This document shows, in pieces, positions 1-64,000 of a stretch of 64,000 nt of DNA. The DNA comes from Halobacillus amylolyticus (GTDB lineage: Bacteria > Bacillota > Bacilli > Bacillales > Halobacillaceae). Below the pieces are notes generated by a model. That model was not told where the DNA came from, made no database searches, and was given only the letters and a program-made list of their open reading frames with translations. The stretch is taken from the NCBI RefSeq assembly GCF_022921115.1, contig NZ_CP095075.1, forward strand, positions 2,988,001-3,052,000, given 5' to 3'. Made by a program: the position numbers and the translations under genes. Every line of letters begins with the position of its first letter. Within the stretch, counting starts at the first letter, position 1.

Positions 1-1
1 G

Positions 2-1612
2 GCAAAAACCTATGGATTTACTGATCAGTCGATCGCCAAGCTGATCAAAGCGAACGAAGAAACCATCACACAACTAAGGCAAAATTACAATCTTTATCCG
101 AGTTACAAGATGGTCGACACCTGTGCCGCTGAATTTGAAGCGGCCACCAATTATGCCTATGCTACCTATTCAGGCATAAACGAAATCGAGCCGCTCAAAT
201 CCGACAAAAAAGCACTCATCATCGGCTCTGGACCGATCCGGATCGGCCAAGGAGTCGAATTTGACTACAGTGCCGTCAAAGCCATCGAAACACTGCGAGA
301 GCTTGGCTGGACGACGATCATGATTAACAACAATCCAGAAACCGTCAGCACCGATTACGAAACTGCCGACCGTCTCTATTTTGAACCAATCAATAAAGAA
401 GTCATTGAAGGGATCGTCGCACACGAACAAATCGATCACATCTACACCCAATTCGGCGGCCAAACCGCGATCAACATTGCAGCCCAACTTGAAGAAGCCG
501 GACTGCCACTTGCCGGTGTCACGGTGGATACGATCGCCCAACTTGAAGACCGTGATCAATTTTATTCACTATTAAAAAGTCTTGATATTCCGCACATTCC
601 CGGGGCGATGTGCCACACGATAGAGGAGGCCTTGCACGCAGCAAGCTCCTATACGTATCCACTCCTGTGCCGCCCATCCTACGTCATCGGCGGCCAAGGC
701 ATGGTGAAAGTTAACAGCGAACATGAACTAAAGGCGGCTCTTGCGGAAACAGAAGCCCGTCACTATCCAATCGTGCTTGATCAATTTTTAACAGGTCAAG
801 AAGTGGAGGTGGACTTGGCGGCTGATGGAGAGCACATTTTCATTCCGGAAGTGATGGAGCACGTTGAGCCATCAGGGATTCACTCAGGCGATAGTATGGC
901 TATTTTTCCATCAACCATCAATGAAAACGTGAAGGAAACGATCAAAGAATATGCTCGTAGAATGGTACAGCATGTCTCGTACAAAGGCATCATGAATATT
1001 CAGTTTCTCTTAACTGGAGACACGGTTTATGTGCTCGAAGTAAATCCGCGTGCCAGCCGTACGGTGCCGATCGTTAGTAAAGTCTCAAATATTTCCTTGA
1101 TCGATCTTGTGACACGCATTCTTGCCGGCGATGATTCCCTTCAAATAAGTAAACTACCACAGCCGGAATTTCAGCATGTGGCAATCAAATATCCACTATT
1201 CTCTGATCATGCTTTACCAGAGCTTGATCACAAACTGAATGCTAATATGAAGTCAACCGGTGAAGGCATGTGCCTTGGGCAGACAGTCCAGGAAGCATTG
1301 GCGAAAGTGTTCGAGCATCTGCCACACTTTTATAAGAAAAATGTTTGCTTTATGGAAACCACCTTTGCACATGAAGGGCTACCGAATGAGCTCAATTTCT
1401 CAGAATGGATCCAGACAAAAGACGCGAGTATATATGTAAATGATCAGCAAACAGTGGAAGCGAAGGAAAGAAGAATCCAAGCATTGAAATACGGGATTAC
1501 CGTTTTCAGTCAAAAGGAAACTTTTGAAGCTTATATAACTTCACTGCATTCAAATCCGTATAGACCAACCCCATTACCCGGGGTTTCACGAGAAGGAGTG
1601 CAACTAGGATGA
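2..1612 (+). CDS. carB: Carbamoyl-phosphate synthase large subunit, C-terminal half (5' end outside window)
   Basis: Makes carbamoyl phosphate from bicarbonate, ATP and glutamine-derived ammonia. The frame is open from base 2, so the methionine at 110 is internal and about 537 residues are visible. The second ATP-grasp synthetase unit starts at GSGPIRIGQGVEFDY, soon after that methionine, and is followed by the family signatures EVNPRASRTVP and STGEGM. The tail after STGEGM is shorter than in the E. coli enzyme, which suggests an abbreviated allosteric domain, as in arginine-specific bacillar CarB. The stop overlaps the argF start by 4 bases (ATGA), so the two are translationally coupled. Position before argF supports the arginine-specific paralogue rather than PyrAB; that is inferred from context. 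Confidence 0.95.
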   Translation, partial: AKTYGFTDQSIAKLIKANEETITQLRQNYNLYPSYKMVDTCAAEFEAATNYAYATYSGINEIEPLKSDKKALIIGSGPIRIGQGVEFDYSAVKAIETLRELGWTTIMINNNPETVSTDYETADRLYFEPINKEVIEGIVAHEQIDHIYTQFGGQTAINIAAQLEEAGLPLAGVTVDTIAQLEDRDQFYSLLKSLDIPHIPGAMCHTIEEALHAASSYTYPLLCRPSYVIGGQGMVKVNSEHELKAALAETEARHYPIVLDQFLTGQEVEVDLAADGEHIFIPEVMEHVEPSGIHSGDSMAIFPSTINENVKETIKEYARRMVQHVSYKGIMNIQFLLTGDTVYVLEVNPRASRTVPIVSKVSNISLIDLVTRILAGDDSLQISKLPQPEFQHVAIKYPLFSDHALPELDHKLNANMKSTGEGMCLGQTVQEALAKVFEHLPHFYKKNVCFMETTFAHEGLPNELNFSEWIQTKDASIYVNDQQTVEAKERRIQALKYGITVFSQKETFEAYITSLHSNPYRPTPLPGVSREGVQLG

Positions 1613-2559
1613 ATTTAATGTATGAAATGATGAACCACACTTACTCATTAAAGGGCAAAAACGTCAATACATGGCTCGACTTTTCCCAATCCGATATATC
1701 TGGGCTGCTCGCGCAAGCGCAGCATTTAAAGGAGAATCCCCATAACAACATCTTAGCAGGAAAAACGCTAGGCATGATTTTTGAAAAGTCGTCCACGCGT
1801 ACCCGTGTCTCCTTTGAAGTGGGCATGTTTCAAATGGGCGGCCATGCCCTTTACTTGAACTCCCGGGACATTCAAATCGGTCGTGGCGAAACGATTTCGG
1901 ATACAGCGAAAGTCTTATCAGGCTATGTCGATGCCATCATGTATCGCACGACATCACATGAAAAACTGCAGGAGCTTGCTGAGCATGCTACCATCCCTGT
2001 CATTAACGGGCTGTGTGACCAGTATCACCCCTGTCAGGCGCTGGCAGATATTTTCACAATCCTTGAACTGAAAGGCAAATTAGCCGGAATAAAAGCCGTT
2101 TATGTCGGTGACGGCAATAATGTGGCCCATTCGTTCATGATCCTAGGGGTGCTGATGGGCATGGATATCGTTATCGCTTCACCGAAAGGATATGAACCTG
2201 ACACAGAAATCTTAGCAAAAGCCAAGCAAGTAGCAGTAGAAAATAACGGGTCTGTTGTTGTAGAACATGAACCCATCAAGGCTGTTGAGGATGCAGATGT
2301 TGTGTACACAGACGTTTGGGCAAGTATGGGGCAAGAGGGGGAAGCAGAAGAACGCATGCAAGCATTCCAAGGATTTCAAGTCAATGATGAGCTATTAAAA
2401 GAAGCTAAAGCAGATGTCCACTTTTTACACTGTCTGCCAGCACACCGTGAAGAGGAGGTCACCGCAAGCGTCATTGACGGTACGCGATCTGCTGTTTTTC
2501 AACAAGCTGAAAACCGCTTGCACGTACAAAAAGCAATCCTCCAATCTGTGATTGGTTAA
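1609..2559 (+). CDS. argF: Ornithine carbamoyltransferase
   Basis: Transfers the carbamoyl group from carbamoyl phosphate to ornithine, giving citrulline in arginine synthesis. The 316 residues are normal for the family. The carbamoyl-phosphate loop STRTR is at residues 62-66, and the ornithine-side motif HCLPAHR lies near residue 274. A GAAGGAG ribosome site lies about 11 bases before the start, and the start overlaps the end of carB. An intrinsic terminator follows closely, so this is the last gene of the arginine operon (carAB-argF order, typical of Bacillus). Confidence 0.97.
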   Translation: MNLMYEMMNHTYSLKGKNVNTWLDFSQSDISGLLAQAQHLKENPHNNILAGKTLGMIFEKSSTRTRVSFEVGMFQMGGHALYLNSRDIQIGRGETISDTAKVLSGYVDAIMYRTTSHEKLQELAEHATIPVINGLCDQYHPCQALADIFTILELKGKLAGIKAVYVGDGNNVAHSFMILGVLMGMDIVIASPKGYEPDTEILAKAKQVAVENNGSVVVEHEPIKAVEDADVVYTDVWASMGQEGEAEERMQAFQGFQVNDELLKEAKADVHFLHCLPAHREEEVTASVIDGTRSAVFQQAENRLHVQKAILQSVIG

Positions 2560-2578
2560 GATAGGTGAACAAAATACA

Positions 2579-2617
2579 GTGAAAAATCCTCACCCGCGCG
2601 GGGTGAGGATTTTTACA
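2579..2617. terminator. Bidirectional intrinsic terminator between argF and nhaC
   Basis: An AAAAATCCTCACCC arm pairs with GGGTGAGGATTTTT around a short GC loop. It has A and T runs on both sides, so it can end both convergent genes. Confidence 0.9.
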
Positions 2618-4037
2618 TGAAGAACGCTAGTGCTAAATAACCTAAAGCTGCCACACCTGCTGCCATCAAGCCCGGCTTCAACTTAAATTTGGCGTACTCA
2701 ATCGTATTTAAGTTCAAAATCCCGGCTGTCGTATTTGTATCGTCGCTTAAAGGGGAAGCGAAGGCACCGAACGTTCCACTCGCAAACACGGCACCAATAA
2801 CAACGGGGAGGAAGCTGCCTGCCGTTACCGCAATGGAAAGAGCAACAGGCATCAAAATCCCCCAGGCGCCCCACGCTGATCCAATAAAATAGGCGAGTCC
2901 ACAACCTAGAACAAAAATAACAACAGCAACATATCCAGATGGAATCCAATTGAACCAGGAGGAGATTGTTTCCGCAAAGCCAAGCGCAGCTGTGCCCTTA
3001 CTCAATCCCCACACCATTGCGAGCAACAAAATAACTCCCATCATCTCGTTGCCGCCCTCAATCAACTCTTTCATCTGTTTGCGGAGCGGTTCTTTAGAAA
3101 ATTTCAAGTACACGACAAACCAAATTAGTGTTAAGACAACCGCTAAGACCATGGCACCCAGCACATTATCATTAATTAAGGCTTGGAATCCGGATTTTCC
3201 TTTTTCAACTCCGATCGCATACATGAAGGCAAACGTAAGGATAATGACACTGGCAAGGGGAATAATCAAATTCCAAGGTTTTGCCGGAAGGTCTTTTTTT
3301 ACGGCGGGGTGACAATCCTCCCATTTATCATCCTGTTGGTCATCCTGCTGGTTGTCGCCTTGTTTATTTTTATTCTCCGCATCCGTTGCATTTTTCTTCG
3401 AACGATGAAAGAAACTTAAATAAAATCCGAGAAGCAGCATCGCAAAGGCAAAGAAGTTAAAGGGAATGCTTTGTAGAAAAAGGGTATAGGGGTCCCCAGA
3501 TGTACCGGCCTGATGAATGGACAGCTCAACAACCGAGGTCATGTAGCCTACAAATGCTGTCGCAACAGGTATAACAGCCACGAGTGGCGAGGCCGTCGTT
3601 TCAATAACAAAACCAATCTCCTGTTTTGTCATCGGAATTTTCTTGCGCATCGCCTTCATCACAGGTGCGATCGTCACAATACGAAAACTCGGTGTACTAA
3701 ACGTTCCCACTGCAGACAACCATGACAAAATAAACGCTCCTCGCTTATTCTGTACTTTTTCTGTTGCTGCCTTCACAAAACCTTTAATTCCCCCTGACAT
3801 GCGTACAAGGCCAATCATGGCGGAAAAAGCGTATAGGAAGATGATGATTTTTAAATTATTTTCATCTTGAAGCCCTTGAATGATGAACTGGACAGAAGTA
3901 AGCATTCCATTTAGCCAGTGAGGCTCTGCTAAATATCCGGCAACAATCACGGCAAATAGTAAGCTCGGAACCACCTGCTTTGTCCAAATTGCCGCAATAA
4001 TTACGACAACGAAAGGAATAATTGATAACCAACCCAT
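2613..4037 (-). CDS. nhaC: NhaC-family Na+/H+ antiporter
   Basis: A 474-residue membrane protein with about 11 hydrophobic segments and the NhaC/MleN family look (GSAWGAWGILMPVA, ASPLSDDTNTTAG). It is expected to exchange sodium, or a sodium-coupled substrate, for protons across the cytoplasmic membrane. A hydrophilic loop around residues 213-245 is rich in Asp, Gln, Lys and Asn and probably faces the cytoplasm. An AAAGAGG-type ribosome site precedes the ATG at 4037. It stands alone, convergent with argF. A malate/lactate-sodium antiporter (MleN/YqkI) subtype cannot be excluded from sequence alone. Confidence 0.88.
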   Translation of the reverse strand: MGWLSIIPFVVVIIAAIWTKQVVPSLLFAVIVAGYLAEPHWLNGMLTSVQFIIQGLQDENNLKIIIFLYAFSAMIGLVRMSGGIKGFVKAATEKVQNKRGAFILSWLSAVGTFSTPSFRIVTIAPVMKAMRKKIPMTKQEIGFVIETTASPLVAVIPVATAFVGYMTSVVELSIHQAGTSGDPYTLFLQSIPFNFFAFAMLLLGFYLSFFHRSKKNATDAENKNKQGDNQQDDQQDDKWEDCHPAVKKDLPAKPWNLIIPLASVIILTFAFMYAIGVEKGKSGFQALINDNVLGAMVLAVVLTLIWFVVYLKFSKEPLRKQMKELIEGGNEMMGVILLLAMVWGLSKGTAALGFAETISSWFNWIPSGYVAVVIFVLGCGLAYFIGSAWGAWGILMPVALSIAVTAGSFLPVVIGAVFASGTFGAFASPLSDDTNTTAGILNLNTIEYAKFKLKPGLMAAGVAALGYLALAFFM

Positions 4038-4552
4038 TGTGGCACCTCTTTCCGTTGATAGATCATTTTTTTAGCATGGATGAAGAAGGTGATTTGTATG
4101 CATAATGAATGCAGGAAAACCTGGGGATAAGTGTGAGTACTCAAGTAGGAGGTTGTCCACATGTGGATATATTTCACAAGATTGTAATGTAAATGGGGAT
4201 AAATTAAGGCGTAAATAGCACGTAACTGTTACTTATGTTCAATTTTATTCATCGGTTGTGGATGGGGTTGTTTAGGAGGAGCTTTTGCACAGGCTTAATC
4301 AGGTTTTACTATCGAAATCAGATAAGTTAGAATAATTTTGAGTTAAGTTCGAATCCAGGAGAAAAGGGGGAGAATCAATACAAATTAGGGAGGAATCTTT
4401 ATTATTTAGTCAGAATCCTGAAGAAGGTTTTCTGGAATTGTGTTAGATGGGAAGTCTGGCATCTGTGGACATATGAATGATTTACACTTATCCAGGAAGA
4501 CAAAAATATAGCTGGAAGCAATCGATATTTGCATCGCTCTCCAGCCAGACTC
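4038..4552. other. 515-base non-coding gap with TGTGGATA-like words
   Basis: I see no gene with a ribosome site here. The stretch holds several words close to the DnaA box (TTATCCACA). There is an inverted pair around 4153-4172 (TTGTCCACA next to TGTGGATA), and others near 4118, 4254, 4462 and 4490. A hairpin around 4511-4550 (AGCTGGAAGC / GCTCTCCAGC) probably ends the gene at 4553. Confidence 0.4.
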
Positions 4553-4972
4553 TTAATGCTCATTAGGATAATCACAAAACTCGATGATCGTTCCTTCTGT
4601 ATCTGCAGGATTTAAATAAATTAAGCGTCGACCATGTTTATTTGTCCTCCTGGTGTCCTCCATTACACGAATATTTTCATCTTTTAGCGAAGCAATAGCC
4701 TCATCAAGGTGATCAACCTGGTAAGCAACGTGGTGAACACCCTTTCCTTTTTGCTTAATAAAACGAGCAATGGGGGAAGTGGTGTTATTTGTAGGGCATA
4801 ACAGCTCTGTTCGATTTCCGTCAATATCCATGATCGCAATCTCGCTTTCGACTCCCTGTGCTTCACTGCGGTAACGGTCAATCATCGTAGCCCCTAATAT
4901 ATTTTCATAAAAGTCGATGCTCTCCTGGAGCTGTCGGACAGCCACTCCAATATGGTCAAATTTTTTATTCAT
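4553..4972 (-). CDS. VOC-superfamily protein, methylmalonyl-CoA epimerase-like
   Basis: A 139-residue glyoxalase/VOC-fold protein. It has two beta-alpha-beta-beta-beta repeats: DHIGVAVRQLQESIDFY opens the first and VHHVAYQVDHLDEAI opens the second. Likely metal ligands are the His of DHIG, Glu in RTELL, His in VHHVAY and the Glu near the C-terminus (TIIEF). The pattern fits methylmalonyl-CoA epimerase and related VOC enzymes. No mutase genes are in view, so the substrate is uncertain. A GAGGAGAG ribosome site precedes the ATG at 4972. Confidence 0.8.
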   Translation of the reverse strand: MNKKFDHIGVAVRQLQESIDFYENILGATMIDRYRSEAQGVESEIAIMDIDGNRTELLCPTNNTTSPIARFIKQKGKGVHHVAYQVDHLDEAIASLKDENIRVMEDTRRTNKHGRRLIYLNPADTEGTIIEFCDYPNEH

Positions 4973-5163
4973 TCTGTTCTACTCTCCTCGTTCGTTTGCC
5001 ACTTACATTTTATCACAATCAACCACACATTTAGTTTTAAAAGGTTTCAAGCAAAGATAAGCGGGATCAGGAATAATAACGAGTGGTTAGCTTAATTTAA
5101 ATCTGCGCATTTTTAAATTTTTTAGTCGAAGTGAGACAAACTAAGGGCAAAGGAGGTTATCAT

Positions 5164-5262
5164 ATGGGAAAGAAAGCTAAAAACAAAAGTAAAGAAGATA
5201 TAAATGCCTTGAAGAGAGAAAAAGGTGAAAAGAAAGAAAATGGGACAAATAGTCACCCCTAA
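5164..5262 (+). CDS. Very small basic protein, 32 residues
   Basis: The strong site AAAGGAGG sits 6 bases before ATG. The product starts MGKKAKNKSKEDINALKREK and is highly charged, with no membrane segment. Its opening resembles that of the YpzI-like protein at 6805. No function is recognised. The strength of the ribosome site is the main reason to accept it as a gene. Confidence 0.55.
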   Translation: MGKKAKNKSKEDINALKREKGEKKENGTNSHP

Positions 5263-5294
5263 TTAAGAGGAGAGACTTTTTTAATAACAAAATT

Positions 5295-5340
5295 ATGGTA
5301 TCTGTCCCCGGTGCTTTACCATACCGGAGACAGATACCAT
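5295..5340. repeat. 46-bp imperfect palindrome (REP-like)
   Basis: Perfect 12-base arms, ATGGTATCTGTC and GACAGATACCAT, enclose CCCCGGT and ACCGG. There is no T-run, so it is not a typical terminator. It shares the core TRTCTGT(GT)CCCC with the palindrome at 54556. Confidence 0.8.
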
Positions 5341-5377
5341 TGCTTATATTAATATAGAAGGTTGAGGGGATGCTACC

Positions 5378-5845
5378 GTGGAAATGATCACCCTGTGGTG
5401 TTTGCACATATTGGGTTTGGTGCTTTTCATATTTGCGTTAAGAAAGCCACCGCGGAAAGATTGGTTGTTAATGTTCTTGATTAGCGCCTACTTTGCCATT
5501 ATATTGGGCGTCATAGTCGTGGAGGAACATCTCCTTACATATCCCGTTTCGTTATTCAAACACTTCCAATCGAGTGTTCTGTTTGAATTTCTGTTATTCC
5601 CAGTTTTATGTACCTATTATTATCAAACGTCCTACTTTACTGGCGCATTCGGTATCATTTGGCAGGCCGTTGTATTTAGTGGTGTTTTGACGATCATTGA
5701 ATTTTGCTTGGAAAGATACACAGATCTAATTAGATACCTACAGTGGGATTGGTATTATACCTTTACAAGTGTTTTCTTATTTATGGTCAGTGTTCGTTTT
5801 TTAATGTGGTTAATTAATTATAGAGTAAGGAGCATTGCAGAATAA
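5378..5845 (+). CDS. CBO0543-like integral membrane protein
   Basis: The 155 residues start at GTG, with a GAGGGG site 8 bases upstream. There are about five hydrophobic segments with short charged turns (KPPRKDW, EEHLLTYP, LERYTDLIRY). The shape and the WDWYY / FLMWLINYR ending resemble the CBO0543 family of uncharacterised Bacillus membrane proteins, recognised from memory. No operon partner. Confidence 0.6.
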   Translation: MEMITLWCLHILGLVLFIFALRKPPRKDWLLMFLISAYFAIILGVIVVEEHLLTYPVSLFKHFQSSVLFEFLLFPVLCTYYYQTSYFTGAFGIIWQAVVFSGVLTIIEFCLERYTDLIRYLQWDWYYTFTSVFLFMVSVRFLMWLINYRVRSIAE

Positions 5846-5885
5846 GTAGCATTTAAACGTGATATAAAGTACCTTCTTCATCCAC

Positions 5886-5910
5886 TTCGCGCGCCCCATA
5901 ACGAATAACA
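5886..5910 (+). repeat. Fragment of the dispersed GCGCCCC repeat
   Basis: The sequence around CGCGCGCCCCATAACGAATA matches the opening of the repeat family found between 17.7 and 26.4 kb. The rest of the unit is not recognisable here. Confidence 0.4.
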
Positions 5911-6121
5911 TTCATTACTTGGTCAAGTAAGAAAATCCATGGTTTCTCCAACTTTTTCAGGGTTTTTTGGTGTTGCCGCTCTCTCTTTTCATGTATTTAT
6001 AATAAGATATCACCATTAATGTAATGAGGAAAATTTTTGACTTTGCTAATTCCAATTGAAACATTTGCTGTTCCTATTCGTAGTAACAGTAAATGAAGGA
6101 TCTGGAAGGGAAGATTTTGTA

Positions 6122-6388
6122 GTGTATTTCTATGGAATCGAACCAATAGACATGATTAGGTTGGTTGTTCTCATTGCAGTGTTCGTAAGTGTATTTTTAA
6201 TTCTCCATACGTTAGTGAGAAAATGGCTAGGTTTGAAAAAGAAGAATGGGTTTAACAATCATTTCATCAATGATACTCATAGACGAGGGGTATGGTTTAT
6301 GAGTATCGTGTTTTTAGTTGTCTTCTTTTTCTTTAGAGCAGCGTACCCTTATCTTTCTCTCTTTTTTACTTGGGCACCATTTGTCTAA
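6122..6388 (+). CDS. Small two-segment membrane protein, DUF4181-like
   Basis: Two membrane segments flank a basic, polar loop (LVRKWLGLKKKNGFNNHF, then INDTHRRG). The spacing and the RKWL...NH.(V/I)ND.H motif recall DUF4181 proteins of Bacillus. I chose GTG at 6122 because AGGGAAG lies about 10 bases upstream. The open frame extends back to TTG at 6056, which has no good ribosome site. The function of the family is not known. Confidence 0.5.
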   Translation: MYFYGIEPIDMIRLVVLIAVFVSVFLILHTLVRKWLGLKKKNGFNNHFINDTHRRGVWFMSIVFLVVFFFFRAAYPYLSLFFTWAPFV

Positions 6389-6588
6389 ACGTTTGTTCTT
6401 TTAAGTTTTCGTGCATTTATGGTGTGGAAATACGCAGAGAATTCTAGATGCTACATCCTTACTTTAAGTGACCTTGGCCTTTTTATTATAAGCGTACTCT
6501 TGATTAATGAGTTTCTCTAGTTATTTATAGTAAGCGGCCTGAAGCAAAACCTGTCTTATACTTATTGAATTAAAGCTTGTAAAGGGAA

Positions 6589-6732
6589 GTGATTTGTATA
6601 GACACAAGAAAAAATAAAGAGAGTAAATGGGGCTGGGTAGCTGACCTTCTAATTTCTATTCCAGAACTCTTGGTCTATGTTATTAGAATGATCCTAAAAG
6701 GCCTTATTACTGTAATAAAATTCTGGAACTAA
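6589..6732 (+). CDS. Possible small amphipathic membrane protein
   Basis: An open frame of 47 codons follows AAAGGG. It reads DTRKNKESKWGWVADLLISI and then a hydrophobic/basic stretch ending VIKFWN. The tryptophan-rich opening followed by one membrane helix looks coding. The start is unclear: GTG at 6589 is too close to the ribosome site, and ATT at 6592 would be better spaced. No family recognised. Confidence 0.35.
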   Translation: MICIDTRKNKESKWGWVADLLISIPELLVYVIRMILKGLITVIKFWN

Positions 6733-6804
6733 TCACATCTTCTATTTTTTAAAGTATGACAACGTCGGTCTCTCTTCATAATAACTATGAAAGGAGGCTA
6801 TAAA

Positions 6805-6936
6805 ATGGGAAAAGATCGACAAGAGAAAAAGTTAAAGAAGTCAAACAGGGTTGAGTCTGACCGTGATCAAAGCTTGGATTATCCTGGGGCTACTCAAATG
6901 GAAAGTGCGGAACAAGCGCGTAAACGGAATAAGTAA
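6805..6936 (+). CDS. YpzI-like small protein, 43 residues
   Basis: The site AAAGGAGG is 8 bases before ATG. The product begins MGKDRQEKKLKKSNRVESDR and continues DQSLDYPGAT, which matches my memory of YpzI-type Bacillus proteins (about 40 residues, charged, no known function). Such proteins are typical of spore-forming Bacillaceae. It is followed by a terminator. Confidence 0.65.
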   Translation: MGKDRQEKKLKKSNRVESDRDQSLDYPGATQMESAEQARKRNK

Positions 6937-6988
6937 ACAGAGCTTTGTGGATAGGCTCGGTTGTCTTTAAATGACAGACAAGATGCGA

Positions 6989-7024
6989 AAAAATCTGTGG
7001 CAGGACCTACCTGCTACAGATTTT
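6989..7024. terminator. Intrinsic terminator, bidirectional
   Basis: AAAATCTGT-GCAGG pairs with CCTGC-ACAGATTTT. It lies after the YpzI-like gene and before the 3' side of the minus-strand PhoX-like gene. Confidence 0.75.
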
Positions 7025-7092
7025 CGTATCTTATCTTCTAAAGCTTGTTTCTGTCTCCTTATCAGCCTGAAGTGGGTTTCTTTTACCTCTTA

Positions 7093-8526
7093 CTACAAAA
7101 TTGGCATGCCATGGCGCTGAAATGCAGCAACTTCTAAATCAGACATTCCTTGAACTTCAGCAAATGCCGAAATCTTGTCCGAAACTTTAGGTGCATACTG
7201 TGCTGGTGGAGCGGCGTGTCCCATTTGTCTTCTGCGACCGGCATTCTTACGTGCGAATGGCCCCCAAATCGCGAAAGTTAAGCCAGGGCTTTGAATATTT
7301 ACGAAAAATGTATTTCCTTTTGTGGAGAAGGTAGGGCCAGCCAGTTCAGAGCCGTTGATTTTATTTTCCGAAAAGACGTAAGTTTCGCCCTCAGGTGTAA
7401 CCCCAATGATGCGATCAACCCCGCCGCCATCTTCAGAAATCCATAAATCTCCCCATGGAGTGATACAGATATTATCGGGCATCTCTAAATCATTAGCTGA
7501 CGTTGATTCATAAAAAAGTTCTAATGTATTGGTCGCTGGTATATAGCGGTAAACGCGTCCTAAATTTTTTTCACCTGCTGAAGTATCGTCAAACCAGAAC
7601 ACACCACTTTCAAAATAAGCACCTTCTAAGCGGCTGAAAGAAATACATCCTTTACGACCTGCCTCAAGGGTAGGTTTTTCCGGATCAACATCCTTCCAAA
7701 CGATTCCGAGTTTTTGTCCGGTATAAAAATCGCTTGTACTAGCTGCGCTCATTTCTTCCATAGCTGCGGCTTGCAATGTACCCCCTTTTTGAAGGGCGCC
7801 AATCTTTTGACTGCGATCATTTGGAAGAAACCGATAAAGATAGCTTGGACCGCCATCTTCTGTCAGGTAAACAATCCCTGTAACAGGATCTATGGCCGTT
7901 GCTTCGTGTGAAAAAGCACCCATCTCCCTGATTGGAGTTTTTGAGGTCTTATTTTCTGGATCATGAGGGTCGACTTCAAAAACATAGCCATGACCTTCCT
8001 CAAGCGTCTCTTCACAGGTTAACCAAGTTCCCCAGGGTGTCGTCCCTCCAGCACAATTTCGAATCGTCCCTGAAGACGAGACGTACTCACTGCTTACTTT
8101 GCGATTGGCTCCTACAACTAAAGCTGTAGTTCCACCAGTGTTATCTTTGTGATATGGATTTTTACCAATGACAGGATACTTTGGATTGCCGCTCAATTCA
8201 TGATTACGTACTAAAACAGTTGAATTGTGCGGCCCATCGAATGCTGCCATACCATCAAAGTTCTCCGGTATAGGACGGCCATCTGAAAGTTTACCGCCTT
8301 CCTCTGAGATAATGCGATATTGGAATCCCCGTGGGAGATCGAGGATTCCACCAGGGTCTTTTACTAAAGGCCCATAGCCACTTAACGATTTGGACTTCTT
8401 TGGTGAGGCTAGTGCACTATTTCCACCGAGGGAAAGAATTCCTGATGTACCTAGTGCCATGGCTGCCGTGCTCATTCCGCTTACTTTTAGAAAATCACGC
8501 CTGTTCATATTAGATTTGTCGCTCAT
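7093..8526 (-). CDS. PhoX-like (DUF839) Tat-exported protein
   Basis: A 477-residue protein with a twin-arginine leader (NRRDFLKVSG, then a hydrophobic run to about residue 40). It is expected to be folded before export. The body matches the PhoX/DUF839 beta-propeller family: DLPRGFQYRIIS near the start of the domain, GGTTPWGTWLTCEE, FSHEATAIDP, EDGGPSYLYRF and DNICITPWGDLW. PhoX members are calcium/iron-dependent alkaline phosphatases; many DUF839 proteins are unassigned. GAGGCATC precedes the ATG at 8526. Stands alone. Confidence 0.88.
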   Translation of the reverse strand: MSDKSNMNRRDFLKVSGMSTAAMALGTSGILSLGGNSALASPKKSKSLSGYGPLVKDPGGILDLPRGFQYRIISEEGGKLSDGRPIPENFDGMAAFDGPHNSTVLVRNHELSGNPKYPVIGKNPYHKDNTGGTTALVVGANRKVSSEYVSSSGTIRNCAGGTTPWGTWLTCEETLEEGHGYVFEVDPHDPENKTSKTPIREMGAFSHEATAIDPVTGIVYLTEDGGPSYLYRFLPNDRSQKIGALQKGGTLQAAAMEEMSAASTSDFYTGQKLGIVWKDVDPEKPTLEAGRKGCISFSRLEGAYFESGVFWFDDTSAGEKNLGRVYRYIPATNTLELFYESTSANDLEMPDNICITPWGDLWISEDGGGVDRIIGVTPEGETYVFSENKINGSELAGPTFSTKGNTFFVNIQSPGLTFAIWGPFARKNAGRRRQMGHAAPPAQYAPKVSDKISAFAEVQGMSDLEVAAFQRHGMPIL

Positions 8527-8732
8527 TAAAAGATGCCTCCTTTGATAATGTTGAGGTGAATCTATTAATAAGCTAGCAAATTTGTTTTAACTAGATGTTT
8601 GATTATTGTGAAATTATTGTTAATAAGTTGAATCATCTGAAAGTAGACTTAAAGTTAAAATATGTATGGTTAGGGATTTGGGGGAAGATATGGAGGATTC
8701 AAGGTCACTCGCATCGTTTCGATTTGAAATGG

Positions 8733-8774
8733 TTTGACATGCCTCACCCTGCTATGGGGGAGAGGACTGTCAAA
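8733..8774 (-). terminator. Hairpin downstream of selU
   Basis: TTTGACA...CCTCACCC pairs with GGGGGAGAGG...TGTCAAA. There is no T-run on the minus strand, so it is a weak terminator candidate. Confidence 0.35.
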
Positions 8775-8786
8775 TTGAAGTTATCC

Positions 8787-9827
8787 TTATTTCACTTGTA
8801 ATTCATCTGCGATATTTTGAACGTTCTTTATCGCTTCAGTGATATTATTCGCTTGAACGGTGATTTTACTGTTATCTGGGTATTGCTTGGCATTGTGGTC
8901 GTAAAGAGGGTCATAATAATACTCCAGCAGCAATTGAACCGCTGAATAAAATTCTCCATTTTCTAAATGGCTTTCAATCTCATTGGCAATCGGCGTGTGG
9001 ATTCTTTTTTTGATGATCCGAAAGGCTTCGATACATTCCTCTTGATGATTCCAAGGTTGATAGTCTTCTAAGATGTTCATAATCCTCTCATTTATAGGTA
9101 AGTCGATAAATAGTTGTGTTCCTTGTTCCTTTTTATTAAATAGAAAATCAGGGAGAACTGCTTTTCCAATGCGTTTGCTTTCCCCCTCTAACAAGACATA
9201 TGGCGATTGTTGGTAACGCAATAGATCTTGCACGAGAAGTGATTCAAATTTCTTCTGGTTATTTGGCTCGAGTCCGATTTGGCCAAAGATGGATCCCCTG
9301 TGATTCGCCATTTTTTCTAGATTAAGAACGGGATATCCTTCTTTCTGCAGATGACGTAAAATGGTGGTTTTTCCGGATCCTGTATATCCGTTGAGAGCGT
9401 AAACTCTTGGTTCGAATTCCAGCTGTTCCAGTGTATGAACGACCCATTGCCGATAACTTCTGATCCCACCTTCTAAGCGATAAACGTGAATTCCCATTAA
9501 ATCAAGGACAGTAGCAGCAGTATTACTACGCATCCCGCCCCGCCAACAAAAAACAGCTTTCCGTGTATCAATTTGATTGAATTTCTTGATAAACTGTGGG
9601 AGCTTAGCTGAAAAAATTTCAAGTCCCCGCTCCCTTGCAGCTTGTGAGCTCACTTGTTTATAAAGGGTACCAACTTCGGCTCTTTCCTCATTATTAAATA
9701 CAGGTATATTTAAGCTGCCGGGAATCGTAGCATCGTTATATTCGGACGGGGAGCGGACATCGACAAAGGTAATCTCCTCACTATTTTGTAAAGTGAGTAA
9801 TTTATTTAGCGTGATATCTTGATACAT
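8787..9827 (-). CDS. selU: tRNA 2-selenouridine synthase
   Basis: Replaces sulfur by selenium in 2-thiouridine at tRNA position 34, by way of a geranylated intermediate (YbbB/MnmH family). The rhodanese domain spans residues 1-130, with the catalytic Cys94 in FCWRGGMRS. A P-loop ATPase part follows, with Walker A GYTGSGKT at 147-154. The 346 residues are normal for the family. No selD or other selenium gene lies in the window, so the selenophosphate supply cannot be judged here. Confidence 0.93.
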   Translation of the reverse strand: MYQDITLNKLLTLQNSEEITFVDVRSPSEYNDATIPGSLNIPVFNNEERAEVGTLYKQVSSQAARERGLEIFSAKLPQFIKKFNQIDTRKAVFCWRGGMRSNTAATVLDLMGIHVYRLEGGIRSYRQWVVHTLEQLEFEPRVYALNGYTGSGKTTILRHLQKEGYPVLNLEKMANHRGSIFGQIGLEPNNQKKFESLLVQDLLRYQQSPYVLLEGESKRIGKAVLPDFLFNKKEQGTQLFIDLPINERIMNILEDYQPWNHQEECIEAFRIIKKRIHTPIANEIESHLENGEFYSAVQLLLEYYYDPLYDHNAKQYPDNSKITVQANNITEAIKNVQNIADELQVK

Positions 9828-9926
9828 TTTTTAATCCGCCTTTCGCAAAACCTTAGTTAATATTAAGGTAACGGCACATAGTAAATCGAACATCAACACA
9901 GGTTTGGTTATACTACTATGAAAAAG

Positions 9927-9960
9927 ACCCCTCACTGCCAAACAAAGCACTTGAGGGGGT
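9927..9960 (-). terminator. Orphan terminator-like hairpin
   Basis: ACCCCTCA pairs with TGAGGGGGT around 18 bases. On the minus strand it is followed by TCTTTTTC. No minus-strand gene lies immediately upstream, so it may end a lost gene or an RNA. Confidence 0.5.
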
Positions 9961-10004
9961 ATGTTTAATAATCAACCAAAAGATATATCTGGTGAGTTAT
10001 GGTA

Positions 10005-10114
10005 GAGATTCTGTGGGCGTCACGTCTTGAGATGTCTACTAAAATAGAGACAGAATAGGAGATTAATAGTGACGCTCAAAACCCCTTTATTATGCTATTA
10101 TATCATAGAATCTC
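10005..10114. repeat. Nested inverted repeats, about 110 bp
   Basis: The outer pair is GAGATTCT (10005-10012) and AGAATCTC (10107-10114). The inner pair is GCGTCAC (10017-10023) and GTGACGC (10069-10075). No gene fits inside. Could be a structured RNA, a miniature element or an insertion scar. Confidence 0.5.
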
Positions 10115-10125
10115 TCACTAATTGA

Positions 10126-10296
10126 ATATCGGGGGTTGAAGAGCGAGCCCTTGATGGAGACACATTTGTAAAACCTTCTTATATGAGCTCATCTTGGGAT
10201 AGAAATAGCCTTTACTACGAAGTAAGAAATGATACTCAAACTGGAAGTGCTTCAGGAAGATCTCTTAGTAGCGATACTTCTTGTAAAGAGGTTTAG
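10126..10296 (+). pseudogene. Coding-like 3' remnant of an unknown gene
   Basis: Fifty-six open codons without a usable start, reading ISGVEERALDGDTFVKPSYM at the front and DTQTGSASGRSLSSDTS near the end, then stop. The residue mix looks protein-like and polar. The downstream sequence also has gene-like fragments in shifted frames. No family recognised. Confidence 0.3.
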
Positions 10297-10710
10297 TTTG
10301 GAATATCGGTACATCTTCGTTTCCTAGTGCTATTCAACTTTAACGTATTCTAACTATATAGATGGAGGAAATTACCCATTTCTTTAATCCGATGGTTTAG
10401 CTGCCAGTAATAATATTGGTTACAGTATTATATCTGATGTGTATACTTACGGTACACCCTGAGGAAACAGGTAAAAAGACTATAGGACCAAGGGTAAAAT
10501 CTTCATTCCGGGTTGTTCCGCAAACGGTTCATATAATGGGTTGATTTCTTGCAAAAGTTATGGAAAATAAGGGCAGGATTGTTGAAGACTCAGTTTCGGG
10601 AATAAAGAATGAAAAGCTCAATTTCTGCTAGGTTCCCTATCAACAATGTTGTTCCATAATTAGGAATGGTAGTATAATTGAACCACCCCAATATGTAAAG
10701 GAGTATCGCT

Positions 10711-12467
10711 TTGAAAATTTCAAATATAAAGGTCAAAAATTATAGAAACCTTAGAAACGTTAAGATTGATACTAATAATGTTGTTGTCTTTATAGGAGAT
10801 AATAATAGTGGAAAAAGTAATCTTCTCAGGGCTATAACCCTTCCTTTTATTAATCATGAAATTGGAGCATTTAATAAGAATTTGGGTTGGCAGGATCTTA
10901 ATAATGATGCAAGACAAGAGTATTACTCATTTATAGAAAGTAACTTAGACAAAATCAGAGGCGACGAGTGTGAACTAGATGATTTTCGTAGTTACATACC
11001 TTCAGTAAGTGTGGAAGTATCATTCACTCCTCAAGCTTTATCGGAGGAGTATTATGTTCGTAATTGGACTAATAACTTAGAAGCGAATCCCCTGCCTTTT
11101 CTATTAGATATGAATTCAAAGTTGAAGAACCTCAAGATCTACTTAATCATATCTCAGGCGTATTACAGGATGTAGATTCTATAGAAAATTTAAAGATGAA
11201 TTTACTACCAATTGAGTTCTATAAATACCAAATAATTATCCCTACAACAAATGAAAAGGTTTCATTTACAGAACTTTCTTATTTCAAATACAATTCTTTA
11301 GCTGCTGAAAGAGATGATTTCTCAAATAAAGCTTCTCAGTTGGGATCTAAATCATTAGTATCTCTTTTGCATAGTAAGATGGACTCTGATGATAAAAAGA
11401 AAGTAGAACAATCATATGAGACTTTCTTCAGCGATTTAAAGGACATTAGTAGTTTAGAAGAAGTATTTAACTGGCAGGAAACATCGGGATTAGAGAACGC
11501 TAGAGATTTCTTCGAACAGATTACTTTACTTCCGAATATCCCTACAATGAACTCTTTATTAAATAACGTTCGCTTGGGATATGGAGATGAATACTTAAAT
11601 GCTCAAGGGCTAGGTTATCGAAACTTGATATATTTATTTGTTATGTTGAACTCATTAAGTATAGAGAGTGATGTGGCTTTAAACATCTTAACAATAGAAG
11701 AGCCAGAGGCTCATCTAAGTGTAAGCAATGAACACCTTTTAGCTAGCTTTATCAATACAACAATGAATAACAACAATCAACTGCAGCTTTTTATTTCAAC
11801 ACACAGCCCAGAATTTCTTAATAAGCTAGAATTAAAGAATGTGACTATAGTATCAGAAGGGAAAACTTATGCTTTAAAGAAACAACTGGAAGAGGATCAG
11901 TTAGATTACTTGGCGAAAAAACCAAACTTAGATTTTCTTAAGTTCCTATATTCAAGAAGATGCATTTTAGTAGAAGGCCCCACAGAAGAAATGCTTATCA
12001 AATCATATTTAAGTACACAAACCGACCAGTTGCATGACATTGAAGTGATTTCTTTACATAAGGGTTTCAGAGACATGATAGATATATGGCTTAAAGTGAA
12101 TGAAGGGTCCAATCACAGAATTGGTATAATCAGAGACTATGACAACCAGCCAAAAGCTCAACAGCATCATGAAGAATATAATCATTATTCCAATGTTTGT
12201 GTTGCAACTACCCAAGAATACACACTAGAACCTGAATTCGTAAAAACAGGTGATAATTTCGATAAATTGAAAGCATACTTCTCTACTGAACATTCTTGGA
12301 AAGAAATTGATACGGAAGAACAGCTATCTGAGAAGTGGAAAAAGGCAAAAACGGATACAATGCTACGCTTTTGCAGAGATATAGGTACTGATGCATTAAA
12401 CGACGTTGAAATGCCACCTCATATAAGCAATGTAATTCATTTCTTGAAAACAGGTGATAAAATATGA
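10711..12467 (+). CDS. OLD-family ATP-dependent nuclease (GajA-like), frameshifted
   Basis: The N-terminal ABC-type ATPase has Walker A GDNNSGKS (residues 29-36), a signature-like QGLGYRN, Walker B LTIEEPEAHL and the H-loop STHSPEF. A C-terminal Toprim nuclease follows (CILVEGPTEE, then IIRDYDNQ). It starts at TTG 10711 with AAAGGAG upstream. Reading breaks at about 11100: the first frame stops at 11175, but the second frame is open from about 11102 (IRYEFKVEEPQDLLNHISG). One extra T at the TTTT of 11097-11100 would join them into about 585 residues, close to GajA (578). The stop overlaps the helicase start by 4 bases. The pairing matches class 2 OLD nucleases and the Gabija anti-phage system; the frameshift may be real or a read error. 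Confidence 0.82.
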
Positions 12468-13837
12468 ATATTGTAGTCGCTGGTGCTGGCGCAGGGAAAA
12501 CAACCTCGATGGCTGAAGTCGTAATTTCAAGGCTTAAAGAGGTTGCAAATGGTAAATTCATATACGTCATTAGCTACACTAATTCTGCAAGAGATAGAAT
12601 TAGAGAAAAAATAAGGGAGAATGAGGGGAGTATTCCTAGACAAGTAAAAGTTGAGACTATTCATTCTTTCTTGTTACGAGAAGTTATTTACCCTTTTAAT
12701 CATTTAATTTACGGCGACTTTTATAAATCTGCCTCGCAAATGCCTCTCCCCACGAAACATGCATTTAAAGCATCAAAGAAAAAGGAGTTAAGGGAGAAAA
12801 ATCTAATACACGTAGAAGACGTAACAAAGACTGCTAGATACCTTTTATGTGGAAAAAGCAATGATACCAAAAAGATTAAATTTAGGCGTGATAATGCTTT
12901 GAAAATGTTATCCGGATACTTGGATTCAATATTTGTGGACGAATCACAAGATATGGACAATGAGTTTTCCAAGGTATTGTCTATGCTAAATCATAATAAT
13001 ATTAGTGTTAATCTAATAGGTGATCCTAAACAAGACCTGAGAAATAGAGGTGCTTTTAGGCAAATTATATCTGGGGAGATACCTGTCAAATACAAGCCAG
13101 AAAACCATCGCTGTCCCATTATACATGTTGATTTTTCAAATAGATTTATAGCATCAGAAGAACATCAAATTTCGACAAAAGAAGATGGTACTTTAAAATA
13201 CTTAGTGGAGTCCAGCTGTGATATTCAAAAAGAAATTGAAAGTGATATATATGATTTAGCTTATATTTATCAAAAAAATGCTCGATTTAAAACTCATAAA
13301 GAAGATAAAACAAAAATAGAAAGTCAATTATTTTACGAATTGAAAATACTCACACGTAAGTCGTCTTCTATGAAGGAAAAGAACATAGACCAACAGGCAT
13401 ATATACTTTTAAGGAAGACGATTAATACAATTAAAGACAGAAAAAGCACTAGAACAATTTTTAATGGACTTGAAAATGATCTTTCAATAATTATGGATTA
13501 CAAAGATAAGGGGAAAATTGGTTCTGCTGTAGATGAATACAGAAGGGTTCTATCAGATGAACCTGGTGTGTTAGTAAATTCAATTGACGGGATCAAAGGT
13601 TTAGAAGGAGATAATTGTTTATTCATTGTTTCTACTCAGCTTGCACCATACTTATTTAAGGAAGTTGTTGACCAAAATAAAATGATGAACTATTTATATG
13701 TAGGGCTTACAAGGTCGAAAAGCGATCTAACTATAATGGTTACAAAAGAAGTTGAAAAAGAATATGGATATCAATACATTCGTCACCAATTTAAGGAGCT
13801 AGGTATAGAAGAGTTAAGACCACTCGAAAGAAAGTGA
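12464..13837 (+). CDS. UvrD/Rep-like helicase paired with the OLD nuclease (GajB-like)
   Basis: A 457-residue superfamily 1 helicase: Walker A AGAGAGKTT (6-14), Walker B VDESQDMDN (158-166), motif III-like GDPKQDLRNRGAFR (186-199), a late NSIDGIKGLEGDN and the motif VI region YLYVGLTRSKSDL. It is shorter than UvrD/PcrA (about 720), like the compact GajB type. It starts inside the last codon of the nuclease gene, so the two are coupled. The expected role is to sense or process DNA ends and control the nuclease partner during phage attack; that is known for Gabija and inferred here. Confidence 0.85.
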   Translation: MNIVVAGAGAGKTTSMAEVVISRLKEVANGKFIYVISYTNSARDRIREKIRENEGSIPRQVKVETIHSFLLREVIYPFNHLIYGDFYKSASQMPLPTKHAFKASKKKELREKNLIHVEDVTKTARYLLCGKSNDTKKIKFRRDNALKMLSGYLDSIFVDESQDMDNEFSKVLSMLNHNNISVNLIGDPKQDLRNRGAFRQIISGEIPVKYKPENHRCPIIHVDFSNRFIASEEHQISTKEDGTLKYLVESSCDIQKEIESDIYDLAYIYQKNARFKTHKEDKTKIESQLFYELKILTRKSSSMKEKNIDQQAYILLRKTINTIKDRKSTRTIFNGLENDLSIIMDYKDKGKIGSAVDEYRRVLSDEPGVLVNSIDGIKGLEGDNCLFIVSTQLAPYLFKEVVDQNKMMNYLYVGLTRSKSDLTIMVTKEVEKEYGYQYIRHQFKELGIEELRPLERK

Positions 13838-14274
13838 TCAACAGTTATTAAAAATATTATAGCAAAGTTGAATTATAAAGATATTTACCGCCTGCCAAGG
13901 TAACGGTAGAACGTAGCCCTGCTTACTTCTGTAGCACCCAATATCTCCTGAATACTGTATTCTTTACTATCATACATCCTAAAGGCCATATCCAATTTGG
14001 ATTGGTCTTTTTTCGGTCGCCCGCCTTTTCGCCCCCGAGCTCTTGCAGCATCCAATCCGGATTTCGTTCGTTCAGATATAATGTCACGTTCAAACTGAGC
14101 CAAACCACTAAAGATCGTAAAGACGAGTTTCCCCATCGCTGTTGTCGTATCAATATTCTCATTTATAGAAACAAAGTTAATGCCTTTATCCTGGAAGTCA
14201 TTAATTAGATCCACCAAGTGTTTTGTGCTACGACCAATTGTAACCGTCAAGTGATTTTGAACACTTTTTGATCA

Positions 14275-15051
14275 TTAATTCTGAACAGTTTCTGACTGAA
14301 ATAATGACTTTCGATATTTAATTCGGTGACTTGGCCCATCGAAATGAAGAACTTCAGAACGGTGAAGAAGACGATCCAAGATGGCTGTCGTAATTCCTTG
14401 ATCACCAAGGAGCTCTCCCCATTCCTCCGGTCCTTTATTTGAGGTCAGGATAATTGAACTTTGCTCATACAGATGATTTACTAAATGGAAAAATAGATTC
14501 GCTTCGTTTTGATCCATCGCCATATACATCAAGTCATCAATGATGACCAAATCAGCGTTTCTTATTCGCTTTAACTGCACTTGTGATTTGCGAAGATATT
14601 CTTCACTTTTCAATAAAGGTACCAGCTCTCCGATCGACACAAAAGAGACGCGAAGACCGTTATAAATGGCTTCTAATCCAAGTCCGATGGCGATGTGTGT
14701 TTTACCTACACCTGGCGGTCCCAGAAAGATTAAATTATATGATTCTTCCAACCAAGTAAGCTCTTTTAGCTGTTTGATCTGTCTTTCACTTAACGACGAG
14801 ATCTCCTCGATATCAAACTCCTCAAGAGTCTTTTGATACGGGAATTTCGCCCACTTCAAGTGTTTATCAATCATTTTCTCTTGTCTTCTTTTCTCCTCAT
14901 ATGTGAGGAGTTCCCTCAGGAACTCTTGATAAGTCCAAGAATGAGCTTCGGCCTTCCGGAGAAAGGTCGGAAGCTCTTTGGACATTTCGGACAGTCTTAA
15001 GTGATTAAGCTGATCCTGCAAGTTTTTAACCGAATACTCCATCTCAGGCAC
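14275..15051 (-). CDS. istB: IS21 helper ATPase IstB
   Basis: A 258-residue AAA+ ATPase related to DnaC. Walker A is LGPPGVGKTHIAIG and Walker B is LVIIDDLMYMAMD; sensor I is in ILTSNKGPEEWG. It assists IstA in target choice and strand transfer. Its start lies 8 bases inside the end of istA. The length is normal and the frame intact. Confidence 0.93.
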   Translation of the reverse strand: MPEMEYSVKNLQDQLNHLRLSEMSKELPTFLRKAEAHSWTYQEFLRELLTYEEKRRQEKMIDKHLKWAKFPYQKTLEEFDIEEISSLSERQIKQLKELTWLEESYNLIFLGPPGVGKTHIAIGLGLEAIYNGLRVSFVSIGELVPLLKSEEYLRKSQVQLKRIRNADLVIIDDLMYMAMDQNEANLFFHLVNHLYEQSSIILTSNKGPEEWGELLGDQGITTAILDRLLHRSEVLHFDGPSHRIKYRKSLFQSETVQN

Positions 15052-16617
15052 CCCCTAAGATATCCAGATAACTATCCAAATCTCTTAACCTTGCTTTCTC
15101 TTTAAAATGGGCAGGGGGTGGAGACATATCCGGTATTTGTGATGGTACGCTATTCGTATCCATGATCTGAACTCTATGCAAGTGCTCGGCTACGTCATAA
15201 AAGTCATTGGCACTCCATAGCTCCTGGTCAATACATTGCTCCAGGGCTGGATGGATGAACGCAGGAAAACATTTGATGGTTTTTTGTATAATTTGCAGCT
15301 GATCCCTGACATACCTGGGATAGCGTTTCGATATTTCTTCAAGAAAGAGATTAATCTTACTTTCCTCTTGAAATGGCTCTTTGACAGTGTCTTTATAGGC
15401 GTTAATTCCTCTTGTTCGATCTCTGGTGTGATGCTTATTCTTAATCAGTTGCCCTTTCCCTTTGGAAAGGGCGTGAATAGCTATCGGAGTATCTCCCCGT
15501 GTCTTTTCAATGATCAACTCGTTCTGGTCGATTCGTATGTAGACCTTGTTATCCCCATGAGGCTGATAAGTTCCCAAAGGGACGGAATAACGATTAGAGA
15601 GATACTTTACGATATTGTTCTTATGGACCGTTCTTGTTATACTTGAACCACGGTTACTCTCGAAAGAGAGTAGGGTAGAGACTTTTCGTAAGTGTGGCTT
15701 TTCCAGGGCAAACACTTCGACAGGTCTCTTTTTTGTTGTATTGTGAACTTGATAGTTTCCTTTCTTTTCAAGCCACCTCATGCATTGTTCATTCCAGGAG
15801 CTAATATTATGGAAGAGGCGGTGCTTCGCAAAATTCCTTTTAAGGAACTTGACCACATTTTCAACTTTACCCTTTGATTCTGGATCAGCAGCTTTACATA
15901 GATAAACGGAAAATCCTCTTTGCTGTTTGTACGCTTGGAACTCTTCTGTAAAGATAATATCTCCACCATTTTCGCTTACGGTCATTAACTTATCCTGGTC
16001 ATAAACGATCTCTTCTGTTCTTCCTCCATAAAACTCAAAGGCGTTCTCATGAGAACGCAACACATCACGTGTAGTAAAAGGATGTTCCTGCCATTCCGCA
16101 TACTTATATCGCGAATGAGAGAGGACAAAGGCAATGACATAAACTTTTCCCCCTTTCCCTTCAGCCTTTTCAACTTTCGCTTCTCCAAAGTCCACCTGCA
16201 ATTGGTGACCGGGGGTAATTCCTCTATTTCTTCGTACGTTCGATACGTCAACGTTTTTGGTATGTGATACTTATCTCTCAATTCCCTCACATACGTTCGG
16301 ACGGTGCTTTCCCCTACGTCTGAAAAAGAACATCGTTCTTCCAGCCAGTATGAAATTTGAGAGGCTGATAAATCCGGGTGTTCTTTCAACCATGAAAGAA
16401 TTTGTTTCTGGTAAGGATCCAGTTTTCTTGATCTGGTTTTCAAAATCTCCACCCACTCCAATGCTTCTTCAAAGTCTTTATCTAGGTATTCATAAACTGT
16501 CGTTCTAGATAGGTTACATTTCCGGGCAATGGCTGCCACTCTAAATCCTTGCTTTTTTAATTGATGCACTTCCACAATGGTTTCTAATTTGTTCACCTTC
16601 CTGATCCTCCACTTCAT
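15044..16617 (-). CDS. istA: IS21 transposase IstA, one-base frameshift
   Basis: The N-terminal HTH (LKKQGFRVAAIARKCNLSRT) is in one frame to 15985. The DDE integrase core is in another, starting LQVDFGEAKVEKAEG, with YDQDKLM and KGKVENVVKFLKR. The frames join at about 16211-16215, a run of five G on the plus strand; one more base there restores EELPPGHQLQVDFG and about 524 residues. As written, the transposase would be inactive. Either true decay or a homopolymer read error. Confidence 0.88.
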
Positions 16618-17031
16618 CCGTTAACATTCATACCTATTTATTTTAACGGATGGGAGGTGATTGGGGATCAAAAAGTGTTCAAATTTATCAATCAAAATCT
16701 GTCTAGTTTAGTCTAGCAGTTACACCAATTCGATCAAGCTTATAAACTACCACTGTATCTCCTTCACGGAGATACTTCATCATTTCAGTGAATGCGGGCC
16801 GATCTTTTTTCGTTCCCGTAATTTTTTCTGAATAAATATTTTTTCCTTCCACACCGTATTTCTTTAACGCATCAAATTGCATATGTAAATTTTGATCTTT
16901 TGTACTGACCCGGGCATATCCAAATAACATATTTTTGTAACTCTGTGAATTTCAGTGATAAATGACGCATTAATTTGAGAGCTATTTGTCATAAGAAGGT
17001 TATCCCTAAACGAATTTGGTTGTTATATAAA

Positions 17032-17077
17032 AACACCATACGAATTTTTCGTACGGTGTTAAAAGATTTTTTTATGA
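17032..17077. terminator. Intrinsic terminator
   Basis: AACACCATACGAA pairs with TTCGTACGGTGTT, then AAAAGATTTTTTT on the plus strand. It separates the resolvase promoter side from the small genes at 17.2 kb. Confidence 0.7.
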
Positions 17078-17185
17078 TTAGACGTTCAACACAGTGTTTC
17101 TATCTTTTGCAATCGCTATTTAATAAGTGAAGAGCTCTTATTAGCTGATATTAAGCAATTACTTTAGTTGCGGTACAAAATAAAT

Positions 17186-17383
17186 CTAAAATCCCCCACC
17201 GCCCATTGGAGGACCACCCCTCCGAGACTTCTCTTTTTCAATGGCCCTTTCAACTTCTTTTTCTTGCTCTGTCTTCTCACGATAAGGGGTGTGGAATTTC
17301 CTTTTTTGTTTTCGTTTATCAAGGTAAACCATGAAAATTATAAATAAAACTAAAAACAATCCCCATAAAATGTTAGAAAGCAA
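17186..17383 (-). CDS. Small membrane protein with Gly-rich GGGGF tail
   Basis: TTG at 17383 is chosen because AAAGGTGAG lies 6 bases upstream; the frame stays open to 17401. One N-terminal helix (NILWGLFLVLFIIFMVYL) is followed by a basic and acidic tail (EKTEQEKEVERAIEKEKSR) ending PPMGGGGF. The gene at 20189 has the same plan (helix, charged stretch, GGGSGF end), so the two look like diverged copies. Function unknown. Confidence 0.55.
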   Translation of the reverse strand: MLSNILWGLFLVLFIIFMVYLDKRKQKRKFHTPYREKTEQEKEVERAIEKEKSRRGGPPMGGGGF

Positions 17384-17461
17384 TGTGTACTCACCTTTCA
17401 ATAATTGCTAAATCAAGCTATTAGCGAATGGCGCCCGTTTAAGTAAGATAAGCTTTTAGTG

Positions 17462-17581
17462 TCAAGAGTAGTCACGATCTTGAAATCGCTTAGAATTACT
17501 ACGAGAAGACGGGATACCAAGCAAGACACGTAGAACCCCTATAAGAATAAAGGTGATCATTATTCCTAAAGCAATTCCCAT
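17462..17581 (-). CDS. 39-residue membrane protein ending RDYS (copy 1)
   Basis: Starts ATG at 17581 with GGGAGG 10 bases upstream. The product is MGIALGIMITFILIGVLRVL, then LGIPSSRSNSKRFQDRDYS. It is nearly the same length and plan as the minus-strand frame at 20840 (LIGVVRVLLGI, ending NDRDYS). Two diverged copies with the same length support real coding. One helix and a basic tail; function unknown. Confidence 0.6.
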   Translation of the reverse strand: MGIALGIMITFILIGVLRVLLGIPSSRSNSKRFQDRDYS

Positions 17582-17752
17582 AAAATTATGACCTCCCACT
17601 TATGCCTTTTAGTGTACTATCTTGAAGTTTTTTGTTCACAAAATTTTCTTTAAGTTAATAACAATTATTTCAAATATCCATAACTTTCACAAGGAGTTAC
17701 TCCATTATATGGTCCTATACATAAAGAATGAGCACAATTCATTATTTCAGAA

Positions 17753-17816
17753 TGGCGCCCCTTATACAGAAGACTTGATTTCAAGTTATCTTCCACCGTG
17801 GCTCCCTATAAGGGAA
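17753..17816 (+). repeat. Dispersed GCGCCCC / GAAGACTTGATTTCAAG repeat, two units
   Basis: A unit reading GGCGCCCCTTATACAGAAGA then CTTGATTTCAAGTTATC is followed by a shorter unit with GCTCCCTATAAGGGAAG. It lies outside the Tn3-like element. Confidence 0.65.
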
Positions 17817-17838
17817 GAATAGGATCGCACAATTTCAG

Positions 17839-18613
17839 TTATTTGTGAAATTCAAAAAAAGACCCGACATCATTCTTAACTGCTTTTTGGAAAACTTCCC
17901 AAGCAATGATAAGATCTTGAAAGGCCAGACCTACACAACCAAATATCGTCGTTTGGTTGGAATCAGCCCTTCCACATCTTTGACTACCTAGTACCTCTCC
18001 TAATTCATAGACATTAAAAATCGACTCCTTAAGTTTCTTATCTTGAAGTACCCCCATTCTGTGGCCTAGTTCAACATCATCACAAACAATGACTGATTGT
18101 CCTAAAACATTTGGACTGACTTCAAACTTTCCTGGTTGGTCAGCACCGAGAGTAGTAATGTGTGTGCCTTCTTTTATCATCTCCGGATAAATAAAGGGAA
18201 CTTTTGACCAGGTAGCCGTAATAATTATATCAGCATCCATCAAAGCCTCTTCTAATCTTTCACATATAATAAAAGAGGTTTTCAATTCCTTACTCATTTC
18301 ATCAACAAATTTGATTGAATTCTGACTGTTTGTATCAAATACGTAGACTCTTGATATTGAACGAAAGTAAGATAAGGATTTCAATTGTGTTCTTCCTTGT
18401 ACTCCACTACCTACAATTGCAACGTTCTTCGCTTCTTTTCTTGATAAAGTATGAGTGCCAAGAGCGCCAGCTAAACCTGTTCGAACTGCTGTCAAATAAG
18501 AAGAATCCATAATAGCTAACAATTCTCCTGTTTCTATATCATGTAGTTGGATAATTCCTTTTATGGCCTTAGAATCGTCTGGAAACTTAGCATGAGTTTT
18601 AACAGTGTAAGCT
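17839..18613 (-). pseudogene. C-terminal part of a split ornithine cyclodeaminase-family gene
   Basis: The NAD-binding part of the OCD/mu-crystallin family: GLAGALGTHTLSRKEAKNVA, the Rossmann motif IVGSGVQGR, then TATWSKVPF and GADQPGKFEV. The frame is cut at 18613, where a Tn3-type inverted repeat begins; the matching N-terminus is at 21926-22121. Excising the insertion and one AAGCT copy gives 966 bases, a 321-residue frame, normal for the family. Members act on ornithine, related amino or imino acids, or make siderophore precursors; the substrate is unknown here. Confidence 0.9.
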
Positions 18614-18665
18614 GGGGTCAAGTCAGGAAAATGCGGATTTACAACGTTAAGATTTAAAAAGGGAA

Positions 18666-18709
18666 AAGAACCTAAATCCTCTGTGTATTAACTGAGAATT
18701 TAGGTTCTT
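18666..18709 (-). terminator. Terminator-like hairpin at the left end of the Tn3-like element
   Basis: Twelve-base arms, AAGAACCTAAAT and ATTTAGGTTCTT. On the minus strand it is followed by TTCCCTTTTT. The same hairpin type recurs at 19892-19931. Confidence 0.6.
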
Positions 18710-18720
18710 AATCTTCAACA

Positions 18721-18823
18721 ATCGCGCCCCTTTTCATGAATACTTGATTTCGAGATATTATTAATAACGATCTTCCGATTTTGCCCCCTTTACCAGAAGA
18801 CTTGGATTCGAGATAATTAAAAG
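18721..18823 (+). repeat. Dispersed repeat, two tandem units
   Basis: Unit one reads GCGCCCCTTTTCATGAATAC then TTGATTTCGAGATATT. Unit two reads TGCCCCCTTTACCAGAAGAC then TTGGATTCGAGATAATT. Confidence 0.7.
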
Positions 18824-18924
18824 ACAATAAATTATCTGTTTTACCTTCCACTAAAATACGTTTCAAAATGTGTATGTTAAAATAGGAAAATAATCCACTA
18901 TAAGTATAGAAAGGCGTGTATTCG

Positions 18925-19134
18925 ATGGAATTAATAATCCTAGGAGGAATCATAGGTGCCATTTCAATTAGTGTAATTAAATTCGCAATTAAAGGAAAAC
19001 CTTCGGATTCCAAAAGACGAGAGTACACTCCCACAAGTGATGTATATAGTGGAAAGAATAGAGATTATAGCAGTCATGCACCTGTAGAAACTCATAGAAA
19101 AGCTCCTTATGAAGAAGTGGACAAAACAGAATAA
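18925..19134 (+). CDS. Small membrane protein, passenger of the Tn3-like element
   Basis: ATG at 18925 has AAAGG 10 bases upstream; an in-frame GTG at 18916 is too close. Of 69 residues, the helix MELIILGGIIGAISISVIKF is followed by a polar tail with KPSDSKRREYTPTSDVYSG and KNRDYSSHAPVETHRK. It is the only plus-strand gene in the element. The RDYS word recalls the tails of the 39-residue proteins nearby. No family recognised. Confidence 0.5.
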   Translation: MELIILGGIIGAISISVIKFAIKGKPSDSKRREYTPTSDVYSGKNRDYSSHAPVETHRKAPYEEVDKTE

Positions 19135-19259
19135 ACTAAGAATTGATCATTGAAACATTAAAAATGGTGCCACCTTTTCCATTGTAACTCAACTCCTGTT
19201 CATCTTTTCTTCTATAATTATAATTGAAACTGTAATATAATATCCCGCAGAAATTATAT

Positions 19260-19838
19260 TTACCTCTTACTTCGTCGCGCTATAATGAAATACACGCCAA
19301 CCAATAAAACGACCGTAACAGCCAAATAGATATATACAGAATGATTATTTGTATTTGTTAAATCAACAGAAACTTCCTCTTTCGGTGCCTCTCCTTCACC
19401 TAGAGCATGAATATCCTCATCTGCTTCCGACAATAGTGCTGTTCTGGAACAGAGGCTGACATGAAGCCCGCCATCCCTTTCATTGGCATAGACGATATAA
19501 TCCTTATTTAAACTAAATTCATATCCGCAGCTTGCTGAACTTCTTTCCGTATGTACGACAACCTCTGATTTATCCATTCCCTTCCATGTCTCTTCCACTT
19601 CTAAAACAACTGCAATTGGATCAGTAGATGATTGAATAAGATTATTTTTGTTCTTATCCATTATCTTCACCACTTTTCCAGAGAAAACCGCCATACTCTC
19701 CTCAAGTTCTTCTTCTGGTGTACCGGGTAACACGCATGAACAAGCATAACTGTTAGTTGGTAAAAAAGTTAGAATAAAGCTCGATGTTATCATAAACAAA
19801 CCAGCATACCTGAAAATTTTCTTGTTTACTTTGGACAA
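19260..19838 (-). CDS. Secreted, membrane-anchored TIMP/NTR-like protein
   Basis: TTG at 19838 has GGGAGGG 7 bases upstream. A signal peptide (IFRYAGLFMITSSFILTFLP) is cut before ACSCVLPGTPEEE, the Cys-x-Cys start typical of netrin/TIMP-like domains. Further Cys residues are in SASCGYEF and VSLCSRT. An acidic spacer, then a C-terminal helix (VYIYLAVTVVLLVGVYFII) and ARRSKR anchor it outside the membrane. The family is common in Bacillus with no proven role. Passenger of the Tn3-like element. Confidence 0.7.
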   Translation of the reverse strand: MSKVNKKIFRYAGLFMITSSFILTFLPTNSYACSCVLPGTPEEELEESMAVFSGKVVKIMDKNKNNLIQSSTDPIAVVLEVEETWKGMDKSEVVVHTERSSASCGYEFSLNKDYIVYANERDGGLHVSLCSRTALLSEADEDIHALGEGEAPKEEVSVDLTNTNNHSVYIYLAVTVVLLVGVYFIIARRSKR

Positions 19839-19884
19839 AATCAATCCCTCCCCATACTAATTTGACGATATCTCACTTAAGAAG

Positions 19885-19936
19885 TTACAAAAAGCCTAAT
19901 TTCTCCGTATTAGAATTGAGAAATTAGGCTTCTTTC
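19885..19936 (-). terminator. Intrinsic terminator inside the Tn3-like element
   Basis: Fourteen-base arms (AAGCCTAATTTCTC / GAGAAATTAGGCTT), followed on the minus strand by TTTTTG. It is related in sequence to the hairpin at 18666. Placed to end the gene at 20189. Confidence 0.8.
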
Positions 19937-19982
19937 ATTACTGCATTAATTAGCCCGATTCAGAAGGACTCACTATTCCGTT

Positions 19983-20028
19983 AGCGCGCCCCATTAATTG
20001 AATACTTGGATTCAAGATAATTTAAAGG
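19983..20028 (+). repeat. Dispersed repeat unit
   Basis: Reads AGCGCGCCCCATTAATTGAA then TACTTGGATTCAAGATAATT. Confidence 0.65.
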
Positions 20029-20188
20029 AAAACCCATATAGATAAGCAAAACATAGTGAAGTGATCTTGTTTGTTCCAATATGCAGATAATAAATTCATT
20101 TACTTGCCACATAGGTAAGCCACATTCCAATTATAGAATGCCTTTTTGCAATTTGTTATCTCATTAAAAAAATTCTGGAATGGGTGTC

Positions 20189-20416
20189 CTAGAAGCCTGA
20201 TCCACCGCCAAATGTATTTCTATTTGCTTCCGCGTATGCCCGACTTTTAGCCTCTGCTTGGTTTAGGGAATCTGGTTTTCTTCTGTCTAACCGATAATCT
20301 CTGTTGTTCTTTTTGCTTTTGAAGAATATTTTTTTGAAAATAATTCCAATTAAACCAGGTAAAAACAACACAAAGAGAATTCCAAATAGTGTTAAGACTG
20401 CGCTTAGTATAAGCAA
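20189..20416 (-). CDS. Small membrane protein with GGGSGF tail
   Basis: TTG at 20416 has GGAGGG 5 bases upstream. Of 75 residues, a hydrophobic half (LILSAVLTLFGILFVLFLPG then LIGIIFKKIFF) is followed by a basic, polar half with KPDSLNQAEAKSRAYAEA, ending NTFGGGSGF. It shares its layout and ending with the gene at 17186, outside the element. Function unknown. Confidence 0.55.
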   Translation of the reverse strand: MLILSAVLTLFGILFVLFLPGLIGIIFKKIFFKSKKNNRDYRLDRRKPDSLNQAEAKSRAYAEANRNTFGGGSGF

Positions 20417-20506
20417 TCACTCCCTCCGTTTGGATTAGTAAGAAGTTGAAACCACCTTCATATTAACACTGGACCTTAAAAGTAAAACGGATGCGTTATT
20501 CGATAC

Positions 20507-20766
20507 ACGCGCCCCCCTACAAGGGAAGATAATGGAGTAGAGCCAATTGCCTTATTTAGATTGTATTAATTTTAACACAAATTGGAGTCTTACTTTAAAA
20601 ATCCTTATTCAAGAATATGCCCCTTTTCTGAAAGAAAGAGCGCAAGTCTTATTCAAGATTTGCTCCCTTAAACAGAAGACTTGATTTCAAGATAATCTAA
20701 AAAGACCATGATACAGACCTTCCACTATTGCCCCTTTATGCAGAAAGCCCAGTTTAAAGATAAATG
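20507..20766 (+). repeat. Cluster of dispersed repeat units
   Basis: Units or fragments at 20507-20537 (GCGCCCCCCTACAAGGGAAG), 20617-20700 (TGCCCCTTTTCTGAAAG, then AACAGAAGACTTGATTTCAA) and 20725-20766 (TTGCCCCTTTATGCAGAAAG). They vary in length and completeness. Confidence 0.65.
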
Positions 20767-20839
20767 AAACAGTGTGTTAGTTCGTATAAAGCTGTTTTGG
20801 TTAGGATATATTAATTCGATGAGTGTCAGAATCAGACAC

Positions 20840-20959
20840 TTATGAGTAGTCTCGATCATTGTAAAGATCGGATCTCCTACGTGAGGATGAAATTCCGAGT
20901 AGAACACGAACTACTCCAATGAGAACAAAAATAATAACTAACCCTAATGCAGCTCCAAT
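20840..20959 (-). CDS. 39-residue membrane protein ending RDYS (copy 2), ATT start
   Basis: Reads IGAALGLVIIFVLIGVVRVL, then LGISSSRRRSDLYNDRDYS. It aligns end to end, without gaps, with copy 1 at 17462. An AAAGGTGG site lies 7 bases upstream, exactly where a start is needed, but the codon is ATT and an in-frame TAA comes just before it. Either ATT is used as a rare start or the ATG has been lost. Confidence 0.5.
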   Translation of the reverse strand: MGAALGLVIIFVLIGVVRVLLGISSSRRRSDLYNDRDYS

Positions 20960-21110
20960 TTAAATACCACCTTTTATTGATGTTTCTACCCTTGTATTTC
21001 TCATCAGTATCAATTCAACATTACGTCGTTAGATTGAAGAATTGAATTTACATACTCTAAGCCGAAAGAAAGAGCTAAGCATTACATGCTGTCTAAACTT
21101 GATTACTTAC

Positions 21111-21596
21111 TCATTTAAAAGATTCCGCAATTTGAATTAGTTCTTCTTTGGAAATTTCCGCTTCTTTACTTGTACTAGCCGTAGATAAATTGTAAACTAC
21201 ACCTTCATCCTTCCAAACTAACCGCTTAACTTTTGTTTTTTTATCATTCACTTCACTTTCAGCATAGTCACCATCAATGGCACCTACTTTCACTTCTTCC
21301 GTCTCCATGTCCAGATTAATGGACTCCCCGTTAAAAGTCATCAACTCTACAGAATTATTTTCACCAATAAAGTTAAAGTTAAATACTTTCTCCTCGTCCA
21401 TAGTTGGAGTAGGTGAAAAAGAGGCATCTTCAACTTCAAAAGGAAATTCTGTTGGGAGCATGGGCTGATAAGACTTTTCCTCCAATTGTGTACGAAGATT
21501 TTCACCATCGTAGGATATTTGTCCGCTGGCATTACCATTTGTACACCCGCTTAAAATAAAAAAAGCTGCTATAATGGACAACAATAACACTCTCAT
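21111..21596 (-). CDS. Putative lipoprotein, passenger of the Tn3-like element
   Basis: A 161-residue protein with a lipoprotein signal (LLSIIAAFFILSGCTNG; the lipobox Cys is at about residue 18) and an AAGGAGG site before ATG. The mature part is mostly beta-like and acidic: PMLPTEFPFEVEDASFSP, then VKVGAIDGDYAESEV and WKDEGVVYNLST. It resembles small Bacillus lipoproteins that follow sigma-factor or anti-sigma genes, but no family is certain. It would sit on the outer face of the membrane. Confidence 0.6.
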   Translation of the reverse strand: MRVLLLSIIAAFFILSGCTNGNASGQISYDGENLRTQLEEKSYQPMLPTEFPFEVEDASFSPTPTMDEEKVFNFNFIGENNSVELMTFNGESINLDMETEEVKVGAIDGDYAESEVNDKKTKVKRLVWKDEGVVYNLSTASTSKEAEISKEELIQIAESFK

Positions 21597-21925
21597 TTCT
21601 GTTCCTCCTTAAAAAATTCCAATAATACATGTACGCATCATTACACCAAAAAGTTTCAAGCTAATCAGTAAGTAAATTTGAATTCTAAAAAACATAATAG
21701 TGCTTTATAAAATTCACATTTATCTCGAATTCAAGTCTTCAAGATAATGGCCGATTGTTGAAAGAGAAAGATGAAACACTTATCTAATAATTTTATAATC
21801 TTATCAGTAGGGTTTACTCTATTGATAATCTTTTGCATGACGATTATTACAGTGTTTTGACTGTCTCATATACATGTACCAAAATGGCTTAACGTTGTAA
21901 ATCCGCATTTTCCTGACTTGACCCC

Positions 21926-22121
21926 AAGCTGGAATTGATTCTAACAACCCTGGGAACAGAACCATTGAACTAGTATTCTTTCTTGGAAGGTTTGATTGTG
22001 CACGTTGCCCCTTAATTTTAGTAGCATGTGAATATTTTATAAACCCTTCCTTAAGATCATTAATATGGTGTTTTGGGATGATTAACTGTCTAATGTCAAG
22101 ATCACTTAAAAGTAAAGTCAT
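21926..22121 (-). pseudogene. N-terminal part of the split ornithine cyclodeaminase-family gene
   Basis: ATG at 22121 with a GAGGAGAAG site. It reads MTLLLSDLDIRQLIIPKHHI and on to SMVLFPGLLESIPA, then runs into the Tn3-type inverted repeat. It joins in frame to 18608 and below. It lies 29 bases after the DinB-like gene on the same strand, so the two were probably one operon. Confidence 0.88.
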
Positions 22122-22150
22122 GACTTCTCCTCTCTATAATTACTTAAAAC

Positions 22151-22582
22151 CTACATTGACCACTCATTTATCCATTGGTTCGGCAAAGTCAATCCTGCTT
22201 GTTTGAGAGCAACAAAATATTGACCTTGATGTACCCCTTCATGTTGAACTGTAGTATTTAAAAACTCTAAGATAGTTAAATTTTCGCCTCCCATTCGAAT
22301 TACTTCCCGATTAGTGTTCGAAAACTCTCCTGCTAATTCATTTGTACTTCTTTCTAACTGATCTTTAATGTCTATATCTTTCGAAGGAAGAACTCCAGGG
22401 AACGATACAGTACCCTTTCTTAATCCCTCTGTATATGTATCACGTACTCGAATTAAATGAATAAATAACTTTCTTAATGTACCTAATTCCGTTATTAACT
22501 GTTTATCCCATTGATTTTCAGGAATTTCTATTGCTAATCTGTTCGTCATATTAGCTGCATATACAAAGCCAATTGCATTCAT
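22151..22582 (-). CDS. DinB-family protein
   Basis: A 143-residue four-helix DinB/YfiT-type protein. Likely metal-site histidines are in LFIHLIRVRDTY and in the pair VQHEGVHQGQYFVALK near residues 113-128. AGAGG is 10 bases before ATG. DinB proteins are often thiol-dependent metal enzymes; the exact reaction is unknown here. Probably co-transcribed with the OCD-family gene before that was split. Confidence 0.75.
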   Translation of the reverse strand: MNAIGFVYAANMTNRLAIEIPENQWDKQLITELGTLRKLFIHLIRVRDTYTEGLRKGTVSFPGVLPSKDIDIKDQLERSTNELAGEFSNTNREVIRMGGENLTILEFLNTTVQHEGVHQGQYFVALKQAGLTLPNQWINEWSM

Positions 22583-22934
22583 TTGTCTATAACCTCTTTT
22601 CTACGTTGGTTCTTAGTAAGAAGATATTCGAGATTCTCAATCATCTTCTAAATAACTGCCCTTTAACTTAATACCAATTATTTCAAAATCACATCTTTTT
22701 CACAATACTTTATTCCAGATAATGGCCCTTTTCCGAAATAGTGTTTTATTAGTGTTTGTAAAAGTAAACCTTTTCGAACAGTTTAGTTTTACATCTACTA
22801 GTGATCTATTAACGTTCGAAAATAACCGAAAATCATTTTGTGAACGTCCGCGGTTTAGTCTATACATTTACGAACGATTTGATGTATAATTAAGAATATA
22901 AAAATAACTCTTATAGAAAGGTGCATCCTAGAAT
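22583..22934. other. Gap with a repeat fragment and the left part of the Tn552-like transposon
   Basis: A repeat fragment (22712-22743, AGATAATGGCCCTTTTCCGA) is followed by AT-rich sequence with several related words: TTTTCGAACAG, ACGTTCGAAAATAACC and TTTTGTGAACGTCC. These are likely transposase or resolvase binding repeats. A res-like region lies just before the resolvase gene (near 22850-22895). Confidence 0.45.
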
Positions 22935-23543
22935 ATGGAAAGTAGACGAATGGGGTACTTAAGGGTAAGTAGCAAAGACCAAAATGAAGAACGACAAATG
23001 GCGGCTATGAAAGAACATGGAATTAACGAACGGGATATTTTCATCGATAAAGTTAGTGGCAAAGATTTTAAACGCGAAAACTATCAACTCCTCAAACGTG
23101 TTCTTCGTCCAGGTGATATTTTATACATTCATGCGCTTGACCGTTTCGGAAGAAACAAAAACGAAATTGTCGAAGAGTGGAATGATATCACAAAAAATAT
23201 TCAGGCAGATATAGTTGTCTTGGACATGCCCTTGTTAGACACCACCCAATACAAAGACAGCATGGGGACCTTTATTGCTGACCTCGTCTTACAAATTCTA
23301 TCTTGGATGGCGCAAGAAGAAAGAGATCGCATTCGAAAACGGCAACGGGAAGGTATTGATGCCGCATTAAAACAAGGGAAAGCCCTTGGAAGACCGAAAG
23401 CTAATATAACAGAAGTCTTCCGAGAAACCTATGTGGAATGGAAAGAAGGAAAAATCACGGCCACTCGGGCTATGCAGAAAGCCCAGGTTAAGAAAACGAC
23501 CTTTTATAAGCTTGTGAAACAGATGGAGGAGAATCCGACATAA
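22935..23543 (+). CDS. Serine recombinase (transposon resolvase)
   Basis: A 202-residue resolvase. The catalytic Ser is in GYLRVSSKDQN; the Arg-rich LDRFGRNKNE and the long E helix with QEERDRIRKRQREGIDAA follow. The C-terminal HTH ends in KKTTFYKLVKQ. Similar to the BinL/BinR resolvases of Tn552-like elements. It resolves transposition cointegrates at a res site, probably in the 150 bases before the gene. AAAGG lies 14 bases before ATG. Confidence 0.88.
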   Translation: MESRRMGYLRVSSKDQNEERQMAAMKEHGINERDIFIDKVSGKDFKRENYQLLKRVLRPGDILYIHALDRFGRNKNEIVEEWNDITKNIQADIVVLDMPLLDTTQYKDSMGTFIADLVLQILSWMAQEERDRIRKRQREGIDAALKQGKALGRPKANITEVFRETYVEWKEGKITATRAMQKAQVKKTTFYKLVKQMEENPT

Positions 23544-23585
23544 TCCTACCTATTTATACCTGAAGTATAAGAAAGGGGAAAAAAC

Positions 23586-25048
23586 ATGTCGCCTCATAAT
23601 AATTCCGTCCTGACCTCTTACACTGAAGAACAAAGAGCCAAAGCCATGGAAAGGTTCCGTCTTATTCGCCCTTACTTAGAAGGCGAAACGTCTTTATCGA
23701 CTATTGCTTTAGACACTTCTGTTTCATTACGTACTTTGCAAAGGTGGGCCCAATATTATCGCAAAGGGGGATTGCAAGCACTGGTGACCAAGGAACGCTT
23801 CGATCGAGGCAGCCGAAAATATCACCTGAAATCGTTAAAGTGATTGAAGGGCTTGCTTTAAAAAAAGCACCTCCCAGTATGGCTTCCATCCATCGAAAAG
23901 TTGAAAGGATTGCGATGGAGCATGGATGGACGGTTCCGAGCTATGGAACTGTCTACGATATTATCGAATCCCTTCCTTCTTCGTTAAAAACATTAGGGAA
24001 TGAAGGATCAGTTATATACAAGGAAAACTTTGATTTAATTCATCGACGAGAAGCCCAACAGCCCAATGAGATATGGCAAGCCGATCATACCTTATTGGAT
24101 ATTTGGATTTGGAATGAAAAAGAAAAACCAGCTCGCCCTTGGCTAACCATTATTATGGATGACTATAGCCGTGCCGTAGCTGGTTACTTTTTAAGTTTTG
24201 ATGCTCCTTCGGCTATTCAAACGTCTCTCGCATTACATCAAGCCATTTGGTCAAAGGAAGACAGCCGATGGAGGGTTTGTGGTATTCCGAGTATTTTCTA
24301 TACGGATCATGGCAGTGATTTTACTTCGGACCATCTGGAACAGGTTGGTGCTGATCTACGTATGCAACTTATTTTCTCCACTGTTGGGGTCCCTAGAGGA
24401 CGAGGGAAGATTGAGCGTTTTTTCCAAACCATCAACCAGTTATTTTTACAGGAGCAACCCGGTTACATCTCCCATTCACGACCTTCACTATCTCCATCTA
24501 TGACTTTACCCGAACTTGATCGTCAGTTACGAGAATTTCTGATTGAAACGTATCATTTTCGTGTTCATGGAACAACTGGTTTCCCACCTGTGACACGCTG
24601 GGAATCCGAAGGTTTCCTTCCTCAACTCCCAAATTCTCTCGAGGATTTGGATTTACTATTATTGAATGTTGCTACATCTCGCCGTATCCATCCGGATGGC
24701 ATACGATTTCAAGGTTTTCGCTATGAATCAACGACATTAGCTCCTTATATCGGAGAAGATGTGACCATTCGATATAACCCTCGTGATTTAGCTGAAATAA
24801 GGGTCTTTTTTCATCGCCAGTTTTTATGCCGGGCAATTTGTCCGGAACTAGCTGGGTATGAAGTGGATATCAAAGATATTATAGCTGCACGAAGTCATCG
24901 GAAAAGAAATGCCACCCGTCAAATCAAGACACGTAATGCGGTTTTTGAAGAGTTGGTACAAGATTCCCATAAAAGGTCCAAAACAACAGAAGCTGACGAA
25001 ACTCCGAAATCATCTAACACAAAATTAAAGAGGTATAAGTATGAGTGA
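23586..25048 (+). CDS. Tn552-like DDE transposase (TnsB/TniA family), frameshifted
   Basis: The HTH part (STIALDTSVSLRTLQRWAQY) is in one frame and the integrase core is in another. The core shows WQADHTLLDIWI, FYTDHGSDFTS and GRGKIERFFQTINQ, the three acidic catalytic positions. A Mu-type C-terminal beta domain (RRIHPDGIRFQGFRYES) follows. The frame breaks in the AAAA at 23816-23819; one more A restores SRKISPEIVKVIEG and about 487 residues (Tn552 p480 has 480). AGAAAGGGG lies before ATG. It overlaps the ATPase gene by 8 bases. Confidence 0.87.
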
Positions 25049-25847
25049 TCAGTCAACCTTTTTAGAAACGAAGGAATATCGCCGTTTTGTGGAATTTTGT
25101 GAAGCTTGCCGGAAGTACCAATATATTGGTGTATGTTATGGGGAGGCTGGTGTCGGCAAGACAATGGCTGCAAAGCACCTCACCCGGTGGGACCTATTAT
25201 CGCCATGGCTTGATCTTCCAAGAATAGAAGATGATCAACAAGTCCCATTAGAAGTCCTCGATGAACATACTCTGTATTATACAGCTCCTGTTGTTAAACC
25301 GGCTCAGATTGGAAGGGATTTATCTGTCTTGAATCTTCGCTTAGCCATGCTGCATGAAAAAGCGCATTATCAAAAAGATGGCATACAGAGACGAATCCCA
25401 GATTTTTATGGCAGTACCGAACTTGTACTCGTTGACGAAGCTGATCGTCTTAAATTAGTAGGGTTGGAATTAATCCGAGACATGTACGATCAACATCCAA
25501 TGGGGGTCGTACTTATTGGTATGCCTGGTTTTGAGCGCCAACTAATGCGCTATCCGCAGTTATATTCCCGTATTGGCTTTGCGCATGAATATAGAACGTT
25601 AAAAAGAGATGAAATGACCTTCATATTAAAAAATAAATGGAAGGAACTCAGTCTGAACATTAACCTTGAAGATTTTACGGATTACGAGGCCTTTACGGCT
25701 GTCGTTCGTATGACTGGTGGGAATTTTCGGCTTATTCAGCGCCTCTTCACGCAAGTTGAACGAGTCATGGCCATCAATCAGGTCGAGACTATATCGAAAG
25801 AAGTGGTTGATGCGGCCAGGGAAAGTCTTGTAATTGGTCATAAATAG
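25041..25847 (+). CDS. Transposition ATPase (Tn552 p271 / TniB-like)
   Basis: A 268-residue AAA+ protein. Walker A is YGEAGVGKTMAAKH and Walker B is LVLVDEADRLKL; the sensor stretch is VVLIGMPGFERQL. It activates the transposase and selects targets, like MuB or TniB. Its start lies inside the end of the transposase gene. The length is close to Tn552 p271. Confidence 0.9.
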   Translation: MSDQSTFLETKEYRRFVEFCEACRKYQYIGVCYGEAGVGKTMAAKHLTRWDLLSPWLDLPRIEDDQQVPLEVLDEHTLYYTAPVVKPAQIGRDLSVLNLRLAMLHEKAHYQKDGIQRRIPDFYGSTELVLVDEADRLKLVGLELIRDMYDQHPMGVVLIGMPGFERQLMRYPQLYSRIGFAHEYRTLKRDEMTFILKNKWKELSLNINLEDFTDYEAFTAVVRMTGGNFRLIQRLFTQVERVMAINQVETISKEVVDAARESLVIGHK

Positions 25848-26298
25848 GAAGTTGTTATTGATTATTTCATCATAAAAGTTTGAATGAAACATTATGGGTT
25901 ATGTACGTCATTTAAAGATGAAAAAATCCCGCCATTTATCTCTGAAGTTCACAGATAAATTTTCGGTTTCGTATGCTTGTTATCAAAAACGAACGATTAT
26001 GAGAAGAGTAAACAGAGTAAAGAAACCAGTTTCACTCGTCATTTTTCCTGTACCTTTTTCGTTCCATAAAAAGGACCTTTTCCAAAAAAGTAATCTCTTG
26101 CTCTATAGTATTTTTCACACATTTATCATTGCAGTTATTAATCTCTCTCTTTAGTCGTATCAGTTCCCTGGATATAAAGGCTATTTCCCATTGATTCAAG
26201 TTCTATCCCCCTGACATCCTTTGACTTCCCTTTTTAACAGGAATTAGACATACCATTATCATCCTATTAGGGTTATCTTGATATTGAATCTTCTACAT

Positions 26299-26376
26299 AA
26301 AGGGGGCATATTTGTTTGAGATTATCTTGAAATAAAGTCTTCCGTTAATACGAAGGGCCATTTTGCGGAAGATCGG
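26299..26376 (-). repeat. Dispersed repeat, reverse orientation
   Basis: On the minus strand it reads TGGCCCTTCGTATTAACGGA, AGACTTTATTTCAAGATAAT and a second GCCCCCTTTATGT start. The same family as at 17.7-20.8 kb. Confidence 0.65.
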
Positions 26377-26571
26377 TAGGAATTTTTTTGAAAGAAATTA
26401 TAACCACTAAGCTGCAGATTTGTGAAAGAAGGAGTCTACTAAGAGATAGTGATGGTTTAAAATTCAGACTATTATAAAAATAAATTGAAAGGGCTTACAA
26501 ATAATGATAAAGTGGTTAGTGATGTGAAAGGAGGAAATTAAGATAATTGGAACTTTTTGTTTGTTCATTGT

Positions 26572-26583
26572 GCAAACGATTGC
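26572..26583 (+). promoter_or_regulatory. LacI/CcpA-type operator upstream of the pullulanase
   Basis: GCAAACGATTGC is an almost perfect palindrome with the central CG typical of LacI-family sites, 49 bases before the pullulanase ATG. A candidate target for the regulator at 34732 or for CcpA. Confidence 0.6.
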
Positions 26584-26631
26584 CTAAATTTCAGGCTCAG
26601 ATTCTTCATAAATTGATAGGGAGGAAATGTA

Positions 26632-29433
26632 ATGAGAAAAGTGCTGGGAAAAAGTGTTCTTATCATGTTGGCGTTTGTTATGGTTTATTCATCATCAGGT
26701 AGCATTGTTGCTAGTGAATTTAGTAAAGATACTGCCTCTAAATCACTTACTGAATCACCGATTCCAGAGGGTCATATAAGAGTTCATTACCAAAGGACAG
26801 ATAGTGATTATAGTGGTTGGGGGTTGCATCTTTGGAATCAGGATGGGGACAACCCCGCTATTGATTTTGTTGTGGACTGGTCAGAGCCTATTATGTTCGA
26901 TCAGAAATCTGATTGGGGAGTCTATAAAGATATCAAAGTAAGTAATATTAAAAACGGCTTAAACTTTATTGTTCATAAGGGTGATACAAAAGATGTTGTA
27001 AAGGATCGTTCTTTTCCGACATCAGGGGAAAGAGAATTTTGGCTTGTTCAAGGTCAAGAAAAAGTCTATTTGGAAGAACCTGAAACAAGTAGCGAACTGA
27101 CATATGTTGAAATTACTAGCAAAAGTCAAATGACAGGTTACTTAAATGGAAGTGGTGAAGAGCTATCACGTGATGAGTTACAAATCGTTGATCAACGTGG
27201 CAATGAAATCGGAATAAAGAGCGTCAAGGTAAGTCATTCACAATTCACGCTGACTACTACTAAAAACCTTGATCTGTTGAAAAGTTATACCGTTTCTCTT
27301 AACGGTACAGAAAAACATGCGAGGATTTCTTGGGAATTAATGGACAAAGAATTTGCCTACAAGGGCAACGATCTTGGGGCTACTCTACATGATAATGGAG
27401 AGGCAACATTAAAGTTCTGGTCACCTCCTGCTACGAACGTTTCCGTTATTCTCTATGATAAAGACAACCAATATAAGGTGATTAAAGAAAGTACACCGAT
27501 GTCTAAAGGTGAAAATGGTGTATGGAAAGTCCAACTAGATCAAGCTAATACCGGGGTTAGTGACTTGAGTGGCTATTACTATCAATACCAAATACATGTA
27601 TATGGACAAACGAACATAGGCCTTGACCCTTATGCAAAATCAATGGCCGCATGGAGCAACGAAGATGGAGATAGCGTTGGTAAAGCTGCTATTATTGACC
27701 CATCGTCGATTGGACCACAATTAGATTATGCAGATATAGATGGGTTTGAAAACCGAGAAGATGCTATTATTTGGGAGGCTCATGTCAGGGACTTCACCTC
27801 TGATCCGAGCATTGATTCAGATCTAAAGTCACAATTTGGAACATTTAATGCGTTTGCTGAGAAATTAGATTATATTAAAGAGCTAGGAGTAACACATATT
27901 CAACTACTTCCAGTGATGAAGTACTACTTCGGAAATGAGCTTAACAGTGATGAAAGAGAAATGGAATATTCTTCACAAGGCAATAATTACAACTGGGGAT
28001 ATGATCCACACAGCTATTTTTCTCCAACGGGGATGTACTCTGAACAACCAAAAGATCCAAAAGCACGGATAGCAGAACTAAAGAACCTCATAAAAGAAAT
28101 TCATAAAAGAGATATGGGAGTCATTCTTGATGTAGTTTACAACCACACTGCGAAAGTAAGTATTTTGGAAGATCTCGTTCCAAACTATTACCACTTCATG
28201 GGTGAAGAGGGCAATCCTAAAGTGGGCTATGGTGGTGGAAAAGTAGGGACTACGCATGCCATGTCCAGAAAATTAATGGTTGATTCCATTAAATATCTGG
28301 TAGAAGAATTTAAAGTGGATGGCTTCAGATTCGATTTGATGGGAGATTTGGATGCCGAAAGTGTACAAATAGCCTATAACGAAGCTAAAAAATTAAATCC
28401 GAATATCCTCATGATCGGAGAAGGCTGGAGAACTTTTGTTGGAGATGGTGGTCCTGAAGATGAGGTCATGCCAGCTGATCAGGATTGGATGAATCATACA
28501 AATGGCGTAAGTGTGTTCTCTGATGAAATAAGAAATGAACTAAAGTCAGGATTTGGAATCGCAGGTGAACCGAGATTTATAACAGGTGGGGCGCGTGACA
28601 TAAGAACTATATTTAACAACATAAAGGCCCAACCAGGAAACATCAAGGAAGATGATCCGGGTGACGTCGTTCAGTATATAGCCGCACACGATAATCTGAC
28701 CCTTCATGACGTTATCGCTTATTCGATTAAAAAGGACCCAGCAGAACACGAAGAAGAAATCCAAAAAAGAATCAGGTTAGGAAATTCCATGATTTTAACC
28801 AGTCAGGGAATTGCATTTCTGCATGCCGGGCAAGAATACGGACGAACCAAGCAATGGAAAGGCGAGGAAAAGCCTAAGAACTCAGCAATCTATATGGTAG
28901 ACCAAAATGGTGAACCTTTTGATCACCCTTACTTTATAGACAATTCCTATGATTCTTCCGATCGTATCAATATGTTTGATTGGAGCAAAGTGACAGAGAA
29001 AGGTGTTCATAAGGAGACTATGGAATATACAAAAGGTTTGATTGAATTACGGCGCTCAACAAACGCTTTTCGACTAGGAACGATGGACGAAGTTAATTCA
29101 AATATTTCGATGATCGATGTCCCCGAAATCGATGAACGAGACATGGTCATCGCTTATAAAGCAGAATCTACCGATGACACGGGGAATTACTTTGTGTTCG
29201 TTAACGCCGATAATCAAGAGCGTAAACTTACATTACATGAATACAATTTAGCAGCAGGTAAAGTTATAGTAGATGACGATGAGGCAGGAAAGGAAAAAGT
29301 AAGCGATCGTTCAGGCTTCAAATTGAATGCCAATGAGATTACATTGGAGCCTTTAACAACGGTTGTAGTGAAGTGTGATTCTCCCGGCAATGGGCATGAC
29401 CCTTGTGAAAAACCAAAGAGAGGAAAGAAATAA
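26632..29433 (+). CDS. pulA: Secreted type I pullulanase (GH13_14)
   Basis: A 933-residue enzyme that cuts alpha-1,6 links in pullulan and branched dextrins outside the cell. The signal peptide covers about residues 1-29 (VLIMLAFVMVYSSSGS). A CBM41-like start (GHIRVHYQRTDSDYSGWGLH) and a CBM48-like region before the barrel follow. The type I hallmark YNWGYDP is at 453-459. Catalytic residues are Asp568 (DGFRFD), Glu597 (IGEGW) and Asp687 (AAHDN). The C-terminus is basic (KKPKRGKK type). GGGAGG precedes ATG. Probably induced by maltodextrin through the operator at 26572. Confidence 0.93.
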   Translation: MRKVLGKSVLIMLAFVMVYSSSGSIVASEFSKDTASKSLTESPIPEGHIRVHYQRTDSDYSGWGLHLWNQDGDNPAIDFVVDWSEPIMFDQKSDWGVYKDIKVSNIKNGLNFIVHKGDTKDVVKDRSFPTSGEREFWLVQGQEKVYLEEPETSSELTYVEITSKSQMTGYLNGSGEELSRDELQIVDQRGNEIGIKSVKVSHSQFTLTTTKNLDLLKSYTVSLNGTEKHARISWELMDKEFAYKGNDLGATLHDNGEATLKFWSPPATNVSVILYDKDNQYKVIKESTPMSKGENGVWKVQLDQANTGVSDLSGYYYQYQIHVYGQTNIGLDPYAKSMAAWSNEDGDSVGKAAIIDPSSIGPQLDYADIDGFENREDAIIWEAHVRDFTSDPSIDSDLKSQFGTFNAFAEKLDYIKELGVTHIQLLPVMKYYFGNELNSDEREMEYSSQGNNYNWGYDPHSYFSPTGMYSEQPKDPKARIAELKNLIKEIHKRDMGVILDVVYNHTAKVSILEDLVPNYYHFMGEEGNPKVGYGGGKVGTTHAMSRKLMVDSIKYLVEEFKVDGFRFDLMGDLDAESVQIAYNEAKKLNPNILMIGEGWRTFVGDGGPEDEVMPADQDWMNHTNGVSVFSDEIRNELKSGFGIAGEPRFITGGARDIRTIFNNIKAQPGNIKEDDPGDVVQYIAAHDNLTLHDVIAYSIKKDPAEHEEEIQKRIRLGNSMILTSQGIAFLHAGQEYGRTKQWKGEEKPKNSAIYMVDQNGEPFDHPYFIDNSYDSSDRINMFDWSKVTEKGVHKETMEYTKGLIELRRSTNAFRLGTMDEVNSNISMIDVPEIDERDMVIAYKAESTDDTGNYFVFVNADNQERKLTLHEYNLAAGKVIVDDDEAGKEKVSDRSGFKLNANEITLEPLTTVVVKCDSPGNGHDPCEKPKRGKK

Positions 29434-29702
29434 GCTAGTGACAAATGGGCTCCACTTCTTTTGTGGGGTCCTGCTTATGCTTCTAATTTGCGATTTTTGT
29501 TTAAGAGGTATGGGAACGATGAATATGCCCGGGAAACAATATTGTGGCTACACTTTCACTGGATTACTAAAATGATTTTGTGGGTATAAACACGGGGGCT
29601 TTTTCAATGTCCAAGTATCGGGCGCGCGCGACAAGTTCTGTTATAAGCGCTTTTCAGCGTGAAAATACAGGAATTTTAGACATTTAAAAATTCAACTTTA
29701 CA

Positions 29703-30294
29703 ATGGAGGATGGGAATGACGGAACCATGTTTTCTGAAACCATCCCGCCAATACTCCTGCATGCGTTAGGACCGGAATTTCTTGTGGCTGAAGATTCCGT
29801 GAATTCTTCTAAATGATGCCATCATCGTTTTAAGTGGAAATGAGGAACGTTTTGAACATGCAGCGGAGTTATTCAGCGAAGGACTAGCTGAACATATGAT
29901 CTTGACGAATTCCTCGGAAAGTGGGACCACCCCGGAGGAAGCCATGGATTTGGTAGTGCCTCAAGAGGCCATTTATGAAGAACCTGATGCTGATGCTAGT
30001 AGTACATATGAAAATGCGACACTTTCAAAACACACTATGGAAAAAAAGGGACTTAAATCCTCTCTTGTGGTCACTAGTGATTACCATTCCCGGCGAACAA
30101 AGATGACATTTGATGATATATATGACAACCAGATAGAGCTGAACCACTCCTTTGCTCCTTCTTTCTTCAATCCTTCCGATGGAATGACAGAACACGAAAA
30201 AAGAATGACGTTCAGCGAATATGTGAAAATAGCAGTCTATTGGTTCCGTTTATCTTTGAGTAAACGGAACTTTTTTTCCTTTTCTGACATTTAA
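29703..30294 (+). pseudogene. Broken YdcF/DUF218-family gene
   Basis: One frame reads GPEFLVAEDSVNSSK and stops near 29815. Another continues NDAIIVLSGNEERFEHAAEL, MILTNSSESGTTPEEAMDLV, VVTSDYHSRRTKMTFDD and on to 30294. Together they follow the DUF218 (YdcF/SanA) plan, with AIIVLSG and the late TSDYHSRR motif. The N-terminal membrane helix is missing and a frameshift lies near 29812. Not functional as written. Confidence 0.75.
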
Positions 30295-30376
30295 TCACTT
30301 AGTCCTATGGACATTCTCTTTCGACTCCTTTATTATGAGAGCGATTTCACTTATATTTTGAAAGGATGGGGTTCGT

Positions 30377-33136
30377 TTGATTAAAAAACGATGGGTTTGG
30401 CTGATTGGTATTGCGCTTTTATTTTTGTCAATTGCGCAACCGTTTGCATCAACTTATGCAGATGCCAAAACTTACGATCAAGTAGTATTGCGTGGGAACG
30501 CTGAAACCTTAGATTGGAGTTCGGATGATAATCCACTGAGTTACAATGCCGAAGAAGGAGTATGGATCAGTAAGCCAATTCCTTTGGAAGGTGGACAAGT
30601 GACAGAGTTCAAGTTTGTTTATGATGGAAATTGGATGCCCGGAGCAAACTTGACGTACACAGCTCCTCAAGATGCGGAGTATATATTCGCTTTTCACCCT
30701 GAAAACGAACGCAAAGTCGACATCCGCCTCGCTGATACTTACGAAGCAAGTGTAGAGCTTGAACTCACCGTCCCTGAGGGAACGCCAGAATGGGTAACGC
30801 CTACGGTCGGTTCAAGCAAAAATGACTTCCATTACACAGCCGCACCTATGACAAAAACCTCTGAACATACGTACACAGCTAAAATTGTAGGGCAAGCAGG
30901 CGAAGAAGTTTCTTATTTTTATAGTCTTGCCGGGGAATCTTATAATGAAGAACGCTCCGAACCTCGTACAGTGACTTTATCCACAACTGGCGATACCAAA
31001 GAGGATACAGTCACCCAGTGGAAAAAAGTACCTGTCGCCCAATCGGTCACTCATGATTTTAACCATACCCCATACGTACCTGATCACCGTGATGATGTAA
31101 CGGTTAAAGTCGAGGTGCAGCACTTTGGACCAATCGACAAAGGAGCCATCTATTACACGACGGACGGCACCACTCCAGGTGGAAAACGCGGAGAAGCTGT
31201 CGATGGACAAACCGTTCCTTTAAAAGTGACGGATACATCTGAAGATGCCGATGGATTGAAGACATCAATTATGGAAGGGATCATCCCCCCACAGAAAAAA
31301 GAAACCCGCGTAAAATATAAACTCGATGTTTGGAATTCAAACAGTGACGGCTCTCAATTTGCCGATAATAATGTGTTGAATTCTGAAGAAGCCACCGAAT
31401 TCGCTTATTATGTAGACACATATGAGTCTCCGAAGTGGGCGAAAGAAGCGGTCATTTATCAGGTGTTCGTCGACCGTTTCCGTGATGGAAGTACAGAGAA
31501 CAATACGTCTGTAAAGCCTGAACAACCATATGACGAACAGTTAAAAGGCTGGCTGGGTGGAGACCTTCAAGGTGTCCTTGAAAAAATGGATTATATCGAG
31601 AATCTTGGAGTGAATACACTTTGGATTTCACCAATTTACGAGGGACCGTATTCCCACGGGTATCATCCGACAGACTTCATGAACATCGACCCTCGTTTTG
31701 GCAGCAATCAACTCATGAAAGAGCTTGTCGATGAAGCACACAAACGTGATATGAAAGTCGTCTATGATCTCGTACCGAACCACACATCCGATCAGCATGA
31801 CTTTTTCCAGGATGCTTTAGAAAAAGGTCCGGAAAGTCCTTACTATGATTGGTATACATTTACGAATTACCCGAATGAATATGATACGTTCTATGGCATT
31901 CAAGAACTTCCTGAATTGAACAACGACAATCCAGAAACACGCGCGTACATGTTGGATGAAGTCGTCCCGTTCTGGATGAATGAAATCGGTGTCGACGGTT
32001 TCCGTCTGGATTATGCCAAAGGTCCAAGCCAAAGCTTCTGGGTCGATTTTCGTCATAAAGTAAAATCACTGGATGACGATGCTTTCATCTTCGGAGAAGT
32101 GTGGGACAACCTTGATACCATCTCTTCTTACAAAGGAAAGTTAGATGGGGCGATCGATTTTGAGACGCATTCAGCGATTACGAATGCCTTCATTCAAGAT
32201 GGTTCAGTAAACGCACTAGCGTCATCTCTTGAGGAGACTTTCGGAACTTATGGCGATGAATTTGTTGCGGCAACCTTTTTAGATAGTCATGACATGCCGC
32301 GCTTCCTGTTCGAAGCAGATGGAAATGAAGAAACATTGAAAAATGCAGCTGCTTTACAGTTTACGCTGCCTGGCGCACCAATCATCTACTATGGAGATGA
32401 GGTCGGCTTGTCTCAGAGCGGTGACCATAACCTTGTGGACGAGTGGAAAGACCGCTACTACCGGGAAATGATGATTTGGGAGGAAGAAAAGCAGAACGAG
32501 GAGATTCTCTCACACTACAAAACGTTGATTGATGCAAGAAACAATCAGCCGGCCTTAACGCATGGAGATTTCAACATCATCCACTCTGATGATGATGTAC
32601 TGGTCTTTGAACGTTCCGTGCCACAGGACAAAGTGCTTGTCGTCATGAACCTGGGTGATGAGGACCGGAAGCTGGATATCATCGACCTCTACAACCAGCA
32701 AACACCGAACAAAGTACAGCTCACTTCACTTCTTGACAAGGAAAAGCTAAAGAGTCATAAGGGCGAGCTTGAGATGACGAGCGAAGCTGGCTCTGTGGAT
32801 ATTTATGATGTCAAAGGGAAGCTACGCTACGAAGCTCCATCGGAAGAAAAGAAATACAACAAAGTCGTATTGCGTGGATCTGCACCGTTCGACTGGTCCA
32901 GTGATGCCAACATGCTGACCTTCGATGAAAAAGATGCCCTTTGGAAAAGTGAGCCGATTGAATTGATCGCAGGGGAAACGGTGGAATATAAATTTGTCCG
33001 TGACGGCGAATGGCTTGAAGGTGATAACCTCCGTTTCACACCTGAGGCAGGTGGGAAATATATCTTTATATTCGATCCGCAAAACGAATACCAAGCGACG
33101 GTGGAACGGATTCAAGCTGTGAATGAAGCCGCCTGA
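30377..33136 (+). CDS. Secreted GH13 amylopullulanase / alpha-amylase with two X25 modules
   Basis: A 919-residue enzyme starting at TTG after AAAGGATGGGG, with a signal peptide to about residue 28 (ALLFLSIAQPFASTYA). Two similar X25 modules frame it: YDQVVLRGNAETLDWSSDDN (from about 33) and YNKVVLRGSAPFDWSSDANM (from about 831). A starch-binding-like module with IYYTTDGTTPGG precedes the barrel. The GH13 core shows AVIYQVFVDRF, DLVPNHTS, Asp545 (GFRLDYAKG), Glu574 (FGEVWD) and Asp639 (DSHDM). The plan matches type II pullulanases/amylopullulanases, so it may cut both alpha-1,4 and alpha-1,6 links; plain alpha-amylase is the alternative. Confidence 0.9.
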   Translation: MIKKRWVWLIGIALLFLSIAQPFASTYADAKTYDQVVLRGNAETLDWSSDDNPLSYNAEEGVWISKPIPLEGGQVTEFKFVYDGNWMPGANLTYTAPQDAEYIFAFHPENERKVDIRLADTYEASVELELTVPEGTPEWVTPTVGSSKNDFHYTAAPMTKTSEHTYTAKIVGQAGEEVSYFYSLAGESYNEERSEPRTVTLSTTGDTKEDTVTQWKKVPVAQSVTHDFNHTPYVPDHRDDVTVKVEVQHFGPIDKGAIYYTTDGTTPGGKRGEAVDGQTVPLKVTDTSEDADGLKTSIMEGIIPPQKKETRVKYKLDVWNSNSDGSQFADNNVLNSEEATEFAYYVDTYESPKWAKEAVIYQVFVDRFRDGSTENNTSVKPEQPYDEQLKGWLGGDLQGVLEKMDYIENLGVNTLWISPIYEGPYSHGYHPTDFMNIDPRFGSNQLMKELVDEAHKRDMKVVYDLVPNHTSDQHDFFQDALEKGPESPYYDWYTFTNYPNEYDTFYGIQELPELNNDNPETRAYMLDEVVPFWMNEIGVDGFRLDYAKGPSQSFWVDFRHKVKSLDDDAFIFGEVWDNLDTISSYKGKLDGAIDFETHSAITNAFIQDGSVNALASSLEETFGTYGDEFVAATFLDSHDMPRFLFEADGNEETLKNAAALQFTLPGAPIIYYGDEVGLSQSGDHNLVDEWKDRYYREMMIWEEEKQNEEILSHYKTLIDARNNQPALTHGDFNIIHSDDDVLVFERSVPQDKVLVVMNLGDEDRKLDIIDLYNQQTPNKVQLTSLLDKEKLKSHKGELEMTSEAGSVDIYDVKGKLRYEAPSEEKKYNKVVLRGSAPFDWSSDANMLTFDEKDALWKSEPIELIAGETVEYKFVRDGEWLEGDNLRFTPEAGGKYIFIFDPQNEYQATVERIQAVNEAA

Positions 33137-33140
33137 CAGA

Positions 33141-33180
33141 AAAAGCTTCCTACTTTTTTGAGTAGGAAGCTTTTGTTATT
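33141..33180 (+). terminator. Intrinsic terminator of the amylopullulanase gene
   Basis: AAAAGCTTCCTACT pairs with AGTAGGAAGCTTTT, followed by GTTATTT. Confidence 0.9.
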
Positions 33181-33204
33181 TAGGATAATCCCACAGAATC
33201 TTCC

Positions 33205-34286
33205 ACTCCCTTTTTCTTCTGCCACAGGGTATCCTAATGCTGTGAAAAGATTCAATATAGGCATTCATATTGGGCGATTTAGGCGGTATTCGCCCAGTCC
33301 CCTTTCTTCACAGAAACGATGAAATGCCCAACCACAGAACTGTGGCCCGTTATCGCTTCGTATGATGAGGTTCTTTTCGCCATCGTTAAGTCCTCGGTTT
33401 TGCAGGGCTTGTTCCAACATCGAGACAATGTGAGATCCCTCACATACATGACCATGGTAATAACCGACAATGGAGCGATCATAGACATCAATCGCAATCG
33501 CCAGGAAGAAGAAACGCCGAGACGAGCGTACGGATCCATATTTGATATCCACCTGACACAATTGATTGGGGCCTGTCACCCGGCGGTTTTTCGCGAGATG
33601 ACGCGGTGCTTTCTCTTTGACTTCCCGTTGTGGGATCAGGATATCAAGTTCTTTATACAGGCGATATACTTTTTTCTTATTGATGATTAAGTCATAATCG
33701 CGACGCAAACAACTTGTCAACTTCCGATAACCGTAAGCAGAAGCTTCCCCCTTCACAAGCGTGAGGATATACGTTTTGACTTGCTTGTCGGTCACTGTAT
33801 CCCCGATCTGCGTCTTGGTGTATCCCGGCGCGGGACGCCCTCCCTTTCTATGGGGAACAGGAGTCCCATGTTTACGCCGGTAATAATACGTGGAACGGGA
33901 GATCTTCAAGAAATACAATACCCGTTTAGCTGGGAATCCCTCGTCCACCCACTGAGAAGCGAGATCTATTTTTTCGGTGAGGTCGGAAGCTTTTTTTTTA
34001 GCTGTTCCCGAAGGAGAGCGACCTCTAGTTCTTTTTCTCCTAGGCGCTTCATGGCCTGATCATATTTTGTTTATAGATCGTGCGATGAAGAAGGGACAGA
34101 GAGGGTCGTTTCGTTCTCCCGTTGCATCTCTTCCTCTATCTCATCCCGATAGCGTCGTACCCATTTATGCAGCGTGGAGGAAGAAACCCCTACTTTCCGA
34201 GCGATAAAAGCCATGTTGCCAGATTCTAAAGCCATACAAACATATTGTTTTTTAACCTCTTCCATCGGCTGATTTTTTTGACTCAT
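33205..34286 (-). mobile_element. Decayed IS3-family element (orfA and orfB remnants)
   Basis: orfA starts at ATG 34286 with AGAGGAGG upstream (MSQKNQPMEEVKKQYVCMAL), with HTH GVSSSTLHKWVRRY. It meets an in-frame TAA near 34080, then continues YDQAMKRLGEKELEVALLRE. A run of nine A before GCTTCC is the usual IS3 slippage site. orfB (33948 down) has YYYRRKHGTPV, QVDIKYG and IIRSDNGPQF, then loses frame near 33300. The final acidic residue survives out of frame (NMNAYIESFHSI), and the rest is deleted. At least three lesions, so it is dead. Exact ends were not found. Confidence 0.85.
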
Positions 34287-34662
34287 ATAGACGCCTCCTC
34301 TTATATTTTCATTATAAAAAATGAGTGGGGAGGTGTTCAAATCGGATAAGGGGCTAAATAGAAATCACTTCGAATAGCCATCAATTGTCTACTAATAGCA
34401 GCTTTCTCAACATTTAAGACTGTCAATTTACCTAATGGTTTGCTAGGGTTTTTGTTTAGTTGTCCATTTTGTAACGTTGATGCCTTTTCCATCCAAGGAA
34501 AAGTCTGACGATCCTGTTAAATAAGGAGTACCATTCTCCTCATTTCGTGTAAAGGGTCATTATGTATATACCTTTTTGTCAGACTATTCTGAAATTGACC
34601 TTTTCGAGGGGTTGGGCAAAAACACCCATTTATACTATCCATTGTATGATTATAAACTTTGA
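34287..34662. other. Gap between IS3 remnant and regulator gene
   Basis: AT-rich, with no open frame carrying a ribosome site. The frame on the minus strand at 34517-34756 overlaps the regulator terminator and is not coding. Confidence 0.4.
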
Positions 34663-34714
34663 AAAAAAGAAAAGGTATGAAGAGAAAGCGGCCTGGCTTT
34701 CCTTCACACCTTTT
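34663..34714 (-). terminator. Terminator of the maltodextrin operon
   Basis: AAAGGT-TGAAG-GAAAGC pairs with GCTTTC-TTCA-ACCTTT. On the minus strand it is followed by TCTTTTTTTC. It ends the operon after the regulator gene. Confidence 0.8.
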
Positions 34715-34731
34715 GGCAGTTATGTCACTAA

Positions 34732-35760
34732 TTAATTTGTCTGGCGGGTTTGACATGAGTTACGCTCTACAAGTCGGTAAGGGACTGTCACACGTTTGGG
34801 CTTTGTTTCCGGGACTTTAATTTTTTCGATTAAACTGTCCGCGGCTTCATAACCGAGCCAGAAAATGTTAATGCAGACCGACGTTAACGACGGTGTCGAT
34901 ATTTCCGAAAGCATCACATTATTAAAACTGATGACTGAAATATCATCAGGAACTTTAATGTCCATTTCACTAAGCGTCTTTAATATGCCAAGTGCCATCA
35001 GGTCATCGGTAACAACGAGACCAGTCGGCGGTTCCTCAAGGGACATGAGTTCATTAATGGCTTCCTGCCCTCCTTCTTCAAGAAATTCCTCATGAACGAC
35101 GTAATCGTCACGATACGTTAATCCTGCTTTTTGAATAGCCTTTTCATAGCCTAGCAGCCGGTCAACTGTAACAACAAGGCCCCTGTCTCCCCCGACGAAG
35201 CCAATCCGATCATGCTGCTGTTGGATTAAATGCTCTGTCGCGTCTTGAGCTGCTCTAAAATTGTCGTTGTCAATGTGGGTAATGTCTTCAATGTTTCGAA
35301 ATGGTTTTCCGATCACAACAAATGGGAAATTGCTTTCCTGCAAATAAGTCATGATGCGGTCATCAACGCGTGAATACAACAGAACGATCCCATCTACACG
35401 TCTTCCTTGAATCATGTCAACCACACCGTCATACATCTCCTGCTCAGACGTTCCTGTCGTCATATAGAGCGCATACTTATTTTCGTGTGCCTTTGCACTG
35501 ATGCCGCGAATCACTTCCGGAAAGAACGGGTTTTGAAACACACTATTACCTGAACTCGGCATAACAATGCCAATTGCCTGCGTATTTTGATTAGCGAGGC
35601 TTCTGGCACTGAAATTTGGATGATAGCCGAGTTCCTTCATCGCTTCTTTGACCCGTTTTTTTGTTGCTTCACTGATCCGAGGATTGTTAGCAATTACTCT
35701 CGATACGGTTGATGGTGCTACATTTGCAAGTTTTGCAACGTCTTTGATTGTGACTGCCAT
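34732..35760 (-). CDS. LacI-family transcription regulator of the maltodextrin locus
   Basis: ATG at 35760 has GAGGAGG just upstream; the frame runs back to 35799 without a better start. The 342 residues begin MAVTIKDVAKLANVAPSTVS, the LacI HTH and hinge (RSLANQNTQAIGIV). A periplasmic-binding-like sensor follows (DGIVLLYSRVDD, GFVGGDRG, GLVVTDDLMALG). It is the last gene of the operon malE-malF-malG-GH31, so it probably represses it and responds to maltose or maltodextrin (MalR type). CcpA itself is less likely because of this position. Confidence 0.9.
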   Translation of the reverse strand: MAVTIKDVAKLANVAPSTVSRVIANNPRISEATKKRVKEAMKELGYHPNFSARSLANQNTQAIGIVMPSSGNSVFQNPFFPEVIRGISAKAHENKYALYMTTGTSEQEMYDGVVDMIQGRRVDGIVLLYSRVDDRIMTYLQESNFPFVVIGKPFRNIEDITHIDNDNFRAAQDATEHLIQQQHDRIGFVGGDRGLVVTVDRLLGYEKAIQKAGLTYRDDYVVHEEFLEEGGQEAINELMSLEEPPTGLVVTDDLMALGILKTLSEMDIKVPDDISVISFNNVMLSEISTPSLTSVCINIFWLGYEAADSLIEKIKVPETKPKRVTVPYRLVERNSCQTRQTN

Positions 35761-35799
35761 TCTCGTGCTCCTCCTCAGGTCCGAAAGTGATCCGACCAT

Positions 35800-38178
35800 T
35801 TACATACTAATATTAAAAGTTAACGTCTTTATGCTACAGTTGAATGTCAACTCATTCTCATCCAACTGTCGGTCATCTACAATAACTGCTGTCTCTTTTG
35901 TTTGGTCGTGCAGCACGAAGGTAACCTTTTCCCATTTCGGTTCAAAACGGCTGTTTTGCTCATCTATTGTTATTTTAACGGTATTTTCGTCAAAATAACA
36001 GCTTATTCTCTTTTCCACTGTGATGCCATCCTGATAGGCGAACGTCTCACCGTCATCATCATAAAACGTATACGCCGATTGACCTTCCTCGACTGGATAA
36101 ACATGAATTGTCATTTTTTCATCAGCCACAGCTGTTGATTGCTTGACTTCACCTTCAGACAAGACAGCTCCTGCTTTTATAAAAATCGGCAGTGTGTCAA
36201 GATCGGCTTCAACAAGTACGTGGTTTCCACCCCTGTACTTATGGTCATTCCAATAGTCGTACCAGTCACCTTCCGGTAAATAAACGACGCGATGTCTTGT
36301 GTCTGGTTTTAGAATCGGTGCGATGATTACATTTTCCCCTATTAAAAACTGATCTGACAATTTGTACGTGTTACTGTCATAAGGGGATTCCATTAACAAT
36401 GGACGCATCACTGGCACACCTGTTTCACTTGCTTCTTTAAACAACGTGTATAAATGAGGAAGCCACTTGTAGCGCAGTTCAATATATTTTTTGATAATGG
36501 ATTCGTATTTTTCACCGAAAGACCATGGCTCTTGTCTTGCAAACTCTAATGCGCTATGATTTCTGAAATAAGGCGTGAATGTCCCGAACTGAGTCCAGCG
36601 TGCTAACAGCTCAGCGGATGTGCCGTGTGCAAATCCTCCAACATCCGGACCGGTGAAAGCAACGCCGGAAAGACCGAGATTCATACACATCGGCAGAGCC
36701 ATCGATAAATGCTCCCAGAAACTGCGGTTATCACCCGTCCAAACAGCACCATAACGCTGAACACCGGAGAATCCGGCTCGCGTTAGCAGAAATGGGCGTT
36801 TACCGTCCAAAAGCGACTTCATTCCGTTGTATGTTGACTCTCCCATGTATAAACCATATACATTATGCATTTCACGATGCGTTTTCAAATCACCGTCGTT
36901 ATCATGCATGACCTTAACATCCATCGTTTTTGTTTCATTGAACACCGCGGGCTCATTCATGTCGTTCCAAATACCTTCAATGCCGAGGTCTGTGTAAAAC
37001 TTGTGTTTTCGGCCCCACCATTTACGCACTTTGCTGTTCGTAAAGTCCGGGAATGCACTGTTTCCCGGCCAGACGTCACCAAAGAAGATATTTCCCTCAA
37101 GGTATTTGCAAAAAAGATCACCGAGAATACCATCTGAATAAATAGCATATTCCGGGTCTTCTTTTACGCCCGGATCAACGATTGGAACGGTTCGAATCCC
37201 TTTGACTTTCAAGTCCTGAATCATCTTTCCCGGTGTCGGGAAACGTCCGTGATCAAATGTAAAGACACGATAGCCGTCCATATAATGGATATCCAAATAA
37301 ATCGCATCAAGTGGGATCCCTTTTTCAAGAAACGTATTGGCAAGCTCCCTTACTTCTTTTTCGGTTTCATAGCTATATCGTGATTGATGATAACCGAGTG
37401 ACCATTTTGGAGGGAGCGGCATTCTTCCGGTCAAATCAGTATATTGTTCAACTACGTCCTTCGGTGTTGGGCCCGCAAGGATATAGTAGTCGATCTGTCC
37501 GCCGTCAGCAGAGAATGAGTAAGTATTCTTTCCCGTTTTCATGTCGAAAACGGTTTTAAACGTGTTATCAAAATAAATACCGTGGGCTTTGCCGTCCCTT
37601 AGTGTCATAAAGTAAGGGATCGATTCATAGAGCGCATTCGTTTCGGGATTATGCGGAGCATAAACATCGGAATTCCACATTGTATACTTTTCACCGCGCT
37701 TATCAAGAAAACCGGCTTTTTCACCAAAGCCGTAAAAGTGATCGTTTTCGCTCATTTTTTTGAAACAAATCACTTCTTTGTTTTCTTTGTAGACCATCCC
37801 CATCTCCGTTTCGAGAACGAGAGGACGGGCATTTGCATCGTAAGCCGAAATTCGAAAAGGCTTTCTTTTTACAACAAGTTTGATGTGGCTGCTGTCAATG
37901 GTGATAGAATCTGTTTCTTCATTTACAACAATCTTCACATCTTCAGGTTCTTTCACAAGAGCAAAACTGCTTTTCATCGACGGTTCTTCAAAAGGATTCA
38001 TCACCACACGGACACTATCCGAACGATAAAACCTTATTTTTACATAACCTTGTTCACCAGTAAACTGAACGTCTTTGCCGCTTTTCTTTACATGCTTAAG
38101 GTTTCCGATATCGTGATAAGTTGTGTCTTTTAGTTGATTTTTTTTACCTGGATGAATAGCAAAGCTTGTATCCTGCAT
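35800..38178 (-). CDS. Alpha-glucosidase, glycoside hydrolase family 31
   Basis: A 792-residue intracellular enzyme with no signal peptide. The GH31 signatures are IWNDMNEP (nucleophile Asp near residue 405), LDAIYLDIHYMDGYRVF, RAGFSGVQRYGAVWTGDN and the acid/base region GPDVGGF. A C-terminal beta domain follows (WYDYWNDHKYRGG). It releases glucose from maltose and short dextrins taken up by the neighbouring transporter. AGGAGG precedes ATG. It starts 65 bases after malG. Confidence 0.92.
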   Translation of the reverse strand: MQDTSFAIHPGKKNQLKDTTYHDIGNLKHVKKSGKDVQFTGEQGYVKIRFYRSDSVRVVMNPFEEPSMKSSFALVKEPEDVKIVVNEETDSITIDSSHIKLVVKRKPFRISAYDANARPLVLETEMGMVYKENKEVICFKKMSENDHFYGFGEKAGFLDKRGEKYTMWNSDVYAPHNPETNALYESIPYFMTLRDGKAHGIYFDNTFKTVFDMKTGKNTYSFSADGGQIDYYILAGPTPKDVVEQYTDLTGRMPLPPKWSLGYHQSRYSYETEKEVRELANTFLEKGIPLDAIYLDIHYMDGYRVFTFDHGRFPTPGKMIQDLKVKGIRTVPIVDPGVKEDPEYAIYSDGILGDLFCKYLEGNIFFGDVWPGNSAFPDFTNSKVRKWWGRKHKFYTDLGIEGIWNDMNEPAVFNETKTMDVKVMHDNDGDLKTHREMHNVYGLYMGESTYNGMKSLLDGKRPFLLTRAGFSGVQRYGAVWTGDNRSFWEHLSMALPMCMNLGLSGVAFTGPDVGGFAHGTSAELLARWTQFGTFTPYFRNHSALEFARQEPWSFGEKYESIIKKYIELRYKWLPHLYTLFKEASETGVPVMRPLLMESPYDSNTYKLSDQFLIGENVIIAPILKPDTRHRVVYLPEGDWYDYWNDHKYRGGNHVLVEADLDTLPIFIKAGAVLSEGEVKQSTAVADEKMTIHVYPVEEGQSAYTFYDDDGETFAYQDGITVEKRISCYFDENTVKITIDEQNSRFEPKWEKVTFVLHDQTKETAVIVDDRQLDENELTFNCSIKTLTFNISM

Positions 38179-38243
38179 TGGTGTCCTCCTATCCTGGCTC
38201 TTATCATATTCATTCTATTTTACGAGTATGTTTCCTGTCTGTA

Positions 38244-39086
38244 TTAACCTTTCGTTCCGCCGGCTGTTAATCCTGAAATCAAGTAGCGTTGCAGTGACAG
38301 GAACAATAGTGAAATCGGAATGGCGATTAACACAGAACCTGCCGCAAATTTCGTAAATTCAGCTCCGAAGTCATTGGCTACTAATTCATAAAGACCAACT
38401 GCTAGTGTAAACTTTTCATCAGATGACAAAATAATCCCAGCAAGAATGAAGTCAGTAAACGGTGTGATGAAGCTAAACAGTGCAACGACAGCAAGAATCG
38501 GCTTCGCAAGCGGTAGAACAATTTGCCAAAAGATTCTTAAATGCCCGGCTCCGTCCATTCTTGCTGACTCGTCTAACTCTTTTGGAATTGTGTCAAAGTA
38601 ACCTTTAGCAAGCCATGTGTTCATCGGTAACAGACCACCGACATAAATTAATATCAGTGCTAAGTGGGTATCAAGCAACCCGGTGACTAACGCCAATACA
38701 TAGATAGCGATTAACGCAGCAAAGTTAGGGATCATTTGTAAAATCAAAAATGTCATTAACCCATACTTGCGGCCCAAAAAGCGATACCTTGAAAAGGAAT
38801 AAGCCATTAAGGAAATCATCGTTACTGCCACAACCATCGTAATGCTGCATATTTTCACCGTGTTCCAGTACCAAAGCAAGTAATTACTTTCTTCAAGATT
38901 AAACAGTTCCTTATAATGCACAAGCGTTGCATCCTCTGGTATCATCGATGCACCTGATAAACTATTCCCGGGGTTCAGCGAGGAGCCAATAATCCAGATG
39001 ACCGGATATAAAATAATCGCAATGACCGTGAAAATAATAACGTAAGACAACGTAAGTCGAATGATATTTTGAGTTTTTATATTCAT
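38244..39086 (-). CDS. malG: Maltodextrin ABC transporter permease MalG-like
   Basis: A 280-residue inner-membrane permease with six helices and the EAA loop for ATPase contact (DESARMDGAGHLRIFWQIVL). The C-terminus LTAGGTKG is typical of MalG/MdxG. It starts one base after malF ends. No ATPase gene is in the operon, so a shared MsmX-type ATPase probably powers it, as in B. subtilis. Confidence 0.92.
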   Translation of the reverse strand: MNIKTQNIIRLTLSYVIIFTVIAIILYPVIWIIGSSLNPGNSLSGASMIPEDATLVHYKELFNLEESNYLLWYWNTVKICSITMVVAVTMISLMAYSFSRYRFLGRKYGLMTFLILQMIPNFAALIAIYVLALVTGLLDTHLALILIYVGGLLPMNTWLAKGYFDTIPKELDESARMDGAGHLRIFWQIVLPLAKPILAVVALFSFITPFTDFILAGIILSSDEKFTLAVGLYELVANDFGAEFTKFAAGSVLIAIPISLLFLSLQRYLISGLTAGGTKG

Positions 39087-39087
39087 A

Positions 39088-40376
39088 TTACATCATATCC
39101 TCTTCTTGGAATGACTTCGTTCTCTTAAACTGCCATAAAGCAACCGATATGACAATTAGTGAAAGAATCATCGTAATCGCAGCTGCTTTCGCATATTGTG
39201 CAGATTCCAATGTCAAGGAATAAATCCAAGAAATTAAAATGTCTGTTGAGCCGGCAGTCGACCCAGGAACAGCAGGTCCCCCGCCGTTAAATAGGAATAT
39301 TACGTTAAAATTATTAAAGTTAAACGTATACTGCGTAATGATAATAGGCGCGGTGGCAAACAGTATCATCGGCAATGTAATATTGCGAAATTTGTGCCAC
39401 ATTGAGGCACCATCCATGGTTGCCGCTTCATACAATTCATCGGGAATCGACTGCAGTACACCTGTTGTCATGGCAAAAATGAACGGAAAGCCCAGCCACG
39501 TTTGGATCATAATCAATGCAACCTTTGTCCAAAATGGGTCCAGCAGCCACTCGATTGGCCCAATCCCTAAAGGCTCCAAAAGTTGGTTGTTGATCGCTCC
39601 GAACGTACCGTTGAACATTCCGGCAAAAACGAGAATTGATACAAAGGCTGGAATCGCCCAAGGCAAGATGAATAGCGTACGAATGGACCTCTTAAACTTC
39701 AAATCTTTCTGATTCATTAGTACGGCTAAAAAGATGCCGACCACAACTTGGAGCGTTGTGGCACATAATGTCCAGATAATCGTCCAAGAAAATACATCGA
39801 TAAACGTCTCGCGCCAAAGGTCAAGTTTGAATATATCAATAAAGTTTTGAAAGCCCACCCAATTGACTAAATTGGCAGGGGAGAATGATACAAGTCATAA
39901 TTCGTAAATGAGAGCAATATGACGAAAAGGATCGGAAAGATAACAACAAAAACCAATAAGAAAAAACCTGGTGACAACATCAAATATGGAAAACCCGTAT
40001 CCACAACATTTCGGTATTGTTCTGAAAGTGACCCTAGTCTGATTCCCATGTCCCTTCTCTTACCGCTTTTATAAGCATCTATTAAATTGTAGGCATAGAT
40101 ACCAAGCCCGAACATGAGCACAATGAGCGCAATGATCCCTTTGACTAAAAGGAAAATTGAGTGATCTCGCGGGGTCTCTGTACCTAACGTGACTAATCCC
40201 CACAGCCCTATATCGAAAAGATCTCGGAATACAACGATAAAGGAAATGGCGATAATGAGGAGAACCGAACCTTTAACAAATTGACGATTATACATCTGAC
40301 CCAAGCCTGGAATGACAGATAAAGCTAAAGCTGTCTTTCGTCGTTTCGTGCTGTTCGTATTTTCATCCATAAACAC
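39088..40376 (-). CDS. malF: Maltodextrin ABC transporter permease MalF-like, frameshifted
   Basis: The N-terminal part (to 39867) holds the first helices (SVIPGLGQMYNRQFVKGSVL) and ends FTNYDLYHSP. The rest (39088 up) carries the permease core and EAA loop (DELYEAATMDGASMWHKFRN). The frames meet at GGGG 39878-39881; one more base gives YHSPPANLVNWVGFQNF and about 429 residues. GTG at 40376 is chosen because AAAGGAG lies 7 bases upstream. Without it the whole import system fails, so a read error is plausible. Confidence 0.87.
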
Positions 40377-40418
40377 CAACGATCTCCTTTCCACCTAACT
40401 TCACTCGATAAAGTGAGA

Positions 40419-40447
40419 AGCAGCACCTCACCTTTGAGGTACCGCTT
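40419..40447 (-). promoter_or_regulatory. Intercistronic hairpin between malE and malF
   Basis: GCGGTACCTCA pairs with TGAGGTGCTGC on the minus strand, with no long T-run. It may protect the malE message or partly stop reading into malF, giving more binding protein than permease. Confidence 0.5.
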
Positions 40448-40464
40448 TTTATTTTTTAATATGT

Positions 40465-41745
40465 TTATTTCATTGCATCAATTTTTGCTTGAATGTTTTC
40501 TGCAGCTTCATTAAGTGCTTTCTCTGGTTCCTGCTTCCCTGTTGCAATTAACTGAAGTGCTGTTGCCATTGGCTCCCAAACTTGACCCATTGCAGGAATG
40601 CTTGGCGTTGGAACACCACGTTTTGCTTGGACAAAGATTGCTTTTGAAGCTTCATTTTCTTGAATAAGCGGATCTTCTACTAGAGATTTAATCGGTGGAA
40701 TCTCTCCGGTCTTCTCGTACCGAATCTTTGAATTTTCCTTATTGGTTATCCATTTGACAAGTTTCTTTGACCATTCCTTATGCTCTGAGTAGGCACTGAC
40801 ATGCCAACCCTTAACACCGATAAACGTTTCAGGATATTCGCCGTTAGGCAGCTTTGGAAGCGGAGATACACCGTATTCGATTCCGGCATCCTCAATCGCT
40901 TGGAAAGCCCAGGGCCCATCCATTTTTGAAGCTACTTTCCCGTTGCTGAATAATCCATTCATCGTTGAGCCGCCGCTTTTTCCGATAATACCTTTTGGAA
41001 ATAAACCCGATTCATACCATTTTTGAATATAATTGGCACCTTCTATTGCACCTTCGCTGTTGATACCAAGATCATTCGGATCCAATTGACCACCATCATT
41101 TTTGAACACATATCCGCCGTATCCACCCGTAACGGCATGGGAGAAATAGAAATTATCCCAGAGTGCCAAAAATCCGTATTTCCCCTCTTTCGTAAAATCC
41201 TTGGAGAATGCCCATAGTTCTTCGAATGTCTCCGGGGCTTTGTCCATGTATTTCTTGTTATAAATAAATATTGGTGTTTCAACTGCTTTAGGCAAACCGT
41301 ACAGTTGACCCTTATATGTTAATGCCTGAATGGAAGACTCTGTGAATTTTTCAACGACTGACTGATCTACTTCCATCGGTTCAAGAAGGCCTTGAACAGC
41401 TAAAGCACCAATTTGGTCGTGCGGAAGTGTGAGTACGTCAGGACCTTTTCCAGCTGGTCCGTCCAAACGAAGTTGTTTCTTGATATCGATCATTGGAAAT
41501 TCTTTGTACTCAACTTCAATCCCGTATTCCTCTTCAAAACTCGCAATTGCTGGTTCTAAAGCAACACCACGGTCTTTGTCTTCCCAAACAACAAGTTTCT
41601 CTGGTTTCGTTGTGGTTTCTCCTGATTTTTTATCCCCCTCTTTATCACCTTCATCAGTATTCCCTGATCCTGTTTCGGCCGGTCCACATGCGGCAAGAAC
41701 ACCAAGCAAAAGAACAAACGTCAATAATAATGCCAACTTCTTCAC
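40465..41745 (-). CDS. malE: Maltodextrin-binding lipoprotein MalE-like
   Basis: GTG at 41745 has GGAGGGG 7 bases upstream; the frame runs back to 41784. A lipoprotein signal (LALLLTFVLLLGVLAACG) and a Ser/Thr/Gly-rich spacer precede a 380-residue binding fold: KLVVWEDKDRGVALEPAIAS, GKGPDVLTLPHDQIG and GYGGYVFKNDGG. These match MalE/MdxE proteins. It captures maltodextrins outside the membrane for MalFG. First gene of the minus-strand operon. Confidence 0.92.
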   Translation of the reverse strand: MKKLALLLTFVLLLGVLAACGPAETGSGNTDEGDKEGDKKSGETTTKPEKLVVWEDKDRGVALEPAIASFEEEYGIEVEYKEFPMIDIKKQLRLDGPAGKGPDVLTLPHDQIGALAVQGLLEPMEVDQSVVEKFTESSIQALTYKGQLYGLPKAVETPIFIYNKKYMDKAPETFEELWAFSKDFTKEGKYGFLALWDNFYFSHAVTGGYGGYVFKNDGGQLDPNDLGINSEGAIEGANYIQKWYESGLFPKGIIGKSGGSTMNGLFSNGKVASKMDGPWAFQAIEDAGIEYGVSPLPKLPNGEYPETFIGVKGWHVSAYSEHKEWSKKLVKWITNKENSKIRYEKTGEIPPIKSLVEDPLIQENEASKAIFVQAKRGVPTPSIPAMGQVWEPMATALQLIATGKQEPEKALNEAAENIQAKIDAMK

Positions 41746-41824
41746 TTCTAACCCCTCCAATAAGATGATTAGTTTATCCAACACAAACTTTGCGCCAATC
41801 CGGTTAAAATAAACTCTGCAATTG

Positions 41825-41838
41825 GGAAACCGTTTGCA
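41825..41838. promoter_or_regulatory. LacI/CcpA-type operator in the malE-neopullulanase interval
   Basis: GGAAACCGTTTGCA has the AAAC-CG-TTTG core of LacI-family sites. It lies about 80 bases before the malE start and 200 before the divergent gene. Confidence 0.55.
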
Positions 41839-41879
41839 CTGTGTTTTCGTTTTTATTATAAACGAACTATATTTTCAGC

Positions 41880-41891
41880 GCAAGCGTTTTC
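41880..41891. promoter_or_regulatory. Second LacI/CcpA-type operator (cre-like)
   Basis: GCAAGCGTTTTC, close to the cre consensus core AAGCGTTTTCA. With the site at 41825 it could control both divergent units. Confidence 0.55.
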
Positions 41892-41895
41892 ATAA

Positions 41896-43803
<1,908 letters not shown>

Positions 43804-43843
43804 CAGCTACCTTATTCACTGCTTTTTTAACGAGGATGAGATC

Positions 43844-45220
43844 ATGACAAAACAAGGAAAACTGACTAAAAATGAGCTTAGCCTCTTTGCATTAACATGG
43901 CCAATTTTCGTTGAAGTGCTCCTCCACATGCTGATGGGGAATGCGGACACGTTAATGCTCAGCCAGTATTCGGATGCTGCCGTTGCTGCTGTTGGTGTCG
44001 CAAACCAGGTTCTCGTCGTCATCATTGTGATGTTTGGATTTGTGGCGACGGGTACAGGTATTATTGTCGCGCAATACCTCGGGGCCAATAGCAGTAAAAG
44101 TGCTTCAGAAGTTGTCGTGACCGCCCTTTCCGTCAACTTTTTGTTCGGGCTCGCCTTAAGTTTGGTCTTATTTCTGTTCGGAAAACCGATTTTGCTGGTG
44201 ATGAATCTGCCGGAAGAATTGATAGAGCAAGCTTTAAATTACCTTAAAATTGTCGGCGGCTTTTCTTTTGTTCAAGCTCTTATTATGACTGTGGCCGCTT
44301 CCCTTCGTAGTTACAGTTTTACCAAAGATGCAATGTACGTGACAATGGGGATGAACGCGCTGAATGTTATCGGAAACTACTTATTTATTTTCGGGCCGTT
44401 CGGTTTCCCAGTTCTCGGTGTCACCGGCGTGGCGATTGCAACTTCGGTCAGCAGAAGTATTGGTCTTGTTGTTTTACTCGTGCTGATTGTCAGACGAATC
44501 GATGAAAAGCTGCCGCTTTCGATGCTGTTTACTTTTCCAAGGCACCATATCCGAAGCTTGTTAAAAATCGGCATCCCTTCTGCGGGAGAACATCTTGCTT
44601 ACAATATGTCGCAAATGATGATTATGTACTTTATCGCTATGATGGGAACCGAGGCGATTACGACTAAAGTGTATACGCAAAATTTAATGATATTCATCTT
44701 TTTGTTTTCCATTGCCTCTGGCCAAGGAACGCAAATTCTTATTGGACGGTACATTGGTGCCAAACGTGTCGATGATGCTTACACCCGTTGCTTGACCAGC
44801 TTGAAAATGGCGATGGTCATTTCCGTCTCGGCTGCGATTGCATTTTCGATTCTTTCAGATAGGTTGTTCAGCATCTTCACAACCGACCCGGATATTATCA
44901 CACTCGGTGGTACGTTGCTTGCGATGACGATTATCCTTGAACCAGGTCGTGCATTCAATCTTGTCGTCATTAACTCGCTGCGTGCCACAGGTGATGTCAA
45001 GTTTCCTGTATACATGGGCATCATATCAATGTGGGGCATCAGTGTCCCGCTTGCTTACGTTGCCGGCATCGTATTTGATTGGGGTCTCGTCGGTGTTTGG
45101 CTGGCTTTTATTGTTGATGAGTGGCTCCGGAGTGTGATTATGCTGATCCGTTGGCGTTCACGTGTTTGGGAGCGAATGGCGTTTGTTCATGATGAAAAAG
45201 AATTAGCCGAAGTACGTTAA
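43844..45220 (+). CDS. MATE-family multidrug/sodium efflux protein
   Basis: A 458-residue protein with 12 hydrophobic segments. Two homologous halves each carry MATE features (LTWPIFVEVLLHMLMGNADT, then GIPSAGEHLAYNMSQMMIMY). It exports cationic compounds using a sodium or proton gradient. It starts 40 bases after the neopullulanase with a short GAGGATGAG ribosome site, so it may be read through from that gene. A role in sugar use is not implied. Confidence 0.9.
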   Translation: MTKQGKLTKNELSLFALTWPIFVEVLLHMLMGNADTLMLSQYSDAAVAAVGVANQVLVVIIVMFGFVATGTGIIVAQYLGANSSKSASEVVVTALSVNFLFGLALSLVLFLFGKPILLVMNLPEELIEQALNYLKIVGGFSFVQALIMTVAASLRSYSFTKDAMYVTMGMNALNVIGNYLFIFGPFGFPVLGVTGVAIATSVSRSIGLVVLLVLIVRRIDEKLPLSMLFTFPRHHIRSLLKIGIPSAGEHLAYNMSQMMIMYFIAMMGTEAITTKVYTQNLMIFIFLFSIASGQGTQILIGRYIGAKRVDDAYTRCLTSLKMAMVISVSAAIAFSILSDRLFSIFTTDPDIITLGGTLLAMTIILEPGRAFNLVVINSLRATGDVKFPVYMGIISMWGISVPLAYVAGIVFDWGLVGVWLAFIVDEWLRSVIMLIRWRSRVWERMAFVHDEKELAEVR

Positions 45221-45252
45221 AAGTGAGTCTATAACTAAACAATCTTTTCGTT

Positions 45253-45292
45253 TAAAAAAGCTGATATGGGTCAAGACCCATATCAGCTTTTC
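45253..45292. terminator. Intrinsic terminator after the MATE gene
   Basis: AAAAGCTGATATGGGTC pairs with GACCCATATCAGCTTTT. The arms are 17 bases. Confidence 0.92.
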
Positions 45293-45543
45293 CCATTCAG
45301 GGGGCTAGCCATCATTTTAACGTTCCACCCACGCTAAGACAGTATTTTCCATAAAAAACACGGGTTTAACAACTTTAAGCAATAATCTCATATTTCTACG
45401 CAAAAATTTTAAACGCATTAATGATTTGAAAAAGTCCCGAAGTTCATAATTAGGTGATTTTGAAGCCGAATTTTTATCGTAGAATACGACATCTACGATA
45501 ATTTAAATGTATTTTTGTAAGAAAATGGTCTAGCGCGGGTTGC
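45293..45543. other. AT-rich gap with one small inverted repeat
   Basis: No gene seen. ATCGTAGA and TCTACGAT (45477-45503) form an inverted pair around 8-10 bases, upstream of the chimeric pseudogene; it could be an operator. Confidence 0.35.
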
Positions 45544-46136
45544 GTGTCAAAAAGTTATAAAACAGAAATAATGAAAAGAATGAATCGCACTTTGAAAAGC
45601 TTTCCAGAACTATGGATGAATGAAACTTTGAACAAGACTCAAGTTATCCATTCTATTCGAAGTTTTGATCCAAAGCTATTAGATAAACTTTTAGCTGATG
45701 AACTAATCGGTCAAACATATACCCAAAATATAGGGGATGTCAAAGTCTTTAAAAGACAAGAACTAATCGATTTTTTTCGTGAAGGAAATGGCAGATGAAC
45801 TTGCTGAATTGGTGTTGAATGGCACCAAAACAGCGACAGCTTCCAATTATACGATGTATGAGGAAGAGGAGCCGTTACCGCACGTTGGTCTCGATAATAG
45901 ACAGTGCCTTTTGCGAAGTGACTGAAGAACTCGCTTATTTAGAACGTGAAGGAATTACTCTCGCCAAAAAGGAAGGGAAATATAGAGGTCGAGTAAAAAA
46001 GTATCATTCGAAACATGAAGGCATTAACTATGCTACGGAGCTTTACAAAGAGGGAAACATGACTGTGAAAAAAATTTGTAAGTTCACAAATGTATCAAGG
46101 TTAGCTTTGTACAGAAAACTGGCGGAGGAGAAGTAA
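45544..46136 (+). pseudogene. Chimeric remnant: Mod-like N-terminus, ASCH fragment, resolvase C-terminus
   Basis: The first 84 codons (GTG 45544) end VFKRQELIDFFREGNGR and resemble the N-terminal part of type III/adenine methyltransferases. A shifted frame from 45788 reads MADELAELVLNGTKTATASN, the start of an ASCH-domain protein. After a deletion, IIDSAFCEVTEELAYLEREG continues that fold out of phase. It then fuses at REGI to a serine-resolvase tail (LAKKEGKYRGRVKKYH, HTH ending SRLALYRKLAEEK). None of the three is complete. Assignment of the first part is the least certain. Confidence 0.6.
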
Positions 46137-46342
46137 AAAGATGCCACCCCTAACGTATCGCCCCTCAATCTACGAATCGTTTCCGAACCCCTTTAATAAG
46201 ACTCACTGAAACCAGTTCAGTTAAGTGCATCACTTAAACAGTAACGGTCAACCGGGTAAATAACCGGATTCTCTCATTACCTTGATAACTAAGGGTATAT
46301 ATGGTAAAACAAAAGTGTGTCGTATAAAAAGGAGAGATACTA

Positions 46343-46615
46343 ATGAACAAAACAGATTTAGTTAATAAAGTTGCTAAGGATTCTGAGCTATCGAAGGAGA
46401 ATGCAGGAAAAGCTGTTGATGCCACTTTGGAATCCATTACAGAAGCACTTGCAAGCGAATATAGTGTTCAATTAATTGGATTTGGTAACTTTGAATCAAG
46501 AGAGAGGGCAGCACGTAAAGGCCGTAATCCACAAACAGGTGAGGAAATAGACATACCAGCAAGTAAAGTACCTGCATTCAAGCCGGGGAAAAGCCTTAAA
46601 GAAGCAGTAAAATAA
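46343..46615 (+). CDS. hup: DNA-binding protein HU
   Basis: The 90 residues match the HU/HBsu type: [20 protein letters not shown], the beta-arm region [20 protein letters not shown] and [12 protein letters not shown]. The homodimer bends and compacts DNA. AAGGAGAG lies upstream of ATG. It sits next to mobile-element debris rather than in the usual chromosomal place, so it could be an extra copy. Confidence 0.93.
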
Positions 46616-46624
46616 GATACCTTT

Positions 46625-46655
46625 AAGTCAACATTACATGTTGACTTTTTTATTT
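46625..46655 (+). terminator. Intrinsic terminator of the HU gene
   Basis: AAGTCAACAT pairs with ATGTTGACTT, then TTTTATTTT. Confidence 0.88.
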
Positions 46656-46880
46656 TGTCTTGGGGAATAATATTTATCTCGTATTTAACAACAAAGGCGT
46701 TATGCTTTGAGATAAATAAATCCATCCAAAGGTGAATTTCCTCCTGATGTCGGAAATCGTGTCGTTTACTTTCGTTTGACTCCAATGATTCACTCAAAAC
46801 TTTATATGCCTTGTTTCGGGCATCGATCCCTCACAAACCGACTATTTCAAAAGTGCGCTGAAATAGTTCGCTCAAAATCG

Positions 46881-46928
46881 TAATGCTGCGGCCAATGAAA
46901 ACCAATTGGCTGCAGCATTATTTTTTTC
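46881..46928 (+). terminator. Strong orphan terminator
   Basis: TAATGCTGC-GCCAAT pairs with ATTGGC-GCAGCATTA, then TTTTTTT. No gene is seen between it and the HU terminator, so it may end a small RNA or a lost gene. Confidence 0.8.
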
Positions 46929-47331
46929 GCTTTCACTCTTGTTCTGCGGGCATCCAACCCTTGAAAAAGATAAAAGCTGTCTCTTTACCGTTTTTGTGTG
47001 CTGTATTTTTTTACCTTTCTTCTTTGTGTCTCCTCATTATACATTCTTTGTTCGTAACTCCATCAAGGGCAGGCGAAAAGCAAAGGAAATCGGCAAAACC
47101 AAGTAGGCTAACTGGCACTAGCAAAGCAAAGTACGTTTTGGCAATGGCCAGTAAGTCATTGGGTTTCACTCGTTTTCCAACGGACACACCATGAGAGAGC
47201 TAATATGTTGATTTGTGCCTACGTGTCCTATGCTTTTCTGGCAAGTCGGCTACAATTCAAGCCGACCCTTGATTCCGTTCTCACAAAAATGTGGTGGGGA
47301 GCCATCAAAAAAAGAAAGAGAGGTGAATCAA

Positions 47332-47520
47332 ATGATCATCGAATTAGTAATCACAGTTATTCTCATAGCTGCAGGGTGTTTAGTTTTCTTGCAGCTGTAT
47401 GATTTCTTTGAAAATGAAACAGTCCGCACGCTATTGGTCGTAGCATACGGACTGTTCACTGTGTTCATGTTGTTTCATTGGTTTGCTGATTACATCTTGT
47501 ATCAATTAAACAATCTGTAA
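47332..47520 (+). CDS. Small membrane protein, 62 residues
   Basis: ATG at 47332 after AGAGAGGTG. Two hydrophobic segments: MIIELVITVILIAAGCLVFL, and the region around LLVVAYGLFTVFMLFHWFAD. The two lie either side of FFENETVRT. A terminator follows. No family recognised. Its neighbours (short RadC, unknown protein) suggest plasmid or integrative-element origin. Confidence 0.6.
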   Translation: MIIELVITVILIAAGCLVFLQLYDFFENETVRTLLVVAYGLFTVFMLFHWFADYILYQLNNL

Positions 47521-47524
47521 TCGA

Positions 47525-47556
47525 CGAGGGGAAGGTGCCACTTCCCCTTTTTTCTT
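47525..47556 (+). terminator. Intrinsic terminator
   Basis: GGGGAAG-GTGCCA-CTTCCCC followed by TTTTTTCTT. Confidence 0.88.
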
Positions 47557-47596
47557 ATGTGCTTACTATATCACAAATTTTAGGAGCGTGTTACAA

Positions 47597-48046
47597 ATGG
47601 AACCGATTTATAAAATTGTACGAATTAAGCAAGTGGTAAGGGAAGCAGAATTATCAAATGTCGATGTTATTCGATCACCTGAAGACGGTGCAGACATTGT
47701 CCATCAGCTAATTGGTGATGATGATCGGGAAGTGTTTTTGGTGATTTGCTTATCAACGAAAAATGGTGTTATAGCTGTTCATCGCGCTCGTGTTGGTGCG
47801 GTAAATGCGAGTATCGCTCATCCGAGAGAGATATTCAAAAGTGCAATATTGAATAATGCTGAAAGCATCATCATTGCACATAATCACCCATCAAGTGACC
47901 CTAGTCCTTCCCCGGAGGATATACAGGTAACGAAACGCATGTTGGAAGCAGGCAAGATTGTCGGTATCGAGGTTCTTGATTCCCTTATTGTCGACAGTAA
48001 TTCCAATAAACATGTTAGCTTGAAGGAAAAATGCTACATCAATTAA
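47597..48046 (+). CDS. Short RadC-family (JAMM/MPN) protein
   Basis: ATG at 47597 has AGGAG 10 bases upstream; the GTG at 47588 is too close. The 149 residues comprise the JAMM metallo-domain only (HRARVGAVNASIAHPREIFK, then the metal motif HNHPSSDPSPSPED). The N-terminal HhH part of chromosomal RadC is missing. Such short forms are typical of plasmids and integrative elements. Despite the name, a role in DNA repair is not established for the family. Confidence 0.85.
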   Translation: MEPIYKIVRIKQVVREAELSNVDVIRSPEDGADIVHQLIGDDDREVFLVICLSTKNGVIAVHRARVGAVNASIAHPREIFKSAILNNAESIIIAHNHPSSDPSPSPEDIQVTKRMLEAGKIVGIEVLDSLIVDSNSNKHVSLKEKCYIN

Positions 48047-48082
48047 CTTGAGAGGGGGTTTCCCCTTTCGAGTTTTTCTTCT
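48043..48082 (+). terminator. Intrinsic terminator after the RadC-like gene
   Basis: AACTTGAGAGGGG pairs with CCCCTTTCGAGTT, then TTTCTT. Confidence 0.75.
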
Positions 48083-48160
48083 TAAAAAGATGCTCATTTT
48101 TGCCTAGTTACGTTGTCAAAAATGAGAAAACAAAAAGATTTAATGAAAGGGCGGATTATA

Positions 48161-48660
48161 ATGAAAAAGCTACAAAACAAGTGGTTTCTTAAATTCCAAA
48201 CTTAGAGCAGTATTTATCAAACCGTGAAAGCACGCTTTTAGCTGATGATGCGTTATCTTCCTTAGATGTAGTGGAACAGACATTTTTAAAGTTAGCTTGG
48301 TTTTTTGAAAATCCTGAAAAGGAAAATTTCAATTTAGAATGTCTGTATAAGCATTTAGAGAATGAATGGTTGGAAGTTGCACTTGAAGTGGTAAATACTT
48401 TCTTTAGGAAAGATACGTTTTTAATCAAAAATCCAACAACGTACTTTGTAACTGAAAAAGATATATATTTAAACCAATCACAGTTCGCGGATTTTTTAAC
48501 GGAACACGATGTACCGTTTACTCGTCACAAGTTGAACAGTTATTTGAGCCGAGGTGTTTTTCCAAACCCCGATATGGTTGCTGCAGGTACAAAATATTGG
48601 CATCAGCAAACGTGTGAACAGTATTTAGGGACACTTGATAAGCAAAGTAGTTCACACTAA
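48161..48660 (+). CDS. Unknown protein, probable one-base frameshift near the start
   Basis: AAGGGCGG precedes ATG 48161 (MKKLQNKWFLK). The frame stops at 48205, but the +1 frame continues IPNLEQYLSNRESTLLADDA, then LKLAWFFENPEKENFNLECL and on to 48660. One more A at AAA 48191-48193 joins both into 166 residues. The C-terminal half (FADFLTEHDVPFTRHKLNSY, YLSRGVFPNP) looks like a small HTH or DNA-binding domain. No family recognised. Probably part of the same element as the RadC-like gene. Confidence 0.55.
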
Positions 48661-48979
48661 AGGTTTCATGCAAATGTTTGGCTTGGGTGAAAAATAAATG
48701 ACCTGTGCGACTGCGCTACAGTCTGACCGAAAAGCCAAACAACGCTTTTCGTCATTCTGTATGTGTCGCTTCCCCCTAGAATCTTCGATAACAACGGACT
48801 GCCCTAAATCTTATAGAATGGTAGTAAACGACTACTAATCAAAAGATTGGAGGGGCTCCCTATCTATGTCTATTATACGACTAATGATTTACACAGCAAT
48901 ATATCGGGGGTGAAGATTGAGAGGTTTTCTCCTGACTGAATTGAAATGGGGAGGGCAGAGCGCATTCTCCCTAAAATTA
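48661..48979. other. 319-base gap with one tiny open frame
   Basis: A GGAGGGG site at about 48850 precedes ATG 48866 and 15 codons (MSIIRLMIYTAIYRG). This could be a leader peptide or the start of a lost gene. Nothing else seen. Confidence 0.3.
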
Positions 48980-49018
48980 TGTAAAAAGAAGAGACGAAAA
49001 AATAACTCGTCTCTTCCT
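48980..49018 (-). terminator. Terminator of the carboxypeptidase gene
   Basis: AGGAAGAGACGA pairs with CGTCTCTTCT on the minus strand, then TTTTTACATAATTTT. Confidence 0.75.
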
Positions 49019-49024
49019 GCGATT

Positions 49025-50232
49025 TTATAAACCTGGAGAATAGGATGTTGTTGGAATCTCATTATACCGATCAGCATCCAGGTTCTTCACTGTACCTTCA
49101 GCTACTCCCTCAATAATACCATTTAGACCTGTTTCAACTGCTTTAACGAGCATTCCTTTTTTCTTCTGTCCCATGCTCTGAGTTTGACCTGTTACCTCAA
49201 ATAGTACAGCGCCGCTGCCATTTAAGGCGAAGGAGCCTAGCGCTGTCCCTGGGAGATCCAGTCCTTGACTGTATAGAGTAATGTTATCAAAAGGCGAATT
49301 GCCCATGGATTGAAGGGCACCATAGGCTGCTAGGTTAAGTTGTTGTGAGAACTCATAGTTATAGGTGTCTGCATATTCTGCGTACTCTTGTCCTTCAGAA
49401 CTATTTGGATGGGGGACAAATTGGCCTGATAGAGATAGGGTGACAGGGTCATCTGTTCCGTCAACGTAGTACAGTCCTTGGTGATGCAAGTCCACAAAGA
49501 CGTCAACCGTACCGAATTCTTCTTTTAACCCTTTGTACACGTCACGAACCGTTTGTGACTCTGGAGTGATATACCAGCCTGGGTCGTCGGAGGTTCCCGG
49601 GATGTCTTTGGCTTTTGGTACATAATCAAGATCCGGATTAAAATCACGATTTACATCAAAACCGGGACGAGGAGCATAGTTATCACCTTGCAAAGTTCCT
49701 GTGTAATAATTCCATGTAGGCCCATCCGCCTTGGCAAGCTGTGGGAAATCTGCTAATACTTCTTTCCAAGACATATCGTTTCCTCTTCGGTCTAATTCAG
49801 AAGCATCTGGGTTCATTTTTGGCAAAGCGACTAAAGTAATTTCTTCTCTTACTTTTTTAGCATGGGGGAATTGCTTGAACCTAAGTATTGTAAAATATTT
49901 AACAATGCCTCGGTTCCTGTTTTTTCGTTCCCATGAATTTCACTCTCAATCATGATGACGCGGTCTCCGGTCCCGACCCTTGCTTGATAGATATTCCTTC
50001 CACTATTCGAGTGGCCGGCCACACTGACTTCAACTTTCCCTTTACTAGTTTGTTCGATTTTATCAAGTTTCTTACCTAACTGAGTATAGTCCGTGAAACC
50101 AGAACTATTATAGGTTTGTTGATCAGGAGTTCCCGGATGATTCCCTGCCGCAGATGCCGGCATCACCATGCTGGTAGAAAGGACAATCGTGCTTAAAACA
50201 GCCAGAATTTTTTTCTTCTTCAAACTCACCAC
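49025..50232 (-). CDS. Secreted M14 zinc carboxypeptidase, frameshifted
   Basis: The signal peptide is at the front (KKKILAVLSTIVLSTSMVMP). The first zinc-site pair is in EIHGNEKTGTEAL, and the third ligand region is VDLHHQGLYYV. The C-terminal half carries the catalytic Glu in VLFEVTGQT. The two frames (49849-50232 and 49025-49825) join at TTTTTT 49853-49858; one more base gives PMLKKVREEITLVALPKMN and about 402 residues. It may be read together with the similar gene just upstream. Substrate unknown. Confidence 0.85.
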
Positions 50233-50263
50233 ACTCCTTCAACTTTTTTTGTCAAATTAATAA

Positions 50264-51316
50264 TTATTCTGCAGAGTAATTACTTTCCGGCAGTGTTTCC
50301 CAGAAAGAGGTATCTGCTGAATTGATAGAACCGTCAGCTAGTGAATTTAAGCTTGCTTCCATAGCTGTTACAACTTGCTTAATTAAGTAGCCGTTACTTT
50401 TTTGCCCTAATACGTAATCTTCATAATAATGGTCTGCCATTCCTCTAACTTCAAGTAATAGAGTAGAGATTCCATACTCTAAAGCTAGTCCGTTTCTGCT
50501 GATTGTTGGTTTGTTACTGCCAGGATATTTGGAAAGAAGGCCGTACCCTTTGGAGTCAATAGCATTGTATAAGACAGCACCTAGCTGCTTTGACTGTTCT
50601 CGAACTTCTGGGGCTACATTTTCGTTTGTAGGATAAAGAATGGATCCTGAAACAAGCTCACCTGTTTCCCCTAGAGTGGCTTGAGTTCCTTGGTGGTGCA
50701 GGTCGATCATGTAATCAGGTTGGTATTTTTGCAAAACATTTTGATGCAATGCTTTCGTTTCGGGCTGGTTACGATCAACATGGTCACGGTTAAGATCAAC
50801 ACCGTTTGCATTGTAACGAGTGTGAGTTCCGGCGACGTAGTTCTCTAAGGAGAAATTGACATCACCTTCAGCACCATCCACGTTTAATCGGGGAGCGATA
50901 AGCACATTTACATTATTGAGGATTTCTTGTACTTGTTTTCCGTTAGAAGTTAAGTTTTTAATGACTTGAAGAGCGCCTTCCGTCGTCAGTGTTTCATTGC
51001 CGTGCTGCTGGGTTAGAAACAGGATGGTTGGGTTATCTTCATCTATGCCAAAATTGGCCAAGTATAAATCCCTGCCTTTTACAGATTGACCATAAACCTC
51101 AAGCTCCAATGCTTCAGAACGCTTATCTGCTTTTTCCAAGAAGTCGACCATTTCTTCGTAGGAGTGAAGGCGTTCATTTTTAATGGTTTCATTTCCTCCA
51201 TAGTTCGGTCCGTTGGGGCTGTTTTCTTCTGCCAAAACTGTACCTCCCCCTGTCAAAAATGTCCCTGATATCAGTAAGGCTCCACTTACTACTGCTGTTA
51301 AGACTTTGTTTTTCAT
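50264..51316 (-). CDS. Secreted M14 zinc carboxypeptidase
   Basis: ATG at 51316 lies 6 bases after AGGAGG; the ATG at 51322 touches it. The signal peptide is KVLTAVVSGALLISGTFLTG. Zinc ligands are in LTQQHGNETLTTEG and IDLHHQGTQ, and the catalytic Glu is in LLLEVRGMA. The 350 residues are intact. It lies 31 bases upstream of a second, diverged M14 gene, a likely tandem duplication acting on extracellular peptides. Confidence 0.9.
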   Translation of the reverse strand: MKNKVLTAVVSGALLISGTFLTGGGTVLAEENSPNGPNYGGNETIKNERLHSYEEMVDFLEKADKRSEALELEVYGQSVKGRDLYLANFGIDEDNPTILFLTQQHGNETLTTEGALQVIKNLTSNGKQVQEILNNVNVLIAPRLNVDGAEGDVNFSLENYVAGTHTRYNANGVDLNRDHVDRNQPETKALHQNVLQKYQPDYMIDLHHQGTQATLGETGELVSGSILYPTNENVAPEVREQSKQLGAVLYNAIDSKGYGLLSKYPGSNKPTISRNGLALEYGISTLLLEVRGMADHYYEDYVLGQKSNGYLIKQVVTAMEASLNSLADGSINSADTSFWETLPESNYSAE

Positions 51317-51613
51317 AAACATCCTCCTAAGATTTATTTATAAACTATTTCGGTTAGTAGCAGGTGGATACCTTTCTTAGAAAGGAAAATAATTCCATAT
51401 GCCCACAGTTGTTTAAAGTGTTAGTAGTTTAAAGGCCTTTTGAAATGGATATATTTACCTCGTTATAAAAGGAGCTGTTCGGCGGCCATTGAATTGATGT
51501 CACTTTGAGTTATATACTGTCATATGAGTGTGTATAGATAGCTTAAGAACAAATATTGATATTCAAATGATACGAGGATAATTGGAACGGCATTGGGATT
51601 GTAGGAGGTATGT

Positions 51614-52072
51614 ATGATGGATCATTCTCGAATAAAAGAAGAGGTAACTGCACTCTATAAAAAGTTAATAGAGGCCTGGAACCATCGAAATGCAAAGGCT
51701 ATGGCTACACTATATACCGAAACAGGCGAGCAAATTGGATTTGATGGAAGTTTAATGGAGGGACCAGAAGAAATGGTTTCGGAGCTTAGTGAAGTATTTG
51801 GCCAGCATCCCACCCCACCATTCGTTAGTAAAGTAAAGGATGTTCGAATATTAGGAGAGGAAAGTGCTGTGTTACGCGCCATCGTAGGAATGGTTCCCCC
51901 AGGTCAGACAGAACTAAATCCAGAACTTAACGCTCATCAGACACTTACTGCGGTGAAAAGAGATCAAGAATGGAAAGTTGAACTTTTTCAAAACACGCCT
52001 GCTCAATATCACGGCAGGCCGGATTTAGTCGAGGCGATGACAGAGGAGTTGAAAAATACCCCGGATAAGTAA
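51614..52072 (+). CDS. SnoaL-like / SgcJ-EcaC family protein
   Basis: A 152-residue NTF2-fold protein: LYKKLIEAWNHRNAKAMATL, ETGEQIGFDGSLMEGPEEM and LNAHQTLTAVKRDQEWKVEL. AGGAGG lies 5 bases before ATG 51614 (ATG 51617 is equally possible). The family is named after polyketide-linked members, but most have no known reaction. Single gene with its own terminator. Confidence 0.8.
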   Translation: MMDHSRIKEEVTALYKKLIEAWNHRNAKAMATLYTETGEQIGFDGSLMEGPEEMVSELSEVFGQHPTPPFVSKVKDVRILGEESAVLRAIVGMVPPGQTELNPELNAHQTLTAVKRDQEWKVELFQNTPAQYHGRPDLVEAMTEELKNTPDK

Positions 52073-52078
52073 ACTATG

Positions 52079-52116
52079 TAAGCTGATGCTAGAAGAAACC
52101 TAGCATTAGCTTTTCT
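52079..52116 (+). terminator. Intrinsic terminator
   Basis: AAGCTGATGCTAG pairs with CTAGCATTAGCTT, then TTCTATTCTT. Confidence 0.88.
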
Positions 52117-52299
52117 ATTCTTATGAGTTTGTCCACATCGTGTTTAGCCAATAGGGGAACAGCCTTACATTCAGTGAAAGCGAATTTTGTATAATTTAAT
52201 AGATATATGGCGCATTATTGAGGTGATTAATTATTCATGGTGCATTAGCCCCGTGCCCTTTCTAGTGTTTTTAGATTTTTTCGAAATCTTAGAGGGACT

Positions 52300-52340
52300 A
52301 ACTAGAATTTCAGCGAAGATATAACTTATGAATTCTAGTT
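52300..52340 (+). promoter_or_regulatory. Leader hairpin before the X-Pro peptidase gene
   Basis: Ten-base arms AACTAGAATT and AATTCTAGTT end just before the AGGAGGGG site. No T-run follows. It may stabilise the message or control access to the ribosome site. Confidence 0.45.
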
Positions 52341-52355
52341 TAGGAGGGGTAATCT

Positions 52356-54239
52356 GTGAAGAAAAAGGTATTCTTACATACCACGTTTTTATTATTGATA
52401 TTATCAACTGTGCTTACCGTTCAGCCGGCTGGTGCTGAAGACGGTAACTCTAAGCCTTCAGATGTCCAACAAATTGAAGTGAAAGACGGAAAAACTCAGC
52501 CGGTTTATTCCCATGAAGAAGCGATACGGGAAACAGTCTTTATCGAAACGTCTGTTGATAGTGATGGCGACGGGGAACTTGATCGCATCCACGCAGACAT
52601 TATTCGACCGAAAGAAACGGAACAGGGTTTAAAAGTTCCGGTCATCTATGAAATGAGCCCATACCGTGCTGGACTCAATCCGATCAATTTCCATGATGTC
52701 GATGTCCCTTTAAATCCAGTAGACCATAAGAAACCTGCGAAAAAAGGGAAGGATGAACAAGGTGAAGTAAGTCTTGCACAAGACCAGGGTGCGACCAGCA
52801 CATCTGCAGCAGCCGGTCCAAATGAACCATCGTTCCCAGGTTACTATGACGATTATTTTGTTCCCCGTGGATATGCAGTTGTTCTTGCTGAAAGCCTAGG
52901 AAGTGGGCTTTCAAATGGATGTGCAACGTCAGGCGGCGAGAACGAAACGCTTGGTACAAAAGCCGTTATTGATTGGTTAAACGGCAAAACAAAAGCTTAT
53001 GACAGTGAAGGGAATCTTGTTGAGGCTGATTGGTCCACTGGAAGTACAGGCATGATGGGGATTTCCTATAATGGTACATTGCCAAATGCTGTATCTACAA
53101 CGGGCGTAGAAGGATTAGAAACGATTGTTCCGATTGCGGCAATTAGCAGCTGGTACGATTATTACCGAGCAAATGGCGCTGTTGTAGCACCAGGAGGGTA
53201 TCAGGGAGAAGACACAGATGTCCTGGCACATGCTGTTACGACGCGTGCGAACGCAGGAGAATGTGATGACGTTCTTCAGAAACTTGAGAGATTACAGGAT
53301 CGTGAAACAGGCGACTACAATGAATATTGGGACGAACGTAACTATGTAAAAGATGCTAGTAAAGTTGAAGCAAGTGTTTTTGCCGTACATGGCCTAAACG
53401 ATTGGAACGTAAAGACGAAGCACCTATCCCAATGGTGGGACGCTCTTGGCGAAAATAATGTAGAACGTAAACTTTGGCTTCACCAAAGCGGACATGCCAA
53501 TCCTTACTATCTCCGTAATGAAGAATGGCTTGATACGCTAAATAAGTGGTTTGACTATTGGTTGTACGACATTGACAACAATGTAATGGAAGAGCCAATG
53601 GTAGATATTCAACGAGAAGATGGAAATTGGAAAACGTATGAGTCTTGGCCTGCGAAGGATGCAAAGGACATTTCTTTAAACTTCCAGGCAGAAGGGGCTA
53701 GTCTTGATCTAAAGCCAATGTCAGGCAAAAATAAGACGACAGCGACTTTTGTAGATAATCCAGCAATAACAGCTGAAACACTCGCTGAGAATCCAGATAG
53801 TGATCAAGAGAATCGATTAGTTTACCAAACACCAAAACTTGAATCTGCACTTCGAATAAGTGGAACACCTGAAGTTTCCATTCGAGCAAGCATTGACGCA
53901 CGTGCCGCTAATTTAACGGCACTGCTAGTAGATTACGATCCAGATGAAAAATCATTTGAAATCGTCACGAGAGGTTGGATGGATCCGCAAAACCGCCATT
54001 CGATTTCTAAATCCCACTCGCTTGTACCAGGTAAAGAGTATAAGTTCACGTGGGGGATGCAGCCTGAAGATTATATCTTTGAGGAAGGCCACCAAGTAGG
54101 TGTGGTTCTGCTTTCTTCAGATCATAACTATACGATTCGTCCGGAAGCGGGGACTGAGATTACTGTTGATCCAAAACGGAGTAAGGTTATCTTGCCTATT
54201 GTGGACGGAAGGAAAGCCATTACTTTTTCGAACGAATAG
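52356..54239 (+). CDS. Secreted Xaa-Pro dipeptidyl-peptidase (S15, CocE/NonD family)
   Basis: GTG start after AGGAGGGG. The 627 residues have a signal peptide (VFLHTTFLLLILSTVLTVQP). The alpha/beta-hydrolase core has nucleophile Ser237 in MMGISYNGTLPNA, a likely acid in VHGLNDWNVK and a His in HQSGHANPY. The C-terminal jelly-roll (GTPEVSIRASIDARAANLTA) is typical of X-Pro DPP. It cleaves X-Pro dipeptides from peptide N-termini outside the cell and would work with the two carboxypeptidases nearby. Confidence 0.9.
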   Translation: MKKKVFLHTTFLLLILSTVLTVQPAGAEDGNSKPSDVQQIEVKDGKTQPVYSHEEAIRETVFIETSVDSDGDGELDRIHADIIRPKETEQGLKVPVIYEMSPYRAGLNPINFHDVDVPLNPVDHKKPAKKGKDEQGEVSLAQDQGATSTSAAAGPNEPSFPGYYDDYFVPRGYAVVLAESLGSGLSNGCATSGGENETLGTKAVIDWLNGKTKAYDSEGNLVEADWSTGSTGMMGISYNGTLPNAVSTTGVEGLETIVPIAAISSWYDYYRANGAVVAPGGYQGEDTDVLAHAVTTRANAGECDDVLQKLERLQDRETGDYNEYWDERNYVKDASKVEASVFAVHGLNDWNVKTKHLSQWWDALGENNVERKLWLHQSGHANPYYLRNEEWLDTLNKWFDYWLYDIDNNVMEEPMVDIQREDGNWKTYESWPAKDAKDISLNFQAEGASLDLKPMSGKNKTTATFVDNPAITAETLAENPDSDQENRLVYQTPKLESALRISGTPEVSIRASIDARAANLTALLVDYDPDEKSFEIVTRGWMDPQNRHSISKSHSLVPGKEYKFTWGMQPEDYIFEEGHQVGVVLLSSDHNYTIRPEAGTEITVDPKRSKVILPIVDGRKAITFSNE

Positions 54240-54269
54240 TTTTTCTTGGAATTCCATGACAACCATACT

Positions 54270-54307
54270 AACGCCTCCTGGATCTTGGCTAGGGGGCGTT
54301 TTTTGCT
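54270..54307 (+). terminator. Intrinsic terminator
   Basis: AACGCC-CCT pairs with AGG-GGCGTT, then TTTTGC. Confidence 0.85.
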
Positions 54308-54429
54308 GAGTGACAGTAAAATTGGTCTCTCAATTTAATGAAACAGACTGTTTTTCTTAAACAAACGGGGCGTATTCTGAGTAATGTCTTGTGCAAATGA
54401 TAGAAAGAGGTCTTGCTTAGAAACTAAAA

Positions 54430-54554
54430 CCAGCTATTTGAGAATCCTAGCTGGTTACTTAAGGATTCTCCCATGTTATTTAAGAATTACCCCGGGTTAT
54501 TAAGAATCCTCTCATGCTATTTAAGAATCACAACTGGTTATTTTAGTAACTGAA
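54430..54554. repeat. Six tandem 20-21 bp degenerate units
   Basis: Units start at 54430, 54451, 54472, 54493, 54513 and 54534, with the shared core GGTTATTTAAGAATCC. Each carries TTATTTAAGAAT or a close variant; the fourth is one base short. No gene covers them. Confidence 0.85.
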
Positions 54555-54555
54555 A

Positions 54556-54611
54556 GTGTCTGTGTCCCCCGGCGCGTTAATGCATTAACGCGCCGGGGGG
54601 CACAGGCCACC
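54556..54611. repeat. Long GC-rich palindrome (REP-like)
   Basis: CCCCCGGCGCGTTAA and TTAACGCGCCGGGGG meet at TGCA, with outer partial pairing (GTGTCTGTG / CACAGGCCAC). It shares its outer core with the palindrome at 5295. Confidence 0.85.
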
Positions 54612-54616
54612 AAATC

Positions 54617-54780
54617 TAAAAAGTTAGTACCTAACGGGTATGTTCAGGAATATGTGGATTTGTATGCCAACAACATAACTGCAAATCCGCAGCCCCATCT
54701 CCACATAGGACTGGCTTTTGGAAGGTTTTTTCTTGCTAAACTTATTCTTAATAAAACAGCAAAAACGTGGAAAGATATAT
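54617..54780 (+). pseudogene. Coding-like fragment without a start
   Basis: One frame reads VPNGYVQEYVDLYANNITAN, then PQPHLHIGLAFGRFFLAKLI, and stops near 54780. It looks like a C-terminal gene piece. No family recognised and no ribosome site. Confidence 0.3.
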
Positions 54781-54815
54781 GCTAAGGATAGAGCAGAATC
54801 ATTGTTTTTGATTAT

Positions 54816-54868
54816 GTAAAAAAGAGAGTGTCCCACAATGGTTTGTGGGACACTCTCTTTTAATTTTC
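54816..54868. terminator. Strong hairpin terminator
   Basis: AAAAGAGAGTGTCCCACA pairs with TGTGGGACACTCTCTTTT, then AATTTT. No intact gene precedes it on either strand, so it may have belonged to the fragment at 54617. Confidence 0.85.
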
Positions 54869-55111
54869 CACAGTGTAACTTTTGAGTATCTGTTACAAAG
54901 ACCTCTTTTTTCTAATCTTTAGTCTTTGGATCATCTTCATCTTCTCCATCATTTTCTGGATCGTCCAACGGCTCTTCCATGTTTTCTTCAGTATCTTCGG
55001 GTTTAATGCTTCAATATTTATGGGGGCTGGTATGTTAATTATAAACATATGTTTAGGTGTGGTTGCTTACTTACATATTGTCCTCAATAAAGGGGCGTTG
55101 TACTAAAAAAT
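54869..55111. other. Gap with an acidic minus-strand fragment
   Basis: On the minus strand, 54919-55010 reads KPEDTEENMEEPLDDPENDG, EDEDDPKTKD and stop. It is a highly acidic tail without a start codon and ribosome site, perhaps a gene remnant. The plus-strand frame at 54882-55106 is mostly its shadow. Confidence 0.3.
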
Positions 55112-55150
55112 TAAAAAAGCCGATATGAGAGATTCCCATATCAGCCTTTA
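55112..55150. terminator. Terminator of the fetAB-like operon
   Basis: AAAGCCGATATG pairs with CATATCAGCCTTT. The A/T flanks suit both strands. Confidence 0.7.
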
Positions 55151-55944
55151 CCATTCATTGTGTTATGGAGTAGTTGACTGCTTTCGTTGAAGAATACTTT
55201 ATAGGCTAGATTGACAAATACGATAACCGTTAACGAAACGGCCCCAACAATACCGAGCAGGATGGCAATTTGATATTCGATAGCGACGAACGGACTCGCT
55301 CCGGCTAAAATCTGCCCGGTCATCATTCCTGGTAAAAACACAATTCCCATGCCGACCATTTTGTTAATGGTGGGCAGGATGGCGGAATCAAATGCACGAT
55401 TGACCCATTTTTTGGTGGCTGCCTGTGGCGTCGCACCAAGCATTAATGCCGCTTCCACTTTATGCCTCTGGTCATTCATCCCATCAAGCAGGGTCTGTAC
55501 ACCGAGCGTAACCCCTGTCATGGCGTTACCAATAATCATTCCGGCGATTGGAATGAAATATTGAGGGTCGTACCAAGGTGTAAGCTGGATGACGATAAAA
55601 TTAAAGTAAAGCAAGCTAACGACAGAGCCTGCAATCATAGAAATTAGAACGGCGCGCTTTAGCGGTTTGCCTAGCTCCCCACGGACCCTGCTTGAAATAT
55701 TGCGGATAGAGAAGGCGACCATGATCGCAACGACAAGGATGGTCAGTAATGGGTGTGGGTTTTCAAATAACAACATTAAAATATAGCCGACAATAAGCAA
55801 CTGTAACGTCATTCGTATGGTGGCAATTAAGATCTGTTTTTCCCTCGGGATTTTGCGCCAGCGTACGATGGCTAATAAAATAATAATGAATACATAAGCT
55901 GCTCCGAGCTGCCAGAGCGTGAGGTTAATCATTTCATCTCTCAT
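55141..55944 (-). CDS. fetB: FetB-like ABC transporter permease (UPF0014)
   Basis: A 267-residue membrane protein with about seven helices. UPF0014 signatures are TIRMTLQLLIVGYIL, AGMIIGNAMTGVTLGV and FLPGMMTGQILAGASP. E. coli FetB with FetA protects against iron and peroxide stress, probably by iron export; the same role is inferred. The ATG overlaps the stop of the ATPase gene. Confidence 0.9.
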   Translation of the reverse strand: MRDEMINLTLWQLGAAYVFIIILLAIVRWRKIPREKQILIATIRMTLQLLIVGYILMLLFENPHPLLTILVVAIMVAFSIRNISSRVRGELGKPLKRAVLISMIAGSVVSLLYFNFIVIQLTPWYDPQYFIPIAGMIIGNAMTGVTLGVQTLLDGMNDQRHKVEAALMLGATPQAATKKWVNRAFDSAILPTINKMVGMGIVFLPGMMTGQILAGASPFVAIEYQIAILLGIVGAVSLTVIVFVNLAYKVFFNESSQLLHNTMNGKG

Positions 55945-56579
55945 GATGATCCCTTCCCTTGTAACGTATATTCATGGAAATCAATGGTTTGATCAGAAAA
56001 CGCAGCCGCCACTGAACTGGAATGGGTCACAAAAATAACCGTTTTCTTTTGTTCCTCTGCAAATGTCATAAAATTCTCCATGACTTCATGCTCCAGATCC
56101 TCATCAAGGGAGGATGTTGGTTCATCCAGCAAATACACCGGGCTTTCCATAAGCGTCATTCGTGCTAAAGCCAAGCGCTGCTGTTCACCTCCAGATAAGG
56201 TTTCAGCCTCGCCCTCAAGATCTTTATGTAAACGAAAACGTTCCATCGCTTTCTTGCAAGCTGCTTCATCGGGTACTTCCTGCTCAGCGAAGTGAATGCC
56301 GGCTAACAGATTATCTTTCACACTTTCGCCAAACAATACGGGATGTTGTGTAAGCATGACTACTTCTCTTCGGTGCGCAATGGGCTCAAGTTCTGAGACA
56401 TTTTTGCCACGGAAAAACAGCTTGCCGTCACTTGGGGAAATCATGTGATTCAGAAGCTTTAGAAATGTAGACTTACCACTGCCGCTTTCGCCGACAATAC
56501 AAGTTTTCTGATGTTCATTGATCGTTAATGAAGGTATATGCAAGATATCATGATAGGTGACGTTCTCAAAGGTGAACAA
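55941..56579 (-). CDS. fetA: FetA-like ABC transporter ATPase
   Basis: TTG at 56579 is chosen because AAGGAG lies 8 bases upstream and the ABC domain starts there (LFTFENVTYHDILHIPSL); the frame runs back to 56702. The 212 residues have Walker A VGESGSGKST, signature LSGGEQQR, Walker B VYLLDEPTSSLD and the H-loop FVTHSS. It overlaps fetB by 4 bases (ATGA). Energises the FetB permease. Confidence 0.9.
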   Translation of the reverse strand: MFTFENVTYHDILHIPSLTINEHQKTCIVGESGSGKSTFLKLLNHMISPSDGKLFFRGKNVSELEPIAHRREVVMLTQHPVLFGESVKDNLLAGIHFAEQEVPDEAACKKAMERFRLHKDLEGEAETLSGGEQQRLALARMTLMESPVYLLDEPTSSLDEDLEHEVMENFMTFAEEQKKTVIFVTHSSSVAAAFSDQTIDFHEYTLQGKGSS

Positions 56580-56765
56580 AGCGGAAACACTCCTTAGACA
56601 TAACAGAATGGGTACTTTTATAAGACTCTCTAAAGCCAATTTTATCCTAAATGAAGGACTAGAGAAACTAATACGAAACGGGTACGCCTTAATTTCCCAC
56701 AAAGGTCATAAATTATCACATAGGTAGAGAAACGAGAGAGGATAAAGGATCATATAACGAAAGCG

Positions 56766-56974
56766 ATGTCATTGCTGTTACAATTTGGGTTTGAAAATTT
56801 AAATTTGCGTCGCTTAGGACTGGATGTTTTTCATATAATGAAAGAGTGATTCGATCATTTCAGAAACTAGGCTTCAGGCAGGAAGGAGTCATTAGAAATA
56901 ATCTCTATTACAATGGAGACATTATGCCTTATGGGTGTACTAAAGGGAAGGGTTTCTTGAAAAATAAGGATTGA
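56766..56974 (+). pseudogene. GNAT acetyltransferase remnant, truncated and frameshifted
   Basis: Reads MSLLLQFGFENLNLRRLGLD in one frame and FSYNERVIRSFQKLGFRQEG, VIRNNLYYNGD in another. This is the C-terminal half of a RimJ/RimL-type GNAT. The frames meet in TTTTT 56827-56831 (one T short). The N-terminal half and the true end are missing. Confidence 0.7.
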
Positions 56975-57119
56975 TGACATTTCGCTACTCCTAAGTGAAA
57001 AAATGTAGTAGTTTTTTGTGTCAACTGCAATGTTTTTTGAAAATAGTTAGGGGGTTCTCTTTATATGTAAATACTGCCTTTTTTATCAATCATTAAAACG
57101 ATAAAAAGGGGTAGTGAAT

Positions 57120-58322
57120 ATGAAAACTCAATCTTTTCGGTTCTTATGGATCGGCCAGGCGGTTGCCAACCTAGGTGATGTGTTATTAATCGTTGGGCTG
57201 ATCTCCATTTTATACACCTTAACTGAATCAGCATTGTATTTGGCGTTGTTGCCATTTGTGAATACGTTTGGACGTTTTATCAGTGGAATGATTTCTTCAA
57301 TTGTACTAAATAAATATCGGCTGAAGTCTTTGTTAGCTTGGTCTCAAGTGGGAAAAACAGCTGTATTGTTTGGACTTTCATTATTGATCAGTTTTTTGCC
57401 CGATCCAAACATCATGGTTATCCTTACATTTGTTTTAGGGATTGCTTTTTTGGACGGATGGGCAGTACCGGCAACTCGTGCCATGCTTCCGAGGTTAGTT
57501 TCTGAACAAGATATTGTGAAAGCGAATAGTTTCGTATCGGTAGTAAGTGAAACCATCCAATTTGGAGGCTGGGCTCTTGGGGGAGTTCTTGTTGCACTTA
57601 CAAGCGGTGGCCATGTCATTTGGCTTACGTTTGCTTTGTTCATTAGCGCCTCCTACATGATGCATAAGGTTGTTGATCACACACCTTTTCAAAGAAAAAA
57701 GAGTGGCAACCACCCAATCGCAGCTATGAAAGAGGGTTGGCAAATGATTTGGGGATCCAAGCTTTTTAGGAACCTCCATGTGATGATTTTCTTTGAAGCC
57801 ATTGCGAATGTTGTTTGGATAGCCGCTATCCTCTACGTGTTTGTGACAGAAGTGCTACATCAAACAGAAGCTTGGTGGGGCTATCTCAATACTTTATTTT
57901 TTATAGGATTAATTTTGGGAGGGGTATTTTGTTCGAAATTCTCTCTTATCCTTGAGAAAAAAATGAGGAAGTTTCTCATCTTATCTTCATTTGGTGTCAG
58001 CCTTCTAACGTTTACATTTGGATTGATTTCAGTAGCTTGGATAGCGCTGATTTTTGCAGCTTTTCACGGTTTTATCGAGCAGCTCAAAACGATTACGGTT
58101 CAGACCTATGTTCAAAAAGAGGCTGCAACAGATGAGTTGCCTAAGCTTTATGGAGCTCAAAGTGCGTTAGTATCCCTCACATTTGGAGTATCTTCGCTAG
58201 TCTTTGGATTCTTGGCGGACACATTTGGAGTTCCATACGCTTTCTTTATTGCGGGAATATTGCTTGCTGGATCGGCGATATATGCTTTTGTTCAGCGCGG
58301 ATCTTTTCCTGAAAAAGTATGA
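57120..58322 (+). CDS. Major facilitator superfamily transporter
   Basis: ATG at 57120 has AAGGGG 8 bases upstream; GTG 57114 is too close. The 400 residues form about 12 helices: FRFLWIGQAVANLGDVLLIV opens it, with AVPATRAMLPRLVSEQDIVK and WALGGVLVAL typical of macrolide-type MFS exporters. Substrate unknown. Single gene; the terminator at 58455 may be its end. Confidence 0.85.
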   Translation: MKTQSFRFLWIGQAVANLGDVLLIVGLISILYTLTESALYLALLPFVNTFGRFISGMISSIVLNKYRLKSLLAWSQVGKTAVLFGLSLLISFLPDPNIMVILTFVLGIAFLDGWAVPATRAMLPRLVSEQDIVKANSFVSVVSETIQFGGWALGGVLVALTSGGHVIWLTFALFISASYMMHKVVDHTPFQRKKSGNHPIAAMKEGWQMIWGSKLFRNLHVMIFFEAIANVVWIAAILYVFVTEVLHQTEAWWGYLNTLFFIGLILGGVFCSKFSLILEKKMRKFLILSSFGVSLLTFTFGLISVAWIALIFAAFHGFIEQLKTITVQTYVQKEAATDELPKLYGAQSALVSLTFGVSSLVFGFLADTFGVPYAFFIAGILLAGSAIYAFVQRGSFPEKV

Positions 58323-58454
58323 ATAGTGGGGAGATGCGCTTTTCGCGCGGATATAATCAGGAAATCGCAGATAAGGTTCGGGGTGGAAACTTTGTTGATC
58401 AACAGTGGTAAGGTAAGCTTGCACATGGTATAATAGTTATAGAAAAACATATAA

Positions 58455-58492
58455 TGAAAAAAGGGGCGCAGCTGCTACTGCGACCCTTTTAG
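58455..58492 (+). terminator. Intrinsic terminator
   Basis: AAAAGGGGCGCAG pairs with CTGCGACCCTTTT. Confidence 0.75.
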
Positions 58493-58526
58493 ATAATGGT
58501 TCCCCCAGGGGATCAGCTATTTAGAG

Positions 58527-58578
58527 AAATAGACCTCTCCCGATCAACTTGTCAGGTTAATAGGGAGGTCTATTTTTT
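58527..58578. ncRNA. Hairpin shared by the toxin message and a possible antisense RNA
   Basis: AAATAGACCTCTCCC pairs with GGGAGGTCTATTT around 20 bases, then TTTTAT on the plus strand. It overlaps the 3' end of the minus-strand toxin gene. In TxpA/RatA- and BsrE/SR5-type loci such overlaps mark convergent toxin mRNA and antitoxin RNA. Transcription is not shown here. Confidence 0.5.
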
Positions 58579-58671
58579 ATTGATCATTTTTATGATCAAT
58601 GCGAGCAATGCAATCAAAAACGTTCCAAATGTAAACAAAACCATTAGAACTTCATACATGCTCATGGGCAT
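58570..58671 (-). CDS. Holin-like type I toxin, 33 residues
   Basis: Reads MPMSMYEVLMVLFTFGTFLI, then ALLALIIKMINKK. This is the Y(E/Q)-L-(M)-LFTFGTFL(I/V)ALL plan of the Bacillus holin-like toxin family. AAGGGGGTG precedes the ATG cluster (58671, 58665, 58659); the second has the best spacing. One membrane helix and a basic tail, expected to damage the membrane when not silenced by an antisense RNA. Confidence 0.75.
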   Translation of the reverse strand: MPMSMYEVLMVLFTFGTFLIALLALIIKMINKK

Positions 58672-58899
58672 CACCCCCTTATTGTCGTGGGGTTAGCCGA
58701 CCACCCTAAAAGAATATTATCCAACTATGATTTTACCACACTTGTGTACACAAACCTATTCATTTTTAGAACAAGTGTTCCCGATGCTGATAAATTACAA
58801 AATTATCAAGTATATGTAACCTTTTTCAGTTAATTCCGTCTATACTACCAAAGCCGTTCAATCTTCCCCGGAGAAGAATTGATCAGACAGGAGGTCAAC

Positions 58900-59826
58900 A
58901 TGAGAAAATGGATGGTTGTGATAGTGATTCTCAGTTTTTGCGCTTTAGCCACTTCCTGCAGCGATGACTCAAAAAGTACGGAATCGTCAGCTGACAAAGC
59001 GACTTTGGTGACCGAAGAAAGTGGTAAGTTTTCTACTCCACCAAATGAATTAGAAAACGTACAACAAGATGACGCGTCTAAAGAGGGAAGTACTCAAGCA
59101 GGAACAGGTGAAGTGAACCAATCTGATCGAAAAGTCATTTATACGGCCAATCTCCGTATTGAGGTCAAAGATTACCAACAATCCATCGACGATATTCAAG
59201 CAAAGGTTTCTGAATATGGTGGTTATATTGTGGAATCAAATATGTCTGGAGATTCTGGCGAGGATTCAGCCAATGGGCATGTAACCGCGCGCATCCCCCA
59301 AGGAGAGTTTCATGAGTTCATTCAGTTGGTGGAAGAGGGCAGCAGCAAGGTTCTTGAAAGTTCGATTTCAGGGCAAGACGTGACAGAGGAGTACGTCGAT
59401 CTCGAGTCTCGCCTAAAATCTAAACGTGTAGTTGAGAAGCGGCTGCTTTCTTTTATGGAACAAGCTGAAAAAACGGAAGATCTATTGAAGATTTCTAACG
59501 ATTTGGCTAAAGTCCAGGGCGAGATAGAAGAAATACAAGGGCGAATGAATTACTTGCAAAATAAAGCTGATTTGGCCACTGTAACTGTTCATATTCAAGA
59601 AAATAATGTGCGTATTTCTGGGATGAATGATGAGGAACTAAATACGTGGGATCAAACAAAGCAACAATTTTTGAAGAGTATAAACTTTCTCATTTCCATT
59701 TTCTCAAGTTTAGTTGTTTTCTTTGTCGGCAACATACCCGTGTTGCTTCCTCTGATCATCATCGGTGTAATTGTATTCTTGATGATTAGGAAGAAAAGAA
59801 ATAAAAGATCACAGGAAGGAGTATAG
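58900..59826 (+). CDS. DUF4349 lipoprotein
   Basis: ATG at 58900 after AGGAGG. The 308 residues have a lipoprotein signal (VVIVILSFCALATSCSDD; the lipid Cys is near residue 19). The DUF4349 body is DRKVIYTANLRIEVKDYQQS, GGYIVESNMSG, ARIPQGEFHEFI and a coiled coil around ISNDLAKVQGEIEEIQGRMN. One C-terminal helix (LPLIIIGVIVFLMIRKK) completes it. Widespread in Firmicutes with no proven role. Probably co-transcribed with the next gene, 4 bases away. Confidence 0.88.
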   Translation: MRKWMVVIVILSFCALATSCSDDSKSTESSADKATLVTEESGKFSTPPNELENVQQDDASKEGSTQAGTGEVNQSDRKVIYTANLRIEVKDYQQSIDDIQAKVSEYGGYIVESNMSGDSGEDSANGHVTARIPQGEFHEFIQLVEEGSSKVLESSISGQDVTEEYVDLESRLKSKRVVEKRLLSFMEQAEKTEDLLKISNDLAKVQGEIEEIQGRMNYLQNKADLATVTVHIQENNVRISGMNDEELNTWDQTKQQFLKSINFLISIFSSLVVFFVGNIPVLLPLIIIGVIVFLMIRKKRNKRSQEGV

Positions 59827-59829
59827 TAT

Positions 59830-60351
59830 ATGGGACATGTATCTTTGATTAAACCTACAGCGAATTTAGAAAAAGAGTACCTTTCCTTTTATCAAGAATG
59901 GAAAGAATCTGGAGAGGAAATGGTTCCATGGGTGATTGGAAAAGACCCGTCAGATTTTGGTGCAATGGTTGAGAGTCTTCTGGCATCAGAAAAAGGGAGG
60001 AATCTTCCAGAGGGGTGGGTGCCTGATTCGACCTTTTGGCTTGTAGACCGTGATCAAACCGTGTTAGGCGTAGTAAATGTACGCCATCAATTAACAGAAA
60101 AGTTGTCCAACTCGGGCGGCCACATCGGCTATGGCATTCGTCCTTCTGCAAGGCGGAAAGGGTATGCTGTAAAATTATTAGCTTTAACTTTAGAAAAGGT
60201 GAAAGAATTGGGGATCCTAAAGGTCCTCGTCGTTTGTGATGAAGGAAATATAGGATCTGAAAAAACAATTAGAAAAAATGGCGGAGTTCAGGATGATGAC
60301 TTTGTTGAAAAGGATGGAAATGTAATGAAAAGGTTTTGGATAGAAGTATAA
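59830..60351 (+). CDS. GNAT-family N-acetyltransferase
   Basis: A 173-residue acetyltransferase: the acetyl-CoA binding motif is in IGYGIRPSARRKGYAVKLLA and the late strand in ILKVLVVCDEGNIGSEKTIR. It belongs to the group with the DSTFWLVDRDQTVLGVVNVR start. AGGAAGGAG lies before ATG. It closes a two-gene unit with the DUF4349 gene. Substrate unknown. Confidence 0.87.
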   Translation: MGHVSLIKPTANLEKEYLSFYQEWKESGEEMVPWVIGKDPSDFGAMVESLLASEKGRNLPEGWVPDSTFWLVDRDQTVLGVVNVRHQLTEKLSNSGGHIGYGIRPSARRKGYAVKLLALTLEKVKELGILKVLVVCDEGNIGSEKTIRKNGGVQDDDFVEKDGNVMKRFWIEV

Positions 60352-60391
60352 GGAACGAGCCCACAACCTGTTTGGCTGTGGGCTCGTTCTA
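60352..60391. terminator. Bidirectional terminator between convergent GNAT genes
   Basis: GAACGAGCCCACA pairs with TGTGGGCTCGTTC. Confidence 0.85.
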
Positions 60392-60394
60392 TGG

Positions 60395-60922
60395 TCAGCC
60401 CTGCCACTCAGAGTCTAAGATACTCATTTCATATAAACTCCAGTATTCGTTGTTCATTTTTCGATGATCACGTAATAAACCGTCCTTTTTAAACCCCGCT
60501 TTTTCATAACAGCGAATGGCCGGTTCGTTAAAGTCAAACACTCCAAGGCTGACTTTATGAAGTTTAAGTTCATCGAAGGCTATTTTAAGAACTTCCTTCA
60601 TCATCGTTGTCCCCATCCCTTTTCCACGAGTCTGATCTCCTACGATGACTTTTCCAATTCGGGCCGATTTATTTGTTCTATCAATGTTTCGCAAGGCTAT
60701 GTGTCCAACTATAGTGTCCGTCCGTTTGTTGATCACGCAGTAGATGAACTGACTGGCATGCTCAGTATTTGAGTCGGTTACATAGTCTTGTAATTGCTCA
60801 TAGTCAAGTGGGTATTGAAACATAGGGCCGCCCCATTGTAGTAAAAATTCTGGAGATTTGATCCAATCCATTAGTTGAGGAAAATCGTTTTCTGTAAAAT
60901 AGCGAAGTTCTATCATATCCAT
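60395..60922 (-). CDS. GNAT-family acetyltransferase, RimJ/RimL type
   Basis: About 175 residues. The opening is IELRYFTENDFPQLMDWIKS; acetyl-CoA motif A is IGKVIVGDQTRGKGMGTTMM and the B motif is VFDFNEPAIRCYEKAGFKKD. AAAGGA lies 8 bases before ATG 60922; GTG 60925 is also possible. RimJ/L-like enzymes acetylate protein N-termini, amino sugars or antibiotics; the target is unknown. Confidence 0.88.
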   Translation of the reverse strand: MDMIELRYFTENDFPQLMDWIKSPEFLLQWGGPMFQYPLDYEQLQDYVTDSNTEHASQFIYCVINKRTDTIVGHIALRNIDRTNKSARIGKVIVGDQTRGKGMGTTMMKEVLKIAFDELKLHKVSLGVFDFNEPAIRCYEKAGFKKDGLLRDHRKMNNEYWSLYEMSILDSEWQG

Positions 60923-61086
60923 CACATGTTCCTTTCCGTTTTTGGCAAAATCAATATTGTTATAGATAGTGTACTTTTTCTAGGTGATGAAGTCACGAGG
61001 CATGTCCTTATTTCGTAAAGGAAATTGCTAAGCTATAGTGAATGGGATACAATAACACGAAGAAGATCGATCATGGAGGGGTACAT

Positions 61087-61524
61087 ATGGCGTTCCTTGA
61101 GAGTAGTGTTATCATACAAAAACCGATTGACGAGGTATTCGCTGTAGCGACAGACTTTTCGAAGAGTCCAGAAATAATGAAAACGGTAGTCGATGTTGAA
61201 TCCTTAACAGAGGGACCAGTCCGGGAAGGCTATCAATTTAAAGAAGTACGCGAGATACGCGGCCGTAAATCTGCGTCTATTATTGAAGTTACTGATTTCG
61301 AGCAAAACAAGAGCTATTCGGTTCGAAGTGCGCAGCATGGAATTGATTTGCGCTATCATTATACTTTTATTGAAACGACGGAAGGTACGAAGGTTGAATT
61401 TAATGGTGAATTAGAAACATTAGGTTTACGCAACACATTAATGAAGCCGCTTATCAAAAAGATTATCAAAAAAGAAGATGCCAATCACTTGGGTAAAATG
61501 AAGACATTCATTGAAGAGGGTTAG
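61087..61524 (+). CDS. SRPBCC-fold protein
   Basis: ATG at 61087 is chosen for the GGAGGGG site just upstream; the frame runs back to 61042. The 145 residues start MAFLESSVIIQKPIDEVFAV and carry FSKSPEIMKTVVDVESLTEG and YHYTFIETTEGTKVEFNGEL, typical of polyketide-cyclase/START-like ligand-binding folds. It binds an unknown hydrophobic ligand. Confidence 0.82.
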   Translation: MAFLESSVIIQKPIDEVFAVATDFSKSPEIMKTVVDVESLTEGPVREGYQFKEVREIRGRKSASIIEVTDFEQNKSYSVRSAQHGIDLRYHYTFIETTEGTKVEFNGELETLGLRNTLMKPLIKKIIKKEDANHLGKMKTFIEEG

Positions 61525-61570
61525 CCTCAGTGTGATATAATGAGAGAAATCAAAATAGACGTACGCAATT

Positions 61571-61610
61571 AAAGGTCTCATTCTGTAAATTTGGGGACCT
61601 GTTTTTTTAT
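61571..61610 (+). terminator. Intrinsic terminator
   Basis: AGGTCTC pairs with GGGGACCT around 13 bases, then GTTTTTTT. Confidence 0.75.
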
Positions 61611-61649
61611 GAATTAGAAGAACGCGTCCGGCAAAGGAGAAGACTAGTT

Positions 61650-62792
61650 ATGACCCAATCGACAGACCCTATATGGTTTCAGAATTTAGCACCTTTTATA
61701 AAAGAAGCGTGGGAGGAATCGAGCTTCGATCAACCCACATCCATTCAACTACAAGCCATCCCACTTATCAAAGAAGGAAAAGATGTCATCGCTGAGGCAC
61801 CCACTGGCAGTGGAAAAACACTTGCATATTTATGGCCGCTGTTGGAACAAATCGATCCTATGAAAAAGCACACGCAAGTACTTGTGCTCGCTTCTTCGCA
61901 TGAACTCGTCATGCAAATTCATCAGGAAGTTCAGGCATGGTCAAAAAATAGTGGTCTAACAAGCGCGACGTTAATTGGCGGTGCAAATGTAAAGCGTCAA
62001 ATTGAAAAACTTAAGAAGAAACCGCAAATGGTTATTGGTACGCCGGGCAGGGTATATGAATTAATGAAGCAGAAAAAGTTGAAAGCACACGAAATGAAAA
62101 CACTCGTTTTTGATGAAGCGGATCAGCTTCTTGTCCCAGAACATCAGGAGACTGTCCACAACATTGTTAAAGCAACCCTTAAAGAAAGGCAAATCCTCCT
62201 TTTCTCAGCAACGTTACCAAATGAAGTAGAAACATTAGCCAATGAGTTTATGAATGATCCTGAAGTAGTTCGCGTAACGAAAGAAGTGTTAAAACCGAAT
62301 GTTGAACATGTATATATTTCTACGCAAGACCGTGACAAGGTAGAAACACTTAGGAAATTAGCCCGAATGGAATCGTTTAAAGGGCTGGCATTTGTGAAAG
62401 ATATTGGGAATTTAAGTGTTCAGGCAGAAAAACTTAGGTATAAAGGCTTGGAAATAGGTGTCTTGCATAGTGGTGCTAAAAAGGAAGAACGTGCCAAAGC
62501 ATTGAAAAGTTTTCGTAATGGGGATTTTCCCCTGTTACTAGCAACGGATGTAGCAGCCCGAGGTTTAGATATTAAAGATATTACGCATATCGTTAATATA
62601 GATACACCCAAAATTGCCTCTGAATACATTCATAGAGCTGGACGTACTGCGCGTTTAGGAGCTGCATCGGGTACGGTAATATCACTAACTAATCCAGTAG
62701 AAGATAAACGTTTGAAAAAGTTTGCGAGAGACTTCAACTTCTCCCTTACAGAAAAAGAGATCTATAAAGGAAAGTTAACAAACTGTAAATAA
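61650..62792 (+). CDS. cshC: DEAD-box RNA helicase, CshC/YfmL-like
   Basis: A 380-residue minimal DEAD-box helicase. Q motif region FDQPTSIQLQAIPLI, motif I APTGSGKT, motif II VFDEADQLL, motif III FSAT, motif V LLATDVAARGLDI and motif VI HRAGRTAR. Length and lack of a tail match B. subtilis YfmL (CshC), which helps large ribosomal subunit assembly. CshA/CshB are longer, so they are less likely. GGAGAAG precedes ATG. Confidence 0.9.
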   Translation: MTQSTDPIWFQNLAPFIKEAWEESSFDQPTSIQLQAIPLIKEGKDVIAEAPTGSGKTLAYLWPLLEQIDPMKKHTQVLVLASSHELVMQIHQEVQAWSKNSGLTSATLIGGANVKRQIEKLKKKPQMVIGTPGRVYELMKQKKLKAHEMKTLVFDEADQLLVPEHQETVHNIVKATLKERQILLFSATLPNEVETLANEFMNDPEVVRVTKEVLKPNVEHVYISTQDRDKVETLRKLARMESFKGLAFVKDIGNLSVQAEKLRYKGLEIGVLHSGAKKEERAKALKSFRNGDFPLLLATDVAARGLDIKDITHIVNIDTPKIASEYIHRAGRTARLGAASGTVISLTNPVEDKRLKKFARDFNFSLTEKEIYKGKLTNCK

Positions 62793-62977
62793 ACATCACT
62801 ATTTTTCCAGTACAGGAATGGGTTTGATAATAATTCTTCGTTGGGAATGCAAGAAATTCCTGGTGTTTGCTAGGGAAGACTTACGATAACTATCGGCCCT
62901 TGTTGCTGGATGCTAGGCATGGAATACTAATGTTAACGCTTCAAGCTGCATTAAACAAAACAAAAGGAGTGAAAGCT

Positions 62978-63769
62978 TTGCTTAAAAGATATTCTTTCAT
63001 TTTAGTCGCTGTTTTAGCTATCGTTTCCATTTCTTCTCCAGCAACAGCATCAGCCCAAGAGCGGGGAACTTGGAAAGTAGAACAAGTAAATACACAGTCT
63101 GCTGGAGAATGGATGACCTATATACAAGATTGGTTATCAGAACAGAACCTGGAATTCAGTGTGGAGAGATTCGAGCAGAACTTTAAGGTTCTCTTTAACC
63201 CAGAACAAATTCCAGCGGAACAACAACCAGCACAGCCTTCTCAAACACAAGAACTAGAGAAGGAGCAACCACAACCAGCTCAGCAAGAGCAACCAGTCGA
63301 GCAAGCTGCTCAGGCTCCCCAGTCAGGGCAAGAGTCTACAGAAGCATCTCAAGCACCAGCTGAGGTTGAAGCAAATGCAACATCTAATTACGAAGAAAAA
63401 GTTGTTCAGTTAGTCAATGAGGAGCGAGCAAAAGAAGGATTGGCACCTCTTGAAATGCATAATCGCCTAAGTGATCTTGCACGTATGAAATCACAAGACA
63501 TGGCAGACAAAGGATATTTCAGCCATACGTCACCAACTTATGGTTCACCTTTTGACATGATGAAGCAATATGACTTCAGCTACTCAACAGCAGGCGAGAA
63601 CATCGCGGCAGGCCAACGAACTCCACAAGAGGTAGTGGAAGGTTGGATGAACAGCCCTGGACACCGCGCAAACATTATGAATGAAAGCTTTACTCATATC
63701 GGTGTAGGTTATGTTGAAGGCGGTTCATATGGTACGTACTGGACTCAATTATTTATGACACCTAGATAA
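62978..63769 (+). CDS. Secreted CAP-domain (SCP/YkwD-like) protein
   Basis: TTG at 62978 has AAAGGAG 8 bases upstream; the frame runs back to 62867. The 263 residues have a signal peptide (YSFILVAVLAIVSISSPATA). A Gln/Pro/Glu/Ala-rich spacer follows (repeated QPAQ, EQP), and the CAP domain begins at VVQLVNEERAKEGLAPLEMH. CAP signatures are GYFSHTSPTYGSPFDMM, GENIAAGQ, GWMNSPGHRANIM and HIGVGYVEGG. YkwD-type proteins are extracellular, with unclear roles near the wall or in spores. Confidence 0.9.
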   Translation: MLKRYSFILVAVLAIVSISSPATASAQERGTWKVEQVNTQSAGEWMTYIQDWLSEQNLEFSVERFEQNFKVLFNPEQIPAEQQPAQPSQTQELEKEQPQPAQQEQPVEQAAQAPQSGQESTEASQAPAEVEANATSNYEEKVVQLVNEERAKEGLAPLEMHNRLSDLARMKSQDMADKGYFSHTSPTYGSPFDMMKQYDFSYSTAGENIAAGQRTPQEVVEGWMNSPGHRANIMNESFTHIGVGYVEGGSYGTYWTQLFMTPR

Positions 63770-63776
63770 GTAAGAT

Positions 63777-63820
63777 AGAAAAAGACAGGCTCTCAACTCG
63801 AGAGCCTGTCTATTATTTTG
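63777..63820. terminator. Intrinsic terminator
   Basis: AGACAGGCTCTC pairs with GAGAGCCTGTCT, then ATTATTTTG. Confidence 0.9.
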
Positions 63821-63851
63821 TTAACGTAGGAGCTTAACTGAGCAAGACTAA

Positions 63852-63947
63852 TTATCCATCCCCTTGATGATCACGCGGAGGAAGTTCAATCGCTGAGTAC
63901 CCTGGAGAGTTAGGTGTTGGTGCATGATGTTCCTGTTTTAACCCACT
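63852..63947 (-). other. Possible C-terminal end of a minus-strand gene
   Basis: The frame reads SGLKQEHHAPTPNSPGYSAI, ELPPRDHQGDG and stop, a Pro-rich tail that looks coding. An in-frame TAG lies just upstream, so the gene is either broken or shifted. The rest may lie beyond the window. Confidence 0.25.
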
Positions 63948-64000
63948 CTAAACTTTACTTAAATTCCCTTTATCGGGCGAACATATCCCTCGGCACTGGT

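Follow-up and report, generated by a model that had tools for sequence, protein, structure and literature searches.

An OCD-family gene of Halobacillus amylolyticus is interrupted by a transposon-like segment within the stretch of DNA analysed here (the window: 64,000 nucleotides of contig NZ_CP095075.1), which raises the question of what kind of element this is and how it came by its cargo. We favour, with a probability of roughly 0.8, a non-autonomous Tn3-family element that carries cassettes of an integron-like system of the Bacillales. A sequence-only reading had recognised the transposon ends; what it missed is that the cargo looks like integron-like cassettes.

The element is bounded by 38-bp terminal inverted repeats at 18614..18651 (+) and 21888..21925 (−) that are identical at 38/38 positions, and by one copy of the target duplication AAGCT on each side (18609..18613 and 21926..21930), with 3312 bp between the copies, just as the sequence-only reading had described. 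The inverted-repeat match scored 39 because AAGCT starts with A and ends with T, and a search of two shuffled windows (one strand each) found no match to the repeat with fewer than 15 of 38 mismatches. The ends are of a Tn3-family type that we take to be Tn1546-like, and together with the 5-bp duplication and the lack of a transposase inside they give the arrangement of a Tn3-family mobile insertion cassette. The 3' part of the OCD gene lies at 17839..18613 (−) and its 5' part at 21931..22121 (−); removal of the element and one AAGCT restores the predicted single frame of 321 codons, which matches Pfam PF02423 with 183.0 bits (residues 4-310, profile 5-312 of 314), the C-terminal piece alone scoring 173.4 bits. 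A search for an empty site among 60 relatives yielded none, the closest OCD orthologue being 37% identical. A cassette-type site also follows the interrupted gene, 50 bp past its stop, at 17789 (17755..17789, −).

A candidate source of transposase is present in the same genome. A plasmid-sized contig, C2, encodes a 985-amino-acid Tn3 transposase with 82.1% identity (987 aligned columns) to the Tn3 TnpA found beside van genes on pTW9, and the ends adjacent to these two transposases each differ from the left repeat at 4/38 positions. The earlier reading had proposed to look for a Tn3 transposon with the same ends, and mobilisation of the element in trans by a related transposase is plausible, as that reading had suggested. 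An exact 33-mer of the repeat gave 0 matches in the genome contig collection, and the whole element matched 35 plasmid records in short pieces at ends or repeats, none of them holding most of the query. Contig C2 also provides a second transposon-type end with a cassette: a lipoprotein-like gene lies between sites at 21061 and 21718, which are followed by a hairpin and then the repeat at 21797-21834; among the ends found, none that shares a duplication pairs with this repeat. A subterminal hairpin occupies 18666..18709 in the window element and has counterparts at the equivalent position in several further ends of the same kind (C2 21797, C1 135632, and loci L250, L251 and L078).

None of the frames between the repeats encodes a transposase or resolvase, in agreement with the sequence-only reading, and the genes are interspersed with copies of a repeated site. 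Site 1 (18713..18758, −; core GCGCCCC at about 18724-18730; 13/20 arm positions) joins the transposon end module to the last cassette, and is followed by site 2 (18781..18816, −; core GCCCCC). A small membrane protein gene at 18916..19134 (+; 72 amino acids from GTG, with an ATG at 18925) is opposite in strand to the other cassette genes, as is its orthologue in an array of genome G020 (1625332-1625532; 82% DNA identity). The TIMP-like protein predicted earlier is encoded at 19260..19844 (−; PF00965, 41.2 bits, cut-off 23.1), and we read a membrane anchor at its C-terminus; a hairpin of a kind also present in plasmids of related genera lies at 19889..19934. Site 3 (19975..20020, −; core GCGCCCC at about 19986-19992) is the junction of two cassettes. 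Beyond it are a gene for a 75-amino-acid membrane protein (20189..20416, −), a degenerate site (20604..20637, −; 13/20 arm positions), and site 4 (20650..20695, −; core GCTCCC at about 20662-20667), whose 21-mer part equals the consensus exactly. Of the three tiny membrane proteins previously claimed, these two have credible open frames; the third (about 20840-21003, −), which resembles 17462-17599, has an in-frame TAA. The expected lipoprotein is a DUF4367 protein at 21111..21596 (−; PF14285, 38.0 bits, cut-off 22.1), and a two-armed site in inverted orientation (21720..21768, +) forms the right bound of the cassette block. Rfam gave no match in 10 kb around the element.

The sites are dif-like dyads with arms near TTCAACAATC / GATTGTTGAA. 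Arm pairing at a 6-bp spacer is 0.52 and 0.53 in the two recombinase groups described below, and 0.20-0.35 at other spacer lengths between 2 and 10 bp; sites of the window genus show a blurred dyad, with pairing of 0.43 at 6 bp and 0.39 at 9 bp, and an additional conserved stretch, TTATCTTGAAATCAAGTCTTC, is found. Swapping arm partners between sites gives a pairing of 6.57 versus 6.96 of 14 (5.40 versus 5.30 in the window genus), and because this hardly lowers pairing there is no sign of compensatory change. The arms differ by recombinase group (TTCAACAATC versus TTCAACTAAC). The sites are mostly co-oriented, with some inverted two-armed sites; two-armed sites, one of them near a broken recombinase of the window genome, we regard only as candidates for attI and the Pc promoter. 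We note that the site arms happen to hold GTTGAAT-like letters.

The blocks of the cargo meet at this repeated site, and the same site forms co-oriented single-gene arrays in relatives. Element bases 101-1407 match genome G007 at 98.6%, and bases 1377-1855, which hold the 20189..20416 cassette, match elsewhere in the same chromosome at 92% and in G007 at 91%. The earlier reading had named gene order conserved in all relatives without the inverted repeats as evidence against it; G007 does have two genes in the same order at 98.6% without these repeats at the block ends, and carries one similar end, with 2 mismatches, at a distance of 9.7 kb. We count the presence of this Tn3-type end, at that distance from the matching block, against our main reading. 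Ends of homologous segments (HSPs) fall within 40 bp of a site in 30/136 cases, as compared with a mean of 1.9 and a maximum of 8 in 1000 rotated controls, and for 9/34 HSPs the end coincides with a site in each of the two partners (rotated controls: mean 0.013, maximum 1), which is not so for the other 25/34 blocks. In all 10 of the 10 site pairs derived from the nine HSPs, the homology switches at the 6-bp GGGCGC-type core.

Such sites also crowd around a particular recombinase. At 80 named recombinase loci there are 446 dif-like sites, as compared with 14 for reversed arms and 16 for shuffled ones, and at least three sites are present at 63/80 loci (40/52 in one group and 23/28 in the other), with fewer than three at the remaining 17. 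(A generic repeat count, which split by strand into 141 and 74 at 71 loci, with 0 in shuffled sequence, includes coding repeats, as at L207, and was replaced by this one.) Site strand relative to the recombinase is strongly biased, with a ratio of 279:13 for the first group and 21:133 for the second; recombinase and array are co-oriented in the group that includes the window genome's copies. The array in G292 has 19 sites, which divide 15:4 between the strands. A strict window-type 21-mer site occurs in 10/24 stretches around distant recombinases and is absent from 14/24, since the arms differ between groups. The arrays consist of single genes each with a site 3' of it, the gaps being longer in the window genome. 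The array recombinases, XerA/XerD-like tyrosine recombinases of about 280 amino acids, group in a single clade, separate from the other recombinases of the host (100/99); one scores 220.4 with NF040815 (XerA-type, cut-off 220) and stays under the threshold of the integron-integrase model TIGR02249 (103.1 bits, cut-off 265). Intact 280-amino-acid copies are encoded in G292 (C1:337109-337951, P0001), where residue 264 is the presumed catalytic tyrosine, and in Peribacillus at locus L203. No PF00589 match was found in the array stretches of G006 and G008 analysed, and the two copies of the recombinase detected in the window genome are each broken or truncated. These two results weigh against the main reading, as do the 25/34 blocks that end otherwise, the blurred dyad and additional stretch in the window genus, the lack of compensatory change, the 17 loci with fewer than three sites, the 14 stretches that lack the strict site, and the unpaired end on C2. 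Rfam searches of four array loci gave six matches, five to group II introns and one to a SAM riboswitch, and none to the site.

Could the element be an ordinary Tn3-family mobile insertion cassette that trapped a chromosomal segment, its repeats being terminators or MITE-like intergenic repeats unrelated to mobility? Such repeats are frequent in the genus, many of them beside hairpins, and no second system need be invoked; we nonetheless think this quite improbable, as the sites share an orientation and are frequently separated by a single gene, blocks end on them far more often than in rotated controls with the homology switching at the core, and they gather in fixed orientation around one recombinase clade. 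RecA-mediated exchange between dispersed repeats, without any site-specific recombinase, has in its favour the 20-45 bp of similarity between sites, the lack of an intact recombinase in the window genome and the fact that most homologous blocks end away from sites. It is slightly less probable still, given that the switch occurs at the 6-bp core in every pair compared, on either side of it, and that the association with a tyrosine recombinase at 63/80 loci would go unexplained.

A closer relative of the main reading, overlapping it in content and in likelihood, is that the host XerC/XerD, not the array-borne recombinase, recombines the sites, as with the dif modules of Acinetobacter plasmids. 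The dyad with its 6-bp spacer, the Xer-like character of the recombinase and the persistence of arrays where the array recombinase is broken are all compatible with this; the separate recombinase clade in the arrays, and site arms that vary with the recombinase, make it unlikely. Integron attC sites have RYYYAAC/GTTRRRY cores with crossover in the GTT, and the homology switch at a GGGCGC-type core rules out that the sites are attC. A canonical integron of IntI and attC in the Bacillales is thus scarcely credible: co-oriented single-gene arrays with a tyrosine recombinase beside them and group II introns within them recall one, but the TIGR02249 score is far below its cut-off, and in the group to which the window's copies belong the recombinase points the same way as the array.

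Returning to the cassette-bearing Tn3-family element, the sequence itself displays the ends, the duplication, the sites, the breakpoints, the arrays and their link to the recombinase, and from these we infer the catalysis, the mobilisation in trans and the following order of events. An array-borne recombinase would act on dif-like sites 3' of single genes, each a pair of inverted arms, about 10-14 bp long, flanking the 6-bp spacer, and would exchange cassettes at that spacer. As the transposon end bears a hairpin and a cassette site, cassettes could be added beside it, and the transposon, moved in trans by a transposase like that of C2, would then take them to new places, here into an OCD gene that also has such a site behind it.

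More generally, though with less assurance, we think it probable that the Bacillales have a gene-cassette system of their own, independent of both the integrons and the dif modules of Acinetobacter, in which a XerA-like recombinase family and dif-like sites build accessory-gene arrays in dozens of genera, and that Tn1546-like transposons, perhaps including the one for heat-resistant spores, bear its site at an end and gather cargo through it, much as class 1 integrons do when carried by Tn3 elements in Gram-negatives. Integrons explain the stockpiling and sharing of accessory genes in many Gram-negative bacteria; the data point to a widespread counterpart in the Bacillales that detectors based on IntI and attC would overlook, as well as to a connection between it and Tn1546-like transposons, for whose variable cargo it is a possible source. 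It also offers a testable pair of recombinase and site. No earlier description of such a system was found in the searchable literature, which leaves preprints and most subscription journals outside.

The element can be compared with several known systems. It shares with Tn1546-like transposons ends that differ at 3-4/38 positions, and the pTW9 TnpA is 82% identical to that of C2; the order of repeat, hairpin and site-like stretch is the same beside the spoVA genes on pDMB05-2 of B. velezensis. Such transposons carry traits such as heat-resistant spores, as the spoVA2mob report describes (PMC5133452), whereas the window element has neither transposase nor resolvase and carries small surface-protein cassettes. 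Transposon-family inverted repeats around transposase-less cargo also define mobile insertion cassettes, such as MIC231 (cited in PMC6542083), and TIMEs (PMC4133298); in the present element the cargo consists of arrayed genes and recombination sites, and could therefore change cassette by cassette. Single-gene arrays with a site after each gene, a tyrosine recombinase nearby and carriage on a Tn3-type element are likewise features of integrons, and the IntegronFinder 2.0 report gives just one complete integron for the whole of the Firmicutes, in Limnochorda pilosa (PMC9024848); the present system differs in its recombinase, its dif-like sites with a GGGCGC-type spacer and its Bacillales hosts. 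The dif sites of Acinetobacter have a 6-bp spacer, and the modules there lie between inverted sites and depend on host XerC/D. In published work (PMC6449649, PMC13141974) these gene modules between dyad sites are called unique to Acinetobacter, and exchange is said to need like spacers (PMC13141974); the system described here, by contrast, has an array-borne recombinase and co-oriented arrays, and belongs to the Bacillales.

At its two ends (18614-18651 and 21888-21925) the element has 38-bp inverted repeats without a single mismatch; the cargo lies between them and AAGCT flanks each side. Removal of the element with one AAGCT restores a 321-codon frame that matches the OCD family over nearly its full length (183.0 bits); the repeats, the duplication and the restored frame described by the sequence-only reading are thus borne out. 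Two shuffled windows gave no match to the 38-bp repeat with fewer than 15 mismatches. Three tiny membrane genes had also been claimed, of which two stand and one contains an in-frame stop. Beside the OCD and DinB genes, a serine recombinase (PF00239) and two frames, one resembling a DDE transposase and one an ATPase, occupy 22935-25847, which is probably another transposon.

The window lies on the 4.15 Mb contig C1, and the second contig of the genome, C2 (145 kb), which we call a plasmid here, has ends of Tn3 type at 7175-7212, 21797-21834 and 28487-28524, with 4, 2 and 5 mismatches to the element repeat, respectively. The first adjoins a 985-aa transposase with a full Tn3 DDE domain (505.8 bits), and a nearby frame reads like a putative resolvase. 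Over 987 aligned columns, this protein shares 82.1% identity with the transposase of the Tn1546-like Tn3 element next to the van genes on pTW9; the end of that element has 4 differences in 38 positions. Movement of the element in trans by a related transposase is plausible from these resemblances. Ends with at most 3 mismatches are present in 4 of 44 family genomes, the window genome counted. Lone degraded ends of the same type lie at C1:120925, 135632 and 3439969, and a subterminal hairpin accompanies two of the three.

The cargo is modular. Element bases 101-1407 have a 98.6% match in a relative, G007, where the block has none of these repeats at its ends; a Tn3-type end situated 9.7 kb from the block there, with 2 mismatches, counts against a simple reading. 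Bases 1377-1855 match elsewhere in the same chromosome (92%) and in G007 (91%). The boundaries of these matches fall in a repeat that recurs within the element, a dif-like site with two inverted arms around a 6-bp GGGCGC-type core. Allowing up to 3 mismatches, its pattern matches the window genome 14 times and four congeners 23, 13, 7 and 3 times, the matches being mostly clustered and in a single orientation, and the reversed pattern used as a control has no match in these five genomes. Further cassette-type sites in the window lie at 10557-10590 (+) and 26273 (+).

Between neighbouring sites of the window-genome cluster at 887-934 kb there are commonly one or two genes, which we read as acetyltransferases, DinB, Nudix, lipoproteins and small membrane proteins, and some site-free stretches of many kb contain IS or intron genes. 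Sites in the array of another relative, G292 (331-350 kb), lie mainly on a single strand (15 vs 4 within the 40 kb taken), and G020, of another genus, has 13 sites on one strand at a spacing of 0.3-0.9 kb, 6 kb in total; the first small membrane gene of the element has an orthologue in one of the G020 cassettes. The G292 array is headed by a 2375-aa frame (C1:323058-330185) that adjoins two-armed sites. The window genome has two copies of one array stretch (C1:898-907 kb and 1802-1810 kb), holding a defective recombinase and several cassette genes. Group II introns occur repeatedly inside arrays (locus L081, 5235-7811; relative G006, C1:1715655-1718344 and 2822887-2825560), identified by Rfam group II matches and by one reverse transcriptase above the TIGR04416 cut-off; two of the G006 introns start at the cassette core, and some introns are known to insert at attC.

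Four genomes supplied eight stretches, 409 kb in all, for a comparison that retained matches no shorter than 200 bp with an identity of 80% or more; group II intron copies were removed by length. Among the 136 ends of the 34 matches, 30 fall within 40 bp of a site (1000 rotated site sets: mean 1.9, maximum 8), and both partners end at a site in nine matches (rotated controls: mean 0.013, maximum 1), the other 25 having no site at an end in both partners. Ten site pairs from the nine matches were aligned one half at a time. Eight keep the gene side (53-60 identical of 57-60), with 5 to 37 of 60 identical on the far side, and two are reversed, with 58/59 and 58/60 identical on the far side and 37 and 45 on the gene side; 300 random site pairs average 0.67 and 0.38 of 60 for the two sides. 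These pairs place the switch in homology at the core to within a few bases; because they were chosen for ends near sites, the enrichment is taken from the 136-end comparison.

Sites also accompany a recombinase gene. With GGG and agreement at 13 or more of the 20 arm positions as the definition of a site, 446 occur in the best 80 of at least 561 recombinase loci (1.31 Mb), with 14 for reversed arms and 16 for codon-shuffled controls, an excess that we regard as decisive for an association in these named loci; 284 kb of other sequence including the window has 6, four of them inside the window, and two of these four belong to the element. Hosts include Pontibacillus marinus, Neobacillus vireti, Fictibacillus, Sporosarcina and Peribacillus frigoritolerans. 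At least three sites are present in 40 of the 52 loci with 68-100% recombinase identity and in 23 of 28 further loci (61-69%, except L243 at 78%), and 17 of the 80 have fewer. In the 52 loci, 279 sites share the strand of the recombinase gene and 13 do not; the corresponding counts for the 28 are 21 and 133, or 12 and 133 without the 9 recombinase-strand sites of L243.

Recombinase loci of other genera show the dyad form of the site clearly, roughly CTTATTCAACAATC - core - GATTGTTGAATAAG, with cores GGGCGC, GGGGGC, GGGTGC or GGGCAG. In loci selected for having sites, arm pairing at a 6-bp spacer is 0.52 (96 sites, 10 loci) and 0.53 (41 sites, 6 loci), all other spacer lengths in the range 2-10 bp giving 0.20-0.35; the 64 sites of the window genus give 0.43 at 6 bp and 0.39 at 9 bp. 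Because pairing hardly drops when arm partners are swapped within a set (6.57 vs 6.96, 6.32 vs 7.05 and 5.40 vs 5.30 of 14, swapped vs true), the site is, on this evidence, a consensus dyad without compensatory change. In the distant recombinase group (L222-L249 except L243) the arms become TTCAACTAAC/GTTAGTTGAA.

The G292 array contains an intact tyrosine recombinase of 280 aa (337109-337951). R138, K162, H229, R232, H255 and Y264, which we take to be the catalytic positions, are unchanged across 22 aligned sequences. It scores as XerA-type, with an integron-integrase score of 103.1 vs a cut-off of 265, and its predicted structure (pLDDT 84, pTM 0.61) is closest to XerA, with IntI4 matching too. 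Sixteen array recombinases form a single clade (100/99) in a 29-protein tree that carries a long-branch warning for other recombinases and one array sequence; their identity to seven host proteins is 26-31%, the label XerC/XerD-like for the latter coming from partial scans of two proteins. Both copies in the window genome are broken or truncated. Relatives at E 1e-50 or better, some only 36-43% identical, occur in 96 of 397 sampled genomes of the order (48 of 135 genera) and window-type sites in 49 (17 genera), the reversed pattern being absent among the matches listed for this sample. Relatives were found in 9 of 72,556 plasmid records (E 1e-60 or better) and, with the threshold at E 1e-40, in 5 of 50,697 phage records, at 34-37% identity. 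In G006, a site at C1:3807547 lies 2.3 kb from a partial tyrosine recombinase match at 3809892.

Cassette sites also lie beside transposon ends. The left end of the element runs repeat, hairpin, site, and its right end has a two-armed site of opposite sense; on C2, sites at 21061 and 21718 bracket a lipoprotein-like gene, followed by a hairpin and the repeat at 21797-21834. The order repeat, hairpin, site-like stretch recurs in G043, another relative, and on Bacillus velezensis pDMB05-2 (L251 7002-7130), where the Tn1546-like end adjoins spoVA genes. The stretch in these two ends, CTTCATTAAA GCGCCT GATTGTTGAAG, lies outside the reach of the locus scan because its spacer, read in the direction of the site, contains no GGG. 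One end from Priestia shows the hairpin and lacks a clear site. We infer that this end module would allow Tn1546-like transposons to take up cassettes.

Cassette recombination is likewise what we infer from sequence comparison, which covers one genome per species. No earlier description of the system was found in the literature searched, which lay outside preprints and most subscription journals. In classical integrons the array lies on the strand opposite to the integrase gene, and the distant recombinase group resembles them, its arrays lying mostly opposite to the recombinase gene. For Firmicutes, the IntegronFinder 2.0 paper reports one complete integron (PMC9024848), and dif modules have been described as unique to Acinetobacter (PMC13141974).
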